From Roseiflexus sp. (GTDB lineage: Bacteria > Chloroflexota > Chloroflexia > Chloroflexales > Roseiflexaceae): DNA of 64,000 nucleotides. Of the stretch, positions 1 to 64,000 are shown one piece after another. The stretch lies in NCBI GenBank assembly GCA_025062325.1, contig JANXAL010000009.1, forward strand, positions 1 to 64,000, written 5' to 3'. Under the pieces are notes generated by a model. That model ran no database searches, was not told where the DNA came from, and saw only the letters and a program-made list of their open reading frames with translations. The position numbers were made by a program, and so were the translations under genes. Numbering within the stretch: position 1 is the first letter of the stretch; each line of letters opens with the position of its first letter.

Positions 1-147
<147 letters not shown>

Positions 148-176
148 TTACAAACCTGTACCTAGCTTACGACGAA

Positions 177-2282
177 TCAGCCGCGCCGTTTTTCAATGAT
201 CTCCTTGGCCAGAGCTTCCGGCAGCGGTTGATAGTAGGCAAACTCCATAGACGACGTTGCGCGCCCCTGCGTTGCCGAGCGCAGGTCGGTCGTATAGCCG
301 AACATGGATGCCAGCGGGACGTATGCCCGGATGACCTGCACGTTGCCGCGCGACTCCATGCCTTCGACGTGACCACGGCGCGAGTTGATATCGCCAAGAA
401 CGGCGCCAAGAAACTCTTCCGGCGTCACAATCTCGACCTTCATCACTGGTTCGAGCAGGATCGGGCGACCCTTTCGCACCGCTTCCTTCAAACCCATCGA
501 TGCGGCGATCTTGAACGCCATTTCCGATGAGTCGACCTCGTGGTAGGAGCCATCGTAGAGCGTGACTTTGATATCGACGACCGGATAACCTGCGATCACG
601 CCGCTGGCCATCGCTTCCTTAATGCCGGCTTCAACCGCCGGAATGTACTCGCGCGGGATGGCGCCGCCGACGATGGCATTGACGAACTCAAAGCCCTTGC
701 CGCGTTCGAGCGGTTCGACCTGCAGTTTGACGTGGCCATACTGACCTTTGCCGCCGGTCTGTCGCACGAACTTGCTCTCCACATCAGCCGGAACCGTGAT
801 CGACTCGCGATACGCCACCTGTGGCTTGCCCTGATTGGCTTCGACCTTATACTCACGGCGCATGCGGTCGACAATGACCTCCAGGTGAAGCTCGCCCATG
901 CCAGCGATGATCGTCTGCCCGGTTTCCGGATCGGTGAAGACGCGGAATGTCGGGTCTTCCTCCGCCAGTTTGGCGAGGGCAATCGCCATTTTATCCTGAT
1001 CGGCTTTCGTCTTGGGCTCGATGGCCAGTTGGACGACCGGCTCCGGGAAGCGGATGCTCTCCAGTACGATCGGATCGTTCGGATCGCAGATCGTATCGCC
1101 GGTATAACTCTGCTTGGGACCAACCATCGCAGCAATGTCGCCAGCATAGACTTCTTTGATCTCTTCGCGATGGTTGGCATGCATCTGGAGCAGGCGACCG
1201 ATGCGTTCACGCTGATTGCGCGTCGAGTTGAGCACATAGGCGCCAGTCTCCAGTTTGCCGGAATAGACTCGGAAGTACGCCAGCTTGCCGACAAACGGGT
1301 CAGAAACGATCTTGAACACCAGGCCGGTGAACGGCGCATCTTCCGACGCCGGGCGGGTGATGATCTCCACGCCGTCGTCGCCAGCGACCTGACCGGGGCG
1401 CGTCCCGCGCACCGGCGGAATATCGACGGGTGATGGCAGGTAGTACACGATGGCGTCGAGCAGGCGTTGCACTCCTTTATTGCGCAGCGCTGCGCCGCAC
1501 AACACTGGCACCAATTTGCCCTGAATAGTCGCTTTGCGCAGCCCCCGGCGCAGCTCCTCAACGCTGAGTTCCTCACCTTCAAGATAGAGGAGCATCAATT
1601 CATCGTCAGTCTCGGCGATCGCTTCGATCATCTCATTGCGCAAACGTTCCACATCGTCAGCGATCTCCGCCGGAATCGCCTCAAGTTCTTCGCGCTTCCC
1701 CTGCTCATCCGCATAAACCACCGCTTTTTTGGTGATCAGATCCACAATGCCGCGGAAGCGATCCTCTGAGCCGATTGGAAACTGGATAGGCACTGGCCTA
1801 GCGCCGAGGCGATCCCTGATCATGTTCACGGTACGCAAGAAGTCGGCGCCAATCCGATCCATCTTGTTGACGAAGCAGATCCGCGGCACGTGATACTTGT
1901 CCGCCTGGCGCCACACCGTCTCCGACTGCGGTTCAACCCCGGCGACGGCATCGAACACCACCACGCCGCCATCGAGCACGCGCAGCGAACGCTCGACTTC
2001 CGCTGTAAAGTCGACATGCCCGGGCGTGTCGATGATATTGATACGATAGGTCGTCCCTTCGACCGTCCATTCAGCAGTGGTAGCAGCGGCAGTGATCGTA
2101 ATGCCGCGCTCGCGCTCCTGTTCCATCCAGTCCATCACTGCCGTGCCTTCATGCACCTCGCCAAGCTTGTAGGTGCGACCGGTATAGAACAGAATGCGCT
2201 CGGTCGTGGTGGTTTTCCCTGCATCAATATGGGCAATGATGCCAATGTTTCGTATCCGCTCTAATGGCACTTCACGAGGCAT
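177..2282 (-). CDS. fusA: Elongation factor G
   Basis: A 701-residue GTPase that catalyses tRNA-mRNA translocation and, with RRF, ribosome recycling. The G1 motif [13 protein letters not shown] is near residue 17, DTPGH and NKMDR follow, and domains II-V are full length, matching the usual length of about 700. The ATG at 2280-2282 gives [15 protein letters not shown], a normal EF-G start. It lies between rpsG and tuf, in the standard str operon, and is presumably transcribed from the promoter upstream of rpsL. Confidence 0.98.
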
Positions 2283-2385
2283 GCGATGCTCTCCCCTCTT
2301 CTACGCTCGATGTACTGCTCAACCCGCATCTGGTCGTCGGAGACCGTCTGGCGCTCACTGCCATTGTGATGCTGTTCCCTACCGC

Positions 2386-2859
2386 TCAGAACCGTCCATA
2401 GTGCGAGAAAGCGCGATTGGCTTCTGCCATGCGCTGCACGTCCTCTTTTCGTTTAATTGTCGCGCCCGTGTTGTTGTACGCATCAATTAACTCGGCGGCC
2501 AGCCGTTCATACATTGGCTTACCGGAACGAGCGCGCGCCGACATAATCAGCCAGCGCATCGCCAGCGACAGGCGGCGATCGCTCCTAACCTCGACCGGCA
2601 CCTGGTACGTAGCGCCGCCGACGCGCCGCGGCCTAACCTCGATGACCGGACCCGCGTTGCGCACGGCGGTTTCAAAGATCTCCAGCGCAGGCTTCTTCAA
2701 GCGCTCAGACGCCAAGTCGAACGCCTTATAGACAATCTTCTCGGCGATGCTCTTCTTACCGCGCTGCATCACCTTATTAATGAATTGCTGCACCATCACG
2801 CTGTTGTAGCGCGGGTCTGGCGGCGGAATTCGCCGCTCAACCGTGCCTCGACGGGGCAT
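2386..2859 (-). CDS. rpsG: 30S ribosomal protein S7
   Basis: A 157-residue primary 16S rRNA-binding protein of the 30S head. It begins [10 protein letters not shown] and contains the S7 core around [19 protein letters not shown] and the NPAL-type central region, with normal bacterial length (about 156). It lies 62 nt downstream of rpsL and 103 nt upstream of fusA. In many bacteria S7 represses its own operon by binding the rpsL-rpsG spacer; the spacer here is short and I do not see a clear S7-site structure. Confidence 0.97.
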
Positions 2860-2921
2860 AGGCTACCTCACCACACAAAGTTGCGGGCGGCGGATAATGC
2901 TGCCGCACCGCATCGTGAACC

Positions 2922-3356
2922 CTACTTCTTCTTTGCTGGAACCGCACTGGTTTTCTTAGTGCCGTACTTTGAACGGCCCTGCTTGCGATTGGCGACGCCC
3001 TGCGCGTCGAGTGCGCCGCGCACAATGTGGTAGCGTACACCTGGCAGGTCCTTCACGCGCCCGCCGCGAATGAGCACAACCGAGTGTTCCTGCAAGTTAT
3101 GCCCCTCGCCTGGGATATAGGCTGTCACCTCAATGCCGTTCGATAACCGGACGCGCGCGATCTTGCGCAGCGCCGAGTTCGGCTTTTTGGGCGTCATCGT
3201 CCTGACTTGCGTGCAAACGCCGCGTTTGAACGGCGATCCTTTGCCGCGCGTCAGTTTCCCTTTCAACACATTCAGGCTGAAACGCAACGCAGGCGCCTTC
3301 ACTTTCTTTGTGACCCGCTTGCGCGGCTTTCGAACCAGTTGATTAATTGTCGGCAT
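2922..3356 (-). CDS. rpsL: 30S ribosomal protein S12
   Basis: A 144-residue decoding-centre protein and the first gene of the str operon. It starts [15 protein letters not shown] and carries the invariant [11 protein letters not shown] and [20 protein letters not shown] stretches. The lysine-rich tail (about 15 residues) is longer than in E. coli S12 (124 aa), as is common in Chloroflexota and other phyla. An SD-like GGGAGGGCAGGAGC lies just before the ATG. Confidence 0.97.
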
Positions 3357-3503
3357 GTTGCTCCTGCCCTCCCCCCATCGTGCGCGACGCGCGTGCGTCT
3401 GCCACGGTTGATCAGTCGCTATGCAAAAAAATAACTTCGCCCTTCACTGGTCGCAGCGATAGCTACGCCTTAGTTTGGGGCCAGAACGCAGGCAATAAAA
3501 TAC

Positions 3504-3522
3504 CTGTGCGTTTTCCGCACAG
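3504..3522 (-). promoter_or_regulatory. Leader hairpin just downstream of the str promoter
   Basis: CTGTGCG and CGCACAG form a perfect 7-bp stem around a 5-nt loop. It starts about 10 nt beyond the -10 box of the minus-strand str promoter, so it would fold at the very 5' end of the rpsL mRNA. On the minus strand it is followed by a T-rich stretch (GTATTTTATTG), which could act as a weak attenuator or as a 5' stabilising structure. The role is inferred. Confidence 0.45.
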
Positions 3523-3531
3523 CGGTAGGGA

Positions 3532-3560
3532 AGTATAACACAGGAGCAGGCATCTGTCAA
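3532..3560 (-). promoter_or_regulatory. Sigma-70 type promoter of the str operon
   Basis: On the minus strand TTGACA (3555-3560) and TATACT (3532-3537) are separated by 17 bp, an almost perfect housekeeping promoter. It points at rpsL, whose start codon is about 175 nt downstream. Strength and position fit a highly expressed ribosomal operon. The transcription start is not known. Confidence 0.75.
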
Positions 3561-3584
3561 ACCTTTTCTCTGAGGCGCAGAGTC

Positions 3585-3593
3585 TGGTATACT
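3585..3593 (+). promoter_or_regulatory. Possible extended -10 promoter for the flavoprotein gene
   Basis: TGGTATACT is an extended -10 element (TGn followed by TATACT) 73 nt upstream of the ATG at 3666, back to back with the str promoter. No good -35 is visible, which is acceptable for an extended -10 promoter. Weak evidence. Confidence 0.35.
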
Positions 3594-3665
3594 ACTCCGG
3601 GAGGCTCACCGGTGAGCGTATCACAGCGGATGCACGCATCGTCTGGCGTGGACGGGGAGGACACC

Positions 3666-4580
3666 ATGCGGGAGCTCATTATCATCGGCGGCGGCGCTGC
3701 AGGGCTTGCAGCGGGGATGTACGCTCTGGGCAAGCAGCTCGATTTTGTGTTGATCTATGAATCGCTGGGCGGCAAAGCTGGCTGGCGACAGAACCTCATC
3801 GGTCAGGAGGAAGTCGAGTACCTAGCAGGCGAAGAGGCAGTGCGCATTTTTGAGCGCAAGATTGCTATGCAGACCGACCGCACGATCCGTGATACGGTGA
3901 CTGCGGTGCACCGCTCCGACCAGGGATTCCGTGTTGAGACGCGCAACCATGGTGTGCTCGAGTCGCTTGCCGTCATTGTGGCAACCGGCGCGACTCCGGT
4001 GCGTCTCAAGGCGACCGGCGCGCAGGAGCTGCTTGGTCAGGGGTTGGGCTACTCAGTCACCACCCATGCCCATCTGCTGGCGGGGAAGACGGCGGCGGTG
4101 ATTGGAGCGACGCACCGTGCGCTGCGCGGTGTTGCTGAACTGGCGCGCACAGCCGCGAAGGTCTACCTGATCATTCCAGAACCGCACGACGTCTCACTGC
4201 CGATGATGCATGCCGTCAGTCAGCGTCCGAATGTGGAGATTCTGGCAGGATACGCGGTTGATGAGATCGTCGGTCCGATGAACGTCGAGGAGATCGTCAT
4301 TTCACGTGCGAAGGAGCAGCGGCGGATTGCAGTCGATGCAGCGTTCGTCGATCTGGGGTTGCGCCCGTGCAGCGAGATGGTGCAACACCTCGTGCGCACC
4401 GACCAGGATGGCTTCATTTGGGTCGATGAGCGCATGGCGACCACGGTTCCAGGCATCTTCGCCGCTGGCGATGTCACGACGTCGTTTGGCGAGCAGGTGC
4501 TGATCGCCATTGGCGATGGTGCACGCGCGGCGCTCAGCGCCTACGATTATCTGCTGATGCGAGGGCCGATTGCGCGGTGA
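3666..4580 (+). CDS. Thioredoxin-reductase-like FAD/NAD(P) oxidoreductase lacking the redox disulfide
   Basis: A 304-residue two-dinucleotide-domain flavoprotein. The FAD motif GGGAAGLAAGMYA is at the N-terminus, ATGATP follows, and the C-terminal FAD motif is IFAAGDVTT. The position where thioredoxin reductases carry CxxCDG reads VTTHAH, and the second nucleotide motif is GATHRALRG rather than GxGxSA, so classical thioredoxin reduction is unlikely. It may be a ferredoxin/flavodoxin:NAD(P) reductase-like or other diaphorase; the substrate is not predictable. The ATG at 3666 is chosen because GGGGAGG lies 6-10 nt upstream; a longer open frame from GTG 3612 lacks an SD. Confidence 0.8.
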   Translation: MRELIIIGGGAAGLAAGMYALGKQLDFVLIYESLGGKAGWRQNLIGQEEVEYLAGEEAVRIFERKIAMQTDRTIRDTVTAVHRSDQGFRVETRNHGVLESLAVIVATGATPVRLKATGAQELLGQGLGYSVTTHAHLLAGKTAAVIGATHRALRGVAELARTAAKVYLIIPEPHDVSLPMMHAVSQRPNVEILAGYAVDEIVGPMNVEEIVISRAKEQRRIAVDAAFVDLGLRPCSEMVQHLVRTDQDGFIWVDERMATTVPGIFAAGDVTTSFGEQVLIAIGDGARAALSAYDYLLMRGPIAR

Positions 4581-4722
4581 CGCAACTTCGAGCGATAGCG
4601 GTTCGTCATACCGGTGGAGACACGGGGGCGCAAGGGCGCAGAGCGTGAAATTGTGTGGTACGGATGCGCCTGAAGGGAAACGGGCGTCCCTCTCGGTCGT
4701 CAAAAAGTCAAGGAGGGGCAAT

Positions 4723-5199
4723 ATGGGTGAGCAGACGCCAAACGCCGGTCAGCCTGAGCCGCGGAAAGAGACGCCGGATCTGGCGACTGAACTGCGTGAG
4801 ATGGGGCAGCAGCTCGAAGCGCTGTTCCGCGCGTTCATCGAAAGCGAGCGCACGAAACAACTGCAGGCGACGGTTGCAAAGAGCGTGCAGAACCTGGCAG
4901 CAGTCATACGTCAGGCGGCAGAGAAGATCCAGAGCGATCCACGCTTCCAGCAGGTGGAGGATCGCGGTCGCCAGGCGCTTGAACGCGCGCGTGAGAGCCA
5001 GGTGTTCCACGACGTGCAGGAGGCGCTGGTCACCGGTCTGGAGCAGATTAATGCCCGGTTGCACAGGCTGGTCGAGAAGCTCGAAGCCGAGCGCGCCGCT
5101 AGCGCGCAAACGGAACCGCAGGGCGAGGCGAACCCGCCGGTCGAGCGCGTTCCGCTCGAGGCGCCAGCCACCGGGGAGACGAAGAAACCGGAGGAGTAG
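4723..5199 (+). CDS. Hypothetical helical / coiled-coil protein
   Basis: Encodes 158 residues, no recognised family. Residues about 15-125 are amphipathic and helix-rich (ELREMGQQLEALFRAF, AVIRQAAEKI, NARLHRLVEKLEAE), resembling apolipoprotein- or phasin-like helical bundles; the last 35 residues are a disordered Glu/Pro tail. There is no signal peptide or membrane segment, so it is probably cytoplasmic. The start is the ATG at 4723, with AAGGAGGGG placed 5-10 nt upstream; the frame is open further upstream but without support. It lies 142 nt behind the flavoprotein and may be co-transcribed. Confidence 0.7.
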   Translation: MGEQTPNAGQPEPRKETPDLATELREMGQQLEALFRAFIESERTKQLQATVAKSVQNLAAVIRQAAEKIQSDPRFQQVEDRGRQALERARESQVFHDVQEALVTGLEQINARLHRLVEKLEAERAASAQTEPQGEANPPVERVPLEAPATGETKKPEE

Positions 5200-5204
5200 G
5201 GACG

Positions 5205-5535
5205 TCAGCGAACGCGGGTCAGCGAATGGAAGTCAACGAATAAACGAATAATGAGAGCGAATAAACGAATGGCGCTATTCGTTTGTTCGTCTCCTCGTTC
5301 GATGATTCGTTGACATCCTCGTGGACTTTGCGAAGGAGGAATCGGCTGGTTCGTCCACGAAGTCCACGAAGTGGCACGAAGGACGATGTGCTGATTTTAG
5401 GTCTTCAGTATTCCTTTGTGAGCTTCGTGGATCGAAAGCAGCGCAGTGCATCCACGAAGGGCGTGAAGGGACATGAAGGAAAGTTTGTTGATTTTCGATC
5501 TTCGTGTCTCTTTGTGTCCTTCGTGGATCAATAAT
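5205..5535. repeat. Gene-free spacer with degenerate GAATAAACGAAT and CTTCGTGGACTTCGTG words
   Basis: Between the helical protein and tRNA-Glu no convincing gene is visible. The first part repeats short words such as AACGAATAA and GCGAATAAACGAAT. From about 5300 to 5533 both orientations of CTTCGTGGA / TCCACGAAG recur many times with loose spacing. The pattern is low-complexity and partly self-complementary; it is one of several such word families in this window. Confidence 0.6.
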
Positions 5536-5588
5536 GCCATCCTGGTTTGCCTAGCGTTCGGATTGCTAGTATAATGCAGGTGGGAAAT

Positions 5589-5665
5589 GCCCCCATAGTC
5601 TAGAGGCCTAGGACGTCACCCTTTCAAGGTGAAGATCGCGGGTTCGAATCCCGCTGGGGGTACCA
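5589..5665 (+). tRNA. tRNA-Glu (anticodon TTC)
   Basis: Folds as a full cloverleaf. The acceptor stem pairs GCCCCCA with TGGGGGT (with a G1-U72 wobble, seen in other bacterial tRNA-Glu), the anticodon stem is TCACC/GGTGA around CTTTCAA, so the anticodon is TTC, and the T arm is GCGGG-TTCGAAT-CCCGC. The CCA end is encoded (5663-5665). Confidence 0.95.
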
Positions 5666-5667
5666 CG

Positions 5668-5698
5668 AATCGCCCGATGAGTCTCTCATCGGGCGATT
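5668..5698 (+). terminator. Rho-independent terminator after tRNA-Glu
   Basis: AATCGCCCGATGAG and CTCATCGGGCGATT form a perfect 14-bp stem with a 3-nt loop starting 2 nt after the tRNA CCA, followed by GCATTT. Position and stem strength fit a tRNA terminator; the U-tract is short. Confidence 0.8.
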
Positions 5699-5847
5699 GC
5701 ATTTAAGGAAGTGCGAGCCAGCGAATGTTTGAGAACATAATCCGGTATCGCCCGGTCTAGCCCATGCAGATGGGCTTTGCAACCGTAGCCCGCGACTTTA
5801 GGCGCCGAGCGAGCGAGCGGAGAGCGGAATCATTTTTCACAAACCAT

Positions 5848-6050
5848 AAGCCCTCGCTCAGGATGCGGAAGCCCCGAAGAGGCTTGCACGATCTCAGCCG
5901 GAGCTTATGAACACTAGAAATTGATCCGGTGAGTCTGCGCCATCAATCGGCGCGCGCTCTAAGCTGCGGGCTAAAGCCCTCGCTCAGGACATGGAAGCCC
6001 CGAAGGGGCTTGCACGATCTCAGCCAGGGCTTCAGCCCGCAGCGCCCAGG
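5848..6050. repeat. Two copies of a palindromic intergenic repeat (AAGCCCCGAAGGGGCTT core)
   Basis: Copy 1 (about 5848-5908) and copy 2 (about 5960-6045) share CCTCGCTCAGGA, GGAAGCCCCGAAG.GGCTTGCACGATCTCAGCC and an outer pair GCGGGCTAAAGCCC / GGGCTTCAGCCCGC that lets copy 2 fold as a long hairpin. Copy 1 is more decayed. No open reading frame with codon support lies in 5699-6224; the rest is unremarkable spacer. Confidence 0.75.
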
Positions 6051-6224
6051 AATAATGGGCTATTTTCATAATTCTTCATCAGCCCGCAGCTCGAATGTCC
6101 AGGTTCTAGTTAAGGCGCTTCGAATGTAACCCGGACTGGCATAGCTGCGTAATAGTGAGATAAAAGAGGATCAATCCGCCTGATCATCCCTGTGCTGTCA
6201 GTCTGGTGAACGGGAGGAAGCGCC

Positions 6225-7673
6225 ATGCAATGTCTTGATGAAGAAGCCTTTGAACACTTCAAGAAACTGTATGACTGCGTAAACGAGTCTTTTGAGAAGA
6301 TGCGTCGCAAAGCGGAGCAGAAACTGCGCCATCCCGTGACTTCGATACGATGGCATTTCTTCTTGGCGGTACTGGTTGTGTTTTTATCCTGGTTTTTCGG
6401 TCCAGGATCGTTCATCATGACGCCAATAAGGGAACTGCTCCAAATGAACGGCGTCTTAGTGGATGGAATGTTCTTTTTCTTTCTTTTGATGTTTGGATTC
6501 GCGGGTTGGATTATTGCTATAGTGCTTATCAGCAGGCCGGTCTTCCGCTATACTACGAGTGGATCAGATGATGCCAGCACTGAGTCCAGCGCTGACAACC
6601 CGGCGGGAGCCACGGTTTCCCGATGTCCCACGAGCGGGCCAGATGCCGCTGCTAAGTCCAGCGCTGACCGCATGACGTGCAACCCGGTCTGCCGCTGGAT
6701 CAGGTTGGGCTTCTTGTTAGCCTATAGTGTTGTCATCCTTCCAGCCCTGCCCTTTCTGTTGATCCTAGGACCTTTGCTTGCGAGCGGGGCGAGTATCCGG
6801 CCTGTTTTGGTTTCATATGCGCTCTATGCTACGCTATCGCTAGTCGCCTGGCTTCTGATGTTTGGTTTGCTTACGATGGTCAGCGGAGGCGTGCCGCAGA
6901 TTCTGTTTATGCTGCTCTCATCGGTCAGCAGAGGGGAGAAAGGTGCTCTTGTTCCGAGGTACATCGACATGGTGCAAGATACGGCTTGCCAAGTTACGCA
7001 AGATGGGAAACTTAACAAATTGACGGTGTACGACTGGCGATGCGTGGAGACCATTGCCCGATGGAAATTCGATGGCGTCAACGGGCGGGTGCAGGTTTTT
7101 TCGCTCGGCGTCGGCGCTCTGGGTCTTTTTGGTATCCTGGCGTTGCTATTCTCGCAAGAAGAAATTCGCTCGTCGCTCAGACAGTTTGCAAATTGGTTTA
7201 TGACGATAGTGGGAATAGGAGTCGTCGAGTACGATGTTTCTGCTGTCCTCGTCCTTGGAATAGTGGGAATTGTCTTTTTCCTGGCGGCGCGCTATTTCGC
7301 TCGCTCGTACATCGAACTGCGCATATTGGAAGCGATGGGGATCATTTGCTCGCTTGCCGCCAGTGGTTCTGCCAATCAGCAGCATAGCGGGCAGACTCAG
7401 ACGGTGGGATTGTCATCTTCGCCCAAACCGTCAGATACGGCGCCATCATCTAGCAGTCTGCCCGCCGCTGCTGTGGTGCCTGTCGCGTCTGCCGCATCTG
7501 GAAGCGACTCGTCAAATGCAGCCCAATCATCTGGGGACTCGTCCTCTGCCGTTGCTGCGCCGATGCCGTCCGCTGCGCCTGGCAGCGAGTCGTCCGGCAG
7601 TGCTGCGTCGCCTGGAAGTATGGCGGGCGAGTCTGCTACTCTCGCAAGCGGGACGCCTGACGCGGCTCAATGA
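6225..7673 (+). CDS. Hypothetical multi-pass membrane protein with Ser/Ala-rich tail
   Basis: Encodes 482 residues of no recognised family. The first 40 residues are charged and cytoplasmic-looking. Hydrophobic segments lie near 43-60, 80-103, 160-182, 190-225, 280-303 and a pair at about 325-365. The last 110 residues are low-complexity Ser/Ala/Pro/Gly, probably disordered. A duplicated stretch, (T)SG(P)D(D)A with SSAD near residues 110-145, suggests a small internal repeat. ATG 6225 follows GGGAGGAAGCGCC, a usable SD. Isolated gene flanked by repeats; function unknown. Confidence 0.65.
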   Translation: MQCLDEEAFEHFKKLYDCVNESFEKMRRKAEQKLRHPVTSIRWHFFLAVLVVFLSWFFGPGSFIMTPIRELLQMNGVLVDGMFFFFLLMFGFAGWIIAIVLISRPVFRYTTSGSDDASTESSADNPAGATVSRCPTSGPDAAAKSSADRMTCNPVCRWIRLGFLLAYSVVILPALPFLLILGPLLASGASIRPVLVSYALYATLSLVAWLLMFGLLTMVSGGVPQILFMLLSSVSRGEKGALVPRYIDMVQDTACQVTQDGKLNKLTVYDWRCVETIARWKFDGVNGRVQVFSLGVGALGLFGILALLFSQEEIRSSLRQFANWFMTIVGIGVVEYDVSAVLVLGIVGIVFFLAARYFARSYIELRILEAMGIICSLAASGSANQQHSGQTQTVGLSSSPKPSDTAPSSSSLPAAAVVPVASAASGSDSSNAAQSSGDSSSAVAAPMPSAAPGSESSGSAASPGSMAGESATLASGTPDAAQ

Positions 7674-8215
7674 TTGGGAGGTTCGTTTTCTGACGTTGCT
7701 GATGCGCCTGTTTCGTCTGATGCGCTCAACGCTCCGCCTGTCCATCCTGATCACCGCTCCTGAGGGTATTGTGCGCTGCCATGTGGTAAAGAGGAAGAGC
7801 CGGCCCATACTGCCGCATGATGCGTTTGCGATCGATAATAGCGCTTCCTCCTGGAGCATAGCTTGTGATGGGACGCGGATAAACACGGATTGAGACGGAT
7901 GGGACGGATCGGGCGAAGCATGCCATCGCGCTGGTCAAAAAGCATGCCCCGGAGATCGGCTTAGCGGGGCTCTCGGCCTGGAACGCCGTAGGATGTTCTA
8001 GGCTTCAGCTCTGCCAGACTGACCTTCATCATTCTCCTTTCCCTTGATCTTCGATCAAAGCCATCGCATCACGCAACAATTTGCCGTAGATGGAGTTCTC
8101 AACGTGCGCCTGGCGCCAGTGTCGGTATGTGCCAGCGTTCAGGTGTTCTTCGATAGCTTTTGCTTCCTGAAGCAACACCCACAGGTTGTGGGTCGCACGA
8201 TGGCAGTTAGAAGGG
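7674..8215. other. Spacer with no convincing gene; ACGGAT words and possible gene remnant
   Basis: About 540 nt with no well-supported coding sequence. At 7871-7910 the word (A)CACGGAT / GACGGAT recurs five times. A short stretch after 7915 reads KHAPEIGLAGLSAWNAVG in one plus frame, and the minus frame 8029-8216 reads a helical peptide including AIEEHLNAGTYRHWRQAH; either could be a decayed gene end. Neither has a good start. Confidence 0.4.
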
Positions 8216-9115
8216 CTATATTGCCAGGTCAAAGGGCAAATCACTAATATCGCGCAGACGCTTGCCATTGATCAGAGTCTGTAGCATGTCCAACTGGCCT
8301 GCTTCCTGCAATTCTTTGATCGATTCCTGCAATTCTGGCAAAGCGATATGATAGACGCAATCCAGGTCGCCTGTACCCAGTGCGAGCGATGCGATACGTG
8401 TCGGGAGGGGTTCGGCGGTGACCGCTGCAATATGAGGAGTATGACCTTTTCGATTTCTGATCAGGTTCAATGCTTCTGTGCGTGTATTCTGGCTTCTGTC
8501 GCTTCTAATGGTCCATTTACAGGAAATGCTTGCATGCAGGATAGGTTTCGGACGCTCTCCTCGTTGTCGAAGGGGCGAATACTGCACTACGTCATCTTGA
8601 GGAGTAATGAGTGCTGCATTCTTGTTAATCTCCGCGTCTGGTACAGGATTCCTTCCAATAACGATATCAGGCTTTATGATATAGTCCAATCCCAGTGCAG
8701 ATGCTAGTTCCTTGCTCTCTTTAGAGAGGTGTTCTAGTTTGGCAAGCTCTTTGAATAGTCGTTCTAATTCAGCAAGATGCGCATATTGCTCAAAATTTGT
8801 AATAGATTCCGTAGAATAAATCCAGTTGCCCGGTCTCAAATGATTGAGTAAACCGAAAGCATCTCTAATGAATGACCTTGTTATTTCCTCGAAAATCTTG
8901 CCAGCTTGTTGCTCCGAAATTGCCGATCGCCCATTCTCATTTTCACGCTTATTGCACTTTATCCTTTTCAGTACCTCGAGGGCAATCTCTCTACTTGCTC
9001 GGCTACTCGGGTCGGCAAAATTAGGATACAGTAATCCACTTTTGTCTTTCTTAAGTCGAACGATATCTGTGCATATTCGGTCATGGTAATTTCTTCGTAA
9101 TTCAGAAATCTTCAT
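8216..9115 (-). CDS. Type II restriction endonuclease, NgoMIV family
   Basis: Encodes 299 residues from ATG 9115 (NgoMIV itself is 286). Known NgoMIV residues can be mapped: catalytic Asp is D150 in IKPDIVIG, the SCK motif gives K200, and 14 residues on is E214, the same spacing as K187/E201 in NgoMIV. The DNA-reading motif RSDR is kept (R204, D206, R207). This predicts cleavage within a CCGG-centred site, GCCGGC if specificity is conserved. It begins 7 nt after the methyltransferase stop, so the two form one R-M operon. The DNA is AT-richer than its surroundings, suggesting horizontal transfer. An upstream extension to 9211 overlaps the methyltransferase and is rejected. Confidence 0.9.
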   Translation of the reverse strand: MKISELRRNYHDRICTDIVRLKKDKSGLLYPNFADPSSRASREIALEVLKRIKCNKRENENGRSAISEQQAGKIFEEITRSFIRDAFGLLNHLRPGNWIYSTESITNFEQYAHLAELERLFKELAKLEHLSKESKELASALGLDYIIKPDIVIGRNPVPDAEINKNAALITPQDDVVQYSPLRQRGERPKPILHASISCKWTIRSDRSQNTRTEALNLIRNRKGHTPHIAAVTAEPLPTRIASLALGTGDLDCVYHIALPELQESIKELQEAGQLDMLQTLINGKRLRDISDLPFDLAI

Positions 9116-9122
9116 TGGAGCC

Positions 9123-10559
9123 TCAACCGATGAGTGGTTTGTAGAAACCGATAACAAATTCCTTGTGCATCCGTCTTTGTATCTGAGATTTTGTGTCAAT
9201 TTGATTTCCAACGGGCATCATTCGGCGATTCCGATCCAGACGGCGTACACCAATTCTGGGAACAGAGAATCCAAGCGACTCTCCGATCTCGCTCAGGCAA
9301 ACATCGATTTCTACATCCTGGTCTCTCAGCTTCGATCCGCCCACAACGACAATAGCGACCCGTCCTTTTTTCAAGACGCGAAACATCTCTCTCAGGACTG
9401 CTTTCATTTCAGAGTAGTACCTGCGCAGCACCATGCCCTTTCGAAGATCTTTTCGGGCCAGGCTATCAATAATGCTTGATGTTTGCTCTGGAAGACTCTC
9501 AAAACCATATCCTCCTAACGCATCTCCGCCTATGTATCTTTTCCTTGTTTCGCTGAGTTCTCGTATAGCATAGCCGAGCCATACGAGCGAAAACTTATGA
9601 GCGCGCATATAATCAATCGCGTGGGATGCGTAGGGAGGAGACGTGATAATGACGTCAACACACTCATTGTTGAGCGGTAAACTTTTTGCGTCACATGTCG
9701 ATATATCAGGCTGTATTCTCATCATTTCCCATTCTGAAAGGCATCCTATGCTCAACTGGTCACTATTCAAGCCATTCTCAGACATACTTTTCAGGCTCTG
9801 TATGCACTTCTTTTCAAATTCATCAAAAGGGGAGCGAATCTTTTTAGATAACTTTCTTCTTTCGCTCCTTCTTGAAATATCTATCTCTAAGAGACATCCA
9901 TTCCAATCAATGGCTCTATCAACCCTATGTGGTCGAGTATGGGCAAGATCAAGGGCAAGAGAAACTCCACCAGACTTTGTGATGATAATCGATGAAAGGA
10001 TTGTTCTGAAAAAATTCCTTAGACTGTCGTCTTGGATTCGATTTATTTCGACGACAAGGGCTGTCAGTGCAAGCTGGACTTCTCGACAAAACCAGTAGTT
10101 AACAAAATCTCTCGTTTCTTCATCCCACATTCGATCCATTTCATCATACAACGCTCTTTCTCGAGACAAAAAAGACTCTTTTGCGTTACTAATGATTTTC
10201 CTGGTCCATATCACAGCATCATGATAACTGATGGGAGAAACTTTCGCCTTTGCCAGCATAACAGCCAGAGGATCGATATCGAAGCCTATGCCCCGTCTTC
10301 CTAACAGAAATGCCTCGAGCACGGTCGTTCCTGAACCCATCATTGGATCCAGAACCGTTTCGCCAGGAAGAGTAAGCGCTTGAATGAACTTCCGGGGTAA
10401 CTGTGGCGGAAACTTGGCAGGAAAAGAATGGATGTTATGCGATGCATACCCGCTGTCCTGATCGTGAAAATCAAGATCATCTTCGAGCAAACGACACAAC
10501 CTGTCAATATAGACCTGGTTTTCAAGATCAATGGCGGAGGTCATAGAGCGTAGAATCAT
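9123..10559 (-). CDS. DNA amino-methyltransferase (m4C or m6A) of the R-M system
   Basis: Encodes 478 residues. The SAM-binding motif DPMMGSGTT is at residues 71-79, preceded by FPAKFPPQLP, and the catalytic TSPPY is at 306-310, so the order is motif I then motif IV with a large insertion holding the likely target-recognition region. TSPPY is typical of N4-cytosine (sometimes N6-adenine) methylases, not of the m5C enzymes. It should protect host sites from the neighbouring NgoMIV-like nuclease. Start is ATG 10559 or ATG 10544; neither has a strong SD. Confidence 0.88.
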   Translation of the reverse strand: MILRSMTSAIDLENQVYIDRLCRLLEDDLDFHDQDSGYASHNIHSFPAKFPPQLPRKFIQALTLPGETVLDPMMGSGTTVLEAFLLGRRGIGFDIDPLAVMLAKAKVSPISYHDAVIWTRKIISNAKESFLSRERALYDEMDRMWDEETRDFVNYWFCREVQLALTALVVEINRIQDDSLRNFFRTILSSIIITKSGGVSLALDLAHTRPHRVDRAIDWNGCLLEIDISRRSERRKLSKKIRSPFDEFEKKCIQSLKSMSENGLNSDQLSIGCLSEWEMMRIQPDISTCDAKSLPLNNECVDVIITSPPYASHAIDYMRAHKFSLVWLGYAIRELSETRKRYIGGDALGGYGFESLPEQTSSIIDSLARKDLRKGMVLRRYYSEMKAVLREMFRVLKKGRVAIVVVGGSKLRDQDVEIDVCLSEIGESLGFSVPRIGVRRLDRNRRMMPVGNQIDTKSQIQRRMHKEFVIGFYKPLIG

Positions 10560-10618
10560 TCAAATCGGTCAACAGCCTTTACCCTTCCCTCAAATCCGCT
10601 CACTGAGTGAGGTCCACA

Positions 10619-10978
10619 TTATATCACACAACCTATAGAACAACGTCTCCACAGCGCCGGGATCGGCACGGGATAGCGCGCCAGAGTAGCTGACAGATGC
10701 GCAACTGTGGAGACGGCGTTCATCTGGGCAGACTCAGGCACAATGATGTTGTCAGTCTTCAGGCGTCCGTCCTGCACCTCTGCCACGGCTTTGCGCAGCG
10801 CCGCGATGAACTTTGCGGTGTTCTGAAAGTAGTTGCCGCGCAAACTCTCGGCGACCGTCAGCGCATTTTCCGCCAGACGGACGAACAGATGCGGTTGACG
10901 CTGGAAATCTTCCTGGACGCCAGCCTCAGTAAAATGTCGATGAAGGGGGTGTCTGTCGTTCATCGGTTCCGTGTGCAT
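10619..10978 (-). CDS. Small hypothetical protein, possibly a remnant
   Basis: An open frame of 119 codons, MHTEPMNDRHPLHRHF at the start (or MNDRHPLHRHF from the inner ATG), with a helical middle (FVRLAENALTVAESLRG, FIAALRKAVAEVQDG). I recognise no family. The last about 20 residues are Arg/Cys/Trp rich and look unlike real coding sequence, so the gene may be 3' truncated. It lies upstream of the methyltransferase on the same strand. Confidence 0.35.
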   Translation of the reverse strand: MHTEPMNDRHPLHRHFTEAGVQEDFQRQPHLFVRLAENALTVAESLRGNYFQNTAKFIAALRKAVAEVQDGRLKTDNIIVPESAQMNAVSTVAHLSATLARYPVPIPALWRRCSIGCVI

Positions 10979-11014
10979 CTCCCGGCGACTGTTCGGTGTT
11001 CATGAACGCAGCAG

Positions 11015-11497
11015 TTATTTCGATAAAGTATACAACCAGTTGAATAACCGGGAAAGACGCACTCCAGGCGATCCGCGAATAATGGTGGTTTCGCACGCTG
11101 CCGGGACAAACGCTTCGAACCCTTCAATTGCTCGAAGATAATCGCGGCTGAGCGAAAGACAGCAGCGGACATAGGGAGTGTTCTGGAAATACTCTTGGAG
11201 TATCTTGAGCGCCTCTGGGCGAAGAAGGAGCGCCTGTTCAGGCGTCAGACGCTGATCGTACCAGGGAATGAGGGTAGATGGCGCGATAATGCCAAAACGT
11301 GCAGAGAGGATAGCAATCTCCAGCAAAGCGGAGGCGTCGGGATGCGCGCGCAGAAACTTGCGCAGGACGCGAAACTGTGGTCCGTCGTAGCGTTCCAGCG
11401 CAGGAAGCGGTTCTGTATTGGCGCGTTTGCGTTGGGAACAGGCAATCAGCAGGAATGATCGTGGTTTGTGTCTATCACAGCGTGCGTCGTTGCACAT
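11015..11497 (-). CDS. DUF6884 / YaaA-like domain protein
   Basis: Encodes 160 residues. The N-terminal LLIACSQRKR followed by ALERYDGPQFRVLRKFL and ILSARFGIIAP is the pattern of the DUF6884 family, distantly related to the peroxide-stress protein YaaA. Biochemical function is unknown; some relatives occur near queuosine/7-deazaguanine genes, and here the neighbour is a VUT (YhhQ-like) transporter, which agrees. Start ATG 11497 has no clear SD. Confidence 0.7.
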   Translation of the reverse strand: MCNDARCDRHKPRSFLLIACSQRKRANTEPLPALERYDGPQFRVLRKFLRAHPDASALLEIAILSARFGIIAPSTLIPWYDQRLTPEQALLLRPEALKILQEYFQNTPYVRCCLSLSRDYLRAIEGFEAFVPAACETTIIRGSPGVRLSRLFNWLYTLSK

Positions 11498-11570
11498 GGC
11501 GCTGGCGTAGAGAATGGATGACCTGCTGTCTGCATGTTACAGGTCCAGGCATAATTTGGCTTAAATGGCA

Positions 11571-11608
11571 CACGGATTCACGCGGATGCGACGGATTTGC
11601 GCGGATCT
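11571..11608. repeat. Short CACGGATTCACGCGGATGCG word repeat
   Basis: Four successive GGAT words in the arrangement cACGGATt, GCGGATg, GACGGATt, GCGGATc. The same word family occurs at 7871-7910 and 12776-12872. Confidence 0.55.
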
Positions 11609-11664
11609 GACCAGAAAGGAAGACAATAGATTCCGTAGTAAGTCCGTCTCGATGCACCATCGCG

Positions 11665-12195
11665 TCAGCCTTTCTGAGCGATGCTCTCGGAGGGTCGATG
11701 AGCAACACGCCGCCAGGTCAGCATGAGTACTGCTGTAAGGGCGGTCATCCAGAGTTTGCCGACCACGTGACCTGGCAGGAACTCCAGCGAGCTGAACGCC
11801 AGCCAGAGGAAGAGCGCGCTGTCCACGATGACGCCGACGGTGTTGGACGCCACAACTGCGCCCAGCCAGTGACGCTGGCGCAGCGGCGAGTAGACGGCGA
11901 AATCCGCCAGTTCGCTGAAGAGAAACGCCAGCCCGCTGGCGAGCGCCAGTTGCGCGCTGAGGGTTGCGGAGAGCGCCGCTCCGGCAATAATGGCGGCAAC
12001 GACCCAGCGCCGTCCCAGCGTTTCCTGTAGTGCGTCGCGCAGTGAAAACGCGAGACCGGCGAAATAGACGCCAGCCGGTGCGGTCAGACCGAATCCAACG
12101 GAAACGAACCCGAATGCCGAAATCGCGAAATTGGCTGCAAAGATGGTTGCAATGTAGCCTGCGAGCGTAAGCATGCCGGGGATGCGGTGAGACAC
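11665..12195 (-). CDS. VUT family protein (putative queuosine precursor transporter)
   Basis: Encodes 176 residues with five or six hydrophobic segments. The signature region GFGLTAPAGVYFAGLAFSLRD followed by QETLGRR is that of the VUT/DUF165 family, whose E. coli member YhhQ imports 7-cyano/aminomethyl-7-deazaguanine. The start is the GTG at 12195, because AAGGAG sits 5 nt upstream (GTG encodes the initiator before SHRIPGML). A neighbour of the DUF6884 gene. Confidence 0.8.
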   Translation of the reverse strand: MSHRIPGMLTLAGYIATIFAANFAISAFGFVSVGFGLTAPAGVYFAGLAFSLRDALQETLGRRWVVAAIIAGAALSATLSAQLALASGLAFLFSELADFAVYSPLRQRHWLGAVVASNTVGVIVDSALFLWLAFSSLEFLPGHVVGKLWMTALTAVLMLTWRRVAHRPSESIAQKG

Positions 12196-12300
12196 GTGTG
12201 CTCCTTATGACTGACTCTCTCGACTGCGCTAACGCGACGAGGCCTGTTGCCATGGACTGGTGGTTCGCCTCGCGGCAAGATTCTCCGGCATTTTTCAAAA

Positions 12301-12400
12301 ATGTCAACGCGAAGGCACAAAGGTGCAAGGCCTCGCAATCAATTACGACGTACCTTTGTGTCTTCGCGCCTGTGCGTCAACCTTCCTGAAACTCCTCTAG
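12301..12400. repeat. Inverted CGAAGGCACAAAGG / CCTTTGTGTCTTCG words
   Basis: GCGAAGGCACAAAGGTGC and ACCTTTGTGTCTTCGCGCC form an imperfect inverted repeat over about 65 nt in the spacer between the VUT gene and the small protein gene. Related words occur near 4625-4645, 42385-42400 and 44081-44101. Confidence 0.5.
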
Positions 12401-12466
12401 GAAGACGATGCTCGGTTTGGCAGATTATACCGCGTTGCTGCGGCGCTCCTGCAGACCCAGACTACC

Positions 12467-12679
12467 TCAACTTTCCTCCTCGATCCCTACGAGCGCATAG
12501 ATCGCCCCGCTGTACAAAATGCGGCTGACAGAGGGGTGCAGGGCTGCATCGTTGGGGGTGAGGCGGTAGATCGAGCGCGTATTGGCTTCATGCTCGATAA
12601 GCAGGTAGTCGCCGTTAGTGCGGATAGGCGGATCGCTAAGGTTGACTGCTATTTCGTCATAGCCAGGTACGTCGTCCAT
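12467..12679 (-). CDS. Small hypothetical protein
   Basis: Encodes 70 residues beginning MDDVPGYDEIAVNLSDPP. The ATG at 12679 has AAAGGAGC 8 nt upstream; an alternative ATG at 12697 actually overlaps this SD. Soluble, with no recognised domain. It lies 214 nt downstream of nifK on the same strand, but an ACGGAT word repeat intervenes, so a link to nitrogen fixation is not shown. Confidence 0.6.
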   Translation of the reverse strand: MDDVPGYDEIAVNLSDPPIRTNGDYLLIEHEANTRSIYRLTPNDAALHPSVSRILYSGAIYALVGIEEES

Positions 12680-12775
12680 CAGGTTTGCTCCTTTCATGTC
12701 TCTCGATTGTTCGACTCCAGGCGTCCGCAGGAGCTGAATGAGTAGGACGTTTGGATGCTCCGGCTAGCGAGAGAG

Positions 12776-12875
12776 CACGCGGATTCTCGCAGATCGAGAC
12801 AGATGGACACGGATCTGTTGCTTCCGTCACTGGCAGATCCGTGCGAATCCGTCGCATCCGTGCGAATCCGTGTCC
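12776..12875. repeat. ACGGAT / GCGAATCCGT word repeat downstream of nifK
   Basis: ATCCGTGCGAATCCG, TCGCATCCGTGCGAATCCGTG and neighbouring GGACACGGATC words pair in both orientations. Same family as 7871-7910 and 11571-11608. Confidence 0.55.
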
Positions 12876-12893
12876 CCCTCACGTCGGGCGCCC

Positions 12894-14321
12894 CTACGGA
12901 TGGCAGGCTGCGCCATTGCGCAAGGTGATCGGAATGTCGGTCGGTCCCTCGACGCCGGTTTCGACCAGGGTGTTGCTCACAATCGTGGTGGCGCGCCGCT
13001 CGAAGATGGTGTTGGTGATTTCGTCGACCAGCGCAATCGCGCCGTTGTAGCCGACAATCGATCGGCGGTGGTAGCCGAAGCGATCCTCAACCGGGAAACC
13101 GACCCGCACCAGCGGTATCTTTTCTGCTTCGGCGATAAATTTGCCTTTCGAGTGCCCGATGAGCAGATCGACTGGTTTTTGCTTGATGCGCTTATGCAGT
13201 TCGTGCAGATCGCCCTTGAGAATAATCTCGCTCTCGACTCCCAGTTCTTCCGTCAGTTCGACCATCCGCTCCCCCCAGGGTCGGTTGTCGGCAGCGGTCA
13301 GGATGTATGCCGGGGTCATGCCCATTTCGGCGATCAGCCCGACCAGCCCTTCGAGCAAATCGGGGTCGCCATAGAGCGCAACACGCAATCCGGTGGTATA
13401 CATATGCGTATCGACCAATGCATCAAGCAGGCGCGCCCGTTCGACTTCCAGCGCTTCGGGAATTGAGTGGTCGGTGATCTCGACCAGCGTGTTGACGAAG
13501 GCATCGGTATTCCTCAGTCCAATCGGCATAGTTAGGACATATGCGGGGACATTGTAGCGTCGCTCATAGATACGCGCCGCTTCGCCGCCGACGTGACGCT
13601 GGAGTGCAATTGTCGCCAGCGACTTCGAGGAGCTGCGCAGTTCCTCGACGGTTGTGCCGCCGCGCGGAAAATGGGGACGCGGTTGGTAGTAGCCGCCGTC
13701 GAGGGTCTCTGAATAGTCGGTGATCCACAACCCGTGCAGCCCCATTTCACGCAGCATGTGCTTCAGTTCGCGGATGTCGCCGGGGTTGACCCAGCCGGGA
13801 ATAATGTTGATCTTGCCGTTGGTCTCTCCCTTCTTCTTGCGGCGATCCGGCAGATTGAGCGCAAGCTCCTTGAGAAAGTTGTCGAAGCCGGTTGTGTGGT
13901 TGCCGATGTACGATGGGGTTTTGACCGACAGGATCGGAATGGTGACCTCCGGGTGCTTGTCCAGAAACTCGTCGATGATTGCTGGAATGTCGTCGCCAAT
14001 CGTTTCGGAGAGACAGGTCGAACAGACCATGATCATCGTCGGGTGGAACCGTTCCCAGATGTTCTTGAGCGCCGCAAGCAGATTCTGTTTGCCGCCGTAA
14101 ACCGTCGTTTTTTCAGTGAGCGAGGTGGTGGCGACCTCGACTGGCTCGCGGAAGTGGCGCGCCATCTGGTGCCGCGGGTAGGTGGCGCACCCCTGTGAGC
14201 CATGGTTGATGGTGATCGCGCCGTGAATGCCGTAATTGGCGAGCATCGCCCCGATTGGCGCGCACGCGCGGGTGGGATTGATGGCAACGGCGCGCTCCTG
14301 TATAGTGAGACGACTGGTCAT
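12894..14321 (-). CDS. nifK: Nitrogenase component I beta subunit (NifK-like)
   Basis: Encodes 475 residues. P-cluster cysteines are visible as C20 (RACAPIG), C45 (GSQGC) and C103 (CSTCLSETIGDD), matching C70, C95 and C153 of Azotobacter NifK. The about 50-residue N-terminal extension of Mo-NifK is absent, as in compact Anf/Vnf-type and early-branching forms. Its ATG overlaps the nifD stop as ATGA, so translation is coupled, as expected for an alpha2beta2 complex. Downstream there is no nifE, nifN, nifX or ferredoxin gene. Confidence 0.95.
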   Translation of the reverse strand: MTSRLTIQERAVAINPTRACAPIGAMLANYGIHGAITINHGSQGCATYPRHQMARHFREPVEVATTSLTEKTTVYGGKQNLLAALKNIWERFHPTMIMVCSTCLSETIGDDIPAIIDEFLDKHPEVTIPILSVKTPSYIGNHTTGFDNFLKELALNLPDRRKKKGETNGKINIIPGWVNPGDIRELKHMLREMGLHGLWITDYSETLDGGYYQPRPHFPRGGTTVEELRSSSKSLATIALQRHVGGEAARIYERRYNVPAYVLTMPIGLRNTDAFVNTLVEITDHSIPEALEVERARLLDALVDTHMYTTGLRVALYGDPDLLEGLVGLIAEMGMTPAYILTAADNRPWGERMVELTEELGVESEIILKGDLHELHKRIKQKPVDLLIGHSKGKFIAEAEKIPLVRVGFPVEDRFGYHRRSIVGYNGAIALVDEITNTIFERRATTIVSNTLVETGVEGPTDIPITLRNGAACHP

Positions 14322-15748
14322 GACTCCACCTCCTCAAAACCGTGCGATGCGTGGTGAGCGGCAGGCGCGGGTCGAGCGTGCCGATGCAGGATATTCCAAA
14401 CCGGCGCATGCAGGGCTTTGTCAATGTCGCGTGCGAAGTTGACCATCCCCACGAAACCGGCGTAGGGTCCGGTGTCGTAGGTATGCCCGTTGACGAACGG
14501 TACGCCGAGTTTGTACGCCAGGTACCGCTCCTTGTTGCCCGAGATGAACAGGTCGGGGCGACGCCGGGTCAGGATCTCCTCGATTTCTGGAACGTTGGGG
14601 TTGTCGACCACCAGCGTGCCTTCCGCAATCTGTCTGAAAATCTTCTCGTAGTCGTCGGTGTGCCCGAAGGTCGTGGCTGCAGTCTCAGTCTCCATGCCCA
14701 GTTCGCGCAGCAGTTCGATCCAGTGCCAGACGCGCGGACCCCCCTGGTAGATGAAGACGCGCTTCCCCTGTAGACGCTGGCGATATGCATCGATATAGGG
14801 TTGAATGCGGGCGACTTCGCGGGCAATCACCTCTTCGGCGCGCGCTTCAAGCCCAAAGAACGCGGCGGTGTCGCGCAGCGCCTTCGACATGTTTTTGATG
14901 CCCCAGAGTGTGACGTTGATATAGGGCGTGCCGTACTTTTCCTTCATCATATCGGCGATGTATGTTGCAGATCGCTGGCAATGCACGATGTTGAGCGCCG
15001 CCTTGTGCATGATCTTCAGGTCGTCCACCGAGACATTCCCGGTGAAACGGGCGATGATCCGCAAGCCGAGCGCCTCGAAGAGATACTCGAAGGTGCGGAT
15101 GTCGTTCTTGATGTTATAGTCGCCGATGATATTGATCGAACGGCTGAAATCGCCCTCCGGCTCGACCGAGCCGACCAACTGGCGAAAGATCGTCTCGTTG
15201 CCGATGTGGTGCCCCAACGACTGACTGACGCCGCGAAATCCTTCGCACTCAAAGAACACCACCGGCTTGCCAATGATGGCCTCCGCCTGCTTGGCGACAT
15301 CGCGCCCGTCGTCGCCGATCAGCGCCGTGGAACAGGTGTTGTAGACGAAGACCGCCTTCGCGTCGGGAAACTCGGCGTTCGCCTCGATGATCGACTGGAG
15401 CAATTTCTTCTCGCCGCCGAAGACGATGTTTGTCTCGTTCATATCGGTGACGAAGGTGTACTTCATATGGAAGTCGCTGTCGGCAAGATGCGGGCGGTAG
15501 CCCCACGAGAAGAACGCGCACCCGATGGGTCCGTGGGTCAGTTGAATGGCGTCCTTCACTGGTCCGCCGACGACTCCGCGGCAGCCGGCGTAGGTGCAGC
15601 CGCGCTCGGTCATATCGCCAGGCGTGGTGGCGACGTTGTTGGCGATGAAACAGGCGGTTCCATCGCCGCGCTGACACGTCCCGCCTGGTCCCTTGATAGC
15701 AATGTGGATCGCGCGTTCAGGCAGGGTCTGATTGCACTTGAATTGCAT
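14318..15748 (-). CDS. nifD: Nitrogenase component I alpha subunit (NifD-like)
   Basis: Encodes 476 residues from the ATG at 15748, preceded by GGAAGGAGC; a longer frame to 15940 is the shadow of nifB. P-cluster cysteines C51, C77 and C139 keep the spacing of C62/C88/C154 in Azotobacter. Cofactor ligands are C257 (VHCQRS) and H422 (NGHTYDTGPY), and Q176/H180 (QSLGHH) of the active site are kept. Some stretches, such as KYTFVTDM, IVFGGEK and GGPRVWHW, look more like AnfD/VnfD than NifD. It overlaps nifB by 32 nt and nifK by 4 nt. No delta subunit gene (anfG/vnfG) is present. Confidence 0.95.
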   Translation of the reverse strand: MQFKCNQTLPERAIHIAIKGPGGTCQRGDGTACFIANNVATTPGDMTERGCTYAGCRGVVGGPVKDAIQLTHGPIGCAFFSWGYRPHLADSDFHMKYTFVTDMNETNIVFGGEKKLLQSIIEANAEFPDAKAVFVYNTCSTALIGDDGRDVAKQAEAIIGKPVVFFECEGFRGVSQSLGHHIGNETIFRQLVGSVEPEGDFSRSINIIGDYNIKNDIRTFEYLFEALGLRIIARFTGNVSVDDLKIMHKAALNIVHCQRSATYIADMMKEKYGTPYINVTLWGIKNMSKALRDTAAFFGLEARAEEVIAREVARIQPYIDAYRQRLQGKRVFIYQGGPRVWHWIELLRELGMETETAATTFGHTDDYEKIFRQIAEGTLVVDNPNVPEIEEILTRRRPDLFISGNKERYLAYKLGVPFVNGHTYDTGPYAGFVGMVNFARDIDKALHAPVWNILHRHARPAPAAHHASHGFEEVES

Positions 15749-16658
15749 TGTTTCGCTCCTTCCGCTGTGCCAGAAACTTCGGAATACAGACTCGTTCGCC
15801 CGCGCCGCACCCCTCCTCGCCGGGCACGCCGATAGCGTCGGCGCGACACCGCTGGCAGTTGCGAAACTGTTCGATGACCGTCGCACACTCGTCACGCACC
15901 CGGTTGACCAGATCGGGCGAAGGTTCTGGCAGATGCGCAAACTTTGCCAGGGGCATTAGCGGGATAATGTTCATAATGTAAGCGCCGTGATCCTTGACAA
16001 CGCGCGCGACCTCGATCAGGTGGCGGTCGTTGACGCCCGGGATGAGCACCGAGTTGACCTTGACCGCCATCCCGCGCAGCGTCGCCTCTCGCAGACCGAT
16101 CAACTGGTTGCGCAGGAGCAGCGAACACGCTTCGCGCCCGCGATAGGTTTTGCCCTGGTAACGCACATAGGCGTATATCTGCTCGCCGATCGCCGGATCA
16201 ACCGCATTGATCGTGATGGTCAGCGTCGTAATGCCAGCCCGTTCGATAGCATCAATCTGATCCGGCAGCAGCAAGCCGTTGGTGGAGAGGCAGCGAATCA
16301 GGTGCGGGAATTCGTCACGCGCGCGCTCGAAGGTGGTGAGCGTCGCCTTGTTTGCCAACGCATCGCCCGGACCGGCCACGCCGAGGACGCGCAGGCGCGG
16401 ATCGCGGGCGATGGCGTGGCGCACAGTGCGCAGCGCCTCATCGGGCGATACCACCCGCATCGTGACGCCAGGGCGATTCTCGTTCGGGCAGGCGTACCGG
16501 CGGATGCAGTAGTTACACTGGATGTTGCAGCGCGGCGCCACAGGAACGTGGATGCGCCCGAAGCGGAAATGCGCCGCACGGCTGTAACACGGATGCGTAC
16601 TCAGGTCGACTCTGGGAAAGCAGGCGCCCTGACACGCTCCAGCGGATGAAGCGTCCAT
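15717..16658 (-). CDS. nifB: Nitrogenase cofactor biosynthesis protein NifB (radical SAM core only)
   Basis: Encodes 313 residues. The radical-SAM motif CNIQCNYC gives C48, C52 and C55 if counted from ATG 16670; HPCYS and FGRIHVPVAPR upstream and CQRCRADAIGVPGEE near the end are NifB hallmarks. It has no C-terminal NifX-like domain, the short form also seen in archaea. NifB makes NifB-co, the 8Fe core of the cofactor. The second ATG (16658) is preferred because GGAGG lies 5 nt upstream; ATG 16670 itself contains that SD. The gene begins 27 nt after nifH and its end overlaps nifD. Confidence 0.95.
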   Translation of the reverse strand: MDASSAGACQGACFPRVDLSTHPCYSRAAHFRFGRIHVPVAPRCNIQCNYCIRRYACPNENRPGVTMRVVSPDEALRTVRHAIARDPRLRVLGVAGPGDALANKATLTTFERARDEFPHLIRCLSTNGLLLPDQIDAIERAGITTLTITINAVDPAIGEQIYAYVRYQGKTYRGREACSLLLRNQLIGLREATLRGMAVKVNSVLIPGVNDRHLIEVARVVKDHGAYIMNIIPLMPLAKFAHLPEPSPDLVNRVRDECATVIEQFRNCQRCRADAIGVPGEEGCGAGERVCIPKFLAQRKERNNAIQVQSDPA

Positions 16659-16685
16659 AAAAGCCTCCATGACGCCGCCGCGCCG

Positions 16686-17812
<1,127 letters not shown>

Positions 17813-18527
17813 GCCTGTCACCTGAGCCGATCAGCTGGGATGTCGGGCTGCAGGATCGCCAGAATTGCGATTACAGTGCCAGTGCAATCGCTCCCCTGTT
17901 CCTGATAGAATGCGCATTCCTGAAGAGCAGCCCACGTGTCAACGTTGCTCAGGCAGGTCGGCCCATCATTGCCAAGAGGCGTCATTGGGGATCACGACAC
18001 TGTGGCGTCGCAGGTGTTCGAGCGTGACGTGTGGTTCGTATGAGAGCCAGGACGCTCAACGCCACTGTTGGATTCCGTCAGCGGGATTTGGAGAAAATAT
18101 ACCATTGAAGGTTGAGTTTGGCAATATATTTTTGAGACGTGATCGTTAACGTTTGATAACCGATGCGAGTGATTGTCATTTTTATACATACACATTTGTG
18201 AGATATATTCTGTGAACGATACCGCTTTTGTTTGTCGGGACGAATGTTACCGCCAACGTCAGTCCGCAGCGGTCGGTTGCACAGGGAGATCGGCTTCGCT
18301 GCGCTCGAAGTGACGTCGGGCGCGCCGCTGCCTGGAGCAGCGCCGGCGCCTCATTGGTTCAACGTCCGGTTGATCTGAGAAGCAGACACTCGTCACACGT
18401 CACTCATCACTTGCTGCTGATCGGCAAGTTGCCTGCAGTCCCGCGAGGGACGCAGACAGTTTCCGCCAGCGGTCGTTTGCTAGAGCGCTTGGCGACGCAG
18501 TGCGTCGCGCAGCAATGAGACTTCGAA
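17813..18527. other. Non-coding spacer with an AT-rich block
   Basis: About 700 nt without a supported gene. Positions 18090-18230 are conspicuously AT-rich for this genome and could be a fragment of acquired DNA or a promoter region. I see no terminal inverted repeats or transposase remnant. Confidence 0.4.
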
Positions 18528-18536
18528 TTGAAGACA

Positions 18537-19466
18537 ATGGCGCCAGCGACAACTCGCTTGACGATTCATGTGCTCTTCACGCTGGATTGCGAGAGCATTG
18601 CCATCCGCACGGCAAAGGAAGGACCGCGCACTTGGGAGCAAAGCGCCCGCGCGATTGAGGGGTATGCCAATCGTTTGCTCCGCGCCGGGTGCCCGCCAAC
18701 GCTCTTTTTGTCGCCACAGTGCGCCGTCGAGCACACGCCGCTCCTCGAGGAACTCGCCGAACGCGGCGCTGAACTTGGGCTGTATGTCAATCCGTTGCAG
18801 GCGGAGAGCGGCTCGTACCGCAACCTCCTGGGAACGCTGGCGCCAGAGGCGCAGCGCCGGCTGATCGATGAGGCCGCCGAACGCTTTGCCGACGCCACCG
18901 GCGTGCGCCCGCGCTCGTTTCGCCCCTGCAAGCATTCGGCAAACGGTGATACCTATCGCCTGCTCTATGAACTTGGCTTTCGCCAGGGGTCAATTGCACA
19001 GCCCGGATTTGTGCTGCCGCGTATTGGGGTGGACTGGAGGCGCGTCGCGCACTATCCACGCTATGTCGACAGTTATCACCACGAGCGTTCCGGTGATCTG
19101 CCGTTTCTCGATGTGCCAGTGACGACCGACCCGGATCAGCGGCAGATTACCAACCAACCGTATGAACTGCGGATCGAGGCCGGAACCTTCGAGGCGCTGC
19201 ACCGGCCTGTGATTGATCGGGCAATTGAGCGGATGGTCGAGGATGCAGCGCCATTCTGCACACTCTGCTTTACGTCTGATAATCGTCCGGCATACGACAA
19301 TGACGATGACAAGCACAGTCGAACGCTGGAAGCCATCCTCGATTATCTCGAGATGCTCCGTGAACGCCACGACCTTGTGCCGGTCACTCTAGCTGGCGCG
19401 CACGACCGATTCCGCACCCTGCGGCGCATGGCAGGCGTGTCGCAGGAGTGTGAGCAGGCGCTTTGA
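18537..19466 (+). CDS. Polysaccharide-deacetylase-like protein with degenerate active site
   Basis: Encodes 309 residues with the NodB-like fold pattern. HVLFTLDCES stands at the position of the canonical TFDDG; ELGLYVNPL stands where carbohydrate esterase 4 enzymes have a metal-binding HxxxH; RSFRPCKHSANGDTYRLLYELGFRQGS matches the RxPxG...LxxLGY region; FTSDNRPAYDN lies near the end. The metal-binding His pair appears lost, so catalysis is uncertain. No signal peptide. TTG 18528 is an alternative start; neither has a strong SD. Confidence 0.7.
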   Translation: MAPATTRLTIHVLFTLDCESIAIRTAKEGPRTWEQSARAIEGYANRLLRAGCPPTLFLSPQCAVEHTPLLEELAERGAELGLYVNPLQAESGSYRNLLGTLAPEAQRRLIDEAAERFADATGVRPRSFRPCKHSANGDTYRLLYELGFRQGSIAQPGFVLPRIGVDWRRVAHYPRYVDSYHHERSGDLPFLDVPVTTDPDQRQITNQPYELRIEAGTFEALHRPVIDRAIERMVEDAAPFCTLCFTSDNRPAYDNDDDKHSRTLEAILDYLEMLRERHDLVPVTLAGAHDRFRTLRRMAGVSQECEQAL

Positions 19467-19956
19467 TGATGCCGCCTGATCTGGCAATCTATGGTTATCG
19501 ACAGGTATGGTTGGGTGGTATGATTGGCATGCCGGGCGTTACGGTTGGCGCAGACGTCCGTTTCGTAGCCGCAGCGGCTCGCTCCGGCGCTGATGGTCTC
19601 TGCGGGTGCGCGTGGTGGGGAATAATCCAGCAACCAGTGGCATCTTCTCCAGTGTCGTCTGTTGATGCTGGCGGCAGTGCTGGCATCCTGACTTCGCAGA
19701 TGGGTCGTTTGGCGCGCTGGTGAACCGTCTGGCGGACTACCCCATATGGACCTGGTATCGGAAATATTTGCGCGGGAGTAGGGGTTGCTGGCGGCGATGG
19801 CTATCGCAATTGTGCTACTTCTACGCCATATGCGGATCTTTGGGGCGGCGAAACTCGGCGAGGCGGCATGAGCAGATTGTCAAGATGCTTGAAGAACTGG
19901 GGCATCTCTGCTAAGATAGCCGCAATCGCGTACTGCAGGGATAAGGAGCGTCTTGC
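19467..19956. other. Spacer, possible decayed coding sequence
   Basis: About 490 nt. Short plus-strand frames exist (19463-19723 and 19720-19914) but they have no SD, unusual composition (many Trp, Cys, Arg) and no recognised motif. I treat the stretch as non-coding or decayed. Confidence 0.4.
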
Positions 19957-20487
19957 ATGCATCGATTAGTGGTCGCAGTCTGCGCTGGCATCATCGCAGC
20001 CGGATTGCTGATAAGTTTTGCACATGTGATGGAAGCGGCAGTGCTGCGTGCTATCCCGCAGGCGCCGCTCCTGGCATTGACCGAGACGGTCGAAGCGCGT
20101 CCGACCGATACGCCGCCGCCGACTACGCCGCCGACTACGCCGCCGCCGACTACGCCGCCGACTACGCCGCCGCCGACTACGCCGCCGACTACGCCGCCGC
20201 CGACTACGCCGCCGACTACGCCGCCGCCGACTACGCCGCCGACTACGCCGCCGCCGACTACGCCGCCAGATACGCCCGTGCAGGAGCAACAGCAGACCGC
20301 AACGCCGACCGCGACAACAGTTGTTTCGACTGCAACGTCAACATTGACGCCGACACCAACAGCGCCAGTTCCTGTCGCCTTGCCTGAAACCGGTGCATCC
20401 GCCGCCGGTGGTGCACTGCTGATCCTGCTATTGTCGGCGCTCGCTATGGCGGCTGGCAGCCTATTGGCGCGTAGTCGCAAGGCGTAA
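19957..20487 (+). CDS. Secreted Pro/Thr-repeat protein with LPETG cell-surface anchor signal
   Basis: Encodes 176 residues. A signal peptide (residues 1-30) is followed by a short linker, five perfect PPPTTPPTT units plus a partial one (about residues 53-107), a Thr/Ala linker, and a C-terminal LPETG followed by a 20-residue hydrophobic segment and the charged tail RSRKA. That is the sortase-type sorting signal layout. The rigid Pro/Thr stalk probably spans or projects from the envelope; Thr could be glycosylated. AAGGAG precedes the ATG by 8 nt. It sits 53 nt upstream of a C25 peptidase gene, which may share its transcript. No sortase gene is in the window. Confidence 0.8.
   Translation: MHRLVVAVCAGIIAAGLLISFAHVMEAAVLRAIPQAPLLALTETVEARPTDTPPPTTPPTTPPPTTPPTTPPPTTPPTTPPPTTPPTTPPPTTPPTTPPPTTPPDTPVQEQQQTATPTATTVVSTATSTLTPTPTAPVPVALPETGASAAGGALLILLLSALAMAAGSLLARSRKA
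20110..20270 (+). repeat. In-frame 27-bp tandem repeat encoding PPPTTPPTT
   Basis: A unit of CCGCCGCCGACTACG plus CCGCCGACTACG (27 nt) is repeated about 5.5 times with almost no sequence divergence, including at synonymous positions. Such perfect DNA identity implies recent expansion or ongoing slippage. Unit gain or loss would keep the frame. Confidence 0.9.
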
Positions 20488-20540
20488 GCCAACGGCGTCA
20501 ACGCAGCAGAAGAGTTGTCGCTTGTGCTGCTCGTTAGGAT

Positions 20541-23171
20541 ATGATGACACGTTTTGCTCTCGTTCTCGCTCTGGTCATCAGCGGCGTAGGTGGTGCGGCA
20601 GCATCCGTCAGCGCCATCGACCGCAGCGGTGAAACGCTGCTTGTTCAGGCAACAGGCAGCGGAACGCGGATCTTCTGGCGACCAACTGCGCTCGATCCAT
20701 CCCTGCCAGTTGAACCGGTCCTGATCGCGCTACGTGTAGTCGGTGATACGGGTATCGAGCCTCGCCTGCTGGCGCTCGATGACGCGCCATGGGGGGGCAT
20801 TTCCGACGATCTGCCTGGTGCGCCGATATTCGTGTTACGCGAGGCGCAGCAGCGCGGTGAGCGGCTGGCTGTGCTGGCGCTCGGTCCGGTCTACGTGCGT
20901 GACGGGCAGGCGCGTGTGGTGCGCACGCTTGAGGCGCTGGTCGAGGGCGCAGTCCCGCTGCATGAGTCTTCCATTCCATCTGCTGCCTCATCTCTGGCGG
21001 CGACAACGCCAGGCTCCGGTCGTCCGCCTGCCTTCCCGTCGTCTCCGGCGCTGCGGGTGCAGGTAGATCGCGCGGGAATACAGGTCATCCCTGTCGGTGC
21101 GCTGAACGCAGCGATGATCGGCGCCCCAGAGCGTATCAAGGTTAGCCGCGCAGGGGTGGAAGTCCCGATCGAACTGCGCGATGCGAGCAGCAATGGCGTC
21201 TGGGGCGATCCTGGCGACGAACTTCGCTTCTATGCGCCGCCGCCGGGCAACCGCTGGAACCGCAGCGATACGTACTGGATCACCCTTGAAGAAGGTGCGC
21301 GATTGCGTATTTCATCTCGCGTGACTGACGCGCCATCGGGCGAAGCGCCGTCCACCGCTCTGGAGCGAGGCGTCGTGCGCGGGACGACCTACTATGACTC
21401 GCGGCGCCCCGGCAGCGACGGTGATCACTGGTTTGCGAAGTTGCTGCGTGCCGAAGCAGGGCAACCGGCGGACGATCAGGCAGTGATGACCGTTCCGCTG
21501 ACAACCACCCTGCCAGCGACGACCGGAACGGTGACGTTGATGGTCAGCGTCCATACGCAATCTGGCGGTGCGCGACGCCTAGCGGCGTCGGTCGAGTCGA
21601 GCAGTGGACCTCCAGTTGAGTGGAATAGCAGCGGCGATACGACTCTGACACTGAGCGTGACGGAAAGTTCGGCTGCTGCAACCCAGGCGCGCCTGACGCT
21701 GACGGCAGGCGTCGGGTATGTGCAGGTCGCCATAGATACCGTCGAATGGCTGCGGCCGATACAGTTACAGTTTGGCGGACAAGGCGCCACCTTTCAGGGC
21801 GCCCCGGATCAGCGCGCCTATCGTTTGGCAGGCGCACCCGCCGGGTTCGATATCTATGACATCACCAATCCTATGGCGCCCGTGCGATTGCTATTGCCAT
21901 CGGAATTCGCGTTTGAGGATAGTTTGCCAGGACGATCATATCTGCTGACCGGCGCCGGAACCCGGCATACGCCGACGGTCAAAACGTTTACGCCGCCAGC
22001 GCTGCCGACCGGCGATGTATTGTACATTGCCCCATCGATGCTACACGCTGCGCTAACGCCGCTCGTCGATCTGCGACGCGCGCAAGGATACGCCGTGGCC
22101 GTGGTTGATGTGCAGCACATCTATGATGGATGGAGTTACGGTCAGGTCGATCCGGCTGCGATCCGCGCCTTCCTGCAATTTGCGCGTCCCCGGGCGGTCA
22201 CGCTGGTCGGCGACGGCAGTTCCGATCCGTTCGACTATACGGATCGCGGCGCAAAGAATGTCAATCTGATTCCGCCGTACCTCGCAACGGTCGATCCATG
22301 GCTGGGCGAAACCGCGTGCGAAACGTGTTACGCACAACTCGATGGCGACCAGCCAACCGACGACCGGCTGCCGGATGTCTGGCTGGGACGGCTGCCAGTG
22401 AAAAGCGCCGCTGAGCTACGGATGCTGGTCGCCAAGATCATCGGATATGAAACGGCTCTGCCCGGCGGCGCCTGGCGCAGCCGGATGATCTACCTAGCGG
22501 ATGATGCCGACTCAGGCGGTGATTTTGCTGCTCAGGCGGCGGCGAGCATCGCGCTTCAACCGGCAGGCGTTCAGATCAATCGGGTCTTTTTCGGCAATGG
22601 CTCCGGGCAGATTCCAAACGCAACCGCAGCGCGGACAGAGACACTGGCGCGGTTCAACAATGGGGCGGCAGTAGTCGCCTACTTTGGGCATGCGCACCAG
22701 CAGCAGTGGGCAGTGACCGAACTGAGCGCACCGGAAAACTGGCTGCTCCATCGCAACGATGTGCCGTTACTGACCAATGGCGCACGTTTACCGGTCGTGC
22801 TGGCGCTCACCTGTTTGAGTAGCGCCTTTCAGTGGCCCTCATACGTGGGAATGACGCTTGATGAGGCGCTCCTGCTGCACGAGCGCGGCGGCGCTGTGGC
22901 GGTGTGGGGTCCGACGGGACTCGGCGTATCGTATGGACACGACAAGCTGCAACAAGGCTTCTTCCGCGCGCTCTGGTCGCCAGCGCCAGAGGGAGGGATC
23001 GAACGCGCCGTGCCGCTCGGCGCATTGACCAGCGCTGGATTCCGCGAGTTGTTCACCAGCAGTGCGTGCTGTCAGGAAACGATTTTCACCTATGCCCTGC
23101 TCGGCGATCCGCTGACGCCGCTGCGAGTGACAGCAGGAACGCGCGTCGCGTTGCCGCTGGTGCAGCGGTAG
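20541..23171 (+). CDS. Secreted C25-family (gingipain-type) cysteine peptidase
   Basis: Encodes 876 residues. A signal peptide (about 1-22) is followed by an N-terminal beta-rich region of about 480 residues and then the C25 domain: LVDLRRAQGYAVAVVD, VTLVGDGSSDPFDY, LPDVWLGRLPV, and the catalytic pair H717 in VAYFGHAHQQQW and C758 in LALTCLSSAF. Family knowledge: C25 enzymes are caspase-like peptidases, often secreted and cleaving after Arg or Lys; specificity here is not predictable. It lacks a C-terminal type IX secretion domain and has no membrane anchor. Pairing with the upstream LPETG protein suggests surface processing or scavenging, which is inference. Confidence 0.88.
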   Translation: MMTRFALVLALVISGVGGAAASVSAIDRSGETLLVQATGSGTRIFWRPTALDPSLPVEPVLIALRVVGDTGIEPRLLALDDAPWGGISDDLPGAPIFVLREAQQRGERLAVLALGPVYVRDGQARVVRTLEALVEGAVPLHESSIPSAASSLAATTPGSGRPPAFPSSPALRVQVDRAGIQVIPVGALNAAMIGAPERIKVSRAGVEVPIELRDASSNGVWGDPGDELRFYAPPPGNRWNRSDTYWITLEEGARLRISSRVTDAPSGEAPSTALERGVVRGTTYYDSRRPGSDGDHWFAKLLRAEAGQPADDQAVMTVPLTTTLPATTGTVTLMVSVHTQSGGARRLAASVESSSGPPVEWNSSGDTTLTLSVTESSAAATQARLTLTAGVGYVQVAIDTVEWLRPIQLQFGGQGATFQGAPDQRAYRLAGAPAGFDIYDITNPMAPVRLLLPSEFAFEDSLPGRSYLLTGAGTRHTPTVKTFTPPALPTGDVLYIAPSMLHAALTPLVDLRRAQGYAVAVVDVQHIYDGWSYGQVDPAAIRAFLQFARPRAVTLVGDGSSDPFDYTDRGAKNVNLIPPYLATVDPWLGETACETCYAQLDGDQPTDDRLPDVWLGRLPVKSAAELRMLVAKIIGYETALPGGAWRSRMIYLADDADSGGDFAAQAAASIALQPAGVQINRVFFGNGSGQIPNATAARTETLARFNNGAAVVAYFGHAHQQQWAVTELSAPENWLLHRNDVPLLTNGARLPVVLALTCLSSAFQWPSYVGMTLDEALLLHERGGAVAVWGPTGLGVSYGHDKLQQGFFRALWSPAPEGGIERAVPLGALTSAGFRELFTSSACCQETIFTYALLGDPLTPLRVTAGTRVALPLVQR

Positions 23172-23211
23172 ATAGAAGAAGTCGCCGTCCGGCACGGCAG
23201 GGTGGCGACTC

Positions 23212-23239
23212 TTGACAGGCGTGGCTCTCTTGTTATAAT
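23212..23239 (+). promoter_or_regulatory. Strong sigma-70 promoter of the marR-protoglobin operon
   Basis: TTGACA (23212-23217) and TATAAT (23234-23239) are both consensus, 16 bp apart, with the start codon 20 nt beyond the -10. The transcript leader would be very short (about 13 nt). Confidence 0.85.
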
Positions 23240-23259
23240 TATTTAGGAGTACTAAATAA
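23239..23259. promoter_or_regulatory. Perfect palindromic operator overlapping the -10 box, SD and start codon
   Basis: TTATTTAG-N5-CTAAATAA is a perfect inverted repeat of 8-bp arms. It begins at the last base of the TATAAT box, contains the SD (AGGAG) in its centre and ends on the first base of the marR ATG. MarR regulators typically bind AT-rich palindromes of about 16-20 bp over their own promoter, so autorepression is the natural reading. Confidence 0.8.
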
Positions 23260-23894
23260 TGTCGCCGTTCGATCCGAAGCATCGCACAACGGTTGGGGGT
23301 CAGATTACAATCGCGCTCTACCGTATCGCACAGGCCATTGACTATCTATTGCGTGAACGAGGGAAAACAATGCGTCTCTCGCCGGCGCAGATCCAGGCGC
23401 TGCTCTTCCTCCGGTACGCCCGTCCCGGCGTGCGCACGATTGGTGGTCTGGCGCAGCGCCTAGGGGTGACATATGCGACGGCGAGCGGGGTTGCCGATGC
23501 CCTGGAGAGCAAGCAGTTCGTTGCGCGAGCGCCACTTCCCGATGATCAGCGCGTGGTCACGCTCTCGTTAACCAGTGCTGGTGAGATGCAGGCGGATCGA
23601 CTGGAGAACATTCTGGATGAGATCGAAGCGGTAGTCAACGGTTTGCCCGCTGCGGAACAATCTGCACTTTTGCGTGGAATGCAGGCGATCATAGCGCGTC
23701 TGCAACAGAGCGGCTACGTGCGCGTGTACGAGATGTGTTGGGGATGCCAGTTCTTCCGGCGCAATGCGCACCCTGATGATCCGCGCGGACCTCACCATTG
23801 CGCGTTCGTGGACGCACCTCTGGCGGAACCGGTCACCTATTTTGAGTGTCCTGATTTCGTGCCATTGGTAGAAAACAGGGAGGTTGAGCCATGA
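23259..23894 (+). CDS. MarR-family regulator with C-terminal four-cysteine domain
   Basis: Encodes 211 residues. Residues about 10-150 are a MarR winged-helix domain (recognition helix around VTYATASGVADALESKQFV, wing DDQRVVTLSLT). Unlike ordinary MarR proteins (about 145 aa), a 60-residue tail carries C160-x2-C163, C181 next to H179-H180, and C197, within YEMCWGCQFF, HHCAFVD and FECPDF. These could hold an Fe-S cluster or zinc and sense redox, oxygen or NO. The start at 23259 overlaps its own operator. The gene overlaps the protoglobin start by 4 nt (ATGA), so the two products are translationally coupled. Confidence 0.9.
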   Translation: MSPFDPKHRTTVGGQITIALYRIAQAIDYLLRERGKTMRLSPAQIQALLFLRYARPGVRTIGGLAQRLGVTYATASGVADALESKQFVARAPLPDDQRVVTLSLTSAGEMQADRLENILDEIEAVVNGLPAAEQSALLRGMQAIIARLQQSGYVRVYEMCWGCQFFRRNAHPDDPRGPHHCAFVDAPLAEPVTYFECPDFVPLVENREVEP

Positions 23895-24481
23895 CGGCGC
23901 CAGCAATACCAGGGTACACGTACGGAACGGACCAGGTTGCGCGTTCCCCAATGACCGTGCAGGACCTGGAACTTTTGAAGCAGGCCGTGCTATTTGGACC
24001 AGACGATGAGCGCTATCTGCGCATGGCGGGCGAGGTGCTCGCCGATCAAATTGAAGATGTACTTGATGTATGGTACGGTTTTGTCGCCTCGCATCCGCAT
24101 CTGGTCTACTACTTCACCGACGGGAAAGGCAATCCGAACCACGAGTATCTGGCGGCGGTGCGCAAGCGTTTCGGGCAGTGGATCCTCGATACCTGTCACC
24201 GTCCGTACGATGAAGATTGGTTGAACTATGCCTATGAGATTGGTTTGCGCCACCACCGTTCCAAAAAGAATACGGTTGACGGCGTACAGGCAGTGCCGCA
24301 CATCCACTTCCGCTACATGGTTGCATTCATCTATCCGATTACGGCAACGATCAGACCCTTTTTGGCGAAGAAAGGGCACAATCCGGAAGATGTCGAACAT
24401 ATGCACCAGGCATGGGTCAAGTCGGTGGTGATGCAGGTTGCGCTCTGGAGCGCGCCATACGTCAAAGAGGGCGATTATTAG
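23891..24481 (+). CDS. Protoglobin (single-domain haem protein)
   Basis: Encodes 196 residues and is very similar along its length to the Methanosarcina acetivorans protoglobin (IPGYTYG, LDVWYGFVASHPHL, YEIGLRHHR, AFIYPITATI, QVALWSAPYVK). The proximal haem ligand corresponds to H121 in the RHHR motif. Protoglobins bind O2, CO and NO. There is no attached signalling domain. The ATGA overlap with marR and the strong regulated promoter suggest a sensing or detoxification response to a diatomic gas or nitrosative stress; that role is inferred from the pairing. Confidence 0.93.
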   Translation: MTAPAIPGYTYGTDQVARSPMTVQDLELLKQAVLFGPDDERYLRMAGEVLADQIEDVLDVWYGFVASHPHLVYYFTDGKGNPNHEYLAAVRKRFGQWILDTCHRPYDEDWLNYAYEIGLRHHRSKKNTVDGVQAVPHIHFRYMVAFIYPITATIRPFLAKKGHNPEDVEHMHQAWVKSVVMQVALWSAPYVKEGDY

Positions 24482-24539
24482 GGATCGCAGATGTTGAACG
24501 ACGAGGCATTGGCGCCGATTTATTCGGGTCCACTAGCGC

Positions 24540-24602
24540 ACGCACCCTGAGCCTGTCGAAGGGTGCATGCCGCCGCCCGTCCTTCGACAAGCTCAGAGCA
24601 CG
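24540..24602. repeat. Inverted CCTGAGCCTGTCGAAGG element
   Basis: GAGCCTGTCGAAGG and CCTTCGACAAGCTC form an imperfect inverted repeat separated by about 25 nt, with a copy of GTGC/GCAC on the outside. This CTGAGC-TGTCGAAGG motif is a common dispersed intergenic element in many bacteria. The rest of 24482-24749 shows no gene. Confidence 0.65.
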
Positions 24603-24749
24603 GGCAGCGCCGGATGTTGGATTGCGATAAGTTGTGATATGATGGCGGCAACCATGGCTTGCTGATGAAGAGAAGAACGGCATGTCAAGGCGTGAGCGCC
24701 GCCACTGCCCGACTCGCTGCTCAGATGTCTTGGAAAACCGATACGTTGT

Positions 24750-25769
24750 ATGAGCGCGCCTGACGAACAGATCTGCACCCTCATCTCGCCGCTCGACATG
24801 CACATCCACTTCCGCGAAGGCGCGATGCTGCGCACGGTGGCGCCGCTCTCGGCGCGCGATTTTGCCGGCGGCGTCATCATGCCGAATCTGGTTCCGCCGG
24901 TGGACAACCTGGAGCGCCTGCTGCGCTACCGCGCCGAGATCGAGGCAGCGATCAGCGGTATGGGGTTCACACCGTACATGACCCTCTTCTTCCGCGCTTA
25001 CAGCGAAGCGGAACTGCGCGCCGTGCGACCGCACATCATCGGCGTTAAGCTCTACCCCGCCGGGGTGACGACTCACAGCGAGGCGGGGGTGCAGAACATC
25101 CGCGACGCTGAACCGACGCTGGAGATCATGGAAGACCTCGGCATTCCGCTCCTGGTCCATGGTGAAACCAGCGGGTTCGTGCTCGACCGCGAGCGCGAAT
25201 TCTTGCCGATCTATGCGCACCTGGCGCGCCGCTTCCCGCGATTGACGATTGTGATGGAACATATCACAACCCGTGAAGCAGTGGCGCTTCTCGACGAATA
25301 TCCCAATCTGTACGCCACCATTACTCTCCACCACTTGCAGATCACCCTTGACGATGTGGCAGGCGGATTGCTGCAGCCGCACCTGTTCTGCAAGCCGATC
25401 GCCAAACGTCCCGAAGATCGTGCTGCGCTGTTACGGGCGGCGCTTGCGCCACACCCGAAAGTCATGTTTGGCAGCGACTCCGCGCCGCATCCAGTGAGCG
25501 CCAAAGAAGCTGCTGCGTGCGCCGCAGGCGTGTTCAGCGCACCGGTTGCGCTGCCACTGCTGGTGGAGATCTTTGCGCAACACGATGCGCTTGATCGACT
25601 GCAGGCGTTTATCTCGGACAATGCGCAGCGGATCTATGGCGTGACCCCGCCGCACAAGAAAGTCATCCTGCAACGCAAGCCCTGGACCGTACCGCAGCGG
25701 TACGGCGATGTGACGCCGTACTATGCCGGGCGCACGGTTGAATGGCAGGTCGTTCAGACAATGCTATGA
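24750..25769 (+). CDS. pyrC: Dihydroorotase, class II (homodimeric PyrC type)
   Basis: Encodes 339 residues. It catalyses N-carbamoyl-aspartate to dihydroorotate in pyrimidine synthesis. The zinc ligands are in [10 protein letters not shown] (HxH), the carbamylated Lys in [16 protein letters not shown] and [10 protein letters not shown] supply His, and GSDSAPH supplies the catalytic Asp. Length and pattern match E. coli PyrC (348 aa) rather than the class I PyrC. ATG 24750 follows a weak SD region. Its stop overlaps the next gene's ATG. Confidence 0.95.
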
Positions 25770-26800
25770 TGCATACGATTCGCACTGCTGCATTCCTGGT
25801 CGTTTGCGCCGCGATCATGACGCTCTGGCTGATGGTGTTGCTTGGCGACTCCCGCTTAGGGATTGATTTCTATCCGCTCTATTTCGGCACCAGACGTATT
25901 GTGTCCGGCGAATCTCCCTATGGCGCGGAAGCTACGCAGGCATTAATGCGCGAATGGTCAGCGCCATTTGCAGCGGCAGGCATCGCGTATCCCTTGCCGT
26001 TGCTAATTCTGATTACGCCTCTCGGCCTTCTTCCATTGCCAGTAGCCACCGCAGTCTGGACAGCATTCGGGATAGCGAGCTGTTTTCTGGCTGTGCGTCT
26101 CGTTCCAGAGTGGAGATACAATATCCTCCTTCCTTTCGTGTTTCTTCCATTTCATCGCAGCGTTGTTATGGGACAGGCCACTCTCGTCTGGCTCGGCCTT
26201 GCCGTGCTGTTGATCCAGAGCATGCGGAAGAAACGCCCCTGGCTTAGCGGCATACTGATCCTTTTGCTGACACTGAAACCCCAGGATGGCCTCCTGTTTG
26301 CGCTGGCAGGGCTGGTATGGGCATGGCGCGAACAGCGTCAGGCATTGTGGTGGTTTTGTGGCGGCGCGGCGGTTCTGATCGGCATCGCCTTCCTGGCACG
26401 TCCGACGTGGATGTACGAATGGATAGCGCAGACCCGGATTTATCAAACGATTGTCGCACCGCCGCACCTTCTGCCGTTTGGGCTGATCCTCATCATCGCC
26501 TGCTGGAGACATCCCTGGTGGGCGCGTGTTGCAGCCGCACAGGTCGTGTGTTTCCCGCTCTCCGATCTCTATTCCGCTCTCCCTCTCCTTCTATGCTGGC
26601 TGGCAATCGGCGGCTGGACATCCCTCATTGGTGCAGGCTTGTCGTGGCTGTGGTCAATTGGCGGATTGCCGAACACGCTCACCGTCTTCTGGTGGTTGAT
26701 TTTCATCCCGCTCTGCTTGAGCGCCGCCTGGAGCGGTTGGCTGAGTCCACGGCGCACTGTGCGTCATCCTCGTACGCACACGACAATAACTCCGTCCTGA
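25766..26800 (+). CDS. DUF2029/GT87-like polytopic glycosyltransferase
   Basis: Encodes 344 residues from ATG 25766, which overlaps the pyrC stop (ATGATGA arrangement); ATG 25742 is an alternative. Nearly the whole protein is hydrophobic, with about nine segments. [20 protein letters not shown] near the N-terminus and [19 protein letters not shown] in the middle are typical of the GT87/DUF2029 family, polyprenyl-phosphate-mannose-using mannosyltransferases in actinobacteria. The acceptor here is unknown. Confidence 0.75.
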
Positions 26801-26825
26801 TCTCCACTTTGTGCGAAATATCACG

Positions 26826-26854
26826 TTGCGTATTGTAATCTGCTGTGATACACT
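26826..26854 (+). promoter_or_regulatory. Promoter of the LacI-family gene
   Basis: TTGCGT (26826-26831) and TACACT (26849-26854) with a 17-bp spacer, 68 nt upstream of the ATG. Moderate match; no clear operator palindrome. Confidence 0.45.
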
Positions 26855-26921
26855 ATGCCTGCGAGCCGGGTACACTCCTTCTTAACCTTCTTCGCCACGA
26901 CATGCTTTACGAGGACCAGGC

Positions 26922-27998
26922 ATGGGCGCAAAACGCACAGCACAGCGCAAGGTGACGATCAGTCAGATCGCCAAGGAGGCGGGCGTTTCAAAAACGGCTG
27001 TGTCGTTTGCGTTCAATGACCCCTCACAACTCTCTCCTGCAACTGTTGATCACATCCGCGCCATTGCCGAACGTCTAGGGTACTCGCCCGACCCGATTGC
27101 CCGCAGCATGACGACGCGCCGCACGAACGCGCTTGGCGTCCTGCTTCCCCAGGATATTGCCACGACTATGGCAAATCCCTTCTTTCCTCTCTTCCTGCGC
27201 GGCGTCGGCGCTGTATGCGGCTCAGCAGGCATGACATTGATGCTTGTGCCGCCGCTGTGGGGGTCAGTGCTCAAAGCCATTCCACACGCAACCGTTGATG
27301 GTTTCATCGTGGTCGGTCTGGAAATTGATCGTGGCGAGGTCCAGCAACTGCGGCGACGCCACGTTCCGTTTGTCATGGTTGATAGCGATGCTCCTCACGA
27401 CGTTCCATCGATCAATGTCGATGACCGGCAGGGCGCGCGTGCAGCGATGTTGCACGTGCTAGGCCTGGGGCATTGGCGGATTGCGATTGTCTGCCTGGAG
27501 TCCTGGCGCCATCGCTATGAAGAGTTTACTGGCGCCTTAGCGGCGCGCTTTGCCGGATACCGCGACGGTCTGGCAGCGTATGGTCGCTCAATCGATGATC
27601 CGGATATTCAGATCATCACCGCGCCGACCAGTCGTGCGGGCGGGGTCGAGGCGTTTATCCGACTCTGGCAGGAGGAGGCGCCGCCCACGGCGATCGTGGC
27701 GATGAGTGACATTACTGCGCTGGGTGTTCTCGAAGCGGCAAAAGCGCATGGCGTGCGCGTGCCGGAAGATCTGTCGATCGTGGGGTTCGATGATCTGCCG
27801 GAAGCCGAACGCGCGATGCCTCCGTTGACAACCGTCCGTCAGCCCATCGAGGAAAAGGGTCGGCTGGCAGCCGAGATGCTGGTTGCAGCTCTCGATGACG
27901 AAGACATGGAGCCGGTGCACCATATTCTTCCAACTGAATTGCTGGTGCGTGGTTCGACCTGTGCACCGGTCAGTGCGAACCGGATAAGCTACGCTTAG
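26922..27998 (+). CDS. LacI-family transcriptional regulator
   Basis: Encodes 358 residues. The N-terminal helix-turn-helix is VTISQIAKEAGVSKTAVSFA (residues about 10-29), followed by the hinge helix DPIARSMTTRRTNALGVLLP and a periplasmic-binding-like sensor (residues about 65-345) with the typical VGFDDLPEAERAMPPLTTVRQP near the end. It would respond to a sugar or nucleoside ligand. No sugar-uptake operon is adjacent, so the regulon is unclear. Confidence 0.93.
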   Translation: MGAKRTAQRKVTISQIAKEAGVSKTAVSFAFNDPSQLSPATVDHIRAIAERLGYSPDPIARSMTTRRTNALGVLLPQDIATTMANPFFPLFLRGVGAVCGSAGMTLMLVPPLWGSVLKAIPHATVDGFIVVGLEIDRGEVQQLRRRHVPFVMVDSDAPHDVPSINVDDRQGARAAMLHVLGLGHWRIAIVCLESWRHRYEEFTGALAARFAGYRDGLAAYGRSIDDPDIQIITAPTSRAGGVEAFIRLWQEEAPPTAIVAMSDITALGVLEAAKAHGVRVPEDLSIVGFDDLPEAERAMPPLTTVRQPIEEKGRLAAEMLVAALDDEDMEPVHHILPTELLVRGSTCAPVSANRISYA

Positions 27999-28109
27999 CG
28001 CCTCTCGCAGAAGTCTGCCGCTGTTTGGATTGTATTGAGACATTTTACGGTTGCGAAGCGACGTTTGCCGCAAGTAAGCCTACGCCTCAGCGTACTAGAA
28101 GAGGACGCC

Positions 28110-28361
28110 ATGTTCATCCTCGGAGTGATCATCGCAATTGTGTCGGCAATCGCATTTGCTGCGCTCGGTCTGGTGACGCTTTTTGGCGGAGTCCGCTCAA
28201 CGCAGGAACAGATTTTTCCCGGCTTTATTCCTGACCGCGCTGGTGGCGCCGAACGTCTGTTCACCCTTGGGGCTGTGTGGATTCCGGTGATTGTTGTGAC
28301 TATCTTCGGAGTCTACGCTGCGTATCGGATTATCGAGATGGTCATTCAGGCGATGGCATAA
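28110..28361 (+). CDS. Small two-segment membrane protein
   Basis: Encodes 83 residues with hydrophobic segments at about 2-26 and 52-80 and a short polar loop (GGVRSTQEQIFPGFIPDRAGG). ATG 28110 has GAGGA 5 nt upstream; an upstream extension to 28035 is not supported. It ends convergent with opcA, overlapping its 3' end by 20 nt. Family not recognised. Confidence 0.65.
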   Translation: MFILGVIIAIVSAIAFAALGLVTLFGGVRSTQEQIFPGFIPDRAGGAERLFTLGAVWIPVIVVTIFGVYAAYRIIEMVIQAMA

Positions 28362-29475
28362 TCGAATGTGCTGCGAATTCAAGCGCCTGACGCAGCGCGG
28401 CCTCATAGATCGGATCGTGCCGCGCCAGGTTCAGCTCGTCGACAATCAGAGCGGCAGTGTCGAGCGGCGGCAGATGGACCGCGCGCTCAACAGGCGTCAG
28501 ATTATCGATAACGGCGCTCGCTGTCAGGTGATCTCCAGAAGCGCCGTGGGCGACCGTAAACCGGGAGTCCGCTGTCAGAAGCGTGACCGATGCCAGACGA
28601 TCAGCGGTTGATGTCTCGACCGTAGCAAACTCCAGTAGAACTGCTCCGCCGTCGGACCGCCTTAGCGTCGTACCGGTGTTGCGCCTTCCAGATAGTCGCC
28701 AGCCGAGGCGCGTTGCGATCCACCCTGCGAGGAGCAGCGCTGCTGTCACGCCGTGCGGTCCGTGCTCGATCACGATCCGTTCGAGCGACCATAAACGGTG
28801 CAGCGCAGGCGGCGCATCGAAGAGTTGAGCAATCTGCTCGCGCCACACGGTCAACCGTCCCCAGGCGAGGTCACTGATCGCCGCTCCTGCTGCAATCAGG
28901 GTCTGAGCCGCGTGCAGCGCTTCTGTGGCGTCGTCCATCCGCGCCGTATCGAGAATCAGACGATCAGCAATCGACTGCAATTGTGCCAGCACCGCATCGC
29001 CGGGAGTCCGCTCAAATGTCCACCAGATGACAACCGGCACATCTGGCTCCAGTAGAGAGAGCACAATCCCCGGAATATGCATCTCAGCGTCAGGTGGCGC
29101 GATAATAGAAATCTGCTCACCGCAGACCTGTGGCCGACCCGGCGCGATAAAGGTGCAGTGCGCCCGCACCCAGGCTTCCAGTCGCCGTGGGCGAACCGCT
29201 GGTTCTTCCCCGCGCGAGAGCGCCGCTACGATGGCGCGGTTGGGGCGCAACGCCGTCACTCGGGCGACGATATCAGTAATGCGCGCGAAGTGCGCCGTAT
29301 CGGTTAGAACGACGAAGTTGAACAGGCAGGCGCGCATAAGCGCAGCATCGCCTGTCGTGTCTGCTTTTGTCGCTGCACTCCAGAGACGCGCCAGTTCACG
29401 CTCGATCGCGCAGGCATCAACCTGTGGGAGAACAACAGATGGCGTGGTTATGATGTCGGTCACAATCTCCTCCAT
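28342..29475 (-). CDS. opcA: Glucose-6-phosphate dehydrogenase assembly protein OpcA
   Basis: Encodes 377 residues. The N- and C-terminal regions, including VVIWWTFERTPGDAV, match OpcA, a redox-sensitive activator/assembly factor of G6PDH first described in cyanobacteria and also common in actinobacteria. The start overlaps the end of zwf by 16 nt, giving coupled translation, and zwf-opcA adjacency confirms the call. Confidence 0.9.
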   Translation of the reverse strand: MEEIVTDIITTPSVVLPQVDACAIERELARLWSAATKADTTGDAALMRACLFNFVVLTDTAHFARITDIVARVTALRPNRAIVAALSRGEEPAVRPRRLEAWVRAHCTFIAPGRPQVCGEQISIIAPPDAEMHIPGIVLSLLEPDVPVVIWWTFERTPGDAVLAQLQSIADRLILDTARMDDATEALHAAQTLIAAGAAISDLAWGRLTVWREQIAQLFDAPPALHRLWSLERIVIEHGPHGVTAALLLAGWIATRLGWRLSGRRNTGTTLRRSDGGAVLLEFATVETSTADRLASVTLLTADSRFTVAHGASGDHLTASAVIDNLTPVERAVHLPPLDTAALIVDELNLARHDPIYEAALRQALEFAAHSIMPSPE

Positions 29476-31046
29476 TTTGCGCCAACCGACGCGATCAGCC
29501 GGTCAGCGCTCGCTGGTCCCCACGTGCCAGCGGCATAATTCGGGAAGACCGGCGGCGGTGCGGCGGACCATCCCTCGATTACTGGATCGAGGATCGACCA
29601 CATCGCCTCAACTTCATCGCTCCGAATAAACAGCGTCGAGTCGCCCAACATAGCATCGAGCAGCAACCGCTCGTATGCCTCGGGCGACTCGACGCCGAAC
29701 GCAGCGTTGTAACGAAACTCCATCATCACCGGTCGGATGATATTCGACTGACCGGGCACTTTAGAGTCGAACCGCAGCGAGATTCCTTCGTCGGGTTGAA
29801 TTTTGATCGCCAACACGTTCGGCTCGATGCCGCTGAGCGGACCATTTTCGAACAGCATGAGTGGCGCCATTTTGAACTGAATAGCAATCTCGCTGGCGCG
29901 TTTGGGGAGTCGTTTGCCGGTGCGCAGGAAGAACGGCACTCCTGCCCAGCGCCAGCTTTCGATGTACAGTCGCAACGCAACAAAGGTTTCAGTCAGAGAG
30001 TCCGGCGCCACCCCCGGCTCCTCGCGGTAGCCAGGCGCTGGCACGCCGCCGACGGTTCCAGGTCCATACTGGCCACGCACGGTGGCCTGTTCAACCTCGG
30101 ATGGTTCGATAGGGCGAACCGCGCGTAGCACCTTGACTTTCTCGTCGCGCACGGCATCGGCGCGATAGCCAACCGGCGGCTCCATAGCGGTCAGTGAGAG
30201 GAGTTGCAACAAATGATTCTGCACCATATCACGCAGTGCGCCGGTGCGGTCATAATAGCCGCCGCGTCCCTCAATGCCAACGCTTTCAGCCACCGTGATC
30301 TGCACGTGGTCAACGTAGCGGCGGTTCCAGAGCGGCTCAAAGATGCCGTTGGCAAAGCGCAAGACCAGGATGTTCTGAACGGTTTCTTTCCCGAGATAGT
30401 GGTCAATCCGATAGACCTGCCGCTCCTCGAACACCTGATGCACTATGTGGTCGAGCGCCTTTGCGCTCGCCAAGTCCGAACCGAACGGCTTCTCGATGAT
30501 GATGCGCGTCCATCCACCATCTGGTGATCGGTTAAGCCCGGTTTCGCCAAGGCGGCGCACGATTTCGCCATACGCTTCAGGCGGTGTTGCCAGGTAGAAG
30601 AGGCGATTGCCGCCAGTGCCGCGTTCAGCGTCGAGTTGTGCGAGGCGTCCAGCAAGCCGGGCATATCCCTGCGGATCATCGAATGCTGAGCGAATGTAGA
30701 AACAACCAGCGGCAAAACCGCGCCACAACTCATCATCAATTCCGGAACGGGAGTGTCTGCGTGCACTCTGCAGCAGCGACTCGCGAAAATAATCGTCGCT
30801 CCAGTCGCGCCGTGCAAACCCGATCACGCTGAACCCCGGAGGGAGCAACCGTTCGCGCTGAAGGTGGTACAGCGCCGGAACGAGTTTACGATGGGTCAGG
30901 TCGCCGGTAGCGCCAAAAATCACCACAGCGCATGGCGGCGGCGTTCGCTGCATGCGCATCCCTGAGCGCAATGGATTGGCCGTATGGAGAGTCGACGTGG
31001 TCGTTGCTGATTCCATGAGACCCCTTGTAGACCGCAAAACGCTCAC
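29460..31046 (-). CDS. zwf: Glucose-6-phosphate 1-dehydrogenase
   Basis: Encodes 528 residues if begun at GTG 31046, or 518 from ATG 31016. The NADP motif VIFGATGDLTHRKLVPALY and the active-site motif RIDHYLGKETVQN are both intact; length is normal once the N-terminal tail is removed. It feeds the oxidative pentose phosphate pathway and NADPH supply. GTG 31046 overlaps the upstream stop as GTGA, which favours coupling; ATG 31016 has only a weak SD. The operon order is pseudophosphatase-zwf-opcA. Confidence 0.95.
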   Translation of the reverse strand: MSVLRSTRGLMESATTTSTLHTANPLRSGMRMQRTPPPCAVVIFGATGDLTHRKLVPALYHLQRERLLPPGFSVIGFARRDWSDDYFRESLLQSARRHSRSGIDDELWRGFAAGCFYIRSAFDDPQGYARLAGRLAQLDAERGTGGNRLFYLATPPEAYGEIVRRLGETGLNRSPDGGWTRIIIEKPFGSDLASAKALDHIVHQVFEERQVYRIDHYLGKETVQNILVLRFANGIFEPLWNRRYVDHVQITVAESVGIEGRGGYYDRTGALRDMVQNHLLQLLSLTAMEPPVGYRADAVRDEKVKVLRAVRPIEPSEVEQATVRGQYGPGTVGGVPAPGYREEPGVAPDSLTETFVALRLYIESWRWAGVPFFLRTGKRLPKRASEIAIQFKMAPLMLFENGPLSGIEPNVLAIKIQPDEGISLRFDSKVPGQSNIIRPVMMEFRYNAAFGVESPEAYERLLLDAMLGDSTLFIRSDEVEAMWSILDPVIEGWSAAPPPVFPNYAAGTWGPASADRLIASVGAKWRRL

Positions 31047-33637
31047 GGTGCAATGGTAGGCGTTGGTGCGGTTGGATGGTGAAAAGGGCGGGGACGGTCG
31101 GGCAGCAAGCCGCGCACGACCTGGCCGCCGTTGACCATGTAGAGCGCCGGTCGACTGCCGCTCTCGTCGACAAAGACGCTGAACAATTGATCGAGTGTGA
31201 TCGGTCCGTCGGGCGGGGCGCTGATCTGTTGAATAAACTCGCCAGTCAGTTTATCGATCTGAACGATTCGACCATTGAAGCTATCGACCAGAAAGATCGA
31301 GCCGCTATCCGGCGGACCAGTGACAAAGAAGCGTGTGGCCGTCACCAGCGGCGGGCGGATCTGCGGAACGGGGATCTCACGTTCGAAGGCGCGCTCGCCG
31401 GCGCTGTTTGTCGCAAAGATCAGCACACGACCGTCTGGCATCAGGAGATTGATCTTGCCATCAACGGCCAGATCGATCGCGCTTCCCACGTCACGCCCGC
31501 CGTCATGCTGGATCCAGGGCAGCGGGAACGAGCCGTACTCGCCGCTCAGGTAACGCAACACATTATTCCGCACAGCGCCGAGAACATAGAGATTGCCTTC
31601 ATAGTTGACTGCCCGAAAACGTTCGCCAACGCGACCCCATTCCTCGCTGCCTGCCAGGATCGTGTATCGCCATTCGTTGCCATTGCGAAAATAGAAAACA
31701 AACGGTCCGCTGTCGCCGCTCTGCGCCACGGCGACAATATTGTCGATGCGCCAAGCTGCGGCGCGCACGCGTCCGACGCTCATCTGACCGACAACGTCCT
31801 CAGGGCGGAGAAAGGGTTGTGCCGATCCGCCGGTGCGCGGCGCGCGATAGAGCGTGCCCGCATTTGTATCGAGCATATAGATGAAACCAAATGAGATGGT
31901 ATCGGTTACAGTGCGCGGCGGCGGCGGCACAATAACAACATCGAACAGACCTCCTGGCAATGGATGGCGCGTAACCTCAGTCAAATCCTCGAAATAGGTT
32001 TGTTTTTGCACCGCTGCCAGCGCCCTGGTGTACTCGCGCACCAACTCCTCATAACGCTGACGATGCGCCGCAGTCGCGGTAATCAGGTCTGAACTGCGCA
32101 ATGCCGCGAGCGACTCTTCAGCTTCGATCAGGCGTTCCTGTGCGGTTGCTTCATCTGGCGCATTACGGATGGCAGCCACTGCTTGTTCCGCCTCCGTCAG
32201 CGCATTATCCGCTTCGCGCAGCGCCTGTTCGCGACTCAATGTTGTACCATATAGAATGAGCAGCGTGACGAGCGAAACGAGCAGCAACAGGAGCAGCCAG
32301 GGAAATGGAGGACTCTGCCGCCGATAACTGAGACCTGTTGAACGATACTGGCGAGGCAGCGCGCGGGGTGGTGCGCTTGGGCGCGGTTGCAACAACCGCA
32401 TGATCTTGCCGCTGAGACGGGTGAAGAGATGGGCACGATCCTCATATGGGCGGGAGAACGGGTGTGCGCCTGGCCGTTTCATCTGTGTGTAACGACTGAA
32501 TACCGCCTGCCCAGGCGTATCGCTCAGATCGATCACTCGCTCCGGCGCTGGGGTATCACGAAATGAGACCTCTCCTAGCAGCGTGCTCGGTGCAAACGGC
32601 ATTTCCGGCGGCGACTGCGCAACCGAGGACGAGCGGTGATTCGGACCTCCCGTTGGCGGCTCACCCAGTCTGAGCGGGGGTGGCACAGGAAGCGGGTTGG
32701 CAGAATACGGCGGCTCATTGTAGGGGCGAGTCAGACGTTGTTCTTCTTCCATCTGACGTGCGCGGTGTGCCTTGGCGCGTTTGCGCGCTTCACGTTCCGC
32801 TGGACCGCGCAACAACCACACAATATCGGCGCCTGCGCGCGCCAGACGTTCTGCAACGCCGCCCAATGCCAGGCGCGCCCGCTCATTTATCCCCGCAGCG
32901 CTGAACGGCGACGCCTGCGCCGCAGGACTGAGCCGCGCAAACGTCATAGCGACAATTCCATGGGCGTCGGTGATCTGATGATGGCGGCACAGCTCAGTAA
33001 TGCTGGCGACTGCGTCCTCTGGCTCTGCTGCGCGCAACAACCGTGTAACTTCCTCGCGCGATAACAGATCCGACAGGTTGCTCGTGCAGATCAAGATCCC
33101 ATCGCCGGGGCGCAATACGGCGCGGTAGAGATCCGGCTCAATTGACAGGCTGGCGCCAAGCGCACGCGAGCGGAACGGAATAGCCGTTCCACCCCACTCG
33201 GCATTGGCGGGCAAAGCGCGCAGTCGGCCTTCCGCCATAACATATGCCTGCGCGGGTGCAACCTGTGCGATGAACAGATCCCGATCTTTGATGACAGCGC
33301 ATGTCAACCCAACGACTGCGCGCTTCTGCGGTGGTGCATTGAAATTCTGCTGATAGAGCGCACGGTTCGCTGCCAGGATTGCTTTACGCAACGAGGAGGT
33401 GACGGAAAACGACGGATCCTCGTAGAAGACTCGACGGATGGTGCGTAGAACAAGCGAACAAGCATCACGCCCGCGCGATACGTCCTGGTCGGCTTCAACA
33501 ACGATGTGAAGCTGCCCTTTGCGCGCTTCAGGTGCAAACGGATTGGCTGGCGTCACGACCAGCGTCAGGTCGCTCTTTTGCTGCGGAATGCCGCTGACCA
33601 GACCGAACGGGCTGGAGCGTGTGACATTTCCAGGCAT
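31043..33637 (-). CDS. PP2C-like pseudophosphatase fused to a membrane segment and propeller-like domain
   Basis: Encodes 864 residues. Residues about 20-255 follow the PP2C phosphatase pattern, but the usual metal-binding aspartates are missing: VAPAQAYV in place of GDSRxY, ICTSNLSDLL in place of SDGL, DAHGIVAM in place of DNxT. There follows a Pro/Arg-rich linker, a single membrane segment near residues 445-466 (FPWLLLLLLVSLVTLL), a coiled-coil (about 470-540) and an extracytoplasmic domain of about 300 residues with repeated short beta motifs (GGSAQPFL, SGEYGSFPLP, PDGRVLIF, FNGRIVQIDKLTG), probably a propeller. Related domain layouts occur in cyanobacteria and Chloroflexota. Confidence 0.75.
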   Translation of the reverse strand: MPGNVTRSSPFGLVSGIPQQKSDLTLVVTPANPFAPEARKGQLHIVVEADQDVSRGRDACSLVLRTIRRVFYEDPSFSVTSSLRKAILAANRALYQQNFNAPPQKRAVVGLTCAVIKDRDLFIAQVAPAQAYVMAEGRLRALPANAEWGGTAIPFRSRALGASLSIEPDLYRAVLRPGDGILICTSNLSDLLSREEVTRLLRAAEPEDAVASITELCRHHQITDAHGIVAMTFARLSPAAQASPFSAAGINERARLALGGVAERLARAGADIVWLLRGPAEREARKRAKAHRARQMEEEQRLTRPYNEPPYSANPLPVPPPLRLGEPPTGGPNHRSSSVAQSPPEMPFAPSTLLGEVSFRDTPAPERVIDLSDTPGQAVFSRYTQMKRPGAHPFSRPYEDRAHLFTRLSGKIMRLLQPRPSAPPRALPRQYRSTGLSYRRQSPPFPWLLLLLLVSLVTLLILYGTTLSREQALREADNALTEAEQAVAAIRNAPDEATAQERLIEAEESLAALRSSDLITATAAHRQRYEELVREYTRALAAVQKQTYFEDLTEVTRHPLPGGLFDVVIVPPPPRTVTDTISFGFIYMLDTNAGTLYRAPRTGGSAQPFLRPEDVVGQMSVGRVRAAAWRIDNIVAVAQSGDSGPFVFYFRNGNEWRYTILAGSEEWGRVGERFRAVNYEGNLYVLGAVRNNVLRYLSGEYGSFPLPWIQHDGGRDVGSAIDLAVDGKINLLMPDGRVLIFATNSAGERAFEREIPVPQIRPPLVTATRFFVTGPPDSGSIFLVDSFNGRIVQIDKLTGEFIQQISAPPDGPITLDQLFSVFVDESGSRPALYMVNGGQVVRGLLPDRPRPFHHPTAPTPTIAP

Positions 33638-33726
33638 GAGATCTCTTCTGTCCTTTGCTACGTACCGGAATTATAGCACGCCCAAATGATGAGAGCGCTA
33701 TCATTATTTCGGAAGGGAGGCAGGTT

Positions 33727-34011
33727 ATGGCTCGCGCTATCTGGAACGGCGTCGTTATCGCCGAGAGCGATGCAACTATTGTTGTCGAAGGCAATCATTA
33801 TTTTCCGCCTGAGTCGGTTAAGCGTGAATATCTGCGCGAAAGTGCGACCCGTACCGTGTGCAGCTGGAAGGGGGTCGCAAGTTATTACGATGTTGTTGTC
33901 AACGGTGCTGTGAATCGCGATGCAGCCTGGTATTATCCTGAACCCAAGGAGGCCGCCCGTCGGATTGCCGGGTATATCGCCTTTTGGCGCGGTGTCAGGG
34001 TCGAAGCATAG
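33727..34011 (+). CDS. DUF427 domain protein
   Basis: Encodes 94 residues, a complete DUF427 domain: VVIAESDATIVVEGNHYFPP, CSWKGVASYYDVVVNG, DAAWYYPEPKEAA. The family is widespread, with a small beta fold of unknown function. GGAAGGGAGG lies 6 nt before ATG 33727. Divergent from the pseudophosphatase gene with an 89-nt spacer. Confidence 0.9.
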   Translation: MARAIWNGVVIAESDATIVVEGNHYFPPESVKREYLRESATRTVCSWKGVASYYDVVVNGAVNRDAAWYYPEPKEAARRIAGYIAFWRGVRVEA

Positions 34012-34183
34012 TGCTCCGGCAACGCCCGGAACATTGATGCAATGGCGCAACGTTGCGTTATCATGAGGCTTTGCACGTCTGCACCATGACGTTACGATCA
34101 GCAGCATCTCTGTCTATCTATTAAGACGGATGGAAAAACCCGGTATGATCTCCGGCAGCACGCTGCACCTGCAGGAGGATGTT

Positions 34184-34888
34184 CTATTCGATGATGACGA
34201 CATGAACCTCACGCGGTCCATGCACGCCAAGGGTAAGCGTCAGTTCAATATCGGCAGTGCGGCTCGGACCAGTGATTAAGGTGAGCGCACTGGCATCGCG
34301 AAATACATCGCCATACTTCTGCTTGATGCGCTCAACCGCCTCTCCCAGACCACGCACGAATTGCGCTTGACGCACCACAGCGATGAACACCGGCGCAAGC
34401 AGTGATGCCATGCGCGCCCGTCCTTCACCGCTGTGTACGACAAGAGTCGCACTCTCGGCGATTGCGACATCGACACCAGCGATGCACACCGGCGCGCGCT
34501 CGTGCGCCTGAAGTGACGCTGCACGCTGCCAGGGTTCGCCTGCAATCCGTCCGTCGAGCCGCCTGACGCCACGCTGCCGGAGGAGATCAGCAAGTCCTGG
34601 CAGGTCGATCTTCTCCAGATCCCATGTGATGACCTCTCGTGCTTCGTGCTGAGCAAGAATGCTGGCAATTGTCTCCAGCGCCGCTTCATCATCGGCGCAG
34701 AGGTGCGGGTACGCCTGGAGTTTCGTCAGTTCGGCGGCAAACTGTTGCACCAGGTCGTCGTGCGTGATCGGATGGACAAAGGGCGGCGGAGCATGCGGCG
34801 CGCGCGCTGCCTCTGCCTCCAGGAACGGTCGTGTTGCGCGCAGACTGGCGCGGATGCGATCAAGCATGCGGTCACGGCTGCTGTTCAT
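34184..34888 (-). CDS. LUD domain protein (LutC/YkgG family)
   Basis: Encodes 234 residues. The LUD fold is recognisable from AESATLVVHSGEGRARMASLLAP and TGPSRTADIELTLTLGVHGPREVHVVIIE near the C-terminus. LutC works with LutA and LutB (Fe-S proteins) in lactate oxidation, but neither is adjacent, so the gene is either an orphan or acts with distant partners. Confidence 0.85.
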   Translation of the reverse strand: MNSSRDRMLDRIRASLRATRPFLEAEAARAPHAPPPFVHPITHDDLVQQFAAELTKLQAYPHLCADDEAALETIASILAQHEAREVITWDLEKIDLPGLADLLRQRGVRRLDGRIAGEPWQRAASLQAHERAPVCIAGVDVAIAESATLVVHSGEGRARMASLLAPVFIAVVRQAQFVRGLGEAVERIKQKYGDVFRDASALTLITGPSRTADIELTLTLGVHGPREVHVVIIE

Positions 34889-34954
34889 GCGGCGTTCTCG
34901 TATCGTATGTCGGAGACGGGATCACAACAGGAATATGGCTATTATAGCGCAGGA

Positions 34955-35000
34955 AGGCGAGAGGCGAGAGGGACAAGGCGAGAGGCGAGAGGGGTTGTAA
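34955..35000 (+). repeat. GGCGAGAGGCGAGAGG low-complexity run
   Basis: Purine-rich repeat of GAGGCGAGAGG with small variants, followed by a GGTTGCAGGTGTGAGGGTTGCAGG stretch to 35035. Pyrimidine-rich counterparts occur at 40100-40240 and 48113-48195. Confidence 0.6.
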
Positions 35001-35132
35001 GGTTGCAGGTGTGAGGGTTGCAGGTTGAGGTTCGGAAGGTTGAACGTGGTCACACGCAGCAGCGTTGCACTGCAACGTCCGCAGATACATAATGGTCGTC
35101 GTGGCGCTCACTCCTGATGGGAGCAGGACGCA

Positions 35133-35740
35133 ATGACGATTGTACATACCGGTCCCGAACGCGCACTGCGATCCCTGCGCGCCGACTGGAACCGTGAGCG
35201 CTGGGAGCAGCTTCCCGACGATGGCAATCGCTACGAGGTGATCGATAGGGTTCTGTATATGACGACGGCGCCCAGCGCGTTTCACCAGTGGATCGTGCGC
35301 CAGATCGTGCGCGCGCTCTTCGTTCAGATCGATGATCGGGGCGTCGGCGTGACCCTATGGGCGCCGATTGGCGTCTTTATGACCGGATGTGTCCAGTGCA
35401 GCCAGATATGCTTGTCGTGCAGACGGCAAGACTGGGGGTCATTCACGATCGGCGCATCTATGGCGTACCCGATCTTATCGTCGAGGTCGTCTCACCGTCC
35501 AATGCTGAGCAGGACATGGACATCAAGCGCAGAGCGTATGCGCGCGCCGCCGTACCGGGATACTGGATTGTCCGTCCCGTCGAACGCGATGTAATGGTGT
35601 GCAGCAATCCAGATCCGGTCGCTGAACTTTTCAAGAATGTCGAAACGATCCCGCCAGGCGGAACGCTGACATCGCCGACGTTGCCAATCCAGGCGAGCAT
35701 CGCCAATTTCTTCGCCAACGCCCCCAATACCACTCTCTAA
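35133..35740 (+). pseudogene. Uma2-family nuclease-like gene, frameshifted
   Basis: Two overlapping frames read as one Uma2 (PD-(D/E)XK-like, DUF820) protein of about 202 residues. The first half (frame from 35133) runs to FMTG about 35390; the second (frame of 35357) continues with PVQPDMLVV, IVEVVSPSNAEQD and GYWIVRP. A missing base near 35391 would restore GCVPVQPD across the junction. The catalytic Asp (QPD) and ExxxP-like VEVVSPS parts are kept. A sequencing error cannot be excluded. Confidence 0.75.
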
Positions 35741-35770
35741 CCCTAACCCTTAACCCCTAACCCCTACTCC
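35737..35770. repeat. CCCTAA-type short array
   Basis: CTAACCCTAACCCTTAACC followed by further CCTAACC words. It looks like a telomere repeat but lies in the spacer between two genes, and the reverse form GGGGTTAGGGGTTAG recurs near 40060 and 48050. Confidence 0.6.
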
Positions 35771-38364
35771 TCCCGCAACGCCAGCGCCGGTGAGGTGCGC
35801 CCCATGCGCCACGCCGGGTACAGCCCCGCCAGCAGCGCTGCCACGACCGCCACGGCAACCGCCTGCGCAAACAGTGCGCCGTTCAACTCGAAAAGGAGCG
35901 TCCATCCAAATGAACGGCGATTGATGACGTAGACCAGCACCGCCGCCATCATGACCCCGACTGGAATTGCCAGCACCCCCGCGAACAATCCCATCAGCCC
36001 GGTCTGCCCGACGACCAGCCCCCACAACTGGCGCGGCGTCAGTCCGTTGGCGCGCAACACCCCCATCTCGCGCGTCCGCTCGAGTTGCAACGCCATAAGC
36101 GCCGAAAGAATGCCGATGAACGCCACGATTGTCGCCAGCAGTTGCAGCACGGTCGTAATAGCGAACGTGCGGTCAAAGATAGCCATCGACGTTTCGCGTA
36201 ATCCGCGGTTTGAAACGATATTGACCGCCAAGCCGGGCGGCATCCGCGCACGCAGATCACGCACCAGCGCATCGACGTCTACGCCGGGCGCAACATACAA
36301 TCCGAGCGACGAGAGCGCCCGATCATCCCACAGCGCCTGGTACACGGCGAGATCAATCATCGCCACGCCCTGATCGCTGCCGTAATCATAGAAGACGCCG
36401 GCAATCGGGAACTGCCGCTCACCACGATCAGTCAGCAAGGTCAGCGTGTCGCCAGGACGCAGATTGTAGCGGTACGCCAGCGGCTCTGAGATCAGCGCCG
36501 CACCACTGGCGAACGCCTGCCAGACTGCAGTTTCATCGACGGGGTGAACCCACTGAAAGACCCGGTAATCCGCTGGCGTGACGTCCAGCGCAATCGTCAA
36601 CAACGGACCCACGCTGCTGTCGATGGTGGCGCTGCGGTAGCGACGATACCGTTCGATGCCTGGCGCTTCAACGATGCGGGCAATCGCCTCCTCCGGCAGC
36701 GGCGACTCGAGGCGATTGCCGCGTGGGCTTGGCGCAGAAACGAAAATATCGGCGCGGATGGTGTTTTCCAGCCAGCGCTCGACTGTCGTGCGAAAGCTGC
36801 TTACCATCAGACCGACGCCGATTGTGACCGAGACAGCGATCATCAATGCAGCGACAGCAACCGACGTGCGGCTGAGCGACGCCACGATGTCACGCGCCGC
36901 CATCCGCCCCAACAGACCAAAGGCGCGCCCGGCGACCGGTCGCACCACGCTGGCAAGACCCTGCATGACGAGGGGCGTCAGCGCGGCTGCGCCAACAGTG
37001 AGCGCCAGTAGTCCGCCAAAACTCAGGGTCAGGCTACGCCCTGGCAGAGCAAGCAATCCAAGCCCGGTCAGGATCAGCGCGACGCCGACGACCGCTGCCG
37101 TGCGCACCGCCCGCCGCATCCGCTCTTCATACGACGAGCGGCGCAGCACCGTGCGCGGCGGCGTCAGCGTCGCCTCCGTCGCCGGAACCGCTGCCGCCGC
37201 CAGCGTCGCTGCCACGCCGAGGATGAACCCCTTCAGCAGCACACCCGGTGATAGGTCGACCGATCGCACCGTCACGGCGAAGTAGAGGTCGTTGATCGTC
37301 TGCGTCACTAGCCCGACCAGCCCGCGCCCAAGCGCCACGCCAAGCGCCAGACCCGCAAGTGCGCCGATCAAGCCAATCAGCAATGCTTCGCCCAATACCA
37401 GCGCGAAAATTTGCCGACGCGCTACGCCGACGCAGCGGAGTGTGCCCAGCATGGTGCGCCGCTGCACCACCGAGAAGGTCATCGTGTTGTAGATCAGGAA
37501 CATGCCAACCACCAGCGCCAGCAGGCTGAGTGCTGAGAGGTTCAACTCGAACGCCGCCGTCATCTGCTGGATGGCGTTGCTGCGCTGCTCAGGACGCTCG
37601 ATGCGCACTCCCGGCGGCAGCGTTGCCGAAATCCCTTGCAGCAGCGCCTCTCCTGCGGCGTCTTCAGGAATGATCAGGTCGATGCTGCTCAACCTGCCAG
37701 TGCGCCCCATCCACTCCTGTGCGGTCGCAATATCGACAATCAACAACCCGTCGAGCGCACGGCGGCTGGCGTCATCGGCAGGCTCCAGCAGTCCGACGAT
37801 CTCCGCTTCAACTGCAGTTGCGCCGATCCTGAGCGGCAGGCGCGCACCACTGACGATGCCGAATTCGCGCGCTGTCTCCGCCGAGATAAGCGCAGCGCCG
37901 GGGCGCGTCATCAGCAATCCGTAGCACCTGAACCCCTGGCATCCCTCCTGCACCGACGATGTCCGGTCAAGCGCAGCGCCCTCGCCAGGCGCGCTGGCAA
38001 GCCAGGGACGAAATGGCGCCTCGACGACCGGATCGATCCCCAATATGCGCAGCGTCAATCCGCTGCGATCTGGCGCAACCGCCTCGCCTTCCACCAGCGG
38101 CGCCGCTGCACGCACTCCCAACTCGATCCGCAACCGACGGTAGACCTCCTCAGGCACGCCCGATGGTCCGCCAATGATCCGGTGGGTGGCGCGCCCGGTC
38201 AGCGTCTCTGTCGAAAGCAGAAACGCGCGTCGCGCACTATCATTGGCAAGATCGATAGAGACGACGACGGCAACACCGAGGGCAACCCCAAGCACTGCCA
38301 GACCAAATTGCCAGGGATGGCGCAGGATGTATCGAAGCGATGTCTTCAGGAGCGTCCAGGACAT
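35764..38364 (-). CDS. ABC-type permease with two FtsX domains
   Basis: Encodes 866 residues. Membrane segments flank a large extracytoplasmic region: one near residues 20-42, a group of three near 265-385, three in 425-520 and a final group of three at about 740-850, i.e. two tandem MacB-PCD/FtsX units as in LolCE-like or antimicrobial-peptide exporters (BceB/YknZ-like). No ATPase gene is adjacent. An N-terminal signal anchor and MSWTLLKTSLRYILRHPWQF are typical. Substrate not predictable; export of lipoproteins or lipids is possible. Confidence 0.85.
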   Translation of the reverse strand: MSWTLLKTSLRYILRHPWQFGLAVLGVALGVAVVVSIDLANDSARRAFLLSTETLTGRATHRIIGGPSGVPEEVYRRLRIELGVRAAAPLVEGEAVAPDRSGLTLRILGIDPVVEAPFRPWLASAPGEGAALDRTSSVQEGCQGFRCYGLLMTRPGAALISAETAREFGIVSGARLPLRIGATAVEAEIVGLLEPADDASRRALDGLLIVDIATAQEWMGRTGRLSSIDLIIPEDAAGEALLQGISATLPPGVRIERPEQRSNAIQQMTAAFELNLSALSLLALVVGMFLIYNTMTFSVVQRRTMLGTLRCVGVARRQIFALVLGEALLIGLIGALAGLALGVALGRGLVGLVTQTINDLYFAVTVRSVDLSPGVLLKGFILGVAATLAAAAVPATEATLTPPRTVLRRSSYEERMRRAVRTAAVVGVALILTGLGLLALPGRSLTLSFGGLLALTVGAAALTPLVMQGLASVVRPVAGRAFGLLGRMAARDIVASLSRTSVAVAALMIAVSVTIGVGLMVSSFRTTVERWLENTIRADIFVSAPSPRGNRLESPLPEEAIARIVEAPGIERYRRYRSATIDSSVGPLLTIALDVTPADYRVFQWVHPVDETAVWQAFASGAALISEPLAYRYNLRPGDTLTLLTDRGERQFPIAGVFYDYGSDQGVAMIDLAVYQALWDDRALSSLGLYVAPGVDVDALVRDLRARMPPGLAVNIVSNRGLRETSMAIFDRTFAITTVLQLLATIVAFIGILSALMALQLERTREMGVLRANGLTPRQLWGLVVGQTGLMGLFAGVLAIPVGVMMAAVLVYVINRRSFGWTLLFELNGALFAQAVAVAVVAALLAGLYPAWRMGRTSPALALREE

Positions 38365-38373
38365 ACGTATACT

Positions 38374-39984
38374 CTACTGTTCATAGACGATCGTTCCGCC
38401 AGCAACCGTCATTACGACAGAAACGCTCGTCAGGCGTTCAGGTTCAGCACCGAGCAGGTCCCCGTCGAGCACTGTAATATCAGCGTACATGCCCGGCGCC
38501 AGAGCGCCCTGCTCGTGTTCGGCGAAGGCGGCATACGCGCTGCCCCATGTGTAACTACGCAGCGCATCCATCACACCGATTGCCTGATGTGCAGCAATCA
38601 CGCGACCGTTGTGCGCCGTGCGCGTCACTGCCGCCGCGATCCCCTGGAGCGGCGCAAAATCCGGCAACACCGGATTGTCCGACCCATTGGCGAGAACCAC
38701 CCCGGCGCGCTGCAATGCGCCCCAGGCATGCCCCCACGGCGCCAGCCCAGGACCCAGCCGCGTCACGTCCCCTTCTTCCCAGTAGGTGAAACAGGACTGG
38801 ATGGCAGCGACGACTCCCAGGCGCGCGAAACGCTCTGGCAACCCGGCATGCACGACTTCGACATGCTCGATGCGATGACGATGATTGAGTCGCGGGTGCG
38901 CGGCAAGCGCGCGCTCATACGAATCGAGCGCCATGGCGACAGCGGCATCGCCAATGGCGTGGATCGCCGCCTGGAAACCGGCGCGATGCGCGCGCAGCAC
39001 CCGTGCGTCGAGTTCCTCTGCCGAAACGAGCGGAAAACCACGGTTGCCCGGCTCGTCACCATACTCCTCACTGAGCCACGCTGTTCCGCCGCCGAGCGTC
39101 CCATCGGCGAAATACTTGATCGCCCCAAAGCGCAACCAGGCGTCATCACGCCATGCTCCCTGCGTCTCGCCCGCTTCCGCCGCCTGCAACATCGCTTCAG
39201 CAACAGCGCCATATGCCAGAACATACATGCGCAGACCTGCACCGCCGCCACGGATCGTTTCGTTGACGATCTCCAGATCGCGCAAACCGGCGACGTGTCC
39301 AAGCGCCGCTTCGCCGATAGCGACAATTCCACGTTTGTGATATTCACGTGCCGCATCACGCACTCCGGCGCGCCAGTCGATGGCTGGCGCCTCAACCGCT
39401 CGCGCTGCCAGCGCCATTGCTGATTCGAGCAATACGCCAGTCGGACTTCCGTCTTCGTAGCGTTCAATCCGCCCTCCCGGCGGATCGGGCGTGGCGGCGG
39501 CGATGCCCGCGCGCGCCAGCGCCGCCGAATTCGCCAGCGCCACGTGGTTGCATGCGCGGTAGATCAGGAGCGGATGACCGGGAACAGCAGCGTCGAGTTC
39601 CGCCAGCGTCGGATGCCGACGCTCCGCCAGCCGCCCCTGGTCGTGCCCCACAGCGACAATCCATTCCCCTGGCGGTCGTCGCGCCGCCTCTGCGCGCAAC
39701 CGTTCGAGCACAGCGCCAATACGTGTCGTGTCCCACAGCGCCACACGGGTGCGGCTGCGCACATAACTCAACAGGTGCTGGTGCGAATCGTGGAATGCCG
39801 GGATGACAGCATATTCAGGGGGAAGCCGCACAATACGCGTGGACGGTCCTGCCAGCGTCTCGATGTCATACGCCGGACCCACAGCGAGAATGCGGTCGCC
39901 GCCGATGGCAACGGCGCCACGAGCGATTGGCGCAGTGACGATGGGATAGATCATTGCGCCGGAGAGGATAACGTCTGGGATCAT
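38374..39984 (-). CDS. Amidohydrolase (YtcJ-like / Amidohydro_3)
   Basis: Encodes 536 residues. It contains the HxH-type metal motif HDSHQHLLSY (residues about 65-75), FADGTLGGGTAWL, AIHAIGDAAVAMALD, HRIEHVEV and SDNPVLPDFAPLQGI, the pattern of the YtcJ-type metal-dependent hydrolases. Substrate unknown. It follows the permease gene by 9 nt on the same strand (amidohydrolase first), so the two may be one operon. Confidence 0.88.
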   Translation of the reverse strand: MIPDVILSGAMIYPIVTAPIARGAVAIGGDRILAVGPAYDIETLAGPSTRIVRLPPEYAVIPAFHDSHQHLLSYVRSRTRVALWDTTRIGAVLERLRAEAARRPPGEWIVAVGHDQGRLAERRHPTLAELDAAVPGHPLLIYRACNHVALANSAALARAGIAAATPDPPGGRIERYEDGSPTGVLLESAMALAARAVEAPAIDWRAGVRDAAREYHKRGIVAIGEAALGHVAGLRDLEIVNETIRGGGAGLRMYVLAYGAVAEAMLQAAEAGETQGAWRDDAWLRFGAIKYFADGTLGGGTAWLSEEYGDEPGNRGFPLVSAEELDARVLRAHRAGFQAAIHAIGDAAVAMALDSYERALAAHPRLNHRHRIEHVEVVHAGLPERFARLGVVAAIQSCFTYWEEGDVTRLGPGLAPWGHAWGALQRAGVVLANGSDNPVLPDFAPLQGIAAAVTRTAHNGRVIAAHQAIGVMDALRSYTWGSAYAAFAEHEQGALAPGMYADITVLDGDLLGAEPERLTSVSVVMTVAGGTIVYEQ

Positions 39985-40046
39985 GGTCTCTGAATAGTCG
40001 TGTAAGGAACCAGGATGGCATCATGGTACCTGATTTTCTTCAAGAA

Positions 40047-40245
40047 TTGAGAACTGAGGGGTTAGGGGTTAGAGACGTTTCTGCACCTGCAACCTGTTCT
40101 TCGCACTCGCCCCCTTCCCGCCTGCAACATTCCCGCTGGCGCCGCCTCTCGTCGCTCGCTGCTCCCCTCTTGCCTCTGCTCCCCTCTCGCCTGCAACATT
40201 CCCGCTGGCGCCGCCTCTCGTCGCTCGCCTCTCGCCTCATAGTAT
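40047..40245. repeat. Duplicated CCTGCAACATTCCCGCTGGC block in a pyrimidine-rich spacer
   Basis: A 50-nt sequence starting CGCCTGCAACATTCCCGC and ending CTCTCGTCGCTCGC is repeated twice, about 75 nt apart (near 40119 and 40189). GGGGTTAGGGGTTAG precedes it at 40058. No gene is supported in this 310-nt spacer. Confidence 0.65.
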
Positions 40246-40294
40246 TGTGCTACACTTGCGCCACGCACCCATTTCACCTCTCAGGAGCGCATCT

Positions 40295-41731
40295 ATGTCA
40301 AAAGAACTCTCAACGCCTGAGTGCCTGGACATCATTCACCGGGGGATCGCAGCCGTCGCCGGTCTGTCGCACCGACCAAAACGGGTGGTGATTGTCGGCG
40401 CGGGAGTTGCCGGGCTGGTTGCTGGCTATGAGCTGCTGCGCGCCGGGCACGATCCGCTGATCCTGGAGGCGCGCAATCGCGTCGGCGGACGGATCTGCAC
40501 CCTGCGCGAGCCATTCACCGAAGGGTTATATGGCGAAGCGGGCGCCATGCGCATTCCACGCGCGCATACGCTCACCATGGCATATATCGACCGGTTCGCC
40601 TTGCCGACGACCGATTTTGTCATGGAGAGTTCACAGACCTATGTACATATTGGCGGCGTGAAGCGCCGCATGGCAGAGGTGCGCGCTGACCCTGACGCGC
40701 TCGGCTTCGAGACATCAACCGCAGAGAAGGGCAGGCTCGCCGGAGATGTCTGGGCGGAAACAATCCGTCCGCTGGTCGAACAGGTCGAGCGTGACGGTCA
40801 GGCGGGGTGGGAACAGATTTACGCGACCTACGACCAGTACTCGGTGCGCGAGTTCCTCGAACTCCATGGATGGTCGGAAGGACTGATTGAAATGTTTGGT
40901 CTGCTGAACAACCAGGAAGCGTTGATGAACTCCTCCTTCCTGGAGCTGTTCCGCGAAGAAGCGGGCAATTACTATACCAACATGTGCCAAATCGTTGGCG
41001 GGATGGACCGATTCGTCCATGCGTTCCTTCCGGCGCTCGATGCGCGCATTCGCTACGGCGCCCGGATGATCGCTCTGGATCAGACCCCCGAACACGCGAT
41101 TGTGCATTACCATACAATGGCTGGGCGGTTTCAGGTCGCCGCTGATTATGCGATCATCACCACTCCGTTCCCAGTTTTGCGGCATGTCGAAACGCTCAAA
41201 CCGTTCTCGCGCGCCAAGCAGCGCGCTATCCGCCAGTTGCACTACGACGCCGCCGCCAAGATTTTCTTTCAGTGCCGTCGCCGCTTCTGGGAGACCGACG
41301 AGGGGATCAATGGCGGCGGCACGGTGACCGATCTGCCCATCCGCAATCTGTACTACACCGACTGGGGGAAAGAGACCGGGCGCGGCGTGCTGCTCGCCAG
41401 CTACACATGGGCGGAAGATGCGCAGCGCTGGGGATCGCTCTCGCCGCGCGACCGGATCGAGCAGGCGCTGGAAAACGTTGCTGCCATTCATCCGCAGATC
41501 ATCGCCGAATTCGAGGTCGGCACATCGTATATGTGGCATGATGATGAGTTTGCCGGTGGCGCGTTCGCGCTCTTTGAGCCAGGACAGCAAACGCTGCTGC
41601 ACGATGCGATTATCGAACCCGAGGGGCGCTTCCATTTTGCTGGCGAACACGCCTCGCTGTACCATGCATGGATCCAGGGAGCGATTGAGTCCGGTCTGCG
41701 CGCGGCAGTGGCAGTCCATCAGGCAGCGTAG
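40295..41731 (+). CDS. Flavin monoamine oxidase / L-amino-acid-oxidase-like protein
   Basis: Encodes 478 residues. The FAD-binding motif [35 protein letters not shown] is split here as [17 protein letters not shown] and [32 protein letters not shown] at the C-terminus is the FAD-closing signature of the family. ATG 40295 has CAGGAG 7 nt upstream. It oxidises a primary or secondary amine to an imine plus H2O2; the substrate is not predictable. No signal peptide. It is followed by a Uma2 gene 12 nt later. Confidence 0.88.
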
Positions 41732-41743
41732 AAAGGGGGAGCG

Positions 41744-42358
41744 ATGACAACCGCGATTCGTGACTCACCGATGCTGCTGGTGCGTGAAACTGATGGCGTC
41801 GCCATCGATCTCGCGCCCTTGCAGGGTCTCTGGACGGTCGAGCAATACCTGAAGCTGACCGATCATACGCGCTGTCTGGTGGAATTTTCCAATGGCAACC
41901 TTGAGGTTCTGCCGATGCCCACGCAACGCCACCAGATCATCCTGGCGTTCCTGTATCGCATGTTTTTCGCATTCCTGCAACCGCGCGGCGGACTGGTTCT
42001 CTTCGCGCCTCTCAGGTTACAGATCGGTCCGGCGGCATTCCGTGAACCGGACCTGTTGCTTCTGCTGCGCGCCGATGACCCGCGAGCACAGAATCGTTAC
42101 TGGTCCGGCGCCGACCTGGTGCTGGAAGTGGTGAGCGAGGACGATCCCGGGCGCGACACTATCGATAAGGTGCGCGACTATGCCAGCGCAGGGATTCCTG
42201 AGTACTGGATTGTTAATCCGATGAACGAGACGATCACGGTCCTGTCGCTGACCGATGACACCTATGCGCCCCACGGCGTCTTTTGTCGCGGCGATCAGGC
42301 AACGTCGGCGCTGCTCGAAGGCTTCAGCGTGAGCGTCGATGGGGTCTTTGGCGCATAG
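41744..42358 (+). CDS. Uma2-family nuclease-like protein
   Basis: Encodes 204 residues. The Uma2/DUF820 fold is marked by FREPDLLLLL (catalytic Asp), ADLVLEVVSEDD (Glu) and EYWIVNP. GGGGGAGC precedes the ATG by 2-7 nt. Uma2 proteins are abundant in cyanobacteria and Chloroflexota, often as small multigene families; the function is unproven. This is the second of three copies in the window. Confidence 0.85.
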   Translation: MTTAIRDSPMLLVRETDGVAIDLAPLQGLWTVEQYLKLTDHTRCLVEFSNGNLEVLPMPTQRHQIILAFLYRMFFAFLQPRGGLVLFAPLRLQIGPAAFREPDLLLLLRADDPRAQNRYWSGADLVLEVVSEDDPGRDTIDKVRDYASAGIPEYWIVNPMNETITVLSLTDDTYAPHGVFCRGDQATSALLEGFSVSVDGVFGA

Positions 42359-42483
42359 TGATAGTTGGCAGGAAGCTAACGCAGGGGTGCAAAGACGCCA
42401 AGAGCAGTTTTTCGAGACCGTGCGCCTCGGCATCAAACGTTTCGAGAAGCGCTGTAACGTAAAGCGATGCACACGCAGGAGCA

Positions 42484-44046
42484 ATGACGTCAGAGAAGCC
42501 AATCCTGGCAATCGACCTTGGCACGTCTGGTCCCAAGGTCGCGCTCGTGACCTGCGGCGGCGATATTCTGGCATGGGAGTTCGAGCCGGTGCGTCTACAT
42601 CTGGTGCAGGGCGGAGGCGCCGAGCAGAGCGCCGTCGAATGGTGGGAGGCGATCGGCGCGGCTGCGCGCCGCCTGACCGCTGCAACCGGCATCACCAGCG
42701 TCGCCGCAGTCAGCGCGACGGCGCAGTGGTCGGGCACGGTCGCGGTTGGCAACGATAATCGTCCGCTCACCAACGCGATCATCTGGATGGATTCACGCGG
42801 CGCGCCCGACATCCACGCTCTGGTCGCCGGTCGTCCCACCGTCGCCGGGTATGGGCTGGCAAAACTGGCCACCTGGATCCGACTCACCGGCGGCGCGCCC
42901 GGTCTCGCCGGAAAGGATCCACTGGCGCACATCCTGTATCTTCGGCGCGCGCGTCCCGACGTGTACCGCGCCACAAGCGTCTTTCTCGAACCGAAGGATT
43001 ATATCAATCTGCGACTCACAGGGGTGCGCGCTGCCTCGTTCGACTCGATCACCCTTCACTGGCTGACCGACAATCGCGCGATTGATCGAATCACGTATGC
43101 GCCACAATTGCTGGCGCTGACCGGCATTGAACGCGCCAAACTGCCGGATCTGCGGCGCGCTGTCGACATCCTGGGTCCGCTAACCGCCGATGCTGCCGAA
43201 CATCTTGGCGTCGAGCCAGGCGCGCCGGTGGCTGTCGGATCGTCGGATATCCATTCGGCAGCAGTGGGTGCAGGCGCCGTGCGCGACTACGACGCCAACC
43301 TGTATGTCGGCACGTCGTCGTGGCTTGTCTGCCACGTGCCGTTCAAGCGCACCGACCTGCTCCACAATATGGCGTCGCTGCCATCGGCGATCCCGGGGAA
43401 ATACCTGCTGACCAACGAGCAGGAATGCGCAGGCGCCTGCCTGACGTTTTTACGTGACAATCTGTTGTTCGCCAATGACGAATTTGCGACGCTGCCCCCG
43501 GATGGGTTCTATGCGGCGCTGAACCGCATGGCAGAGCGCGAAGCGCCCGGCAGCGGCGGGCTGATCTTCACGCCATGGCTCTACGGCGAGCGCACCCCGG
43601 TTGAAGATCACACGCTGCGCGGCGGGTTTCACAACCTGTCGCTGACGACGACGCGGGCGCAGATGGCGCGCGCCGTGATGGAAGGGGTCGCCTACAATAT
43701 GCGCTGGCTGCGTGACGCGGTTCGCCGTTTCATGCGGCGGTCGCCCGGCGCGATTATGATGACCGGCGGCGGGGCGCAGTCTGCCGTCTGGTGTCAGATC
43801 TTCGCCGATGTTCTCGGATGTCCCATCCATCAGGCGACGCATCCGCTCCTGGCGAATGTACGCGGCGCGGCGCTGATTGCGGCAGTGGCGATTGGACGAC
43901 AATCCTTCAACCGGATTACTGCGCCAGTCGCTGCGACATTCCATCCACGCCACGAGCACCAGCGCACCTATGATGAGCTGTTCCGCGCCTTCGTGCGCAT
44001 TTATCGCCAGAATCGGGCAATCTACGCCCAACTGAACCGGAGGTGA
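42484..44046 (+). CDS. FGGY-family carbohydrate kinase (xylulokinase-like)
   Basis: Encodes 520 residues. Phosphate-binding motifs AIDLGTSGPKVALV near the N-terminus and GGGAQSAVWCQIFADVLGCPI near 425-445, with NAIIWMDSRGAPD carrying the catalytic Asp, place it in the FGGY kinases closest to xylulokinase. It phosphorylates a sugar or polyol; the substrate needs assay. ATG 42484 follows GGAG. Confidence 0.87.
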   Translation: MTSEKPILAIDLGTSGPKVALVTCGGDILAWEFEPVRLHLVQGGGAEQSAVEWWEAIGAAARRLTAATGITSVAAVSATAQWSGTVAVGNDNRPLTNAIIWMDSRGAPDIHALVAGRPTVAGYGLAKLATWIRLTGGAPGLAGKDPLAHILYLRRARPDVYRATSVFLEPKDYINLRLTGVRAASFDSITLHWLTDNRAIDRITYAPQLLALTGIERAKLPDLRRAVDILGPLTADAAEHLGVEPGAPVAVGSSDIHSAAVGAGAVRDYDANLYVGTSSWLVCHVPFKRTDLLHNMASLPSAIPGKYLLTNEQECAGACLTFLRDNLLFANDEFATLPPDGFYAALNRMAEREAPGSGGLIFTPWLYGERTPVEDHTLRGGFHNLSLTTTRAQMARAVMEGVAYNMRWLRDAVRRFMRRSPGAIMMTGGGAQSAVWCQIFADVLGCPIHQATHPLLANVRGAALIAAVAIGRQSFNRITAPVAATFHPRHEHQRTYDELFRAFVRIYRQNRAIYAQLNRR

Positions 44047-44133
44047 CGCGCCCTCCGGCATTTCTCGAAGAGATTGATGCGAAGACGCGAAGGCGCAAAG
44101 CATGGAATTAATGCACATTTACGAGGAGATCGC

Positions 44134-45630
44134 ATGCCTAGCTCCCGATTCCGTGAGACGCTCATATCAACCGGGACGCGCGCCGCTGCCGCACTCGAGG
44201 CGCTCCTGCGCCGCATCCCGGCAGTGCAGCGCCGCCTCGAAGCGCAGTACGAGACGCTGCTTGCCGAGATTGAGCCATCGCTCAAGCCCTACCGCAACGA
44301 AGTGCCAGCATACGCCCGTCTGCCCGCCGTCGGACGCAGCCGCAACGACATTCTCGCTGAGATGCGCCGCCTAGCGGAGCGTGAAACTCCGCGCTGGCGC
44401 GAGGGATTTGTGTCAGGCGCCATCTATCACGGCGACCCCGACCATCAGGCGTTTTTGAGCCAGGCGTATGCGATCCACGCAGCGAGCAACCCGCTGCACG
44501 CCGATCTCTGGCCCAGCATCGCCCGGTACGAAGCCGAGATCGTCGCCATGACCGCATCGATGCTTGGCGGCGTCCCCGGTGTCTGCGGCACGGTCACTTC
44601 CGGCGGCACCGAGAGCATTCTGCTGGCGATGAAAACCTACCGTGACTGGGCGCGCGAGCGGCGCGGCGTCCGCCACCCCGAGGTCATCGTCCCGCGCACT
44701 GCGCACGCTGCCTTTGATAAAGCTGCGCACTACTTCGGCATCCGGTTGGTGCGCATTCCCGTTGATGCCGACTTTCGCGCCGATGTCGCCGCTGCACGGC
44801 GCGCCATCACGCGCAACACGATTGCGCTGGTCGGGTCGGCGCCATCCTTCCCGCATGGCGTCATTGATCCCATCGCCGATCTGGCAGCGCTGGCAGGCGA
44901 GCGCCGCATCGGCATGCACGTTGACGCCTGCCTTGGCGGGTTTGTGCTCCCCTGGGCGCGGCAGCTTGGCTACCCGGTTCCGCCGTTCGACTTCAGCGTT
45001 CCCGGTGTCACCTCGATCTCGGTAGACACCCACAAGTATGGATATGCCGCCAAAGGAACGTCGGTCATCCTCTATCGCACCGAAGATTTGCGCCGCTTCC
45101 AGTATTACGTCGCCGCCGACTGGCCCGGCGGGCTGTACGTTTCGCCAACAATGGCGGGCAGCCGCCCCGGTGGTTTGAGCGCGGCTGCGTGGGCTGCAAT
45201 GGTTAGCATCGGCGAACAGGGGTACCTGGAGGCGACCCGGCGCATCCTGGAAACGGCGCGTCGGATCCGCTGCGGCATCGAGTCCATTCCAGAATTGCGC
45301 GTTCTCGGCGATCCACTGTGGGTGATTGCGTTCACATCGACGCGACTTGACATCTACCGCGTGCTCGATCAGATGGCGCAGCGCGGCTGGCATCTCAACG
45401 GGCTGCACCATCCGCCTGCGATCCACATCTGCGTCACCCTGCCGCACACGCAACCCGGCGTCGCCGACCGCTTCATCGCCGATCTGCGCGACGCAGTCGC
45501 TGCCGTGCGCCGCGAGCCGCGCGCCAGAGGAGGCATGGCGCCGGTGTACGGCATGGCGGCATCACTGCCGTTCCGCGGCGTCATCAGCGACCTGCTGCGC
45601 AGATACCTTGATATGGTGTATCGGGTGTGA
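44134..45630 (+). CDS. PLP-dependent decarboxylase/lyase (sphingosine-1-phosphate-lyase-like)
   Basis: Encodes 498 residues. It is of the group II decarboxylase fold: [16 protein letters not shown] binds PLP phosphate, [12 protein letters not shown] holds Asp for the pyridine ring, and K301 in [15 protein letters not shown] is the Schiff-base lysine. The overall pattern is closest to sphingosine-1-phosphate lyase (Dpl1/SgpL), although bacterial homologues may act on other phospho-amines or amino acids. GAGGAG is 5 nt upstream of ATG 44134; an extension to 44074 lacks an SD. Confidence 0.85.
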
Positions 45631-45661
45631 AAGCGTTGGGCGATCTGCTATGAGTTGTCTT

Positions 45662-45994
45662 CTAGCAGCAACTTTTCCAGTTGCGGTCTAACAGAGGAAG
45701 TTCGTTTGCTACAATGTCCCACACGATTGCGTAATCTATTGCGAAGTAACCGTGGGCAAGGCGGTTACGCAAGCCCGCTATCTGTCGCCAGGGAATTTCC
45801 GGGCGGCTTTGCTGGATATGCAAGGGAATGCGACGTGCTGCCTCACCCAGAATCTCTAGATTCCGCACCACTGCGTCCTGTGTTTTCGTATCCGCGAGAA
45901 AATCCGAGTAACTCTGGCCAGCGATATAGGTTGTCGCTTTATGCACGCTGTCCAGCATATCCATCAGAAATTGTTTCCAGGGTCGCTCAGACAT
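45662..45994 (-). CDS. hepT: HepT-like RNase toxin domain protein
   Basis: Encodes 110 residues, HEPN/DUF86 family. The catalytic R-x4-H-x-Y motif is intact: RNRLAHGY. HepT toxins are metal-independent RNases. The start is the ATG at 45994, 8 nt inside the end of mntA; a frame continuing to 46264 is the shadow of mntA. It forms a module with MntA, in which MntA AMPylates a tyrosine of HepT to neutralise it. Confidence 0.88.
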   Translation of the reverse strand: MSERPWKQFLMDMLDSVHKATTYIAGQSYSDFLADTKTQDAVVRNLEILGEAARRIPLHIQQSRPEIPWRQIAGLRNRLAHGYFAIDYAIVWDIVANELPLLDRNWKSCC

Positions 45995-46283
45995 AGATAA
46001 GATCTTTCTGCGCGTCTTTCCATAACAGCGGCTTTTGCTGGAGGGCGCCAGGCGTAAGCAGATCCACCTGTAGTTCCAGGATTTCCTCCAGATAATCCCA
46101 CAACTCGAAAAAGCGCAATCCAATAGGTCGATCAAAATGAACCAGAATATCCACATCGCTGGCAGGAGTTTGCTCGTCACGCGCGTAGGAGCCGAAAATG
46201 CCAATCTCGCGCACGCCGTATTTTTCGGCAAGCTCGGCTTTGTGTGCGCGTAAGATGCGCTCAATGTCCTTGCGACGCTTCAC
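45987..46283 (-). CDS. mntA: MntA-type minimal nucleotidyltransferase antitoxin
   Basis: Encodes 98 residues. The nucleotidyltransferase motif GSYARDEQTPASDVDILVHF (GSxAR and DxD) is intact. Coupled to hepT by an 8-nt overlap. It is preceded by the DUF4160-DUF2442 pair on the same strand with a 29-nt gap. Confidence 0.9.
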   Translation of the reverse strand: MKRRKDIERILRAHKAELAEKYGVREIGIFGSYARDEQTPASDVDILVHFDRPIGLRFFELWDYLEEILELQVDLLTPGALQQKPLLWKDAQKDLIYV

Positions 46284-46312
46284 TGCTCTTCCGATTGATG
46301 TCCCGCATGTCG

Positions 46313-46606
46313 TTATTCACGGCGTTGCAACCAGTGTTGCAACGAATGTTGCGTTTCCTGCGATGGAATTCCTGCCAGCAGATGTCTTACTTCAATATCC
46401 TCGTCCAGATCAGGCCAGTGAATCCCTTCCCCGTCTCCTATCAATCGCCAGTTGGCTCGTTCTTCTGGCGTACCATGCAACAGGCGCGGGAACCAGGCGA
46501 GTGGCGCACTGATTGTGCGTCCATCGTCTAACTCTATGACAAGTTCTTCCTCGGTCACGTTCACGGTTTGAGCCTGAGCGCGGCGCTCAATGACCAAAGT
46601 ATTCAT
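46313..46606 (-). CDS. DUF2442 domain protein
   Basis: Encodes 97 residues. The sequence ELDDGRTISAPLAWFPRLLHGTPEERANW is the DUF2442 hallmark. DUF2442 and DUF4160 genes are often adjacent and are suspected to be toxin-antitoxin-like. The start (46606) overlaps the end of the DUF4160 gene by 20 nt. Function unknown. Confidence 0.88.
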   Translation of the reverse strand: MNTLVIERRAQAQTVNVTEEELVIELDDGRTISAPLAWFPRLLHGTPEERANWRLIGDGEGIHWPDLDEDIEVRHLLAGIPSQETQHSLQHWLQRRE

Positions 46607-46823
46607 GCCATGCCTCTAGGAGTTCCTGTTCGTGCTGTTCAATAAGGCGCTGAATACGGCGTATCTCTTGAGGACGAAATCTTCCACTTGATCGAAGCCG
46701 CGCCAGACTCAACCAGAACTTGGCGATTTCACTTCCACGCTCAACATGGATATGCGGCGGCTCGGAGCAGTCGCCTGAATAGAAGAACAGGCGATACAGT
46801 CCTATGTGCGCAACTGTAGACAT
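46587..46823 (-). CDS. DUF4160 domain protein
   Basis: Encodes 78 residues. PPHIHVERGSEIAKFWLS and RLIEQHEQELLEAWHEYF are DUF4160 features. It is the first gene of a four-gene run DUF4160-DUF2442-mntA-hepT on the minus strand. Expected role: small toxin-antitoxin partner, unproven. Confidence 0.88.
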   Translation of the reverse strand: MSTVAHIGLYRLFFYSGDCSEPPHIHVERGSEIAKFWLSLARLRSSGRFRPQEIRRIQRLIEQHEQELLEAWHEYFGH

Positions 46824-47015
46824 TTCGTCCTATTGCCACGTACGACGTCGTAATCTATGTTAATGGACGACTGTCACTTCGTCAACGGAGCTTCACAGCG
46901 GGTACGGTCATCAATTGACAGGAGATACGTACTTAAGTCTGCGACGTCACAGCCATCGATGCGGCTTTTGCCTTGCGCCCGTCTCGTGGTACACTACAGT
47001 AGAATGTCCAGATAA

Positions 47016-47612
47016 ATGAGTCGTATGAAGTACCACAAGATGTGTGCGATGACCGTCGAGATTGTACGTAGACCGTTCAGCGTTGATGAGTATCAACGCA
47101 TGCGCGAGACGGGCATCCTGGCAGAGGATGATCGGGTCGAGTTGATCGACGGCGAGGTGCGCATCATGAGTCCGGTGGGTCCGCTCCACGCAGCCGTTGT
47201 CAAACGTCTGAACGCGCTCCTCACGAAGACTGTCGCTGACCACGCCCTGATCAGTGTGCAGGACCCTATCAGGCTCGATGCATTCAATGAACCTCAACCT
47301 GACCTTGCAGCGCTTCGTCCACGCCCGGACTACTATGCGCAGCAACACCCTGCACCCCAGGATGTCTTCTTTGTGATCGAAGTCGCCGACACATCACGCG
47401 AGTATGACCGGCGCGAAAAGCTGCCCCGCTATGCCGCCGCCGGGATACCGGAAGCCTGGTTGATCGATGCTGCCCAGGAGACCATCGAACAGCACCTCGA
47501 TCCGCAGAACGACCAGTACACGCGGCGCTTGAGGTTTGTCCCCGGTGATCGGATTACCTCTGCAACGCTACCGATCGTGACGCTCGATGTTGCTGTGATC
47601 TTCGGGCGCTGA
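47016..47612 (+). CDS. Uma2-family nuclease-like protein
   Basis: Encodes 198 residues, or 187 from the inner ATG 47049. DRVELIDGEVRIMSPVGPLHA, EPQPDLAALRP, FVIEVADTSREYDRREKLP and EAWLIDA form the complete Uma2 pattern with Asp, Glu and Lys/Gln positions. It is the third Uma2 copy in the window; copies differ greatly in sequence, so they are not recent duplicates. No strong SD. Confidence 0.85.
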   Translation: MSRMKYHKMCAMTVEIVRRPFSVDEYQRMRETGILAEDDRVELIDGEVRIMSPVGPLHAAVVKRLNALLTKTVADHALISVQDPIRLDAFNEPQPDLAALRPRPDYYAQQHPAPQDVFFVIEVADTSREYDRREKLPRYAAAGIPEAWLIDAAQETIEQHLDPQNDQYTRRLRFVPGDRITSATLPIVTLDVAVIFGR

Positions 47613-47658
47613 TGCATCTGCGCGACCGGCAGCGAACTAGAGACAATACGACAATACA

Positions 47659-47687
47659 GAAGGCCCCGTCGTTCTGACGAGGCCTTC
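47659..47687. terminator. Bidirectional terminator hairpin
   Basis: GAAGGCC...GGCCTTC with an inner CGTC/GACG pair forms an 11-bp stem with one mismatch around a GTTCT loop. It lies between convergent Uma2 and DUF2892 genes, so it may serve both. Confidence 0.7.
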
Positions 47688-47738
47688 CGAATGTTAGATG
47701 TCACTGGATCGGGCGCCCCGCTCCAGCGATGCGTCTGA

Positions 47739-47957
47739 TCAGTGCTTCGCTGCTGGTTTGGTCGGCGTGGTGTCGATACCGAGCGCCGAGTAGAGCGGGC
47801 AGACGCCAAAAATGGCAGTGATCAGCAGAATCACCGCTATAAGGGCGGCAAGCGCCTGCCAGAAGCCACTGAGTAGCACAAACGTGGCAATGAGCAGCAC
47901 GATACCTGCAATTGCTCGAATGCCACGATCAATCGGACCAACATTTTGACGGAACAT
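47739..47957 (-). CDS. DUF2892 (YgaP-like) two-segment membrane protein
   Basis: Encodes 72 residues. FRQNVGPIDRGIRAIAG starts the DUF2892 domain, followed by two hydrophobic segments and CPLYSALGIDTT near the end, as in the membrane domain of YgaP. It is often near rhodanese or sulfur genes, but none is adjacent. ATG 47957 has AGGAGGGA 8 nt upstream. Confidence 0.88.
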   Translation of the reverse strand: MFRQNVGPIDRGIRAIAGIVLLIATFVLLSGFWQALAALIAVILLITAIFGVCPLYSALGIDTTPTKPAAKH

Positions 47958-48044
47958 CGTTGTCCCTCCTTTCAGGGCATGACGTAGTTGATCATCGTTC
48001 CGTCGTATTAGACGCAGCGTGTGTGAAAAATGTTACAGGCACGG

Positions 48045-48195
48045 CAGGGGTTGGGGATTAGGGGTTAGCCTTCCTACCTGTAACCTTCGATCTTCGCACC
48101 TTCAACCTTCCCACATGCTCCTCCCTCGCCTCGCGCCGCCTGCCTCGCGCCGCTCACCTCTTACTCCTTGCCCCTCGCCTCGCGCCTCGCGCCTC
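48045..48195. repeat. GGGGTTAGG and CTCGCCTCGCGCC low-complexity spacer
   Basis: GGGGTTGGGGATTAGGGGTTAG is followed by a pyrimidine-rich stretch with CTCGCCTCGCGCC and CCTCGCGCCTCGCGCCTC words. Same families as at 34955, 35737 and 40047. Confidence 0.55.
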
Positions 48196-48205
48196 ACTTC
48201 AAAGT

Positions 48206-50095
48206 TCAGCGTAATATGAGGATCGCTACCAGAATAATCGCCATAATCAGAATGATTGCATACAGTGTGAGGCGTTCGACATCGTAGAGAGTGCTGTCCC
48301 CCCTGAGCGTATTGTCGAAGCCAATGAATGCCAGGGTGCGCGGCTGACCGCGAAAGCGGTAATCAACTTCAGTGACCGGAACGCCGCGGATCGTCAATTC
48401 AGCAGCGATGATGCGGGTGTCTTCTTTACAATAGCGCTGCGCTTCTTCGATCATCTCCTTCAGCGGCGCCACCTGATACCAGTGCCCTTCGCGCAAGGAG
48501 ATCGGACCCTCAAACACCCTCAACGCTTTTGCCTGAAGCGTCGGCTTATGCAGGCCGCTGAGGTCGTCTTCATTGAAGTAGGCGCGCGCATGGCGCGACC
48601 AGTCAAACACCTTCTCTTCCAGCAGTTGTCCGGTTCCCTCGCAATTCTCGCATTCTTCGCGCGCATAGCCGCGACACGTCGGACACTCCTCGGTGAACTG
48701 TTCGATGCGGGCGCTTCCGTCGGGTTCTTTCACCTTCCGCGTTCGCATAACCGTCCCCGATCCGCTGCACGTCCGACACGGAATGCGACCGGCAGCGCTG
48801 CACTCCGGGCAGCCAACCACGCGTTGCGAGCCAGGAATGACAAGGGTCTCGGGGCCATGCGTCTCAAACGGAGGAACATCGGGAACCGGCGCGTCCCACA
48901 CACCGGCTTCGTGCGCTGGCGCCAATGCGCCGCCCCGATGCACGCTAAAGCGTGACTGTGGCATGGTGCGGGTTTCGTAGGCGACGCGTAACTCGTAAAA
49001 GTAGAGGTTGTAGCTGATAATCTGCTCTGGTTCAATCACATGGCCCAGCTCCCGACGACGCATCCAGCTCTGACGGCTCCAGCGATCAAGCAGGCGACGC
49101 ACAGCATCGACCCGATGGAGGGTATCGGCGCGGATGCGGCTGCGTGTCACAAAATCGGCATCGATCATGCTGCCGAGCACTGTTTCGAGCGGGTTTTCAA
49201 GCCATTCAGCAATCGGCTCCCAGCGCGACTCCTCCATATCGACCGTCGCTGCGTCGATCTGTGGGCGCAGCGCCTGCCGCAATGCCGCAATCGCCTGCCC
49301 TGCGCTACTGTACCGATGCGACGGTTGTGCCGCCATCAAGCGCTGAATGACCCGGTCGGCGGCAGCCAGCGCTTCGTCGCGCAGTGCCAGCGATGGTGGC
49401 GCACCGGTCGGCGGCGGTGGGTCGCCGCTGAGCATGTGGTAGATGACTGCACCTAAACTGTAGAGGTCGCTGGCAGGCGTCGGTTGTCCGGTGCGCAGCG
49501 TCTGCTCCGGCGCAGTGTACGGCGTGCGATAGTCAGTATCATCGATGCTCGACAGGTCGGGAGTGTCTGGCGATGCTGCGAGGCTCAGGTTGGTCAGATA
49601 CACCGTCCCCTGGAGAGTTATCAGAATGTTTGCCGGCTGTACGTCGCGATGGACGACATTCTGGGCGTGCAGGTAATCGAGCACGCTCGCCAGTTGGGTG
49701 GCGATGCGCAGCGCCTGCACCGGATCAAGCGCTCCATTCGCCAGTACATCCTGGAGCGAACGCGTATCGAGGTACGGCGTCACCAGGTAGTGCCCGATGT
49801 GATCATCGTGACCGGCATCAATAACCGGCAACAGGTTGGGATGGGTGAGATGAGCAGCGAGTCTGGCGGCTAGCTGAAAGCGACTCGACGAAACCCAGTC
49901 AGTGCGGCGCAACACAGACACCAGGACCGGACGATCAAGTGTCAGATGGGTGGCGCGATAGATGATTGCCAGTTCGTCCTGCCCGATCCGCCGGTCGAGG
50001 CGATAGTTGCGCAACTCGCGGGCAGCGCCCGATGGCGACGCCGGATCGGGCGAGTCACTGTCGCCAGGTTGAGATTGTGCCCGGAGAGTTGCCAT
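48206..50095 (-). CDS. Tail-anchored pseudokinase with DnaJ-like zinc fingers
   Basis: Encodes 629 residues from ATG 50095. Residues about 30-280 are a Ser/Thr-kinase fold: the glycine loop is degenerate (GQDELAIIY), the VAIK lysine position reads VLVSVL, the catalytic loop is HRDVQPAN (Lys replaced by Gln) and DFG is replaced by NLS; APEQ is kept. Residues 429-485 carry four CxxC pairs (C429/432, C440/443, C471/474, C482/485) in DnaJ-type CxxCxGxG spacing. Residues 610-628 are a C-terminal membrane segment. So it is probably a non-catalytic scaffold on the cytoplasmic membrane. The frame to 50653 is not supported. Confidence 0.82.
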   Translation of the reverse strand: MATLRAQSQPGDSDSPDPASPSGAARELRNYRLDRRIGQDELAIIYRATHLTLDRPVLVSVLRRTDWVSSSRFQLAARLAAHLTHPNLLPVIDAGHDDHIGHYLVTPYLDTRSLQDVLANGALDPVQALRIATQLASVLDYLHAQNVVHRDVQPANILITLQGTVYLTNLSLAASPDTPDLSSIDDTDYRTPYTAPEQTLRTGQPTPASDLYSLGAVIYHMLSGDPPPPTGAPPSLALRDEALAAADRVIQRLMAAQPSHRYSSAGQAIAALRQALRPQIDAATVDMEESRWEPIAEWLENPLETVLGSMIDADFVTRSRIRADTLHRVDAVRRLLDRWSRQSWMRRRELGHVIEPEQIISYNLYFYELRVAYETRTMPQSRFSVHRGGALAPAHEAGVWDAPVPDVPPFETHGPETLVIPGSQRVVGCPECSAAGRIPCRTCSGSGTVMRTRKVKEPDGSARIEQFTEECPTCRGYAREECENCEGTGQLLEEKVFDWSRHARAYFNEDDLSGLHKPTLQAKALRVFEGPISLREGHWYQVAPLKEMIEEAQRYCKEDTRIIAAELTIRGVPVTEVDYRFRGQPRTLAFIGFDNTLRGDSTLYDVERLTLYAIILIMAIILVAILILR

Positions 50096-50341
50096 AGTGT
50101 GCCTTTGGCGCTCAACGCTACGTTTGTAGAATATGCCCGTATGGGGCGGGCATAGCGCGGTGTGCAGTGGATGCAAGCCGCTGCAGCATCTCTCTGCCGC
50201 ACACTGCACAGCTCTGGTACAGTATAGCGCTTTTGTTCGAAAAATGCCAGATGCGAACTGAGCGGACTGAGAACTGAGGAAGATCAAGCTAAACCTAGAC
50301 ATCCACGCTGCGGTTGGTATGAGCCTCGGCCTATAACTGCA

Positions 50342-50390
50342 CCCCAACGCCTTGGGGTGGTTGACAGACGCTTCCGGCATACGGTACACT
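50342..50390 (+). promoter_or_regulatory. Inverted repeat and promoter upstream of the site-2 protease
   Basis: CCCCAACGCCTTGGGG (50342-50357) is an inverted repeat abutting TTGACA (50361-50366), which is 18 bp from TACACT (50385-50390). The promoter points at the GTG 50454 gene. The remaining spacer 50096-50341 has a GAACTGAGAACTGAGG word near 50260-50280 and no gene. Confidence 0.6.
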
Positions 50391-50453
50391 ACCCTGTGTG
50401 CGGCGCGCCTGTCTAGCAGTGTTACGGCGGCCGCTCTGTATCGGAGGAGAAGC

Positions 50454-51572
50454 GTGGTGTTCGAGAGTTTGCCCGATGGCTTGATTACCGTAGCTGCATT
50501 CCTGCTGATGCTCGGGCTGCTGGTGCTGGTCCATGAGTTGGGGCATTTTCTGACCGCAGTATGGTTTGGCATCAAAGTCGAAGAGTTTGGTCTGGGATAC
50601 CCGCCACGCGCAATGGTGCTCTTTGAGCGCAATGGGGTTAAGTATACGCTCAACTGGCTGCCTATCGGCGGGTTTGTGCGCTTCGGCGGCGAGGGGGATC
50701 AGATCTACGGGGTCGGCAGTCTTTCTGCAGCATCGCCATGGAAGAAAATTGTTGTATTGTTTGCCGGTCCGTTGATGAACCTGCTGCTCGCGTTTCTGAT
50801 CTTCAGCGGCATTTTTATGGTGCGCGGCGTTCCGGCAGTTTTCGATGGCGCACGCATCGACGTCGTCTACCCGGCAACCCCTGCCGAACGCGCCGGTTTG
50901 CAGAGCGGCGATCTGCTGATTTCGCTCGGCGGACGTGTGCTCGGCACTGATCTGAGCGTTATTCGCCTGATCGCAGCAGAAAACCGTGGCCGCACAATTG
51001 AGGCGGTCGTGGAACGTGAGGGTGTGCGCGTTGTCTTGATGATCACTCCCGGACCCTGGGAGCGTAATGGTATTGTGCACGAAAACGGGTTCGGCTTCGC
51101 ATACACGCCGAACATTCGGATTGTTCCGGCGACGCCGCTCACGGCGTTGAGCACTGGTTTCTCCTCGACCTTCGATGTCCTGGGACGGTTCATTGCCGGC
51201 ATCGGTCAGATGCTCGGCGGTCTGTTAGGGATCAATGAAGCGCCGCCAGGCGGCATAGCCGGTGTTGTCGGCATTGCCCGCGGCACTGGCGAGGTCATTC
51301 AGCGCGACGGATGGATTGGCTTCTGGCAGTGGACGGCGCTCATCAGTCTTAATCTGTTTCTGATCAACCTGCTGCCTATTCCAGCGCTTGATGGAAGCCA
51401 TATCCTCTTTGCGCTGATTGAGATCGCGCGCGGCGGCAAGAAGATTCCGCCTGAGCGCGAAGCGATGGTGCATGCCATCGGGTTCATGATGTTGATGGGT
51501 CTGATGGCGGTCATCACCGTTTCTGATGTAGCCAACTGGATTGGCGGCAATCCGGTGTTGGGCGGCGGATAG
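50454..51572 (+). CDS. rseP: RIP metalloprotease (site-2 protease, RseP/M50 family)
   Basis: Encodes 372 residues. Membrane segment 1 holds the zinc motif HELGH (LVHELGHFL), a PDZ domain follows (PATPAERAGLQSGDLLISLGG) and the last membrane segments hold the NLLPIPALDGSHILF motif with the third zinc ligand Asp. These proteases cut membrane-bound anti-sigma factors and signal-peptide remnants. The GTG at 50454 is chosen because TCGGAGGAG lies 4-12 nt upstream; no ATG fits. The gene is followed 12 nt on by the Cas4-like pair. Confidence 0.92.
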   Translation: MVFESLPDGLITVAAFLLMLGLLVLVHELGHFLTAVWFGIKVEEFGLGYPPRAMVLFERNGVKYTLNWLPIGGFVRFGGEGDQIYGVGSLSAASPWKKIVVLFAGPLMNLLLAFLIFSGIFMVRGVPAVFDGARIDVVYPATPAERAGLQSGDLLISLGGRVLGTDLSVIRLIAAENRGRTIEAVVEREGVRVVLMITPGPWERNGIVHENGFGFAYTPNIRIVPATPLTALSTGFSSTFDVLGRFIAGIGQMLGGLLGINEAPPGGIAGVVGIARGTGEVIQRDGWIGFWQWTALISLNLFLINLLPIPALDGSHILFALIEIARGGKKIPPEREAMVHAIGFMMLMGLMAVITVSDVANWIGGNPVLGGG

Positions 51573-51584
51573 TTTGTCTGAGCT

Positions 51585-51833
51585 ATGCCTGGTCAGCAAG
51601 TGCGAACGATACGCGCCAGTGAGATCGGCGAATACGTGTATTGTGCACGTGCCTGGTGGTTGCGTCGGGTCGTCGGTCTTGAACCGGAAGAACGTGAGCG
51701 GCGCGAGTACGGAACAGCGCTGCATCGTCGCCATGCCCGATTGGTCGTTCTCAGTCGCCTATTGCTGATCCTTGCTGCGCTCTTCGGTGCGCTGGCGCTG
51801 ACGCTGCTGGCGGGCGGCGGAATGGCAAGCTGA
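51585..51833 (+). CDS. N-terminal half of a membrane Cas4-like nuclease (ends at in-frame TGA)
   Basis: Encodes 82 residues. It contains RASEIGEYVYCARAWWL with C20, then GTALHRRH, matching the N-terminal cysteine and the GxxxH motif of Cas4/RecB-like nucleases, and ends in a hydrophobic segment (residues about 55-80). The next codon is TGA, and the same frame reopens 3 nt later. The halves could be two subunits, a readthrough product, or a nonsense-mutated gene. Confidence 0.7.
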   Translation: MPGQQVRTIRASEIGEYVYCARAWWLRRVVGLEPEERERREYGTALHRRHARLVVLSRLLLILAALFGALALTLLAGGGMAS

Positions 51834-51836
51834 TCT

Positions 51837-52352
51837 ATGGCGATTACTATCGGGCTGGCACTGCTTTTGCTCGCGCTGCTTGCACTGATCGGCGCACTTC
51901 GCCTCCGCGCCGCCGCTGGGCTTCCATGGGCGCCAGTAGTGTACTGTGACACTAACGCTCAATCGCCGGAGCGACCAATCGTGTCGCGTAGGTTGGGGCT
52001 GGTCGGGAAACCGGATTACCTGATTGAGAAGCGCGGACGTCTCATTCCGATGGAGGTCAAACCGGGACGAAATGCATCACGCCCGTACGAGTCCGACCTG
52101 ATGCAACTGGCGGCATACTGCCTGTTGATCGAGGAAACCACCGGCATCGCTCCGCCATACGGTTTGCTGCGCTATGCGGATCGGACGTTTCGGCTATCGT
52201 ACACGACGCAGGTGCGCGAAGAGACGCTGGCGCTGATCAAGGAGATGCGCGCGGCTCTTGACAACGAACGTGATCGGAGTCACGATGATCCTGCACGATG
52301 TCGCGGGTGCGGTTTTTTCGCAGTATGCGATCAGGCGCTGCGTGAGTCATAA
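51837..52352 (+). CDS. C-terminal half of the Cas4-like nuclease
   Basis: Encodes 171 residues. A hydrophobic segment (2-24) is followed by nuclease motifs: VGKPDYLI (Asp), PMEVKPG (Glu-x-Lys), QLAAYCLLIEE, and a C-terminal cysteine cluster CRGCGFFAVC. With C20 of the upstream half this completes the four cysteines of a Cas4-type Fe-S cluster. The frame is the same as in 51585-51833. A weak GGCGG is the only SD for ATG 51837. No CRISPR array or cas genes are near. Confidence 0.72.
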   Translation: MAITIGLALLLLALLALIGALRLRAAAGLPWAPVVYCDTNAQSPERPIVSRRLGLVGKPDYLIEKRGRLIPMEVKPGRNASRPYESDLMQLAAYCLLIEETTGIAPPYGLLRYADRTFRLSYTTQVREETLALIKEMRAALDNERDRSHDDPARCRGCGFFAVCDQALRES

Positions 52353-52393
52353 TCATGCAGCCGTTGCGATGCAACGGCTCAACATCAAAATCA

Positions 52394-52648
52394 ATGACAG
52401 TGATTACGTGCAGTATGGTGGCTGATCAGATCGACGAGCGATTGTCTGGCGCGATGACCGACGAAGCGCTGGCGGCATGGGCATTTGATCGCTTCTATGC
52501 TGTGGAACTTGGTCTGGCTCGCTTTGAGGCAGGCGCTGAGGAGCGCATCGCCGACGCGCTCGATATGCTTATGTTCAGCGACCACGATGCGTTTCGTCTC
52601 AATGAAGAGGACTTGCGTAGGCTAGCTGCGCTGCTGAGGATGCAATGA
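52394..52648 (+). CDS. Small hypothetical protein, acidic helical
   Basis: Encodes 84 residues from ATG 52394 (or from 52355 or an inner ATG). ADQIDERLSGAMTDEALAAWAFDRFYAVE and EERIADALDMLMFSDHDAFRLNEEDLRRLAALL are helical and acidic. I recognise no named family. It overlaps the next start by 4 nt. Confidence 0.6.
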   Translation: MTVITCSMVADQIDERLSGAMTDEALAAWAFDRFYAVELGLARFEAGAEERIADALDMLMFSDHDAFRLNEEDLRRLAALLRMQ

Positions 52649-52980
52649 AGATTCGGACTCATCCGCGCATAGGCGCCATTCGTGTGGGTGATGAGGTTTA
52701 CTCGTATCGCTGTCATTTGTTTGCTCGCGTCGAGGCGGTCTTTCCGGCAGCGGTATGCGTCAAGATCGCGGCGATCGAGAATGTTCACCCGCTGGAATTG
52801 ACGCTCATTCCCCAACTCTGGCGCGCCGACGATATTGAAAATCTGAGTGTGTGTCGCTACTGCGGCGGGCGCGACGATCTCCAACTCGAGCGCGAGACGG
52901 GTATTCCATTCCGCGTATGTGCTCAGTGTCGGATTGTCCCACCGCGAGAACACCACTACGTTCAGTGGCGCTGGTGGTAG
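52645..52980 (+). CDS. Small zinc-ribbon-like hypothetical protein
   Basis: Encodes 111 residues. A beta-rich first part (residues 1-60) is followed by C-x2-C and C-x2-C in CRYCGGRDDLQLERETG and VCAQC, a likely zinc ribbon. The ATG overlaps the stop of the preceding gene (ATGA), so they form a unit. Function unknown. Confidence 0.65.
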   Translation: MKIRTHPRIGAIRVGDEVYSYRCHLFARVEAVFPAAVCVKIAAIENVHPLELTLIPQLWRADDIENLSVCRYCGGRDDLQLERETGIPFRVCAQCRIVPPREHHYVQWRWW

Positions 52981-52981
52981 A

Positions 52982-54640
52982 TCATTCTTCTGGGTTGATC
53001 AGCGGCTTCGGGTAGACCCTGCCATACGGTTCGCCCCACCACTCCGCAAGTGAGCGACCTTCGACAAAGATCTGCACCCCGGTCACACGCGGTAGCGTGG
53101 TTAACGACTCGACCAGGGTGCGCACGGCAGCAGTGCGGTTCGCTGCCTCGGCGAAGCGGGCGCTGAAATCGACCCGTACCACTCCCTGGTTGATACTGAT
53201 GGCGCGAAGTTCGGTTCCCGGCGGAATGGTGCGCTGCACAGCGTACTCGTAGATTCCTGGTCCCTCAATGAGTGCGCGGACTGTTCCCTCTGCCACCTGG
53301 CGCGTCTTCGGCACCATGCGAATGATGCGGATCGTGTGATATCCGTCATTCGCCAAGTAGTACGTCGGCAGGAATTCGGTGACGGCATAATCGACCGGCA
53401 GATTATCCGGGTTCAGCGGGTTGACGACCGGTCGCCCGATTGGACCGCTCCCGTCAATGCCGATGTTTTTGCCGTTGACCTGAAATTGCACCCGATTGAT
53501 CGTCTCGAAATGGGTCAGTGTCAGAACGATTGATTGCAACCCGCGCGGATCGCCGTTCAGGTGCGGCGGTCGGTCGAAGTTGACGGTAGCAAGACCGTTG
53601 TTGATGGTGATACTCAACAGGCGCGCCTGCGGATCGATCAGACGTTGGAGACCGCGGCGCGGGCCTTCAATGAGGGCGTTGATAGCAGCGGTCGCCACTT
53701 TACGGTCCTCAACAGGAACGAGCCGCTGGACAGGTACGAACAACGTGCCGGTCGCATCGCCGAAGTAGAGCCACAGCCGCTGCCGCTGCACCGCAGGCGC
53801 TGCTGTCGGAGCAGGCGGTCGCGGCGTTGCCGGAGGCGCAACGGTCGGCGGTTGAGGGGGCGCGGTCGGGGGCGCGGTCGGCGCTGTCGTAGCCGTAGAG
53901 GTTGGTGACGGTTGAACCGGTTGGCTGGTCGGAGATGGCGCCGTTGTTGCGGTGGAAGTCGGTGACGGTTGAACTGGTTGGCTGGTCGGAGATGGCAGGG
54001 CCGTTGCACTGGCGACTGGCGAAGGGGCAACGGTGACAGTATCGGTCGGTCGCGTCGGTATTGCCGTTGGCACAATGATCACCGGCTCCAGCGTTGGCGA
54101 CGGAGTCGGTTGCGGTGATGGGGTACTGGTCGGCAACGCAGTGGGGGTAGGTGGAAGCGGCGTTGCTGTCGCTGAGGGGGTTGGTTCAGGCGAGGGAGTT
54201 GCGGTCGCCGTCTCAAGCCTGGTCACAGCCGTCGGCGAAGGCGCGCCTGTAATCGGCGCACCGCTGGTCAGCGTCTGCCATCCAGCAATGGCATACACCA
54301 ATACGATAATTGCCAGCATGCCCAGCATCAGCACATAGATCGCGCGATCGCGGGGCGACAGCGTTCTCAGCCAGCCGCGTAATCCTCCGGGAGTCACAGT
54401 GGCAATTCCTGATGGACCAACCGCTGCAGGCATTGAGGGTGGGGTTAAACCCATGTATAATGGGCATTGCACATGGTTGCGAGAGAGGCAGAATGTGCTC
54501 TGGTCAACCGGAATGTCAACCGGCTCGCCGCTGGCGTAGCAGCGGTGCTCCGGTGTCGGCGACGAAAACCGGATGGCGCGGTTCTGCTTCAGACCGAGAT
54601 ATGGGCAATACCCCGGACCAGTTGGCGTTAGCTCGCTCAT
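52982..54640 (-). CDS. GerMN-domain protein with N-terminal cysteine motif and membrane segment
   Basis: Encodes 552 residues. The N-terminus has four cysteines (C12, C34, C51, C59) in YCPYLGL, HRCYASG, FCLS and CPLYMG spacing, a possible zinc or Fe-S site seen in other Chloroflexota proteins. A membrane segment at about 98-118 is followed by a Thr/Pro/Ser-rich stretch (about 130-290) and two GerMN-type domains (residues about 295-425 and 430-552; VATAAINALIEGPRRG and VAEGTVRALIEGPGIYEY). The linker contains a perfect 21-residue duplication. ATG 54640 is used; the SD is weak. Function unknown. Confidence 0.8.
   Translation of the reverse strand: MSELTPTGPGYCPYLGLKQNRAIRFSSPTPEHRCYASGEPVDIPVDQSTFCLSRNHVQCPLYMGLTPPSMPAAVGPSGIATVTPGGLRGWLRTLSPRDRAIYVLMLGMLAIIVLVYAIAGWQTLTSGAPITGAPSPTAVTRLETATATPSPEPTPSATATPLPPTPTALPTSTPSPQPTPSPTLEPVIIVPTAIPTRPTDTVTVAPSPVASATALPSPTSQPVQPSPTSTATTAPSPTSQPVQPSPTSTATTAPTAPPTAPPQPPTVAPPATPRPPAPTAAPAVQRQRLWLYFGDATGTLFVPVQRLVPVEDRKVATAAINALIEGPRRGLQRLIDPQARLLSITINNGLATVNFDRPPHLNGDPRGLQSIVLTLTHFETINRVQFQVNGKNIGIDGSGPIGRPVVNPLNPDNLPVDYAVTEFLPTYYLANDGYHTIRIIRMVPKTRQVAEGTVRALIEGPGIYEYAVQRTIPPGTELRAISINQGVVRVDFSARFAEAANRTAAVRTLVESLTTLPRVTGVQIFVEGRSLAEWWGEPYGRVYPKPLINPEE
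53885..54000 (-). repeat. 63-bp in-frame direct repeat in the GerMN protein linker
   Basis: Two copies of a 63-nt unit encoding TSQPVQPSPTSTATTAP plus a few residues lie side by side with 4-6 nt of difference. It is a recent duplication in a low-complexity linker. Confidence 0.7.
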
Positions 54641-54852
54641 AGCGCGCCTGGTCTCCTTGAAAAGCGCTACGACGTTCAGGCGTATTATAGGAGCGGGGAG
54701 GGGGTGGACGCAAAGCTCTGGCATTACTGGAACCTTACAGCCAGATTGCGGCTTGCTTTGATCTTGGGCTGCGTCAAAGCGTCCGACGTGGTATCATGCT
54801 GAGTATATGCGCTGCAGCCTGCCCAGGTGGTTGTGAGGATAGACCAGGACTT

Positions 54853-55587
54853 ATGCGGATCCTGATTCTTTCGGATATTCACTCGAACATCGTAGCGCTC
54901 GAAGCAGTTTTGTCCGTTGCCCAGCCGTATGATACCGTCTGGAACTTGGGAGATACGATCGGCTATGGTCCACGCCCAAACGAGTGCGTGGCGATGATCC
55001 GCACGAGGGCAAGCGTTATGCTTGCAGGCAACCACGACCTTGCCTGTCTCGGATTGCTGGATTTGAGCGACTTTAATCCGGATGCGCGCGCTGCCAACGT
55101 CTGGAATGGCGAACAACTGACGTATGATCATCGCATGTTGCTAGAGGAACTCGAACCCATTCAGCCGATTAATGAGCGCTTTCTGGCTGCGCACGGCAGC
55201 CCGCGCGAACCAGTGTGGGAATATCTGCTGACCCGCTATCAGGCGCTCGACAACTTTCGCCGTTTTGAGCAGCAGGTCTGCCTGATCGGTCATTCGCACG
55301 TCCCGCTCGTCTTCCGCCTGACTCCGGACGGACGCTGTGAAGGACCGTCGTCGCCGAACGACGGTGCAAGGCTGACCTTAGAAACCGGGTTCCGGTATAT
55401 TATCAATCCGGGCAGCGTCGGTCAGCCGCGGAATCAGGATCCGCGCGCCGCCTTTGCGATTTTCGACACGGCCACCGATACGATTACGTTTCATCGCGTC
55501 CCTTACGATATCGAGCTGACGCAACGACAGATGCGAGACGCACAGTTGCCTGAAGCGCTTATCGTCCGGCTGGAGTACGGTATCTGA
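54853..55587 (+). CDS. Metallophosphatase family protein (YfcE/DR1281-like)
   Basis: Encodes 244 residues. Metallophosphoesterase motifs: ILSDIHSNIVALEAVL (D-x-H), GDTIGYGPRPNE (GD), GNHDLA (GNHD), GHSHVPLVF (GHxH). It probably hydrolyses cyclic nucleotides or small phosphomonoesters. ATG 54853 is preferred, as MRILILSD is the usual start; an upstream frame from 54796 encodes Cys-rich junk. It overlaps the next gene by one base. Confidence 0.88.
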   Translation: MRILILSDIHSNIVALEAVLSVAQPYDTVWNLGDTIGYGPRPNECVAMIRTRASVMLAGNHDLACLGLLDLSDFNPDARAANVWNGEQLTYDHRMLLEELEPIQPINERFLAAHGSPREPVWEYLLTRYQALDNFRRFEQQVCLIGHSHVPLVFRLTPDGRCEGPSSPNDGARLTLETGFRYIINPGSVGQPRNQDPRAAFAIFDTATDTITFHRVPYDIELTQRQMRDAQLPEALIVRLEYGI

Positions 55588-56921
55588 TGACCATTATTGA
55601 AACGTACATTCAACGGCATCCACGATCACAGGCATTGTTCTGCCAGGCGCAAACGCTGTTTCCCAGCGGCGTCACCCATGATGGGCGCTATGTCGCGCCA
55701 TTTCCGCTGTATGTTGAACGCTGCGAGGGCGCGTACAAATGGGATGCCGATGGAAACCGCGTGATCGATTACTGGATGGGGCATGGCGCACTGTTGCTCG
55801 GTCACGGGCATCCAGCGATTGTTGCTGCAGTGCAGCGCCAGTTGGAGCGTGGCACCCACTACGGCGCCGAGCACGAACTCAGCCTGCGCTGGGCGCACCT
55901 GGTGAAGCGCCTGGTTCCTGGCATCGATCTGCTGCGTTTCACCGCCTCCGGCACCGAAGCGACAATGATGGCGCTCCGCTTGGCGCGTGCGTTCACCGGC
56001 AAACCGGTTGTTGTCCGCTTCGCCGGGCACTACCATGGCTGGCACGATATGCTGGCGCATGATGCGGACGATGCCAGCGTGCCTGCCGGGCTGTACAATG
56101 GCGTCCTCGGCTCAACGGTCGTTACACCGCCTGATCTTGGTTATGTTGAACATGTCCTGCGCACTCGCACCGATGTGGCGGCGGTGATCCTTGAACCGAC
56201 TGGCGCATCGTATGGCGCCATCCCATTGCCGCCTGGATTCCTTCGTGATCTGCGGCAGTTGACCTGGCAGTATGGCGTGCTGCTGATTTGCGATGAGATC
56301 GTCACCGGCTTTCGGGTGGCGCCCGGCGGTGCACAGCAGCGCGAGGGAGTTACCGCCGATCTGACGACTCTGGCGAAGATTTTGGCGGGCGGATTGCCCG
56401 GCGGCGCGGTTGGCGGGCGCGCCGATATTCTGAAGCACCTGGCGTTCGGCGACGCGGCATGGAACCAGGTGCACAAAATCCGGCATTTCGGCACCTTCAA
56501 TGCTGCACCGCTCGCTGCAGCCGCAGGAGTGGCGATGCTCGAGATCGTAGCGGAAGAGGCGCCAGGGGCGCGCGCTGCCGCGCTAGGGGAGCGGCTGATC
56601 GCCGGAATGAACGCTGAATTGCGCAAACGGCGCCTCTCTGGCTGGGCTGTCTACGGCGACAGTTCAATCTTCCATATCATCGCCGGGTGTTCGGTCCGCT
56701 TCCCGCCGGGCGAACTCGACCCGGCAACACCGCCGGACGAACTGAAGCGCGGCGGCGATCCGCGTCTGGTGCAGTTGCTACGCCTGGGGATGATCAACCA
56801 TGGAGTCGACCTCATGCGCGGTCGGAGCGGCTTCGTCTCGGCAGTCCATACGCCGGACGACATCGACGCGACAATTGAGGCGTTTGCTGCGACCCTCGAC
56901 GCGATTGCAGCAGAGCTATAA
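55587..56921 (+). CDS. Class-III aminotransferase (glutamate-1-semialdehyde aminomutase-like)
   Basis: Encodes 444 residues. K264 in LAKILAGGLPGG is the PLP lysine, ICDEIVTGFRVAPGG holds the Asp, and TASGTEATMMALRLAR binds PLP phosphate. The sequence resembles HemL but with a divergent C-terminus (RGRSGFVSAVHTPDDID), so it may be either tetrapyrrole HemL or an omega-transaminase; a phototroph also needs a canonical hemL elsewhere. TGATG overlap with the upstream gene. Confidence 0.82.
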   Translation: MTIIETYIQRHPRSQALFCQAQTLFPSGVTHDGRYVAPFPLYVERCEGAYKWDADGNRVIDYWMGHGALLLGHGHPAIVAAVQRQLERGTHYGAEHELSLRWAHLVKRLVPGIDLLRFTASGTEATMMALRLARAFTGKPVVVRFAGHYHGWHDMLAHDADDASVPAGLYNGVLGSTVVTPPDLGYVEHVLRTRTDVAAVILEPTGASYGAIPLPPGFLRDLRQLTWQYGVLLICDEIVTGFRVAPGGAQQREGVTADLTTLAKILAGGLPGGAVGGRADILKHLAFGDAAWNQVHKIRHFGTFNAAPLAAAAGVAMLEIVAEEAPGARAAALGERLIAGMNAELRKRRLSGWAVYGDSSIFHIIAGCSVRFPPGELDPATPPDELKRGGDPRLVQLLRLGMINHGVDLMRGRSGFVSAVHTPDDIDATIEAFAATLDAIAAEL

Positions 56922-56934
56922 CGGTACATAGACT

Positions 56935-57549
56935 ATGCGCGTCATTACGGGAACAGCCAAAGGTCACCGCCTGAAAGCGCCGGAGGGACCCGGCACGCGC
57001 CCGATGCTGGATCGGGTCAAGGAGGCGCTCTTTTCGGTCATCGAAGGGTATGGACCAATTCGCGGGCGTGTGCTCGACCTGTACGCTGGCACCGGCGCGC
57101 TGGGGATCGAATGCCTGTCGCGCGGCGCGTCGTGGGCTGATTTTGTGGAATACAAAGCGCACGTCTGCCGGATCATCCGCGAGAACCTGGAACATACCCG
57201 TCTGGCGGATCGGGCGCGTATCTTCCATATGCCGGTCGAACGATTCTTGCGCATGTATGGTCACCGTGAGAAGTATGATATAATCTTGATGGACCCGCCT
57301 TATGCTGATCCTGCGATTGAAGCGACGATTTGCGCCGTGGACGACGCGAACCTGCTGACCGACGCTGGCATCCTGGTTGTCGGCCATTCGCCGCGTGTCG
57401 AGCTTAGCGATCGTTACCAGCGTTTCCGCCGCCGTAAATTCCGCCGTCTGGGAGACTCTTGCTTCTCGATTTATGAACTGGCGCTGGACGATAGCGCCTC
57501 TGATTCCGAAGAAACGCATCCGTCCAGCGTGCCGCTGACTGATCGCTGA
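56935..57549 (+). CDS. rsmD: 16S rRNA (guanine966-N2)-methyltransferase RsmD
   Basis: Encodes 204 residues. RVITGTAKGHRLKAPEG, RPMLDRVKEALFSVI, VLDLYAGTGALGIECLSRGA and IILMDPPY are RsmD hallmarks. It methylates G966 of 16S rRNA. Usually next to coaD, as here. Confidence 0.93.
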   Translation: MRVITGTAKGHRLKAPEGPGTRPMLDRVKEALFSVIEGYGPIRGRVLDLYAGTGALGIECLSRGASWADFVEYKAHVCRIIRENLEHTRLADRARIFHMPVERFLRMYGHREKYDIILMDPPYADPAIEATICAVDDANLLTDAGILVVGHSPRVELSDRYQRFRRRKFRRLGDSCFSIYELALDDSASDSEETHPSSVPLTDR

Positions 57550-57603
57550 TTGAACGGCGCAGCGTTTTGCGGATCCGCGTTGCACCAGTGAAGGAGAGAA
57601 GGA

Positions 57604-58086
57604 GTGACGATTGCCGTCTATCCAGGAAGCTTCGATCCGGTCACGAATGGACATCTGGACATCGCCGAGCGCGCATCGCGCATCTTCGATACGGTGATCA
57701 TGGCCGTCTTTGATCGTCCGAATAAGCAGTTGCTCTTCAGCACCGAAGAACGGGTCGCGCTCCTGCGCGAGTCGACCCGACACCTGCCGCGTGTTAAGGT
57801 TGATACATATTCGACGCTAACGGTCGACTACGTGCGCAGTGTTGGTGCGTCGGTCATCGTGCGCGGCATGCGTGCCGTCGGCGATTTTGAGGCGGAGTTT
57901 CAACTGGCGCAGATTAATCAAACCCTTGCGCCCGATATCGACATCGTGCTGTTCATGGCGAGTCATCGATACACCTTCTTTAGTTCAAGCACAGTACGCG
58001 AAATTGCTTCACTTGGCGGCGATGTCTCCTGGCTGGTTCCCGGCCCGGTAGTAGAGGCGCTGAAGCGCGTCTATGGCAGGAGGTGA
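57604..58086 (+). CDS. coaD: Pantetheine-phosphate adenylyltransferase
   Basis: Encodes 160 residues. YPGSFDPVTNGHLDI is the HxGH nucleotidyltransferase motif, RGMRAVGDFEAE and FFSSSTVREIA complete the CoaD pattern. It forms dephospho-CoA. GTG 57604 is the start; AAGGAGAGAAGGA lies just upstream. The stop at 58084-58086 overlaps an AGGAGGTGAT SD for the next gene. Confidence 0.95.
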   Translation: MTIAVYPGSFDPVTNGHLDIAERASRIFDTVIMAVFDRPNKQLLFSTEERVALLRESTRHLPRVKVDTYSTLTVDYVRSVGASVIVRGMRAVGDFEAEFQLAQINQTLAPDIDIVLFMASHRYTFFSSSTVREIASLGGDVSWLVPGPVVEALKRVYGRR

Positions 58087-58092
58087 TGCGCT

Positions 58093-58527
58093 ATCGAACT
58101 GGATCAGCTCATCGATGAACTGGAAGAAGTCATCGCCGAGGGCAAACGGGTGCCGTTCAGCGGTCGGCTATTGATCGACGAGGATCGCGTGCTCGACATC
58201 ATTGATCGCATGCGTGTGGCGATTCCGGAAGAATTGCGACAGGCGCGCCGGATCATTAGCGAGCAGGAACGGTTGCTCAGTGAGGCGCAGGAGCGGGTGC
58301 AGCAGGTGCTGCAGGAGCGCGGATTGCTTGAAGCGATCGAAGCGGAACGGGCGCGGTTGCTGGAGCAGGCGGAGCGCGAAGCGCGCGCCGTGCGCGCTGG
58401 CGCTGACGAATATGCCCGTCAGGTGCTCGAGGAACTCGAGCAGCGCCTGCTGAAAGTTATGACTAGCGTTCAAAACGGTCTGCGAGAATTGGGCGTGTCG
58501 CGCGAGCCGCATGCGCCTAGCCGATAA
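58093..58527 (+). CDS. Coiled-coil protein downstream of coaD with apparent ATC start
   Basis: Encodes 144 residues if begun at 58093. The conserved family N-terminus (LDQLIDELEEVIAEGKRVPF) lies in this frame upstream of the first usable GTG (58150). AGGAGGTGAT, a perfect anti-SD match at 58078-58087, sits 5-9 nt before ATC 58093 and no ATG, GTG or TTG lies in frame between it and GTG 58150. So either ATC initiates or the GTG is used with a weaker GAGGG SD. Residues about 50-120 form a long coiled coil (RQARRIISEQERLLSEAQERVQ), and the gene resembles the DivIVA/FtsB-like proteins often found next to coaD. Confidence 0.6.
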   Translation: MELDQLIDELEEVIAEGKRVPFSGRLLIDEDRVLDIIDRMRVAIPEELRQARRIISEQERLLSEAQERVQQVLQERGLLEAIEAERARLLEQAEREARAVRAGADEYARQVLEELEQRLLKVMTSVQNGLRELGVSREPHAPSR

Positions 58528-58533
58528 TTCGTC

Positions 58534-58562
58534 TTGACAGCGTGACGCCGCTGACCTATAAT
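58534..58562 (+). promoter_or_regulatory. Consensus promoter for the DUF177-rpmF unit
   Basis: TTGACA (58534-58539) and TATAAT (58557-58562) with a 17-bp spacer, about 31 nt before ATG 58593. It overlaps nothing else and fits a strong ribosomal-protein transcript. Confidence 0.85.
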
Positions 58563-58592
58563 GCAGCCTCTGTGAGTGCAGAGGGCGCAGCC

Positions 58593-59144
58593 ATGCACAC
58601 GTCAAAACCAGTCACCGATTTGAAGTTTAACGTCGCTCAACTACTGCGCGAGTATATTGGCGAATCACGCCAGTATGACTTCACTGAACCCGTCCTGCCT
58701 CTCGATGATGTGCTCGCAATGCGTGAGGTCGTTGGGAGCGTTCGTTTCACCCGCACTGCGAGCGGGGTGCTGGTCGATGTGCATGCCCATGGAACGGTGG
58801 AGATGGAGTGCGTCCGCTGCCTCAATCCGGCCACGCTGCATATCGAGGTGCGCTTCCGCGATGAGTTCCATTCGCGGATCGATGTGACGACTGGAGCGCC
58901 GCTGCCGCAGCCTGATGAGGAGGATCCGTTCTACCTCGATGAGTTGCATATGGCGGATGTCGGTGAAGTATTGCGTGAGTATGTGCTGCTCGAACTGCCG
59001 ATGCAGCCGCTCTGCAAGCCTGACTGTCGCGGCATCTGCCCGGAGTGTGGCGCTGATCTGAATGTTGAGCAATGTTCGTGCGGCAGTTCTGGCGGCGATG
59101 AACGATTTGCCGCGCTGCGCGCGCTTCTGAAGCCAGAAGAATAG
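58593..59144 (+). CDS. DUF177 / YceD-family protein
   Basis: Encodes 183 residues. The DUF177 core VECVRCLNPATL and CRGICPECGADLN (CxxC twice, zinc-binding) is present. It lies immediately before rpmF, the usual partner. YceD is linked to 23S rRNA/large-subunit accumulation in bacteria and plants. GAGGG precedes ATG 58593. Confidence 0.9.
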   Translation: MHTSKPVTDLKFNVAQLLREYIGESRQYDFTEPVLPLDDVLAMREVVGSVRFTRTASGVLVDVHAHGTVEMECVRCLNPATLHIEVRFRDEFHSRIDVTTGAPLPQPDEEDPFYLDELHMADVGEVLREYVLLELPMQPLCKPDCRGICPECGADLNVEQCSCGSSGGDERFAALRALLKPEE

Positions 59145-59167
59145 GCATCACAAGGGTAAAGGGTGTC

Positions 59168-59365
59168 ATGGGCGCTGTACCGAAAACAAAGGTTTCTCGC
59201 CATCGACGCGGCAACCGCCGACGTCATCAGCGCATCGATATGCCGACTCTCGTGCCATGCACGCGCTGCGGTGAACTGATGCGCGCTCATTACGTCTGTA
59301 AGTCGTGCGGGTATTATCGGGGCCGCCTGGTCGTTGAGCCAAAGACCGAAGCCAGGGAGGAATAA
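59168..59365 (+). CDS. rpmF: 50S ribosomal protein L32
   Basis: Encodes 65 residues. MGAVPKTKVSRHRRGNRR starts the L32 family, with the zinc-ribbon pairs CTRCG and CKSCG. It follows the DUF177 gene by 23 nt. Confidence 0.97.
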   Translation: MGAVPKTKVSRHRRGNRRRHQRIDMPTLVPCTRCGELMRAHYVCKSCGYYRGRLVVEPKTEAREE

Positions 59366-59386
59366 CACGTCACATGGGCGTCGTGC

Positions 59387-59428
59387 GGGGTTATTGACTG
59401 CCACGTCCGGCGTGTCAGTAACCCCTTT
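59387..59428 (+). terminator. Terminator or attenuator between rpmF and fabH
   Basis: GGGGTTATTGAC and GTCAGTAACCCC form a 12-bp stem with one mismatch around a 13-nt loop, followed by TTTTG. It lies 21 nt after the rpmF stop and 19 nt before the fabH ATG. Readthrough would link the two genes. Confidence 0.75.
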
Positions 59429-59446
59429 TGTATTGCCGAGGCGGGT

Positions 59447-60439
59447 ATGGCAAACTTTGCTGCGATCACGGGTTGGGGCATGGCAGTTCCGGAGCGTGTG
59501 CTGACCAATGCCGATCTTGAGCGAATGGTCGAAACGTCGGACGAATGGATCCAGACCCGCACCGGTATTCGTGAGCGACGCATCGCAGGTCCTGGCGAAC
59601 ACACTTCAGCCCTGTCGATCGCGGCAGGGCGCGCCGCCCTCGCGCGCGCCGGTCTCGACGCCAGTCGGATCGATACGGTCATCCTGGCGACCTGTACGCC
59701 GGATCGCCCGTTCCCCGCCACAGCCTGCGCGGTTCAAGCGGGGATCGGTGCGCGCCGCGCCGCTGCCTTTGATGTAGTGGCGGCATGCAGCGGCTTCGTC
59801 TATGGCTTGCAGGTAGCGACCAGTATGGTCCGCAGCGGTGCGGCGCGCAATGTGCTCTTCGTCGCCTGCGATATCTTCACCCACTTCATCAACTGGAACG
59901 ACCGTAATACGTGTGTGCTGTTCGGCGATGGGGCGGGCGCCGTGGTGCTCCAGCCTTCCGACGAACCGGCTGGCCTTCTGTCGTGCGTGCTCGGCGCCGA
60001 CGGCGAGCAGGAAGACCTCATGGCAGTTGATGCGGGAGGGACGCGCCTCCCCGCCACGCCGGAATTGCTTGAACAGGGACGCCAGTACGTGTACATGAAC
60101 GGGCGCGAAATCTTCAAGCACGCGGTGCGTGAAATGGTCGCCTCCTCGCTCGATGCCATTCAGGCTGCTGGGCTTTCCACCGACGACATTGCACTGGTTA
60201 TCCCTCACCAGGCAAACCTGCGCATTATCGAGGCGACCGCCAAACGTCTCGAAGTGCCAATGGATCGCGTGTTTGTCAACCTCGACCGCTACGGCAACAC
60301 CTCAGCCGCCAGCGTCCCCATCGCGCTCGTTGAAGCCGTCGAGCAGCAGCGGCTGCGCAAAGGTGATTATGCGCTCCTCACTGCGTTCGGCGGGGGCCTT
60401 ACCTGGGCGTCGGCGGTGATCCGCTGGAGCGCGGATTAG
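59447..60439 (+). CDS. fabH: 3-oxoacyl-[acyl-carrier-protein] synthase III
   Basis: Encodes 330 residues. The catalytic Cys is in VVAACSGFVYGL, His in LVIPHQANLRI and Asn in DRYGNTSAASVPIAL. It makes the first condensation of fatty-acid synthesis. Full length and intact. The rpmF-fabH adjacency is common (plsX is missing here). Confidence 0.95.
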   Translation: MANFAAITGWGMAVPERVLTNADLERMVETSDEWIQTRTGIRERRIAGPGEHTSALSIAAGRAALARAGLDASRIDTVILATCTPDRPFPATACAVQAGIGARRAAAFDVVAACSGFVYGLQVATSMVRSGAARNVLFVACDIFTHFINWNDRNTCVLFGDGAGAVVLQPSDEPAGLLSCVLGADGEQEDLMAVDAGGTRLPATPELLEQGRQYVYMNGREIFKHAVREMVASSLDAIQAAGLSTDDIALVIPHQANLRIIEATAKRLEVPMDRVFVNLDRYGNTSAASVPIALVEAVEQQRLRKGDYALLTAFGGGLTWASAVIRWSAD

Positions 60440-60661
60440 GGGTGCGCACTGCTTGCGCCTGATCGCATGAATAGACACAGTCGCACAGCGCAGTAGCGAC
60501 GTAAGGGCGGGTCCCGGATCCACCCTTAGGCTGTTCGGATCGAAGAGGATTGGTCAGGCGGCGGGAAACGCGGCAGACGACTCCGCTAGGCGGATCGCAC
60601 GACCGATGTAGAGCGCTCGTGTCAGAGAGCGCGCAGGCTTGAAGAGGTGACAGTTATCCGA

Positions 60662-61066
60662 ACGGGAGAAGCGTCGATCTTTCGGCAAGCCCCTCCGTTG
60701 CATCGCCCGTTTCCAGGCCCTCTCCCCCTTCTCTCTCGAGGGCAGGGTGTTTCGGACGAACCCTCGTGTCAGATTGCTGGCTTTGGTCATCGGGATGCCC
60801 CAGCTCCCCCTCCTCCCCTCGTGAGAGGGGGCGGGGGGATGCTCACAGGTGGAGATTTTTCGGCAAGCTCTTCCGTTGCATCGCCCGTTTTGAGCGTTAG
60901 GATGTGGAAACTCCCCCTTCTCCCCTTGTGGGAGAAGGGGGTCGGGGGATGCTCACAAGGGTAGATTTTTTTGGCAATCCCCTTGTGCTAATTGTCCGTT
61001 TCAGGCAGCAGGCCGCCCTAACTCCCCCTTCTCCCCTTGTAGGAGAAGGGGGTCGGGGGGATGAGG
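60662..61066. repeat. Four copies of a dispersed hairpin repeat (GAGAAGGGGGTCGGGGGATG)
   Basis: Copies near 60677-60747 (partial), 60803-60898, 60911-60995 and 61020-61066. Each has CTCCCCCTTCTCCCC pairing with GGAGAAGGGGG around a short loop, then GTCGGGGGATGCTCACA, then an AGATTTTTT.GGCAA and CCGTTGCATCGCCCGTTT segment. The hairpin plus T-run resembles a terminator. No protein coding signal is seen from 60440 to 61659; a 60904-61302 frame is repeat-derived. Confidence 0.75.
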
Positions 61067-61659
61067 GGAAGATAGGCGTCGGGACGCCGAAAACGCCCTT
61101 GCATCTGAAAAACTCTACCCTTGAGAGGGTTGGGAGGTGGGAGCAGGGGGCAAGGGGGATGAGGGGGAAAAGGGCGGCAGGACGCGACACCTCCTCGCGT
61201 CCCAAAAACGCTGCACCCGTGAGGAGTGACCAGAGGGGTGAATGCCCGCGCAGAGCAGGCGAAGTAACCGTCACTACACGACAGGTCTGGCGATGGCGGT
61301 AAGGTTGAAATCCCGCAACTGCATATCTACAGGCGTCTACTCCTAGCGTCAGCGCGAAATGATATAGTACTCCTGTATCGTTTCCTGACAGTGACGAGTC
61401 TCACATGCTGCACGCTTGCCGCCGGGCGGGTTTCCACGCTCAGTTACTGGAGATTGCCTCTGAAGAAAGGGTCACGGCGCCACGAGATGCAATTTCAACT
61501 GGCGTTGTGTGCTGTTGCCTGTGGTGTGCCGCGCCCTTCGAGCGAAACAGGAACTGCGTCATTGCTCCGACGAGATCACCAGGCAGCAGATCGAGGGTGG
61601 CTCCTGAGCCAGGTAGGCGAGAGCGTCGTTGCTGTCGTTGTCGCTAGAAGGAGTCCGGA

Positions 61660-64000
61660 ATGGCGCCCCGCATCCTGTTCTGCGTTTTGTCGATCCTGGG
61701 TCTGCTGGCTGGCATGGTCGGAACAACCGCACTGGCGTCCGCGCCGGTCGCTGGCCGCGCTGAAGGGGCATCGCCAGCGCCGCTGATCAACCCGGACGGA
61801 ACGCTGCGTCTGGATGGGACGGTGAGCGGCGTGCTGGATACGCACGGCTGGCAGGTGACGCTCGACCCCGAGCGGGGACCGGTGTTTGCGCCGCAGAGCG
61901 CAGATCCTCAGTGGCGCAACCTCGGCGACGCGCCCGCGCCAGCGATCAGCAGTTCAGTGCTGGCAATTGCGGTCAGTGGGAACAATGTGTACATCGGAGG
62001 CTCTTTTACCGATGCTGGCGGCGTGCCGGAAGCAGACTACATCGCGCGCTGGGACGGAACCCGCTGGCACGCGCTTGGCAGTGGACTGAACGGATCGGTC
62101 ACCGCCATTGCAATAAGCGGAAATAACGTCTTCGTCGGCGGTACATTTCTGAATGCTGGCGGCGTACCAGAGGCGGATTACATCGCGCGCTGGGACGGCA
62201 GCCAGTGGCACGCGCTCGGCGGCAGCAGCGGCAGCGGTCCGCTTCAGATCGGTTCTCCAAATCCGCCGGTCGCTGCTATTGCCATCAGCGGCGCCGATGT
62301 CTACGTCGGCGGCAGCTTTGTAAATGCTGGCGGCGTTCCAGAGGCGGACTATATCGCGCGCTGGAACACCGCAACCCAATCCTGGCACGCGCTCGGCGGC
62401 AGCGGCGGCAGCGGTCCAATCATCCCTCCCGACTCGTTCATCTATCCGATAGTCCGCGCTATCGCGGTCAGCGGGAATGATGTGTACATCGGCGGTCACT
62501 TCACCGACGCGGGCGGGTTAGCAAACGCCGACAATATTGCGCGCTGGGATCGCGCTGCTCAGTCCTGGAACGCCCTTGGCGGCGGTCTCAACGCTGGCGT
62601 GTATGCCATTGCAGTAAGTGGAAGCGATGTGTATGTCGGCGGCGACTTCACCAATGCCGGCGGCACGATCAGCGCCAATATCGCCCGCTGGGACGGTGCG
62701 ACCTGGAACGCCCTCGGAGAGAAATTGCCGCAGGGTCCCGTTTTCGCAATAGCGGTCACGCCAGACAGCGTATACGCAGGCGGAAGTTTCCCACAGATCG
62801 GCAACCTGGAGACAGCGAGTTATGTTGCGCGCTGGAATCCAGCGACGGCAAGCTGGTCGAGTTTAGGAACCACGATCAAGAACGCGCTCAATGAGCGCGT
62901 CAATGCAATTGTCGTTCATCGCACGGGCGTCTACGTCGGCGGTGATTTCACCAACGCAGGCGGCGTGCCGGAGGCGGATTACGTTGCCCGCTGGGACGGA
63001 ACTCGCTGGCATGCCCTTGGCGGCAGCAATGGCAGGGGACCGCTGCAACGTCTGTGGTGGATTAATCAGACGCCAGTATCAGCACTCGCCATGATTGGCG
63101 ACGATCTCTACGTCGGCGGTATGTTCAACAATGCAGGAGACGTGGCAGAAGCCGATCACATTGCGCGCTGGAACGTTGCAACCCAGTCATGGCATGCGCT
63201 CGGCGGCAGCAGCGGTAACGGACCTCTGCAACCGCCGTCATCGTTCACTCCGCCGTCGGTATCAGCGCTGGCTGTGAGCGGAAATGATCTCTACGTCGGC
63301 GGTGACTTCCTCGATGCTGGCGGCGCACCCGAAGCGGATTACATCGCGCGCTGGAACACTGCAACCCAGTCCTGGCACGCGCTTGGCGGCAGCGGCGGCA
63401 ACGGTCCGCTTACGCTTCACCGATTCACACCTGCGGTTGCCGCGATTGCGATCAGCGGGAATGATGTGTACATTGGCGGTAATTTTATTAATGCGGGCGG
63501 CGTACCAGAGGCGGATTACGTCGCACGCTGGAATGCGGCAACCCAATCGTGGCACGCTCTGGGAAGCGGGCTTCGCGGACCGGTCTTCGCTATTGCCGCC
63601 AGCGGCAGTGATGTCTATGTCGGCGGCGGCTTCACCGATGCTGGCGGTGTGCCCGAAGCGGATTACATTACGCGCTGGGACGGAACCCGCTGGCACGCCC
63701 TCGGCGGCAGCAACGGCAATGGTCCGCTCCAGCCGTTTGGCGGTCCCATAGTGCGTGTCCACGCCATTGCCATCAGCGGGAATGACGTGTACATTGGAGG
63801 AATTTTCGGCAATGCTGGCGGTGTGCCAGAGGCAGACTGCATTGCACGCTGGGATGGAACCCGCTGGCACGCCCTCGGCGGCACGAGCGAACACGGGCCG
63901 CTCCTGCCTATGCTCGATTTCCCCCGATCACCAGTGCAGACACTAGTGATCAACGAGAATGATCTGTACATCGGCGGTTTATTCAGGGACGCTGGCGGCG
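61660..64000 (+). CDS. Secreted beta-propeller-like tandem repeat protein (incomplete)
   Basis: Open from ATG 61660 (AGAAGGAG 8 nt upstream) to the window end: 780 codons and continuing. A signal peptide (about 1-27, FCVLSILGLLAGMVGTTALA) is followed by a short linker and at least 13 related units of 45-65 residues, each containing a core like VAAIAVSGNDVYVGGSF, NAGGVPEADYIARWDG and WHALGG. This is the Kelch/delta-60-like family of extracellular propeller repeats; related long repeat proteins occur in cyanobacteria and Chloroflexota. Unit 6 is more divergent (VTPDSVYAGGSFPQI). Probable role: surface or matrix binding, which is inferred. Confidence 0.85.
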   Translation, partial: MAPRILFCVLSILGLLAGMVGTTALASAPVAGRAEGASPAPLINPDGTLRLDGTVSGVLDTHGWQVTLDPERGPVFAPQSADPQWRNLGDAPAPAISSSVLAIAVSGNNVYIGGSFTDAGGVPEADYIARWDGTRWHALGSGLNGSVTAIAISGNNVFVGGTFLNAGGVPEADYIARWDGSQWHALGGSSGSGPLQIGSPNPPVAAIAISGADVYVGGSFVNAGGVPEADYIARWNTATQSWHALGGSGGSGPIIPPDSFIYPIVRAIAVSGNDVYIGGHFTDAGGLANADNIARWDRAAQSWNALGGGLNAGVYAIAVSGSDVYVGGDFTNAGGTISANIARWDGATWNALGEKLPQGPVFAIAVTPDSVYAGGSFPQIGNLETASYVARWNPATASWSSLGTTIKNALNERVNAIVVHRTGVYVGGDFTNAGGVPEADYVARWDGTRWHALGGSNGRGPLQRLWWINQTPVSALAMIGDDLYVGGMFNNAGDVAEADHIARWNVATQSWHALGGSSGNGPLQPPSSFTPPSVSALAVSGNDLYVGGDFLDAGGAPEADYIARWNTATQSWHALGGSGGNGPLTLHRFTPAVAAIAISGNDVYIGGNFINAGGVPEADYVARWNAATQSWHALGSGLRGPVFAIAASGSDVYVGGGFTDAGGVPEADYITRWDGTRWHALGGSNGNGPLQPFGGPIVRVHAIAISGNDVYIGGIFGNAGGVPEADCIARWDGTRWHALGGTSEHGPLLPMLDFPRSPVQTLVINENDLYIGGLFRDAGG

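Follow-up and report, generated by a model that had tools for sequence, protein, structure and literature searches.

A 64 kb stretch of DNA from the genome of a hot-spring Roseiflexus (assembly G000, Chloroflexota, 4.73 Mb), referred to here as the window, carries a two-gene operon in which a MarR protein with a four-cysteine tail (C4-MarR) precedes a protoglobin behind a conserved operator (Table 1). We propose that C4-MarR is an autorepressor that senses NO or reactive nitrogen species (RNS), probably via a [4Fe-4S] cluster, and derepresses the protoglobin, a reading to which we give about even chances. It is taken as an autorepressor because operator, C4 tail and gene linkage are conserved together; the NO-sensing logic follows the precedent of ArnR, and the protoglobin chemistry that of the M. 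acetivorans protoglobin (MaPgb). Comparative genomics is the basis for the module and its operator; we infer the metal, the signal, DNA binding, repression and the removal of NO/RNS by the protoglobin.

Table 1. Features of the C4-MarR-protoglobin operon, with positions in the window
Feature	Position	Strand	Basis
-35 box TTGACA	23212..23217	+	6/6 consensus, 16-nt spacer; TTGACA recurs at the same place in most homologous operons
-10 box TATAAT	23234..23239	+	6/6 consensus; its final base is also operator base 1
Operator, perfect 8-bp inverted repeat TTATTTAG-N5-CTAAATAA	23239..23259	.	Single in the window; kept in L003 and L004 (one change in L004)
Operator core TTAGGAGTACTAA, family-wide consensus TTAGGAnTCCTAA	23243..23255	.	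Sole TTAGGANTNCTAA match in the entire 4.73-Mb assembly G000; motif present in 65 of 111 homologous promoters, against 0 in the control
Shine-Dalgarno GGAG within the operator	23246..23249	+	Sequence; 9 nt before ATG
C4-MarR gene, putative repressor with four-cysteine C-terminal tail	23259..23894	+	Pfam MarR_2; AF2 pLDDT 90.7, MarR fold
C4 tail domain, residues 151-204, C160/C163/C181/C197	23709..23870	+	Invariant Cys/P178/H179 (74 sequences); folds alone with pLDDT 91.6; HiPIP-fold proteins head the Foldseek list with weak E-values
Protoglobin gene	23891..24481	+	PF11563 1.7e-36; 124 of 194 residues shared with M. acetivorans Pgb; haem-pocket W61/Y62/F94/H121 present

The preliminary description of this DNA had placed a consensus promoter under an overlapping operator. 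Indeed, the -35 and -10 boxes upstream of marR match the sigma-70 consensus at 12 of 12 positions with a spacer of 16 nt, and promoter and operator share one base. The operator was also said to be perfect and to cover the Shine-Dalgarno sequence and the first base of marR, and we found both to be so: in TTATTTAG-GAGTA-CTAAATAA, the centre holds GGAG and the last base is the A of ATG. The reported 4-nt overlap of the two genes is an ATGA shared by both (23891-23894). With up to three mismatches allowed, the palindrome had no second match in the 64 kb (0.01 expected by chance). Its outline needed redrawing, however. The outer palindrome is real, but the conserved operator is not just this palindrome and consists of an inner TTAGGAGT(C/A)CTAA with A/T arms.

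In many phyla, TTAG-N5-CTAA immediately precedes the leading gene of the operon. We searched 111 loci and their promoter windows, within 740 kb of sequence, with the generalised motif TAGGANTCCTA, allowing at most one mismatch. The common operator TTAGGAGTCCTAA with A/T arms was on the first-gene promoter in 65 of the 111 loci, and 69 of the 81 motif occurrences in the 740 kb fell in promoter windows; of the 12 occurrences of the reversed pattern, 0 did. The operator precedes whichever gene leads, MarR or protoglobin, and its distance to the start codon varies, which makes a Shine-Dalgarno artefact a poor explanation; in the Roseiflexus locus, AGGAG within the motif can also serve as a Shine-Dalgarno sequence. 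No operator motif was found in 15 protoglobin loci lacking C4-MarR. A sigma-70 promoter (at least 9 of 12 positions) adjoined the operator in 39 of 59 loci, compared with 1.1% of control windows, and the -10 box of these promoters lay mostly 8-13 nt upstream of the operator centre, indicating repressor geometry.

The operator is conserved across phyla and is the only such site in the genome; every prediction of the preliminary description that could be computed was borne out. The C4-MarR operon also held the sole exact operator match in most of 32 genomes scanned; G264 has extra sites and G424 a second one, all within or close to unrelated genes and apparently due to chance. Starting from the motif, we scanned 247 Acidobacteriota genomes and found the perfect 13-mer TTAGGANTCCTAA in 15 of them. 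A C4-MarR gene lay within 1.5 kb in 5 of 13 new loci, where about none was expected by chance. At one locus found in this way (L202), the operator stands before a cytochrome P460 gene, and the same holds for L136/L137, two loci already in the set as L099/L088.

Within the genus, two further loci (L003 and L004) keep the promoter, the operator, the C4 tail and the gene order. Three other genomes of the genus (G001, G004 and G005) were without C4-MarR, and their PF11563 match was shorter and of another type. The absence of both genes from these genomes indicates that C4-MarR and protoglobin are kept or lost together and that the unit is dispensable. G006 (L005), from a different genus of this family, has the two genes the other way round, with protoglobin before C4-MarR. 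An internal TGA in L003 was rejected as a recoded codon; this early stop lies well past the last cysteine and not at a cysteine position.

The linkage extends far beyond the genus. Using the 45-aa tail as query, we found 27 C4-MarR carriers among 400 Chloroflexota genomes, 59 of which carried PF11563. A protoglobin-family gene was present in 24 of the 27 (Fisher p 2e-19), at a distance of <2 kb in 21 and of ~7 kb in two more. A GTDB scan returned 228 relatives, of which the best 80 were read and added to the earlier loci; among these 80, the closest named module carrier was a Roseiflexus MAG (L055). Protoglobin was nearby in 66 of 113 loci (62 of 105 after thinning for the tree), which is not an unbiased rate because the set was chosen by similarity to the window protein. 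Carriers, with MAG labels as in the records, belong to Chloroflexota, Actinomycetota, Pseudomonadota, Acidobacteriota, Planctomycetota, Cyanobacteriota, Deinococcota, Bacillota, Myxococcota, Nitrospirota, Armatimonadota, Poribacteria and, on a plasmid, Bacteroidota. Cultured carriers include R. castenholzii, Thermanaerothrix and Calidithermus. No relative was found in the viral contigs searched. In a tree of 105 loci, protoglobin linkage occurred in both deep halves and required 22 changes, below all 500 shuffles (mean 33.5). Homologues thus pass the check proposed in the preliminary description: all four cysteines are retained, and the linkage to protoglobin is far beyond chance.

Fusions of the two genes were considered and set aside. 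Long open reading frames in L119 and L120 are start-site artefacts. We do not claim a true fusion for the single MarR-protoglobin reading frame of an Acidobacteriota locus (L116:3950-5260) either, which may reflect a lost stop instead, as its protoglobin part has its own strong Shine-Dalgarno sequence and ATG.

C4-MarR (211 aa) belongs to the MarR family by its Pfam matches (MarR_2 1.6e-11, MarR 7.5e-10). Foldseek matches of the whole AF2 model were MarR structures and covered ~150 residues, the MarR part only. C160, C163, C181 and C197, reported beforehand in the tail, are there and are the sole cysteines of the protein. The tail had also been called unusual; instead, it marks a widespread MarR subfamily that spans more than ten phyla. 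Its cysteines are spaced C-x2-C-x17-C-x15-C here and C-x2-C-x14-17-C-x15-C in nearly all members of the subfamily, with a shorter middle loop in L052, a relative on a plasmid, and in L200 and L201, both from Acidobacteriota. Across 74 sequences only ten columns were invariant, and six of these (C160, C163, P178, H179, C181 and C197) lie within the tail. Such a pattern suits a coordination site better than a disulfide switch. In one genome (G150:C120, L049) we observed a small stand-alone protein with little beyond the C4 tail (MAGVCRTCHFF...PHRCAF...HICPEH), which suggests that the tail is an independent domain.

We found no sequence relatives of the tail in Pfam or PDB. From the cysteine spacing we had drawn the hypothesis of a HiPIP-like fold before the Foldseek search. 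HiPIPs show C-x2-C-x14-16-C-x13-14-C and, like the tail, a CxxCxxF motif; the first three cysteines match in spacing, whereas the last interval is 15 here and 13-14 in most HiPIPs compared. The model of the isolated tail gave 7 matches among 350,542 PDB chains. The top four, individually non-significant (TMq 0.39-0.60, E 1.2-5.3), comprised HiPIPs and a glycyl radical enzyme's small subunit, which we take to be a HiPIP-like [4Fe-4S] subunit. Aligning the tail with a HiPIP profile by hhalign gave 51% over just 18 columns around CxxCxFFxP. Among 200 decoys with permuted columns and fixed cysteines, none reached the local score and three reached the global score. Three of the HiPIP sequences used were confirmed by identity in the PDB search, and the rest came from the output of that search. 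HiPIPs are electron carriers and not DNA-binding, and the Pfam HIPIP model misses the tail. Taken together, fold matches and profile score make the likeness suggestive, but they are not proof.

The protoglobin (196 aa) is of the single-domain MaPgb type. It is 64% identical to the M. acetivorans protein (E 1.5e-89) and retains its haem pocket, including the proximal H121; the latter protein is archaeal, whereas that of Roseiflexus is bacterial and in an operon with C4-MarR. In 2012 the function of protoglobins was stated as unknown (PMC3313925). In vitro, MaPgb isomerizes peroxynitrite and reduces nitrite (PMC4020757).

Repressors of comparable logic are known from other families. NsrR, which controls hmp, and other Rrf2-type Fe-S regulators resemble C4-MarR in pairing an NO-sensing repressor with a haemoglobin gene, but Rrf2 is a separate protein family with three conserved cysteines. 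SufR is likewise a wHTH repressor with four cysteines and a [4Fe-4S] cluster; its target is the suf operon and its cysteine spacing differs. A precedent is ArnR of Corynebacterium, a dimeric wHTH repressor with a C-terminal cysteine domain whose [4Fe-4S] cluster senses NO and which represses the flavohaemoglobin gene hmp (PMC12343034). ArnR, however, has three cysteines (179, 193 and 223) without a CxxC in a TRAPPC3-like domain, has been reported almost exclusively from Actinobacteria, and controls narKGHJI and hmp, not a protoglobin. The cysteine spacing rules out that C4-MarR is its orthologue.

In the proposed mechanism, a C4-MarR dimer would bind the operator TTATTTAGGAGTACTAAATAA, which extends from -10 box to start codon, and block transcription of both marR and the protoglobin gene, as the conserved position and sequence suggest. 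The four invariant cysteines would bind a metal, in all likelihood as a [4Fe-4S] cluster within a HiPIP-like fold. Modification of the cluster by NO or a related RNS would cause C4-MarR to leave the operator, and the protoglobin then made would remove or convert NO/RNS. Once the stress is over, intact repressor would shut the operon again. Elsewhere, C4-MarR and its operator are linked to genes for P460, YgbA_NO, hemerythrin-DUF438, thiol peroxidase or thioredoxin, in place of or beside protoglobin. More tentatively, and with somewhat less than even confidence, we consider that C4-MarR proteins form a pan-bacterial set of MarR repressors with a HiPIP-like [4Fe-4S] sensor for NO/RNS, one operator (TTAGGAnTCCTAA) and protoglobin as the main effector.

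The pairing is not exclusive, and the partner genes bear on the signal. Many C4-MarR genes adjoin other detoxification genes. Where protoglobin was missing, the partners were cytochrome P460 under the operator, DUF2024, CMD, AhpC/TSA, thioredoxin and cupredoxin. Loci of this kind also link C4-MarR to NnrS in L103, to hemerythrin-DUF438 in L199 and, in cyanobacteria, to thiol peroxidase; in L197, operator, C4-MarR, YgbA_NO (4-nt overlap with C4-MarR) and a ferredoxin-like gene follow one another. P460, YgbA and NnrS belong to families that we take to be tied to NO or hydroxylamine. A glutaredoxin-like gene lies between C4-MarR and protoglobin in L057 (4579-4926) and in at least 8 other Chloroflexota loci; none is present in the window. 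In L193 (Synechococcales cyanobacterium), we observed the order operator, protoglobin, a thiol-peroxidase-like gene (named from its sequence by eye) and C4-MarR.

Neighbours related to peroxide were as frequent as those related to NO or more so. The same autorepressor could use its four cysteines as a thiol or zinc redox switch for peroxide or electrophiles, with the protoglobin acting as a peroxidase-like or redox protein. Other MarR proteins (OhrR and MarR) sense by cysteine oxidation, and Tpx, AhpC/TSA, CMD, glutaredoxin and thioredoxin are all among the neighbours. The C4 set suits Zn as well, and the authors of the ArnR study note that the ligands of Zn and of Fe-S proteins are often alike (PMC12343034). 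Against this, P460, YgbA_NO, NnrS and hemerythrin-DUF438 point to NO, and the nearest solved folds of the modelled tail are [4Fe-4S] HiPIPs. We regard the redox switch as possible but unlikely. Taken as a whole, the partner set speaks for NO/RNS, and peroxide is the chief alternative.

The repressor could also, with the same architecture, sense O2 or iron/Fe-S status, with the protoglobin binding O2 or CO at oxic-anoxic shifts. Protoglobins do bind both gases, Roseiflexus mats alternate between oxic and anoxic, and the Fe-S regulators FNR, SufR and RirA can sense O2 or iron. However, HiPIP-type clusters are generally O2-stable, and the 25 commonest neighbour families included no suf/isc, iron uptake or respiratory oxidase genes. 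The cysteine- or cluster-based sensing of O2 or NO suggested in the preliminary description is made more likely by the HiPIP-like tail and the NO-related neighbours. NO/RNS as the signal is better supported than O2, and we consider O2 or iron sensing improbable. A purely structural Zn knuckle in the tail, with no part in sensing and with a small molecule as ligand in the standard MarR pocket, is very improbable: small ligands are common among MarR proteins, as are C4 zinc knuckles in general, but conservation of the tail is far above that of the MarR ligand region, a stand-alone tail protein exists, and the partner genes are those of redox and NO, not efflux or catabolism.

A literature search judged by titles and abstracts, with subscription journals mostly outside, found no description of a MarR-protoglobin pair, a HiPIP-like tail in a regulator or the operator sequence. 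In its logic, the C4-MarR system varies a theme of Fe-S/NO repressor-globin systems; within the limits of this search, the tail, the C4-MarR family, the operator and the protoglobin partner are new. If the proposed NO-sensing mechanism is true, an electron-transfer fold has been turned into a gene switch, protoglobin gains a role in NO defence and the tail would add a new sensory domain to those of MarR proteins. The signal that lifts the C4-MarR repressor would be what protoglobin is made for and can guide experiments on protoglobin function, and the operator allows the regulon to be read straight from any genome.

Other features of the window were seen in passing. Just 3' of the protoglobin gene (24547-24596), facing copies of CCTTCGACA(A/G)GCTCAG form a repeat-like hairpin, the overall fold being no better than that of shuffles. 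A 27-bp tandem repeat at 20105-20276 (6.4 copies, 97% matches) encodes a Pro/Thr-rich stretch in a 176-aa open reading frame (19957-20487). Positions 20541-23171 encode a Peptidase C25 protein, a relative of PorU-type sortases, here in a Chloroflexota genome.
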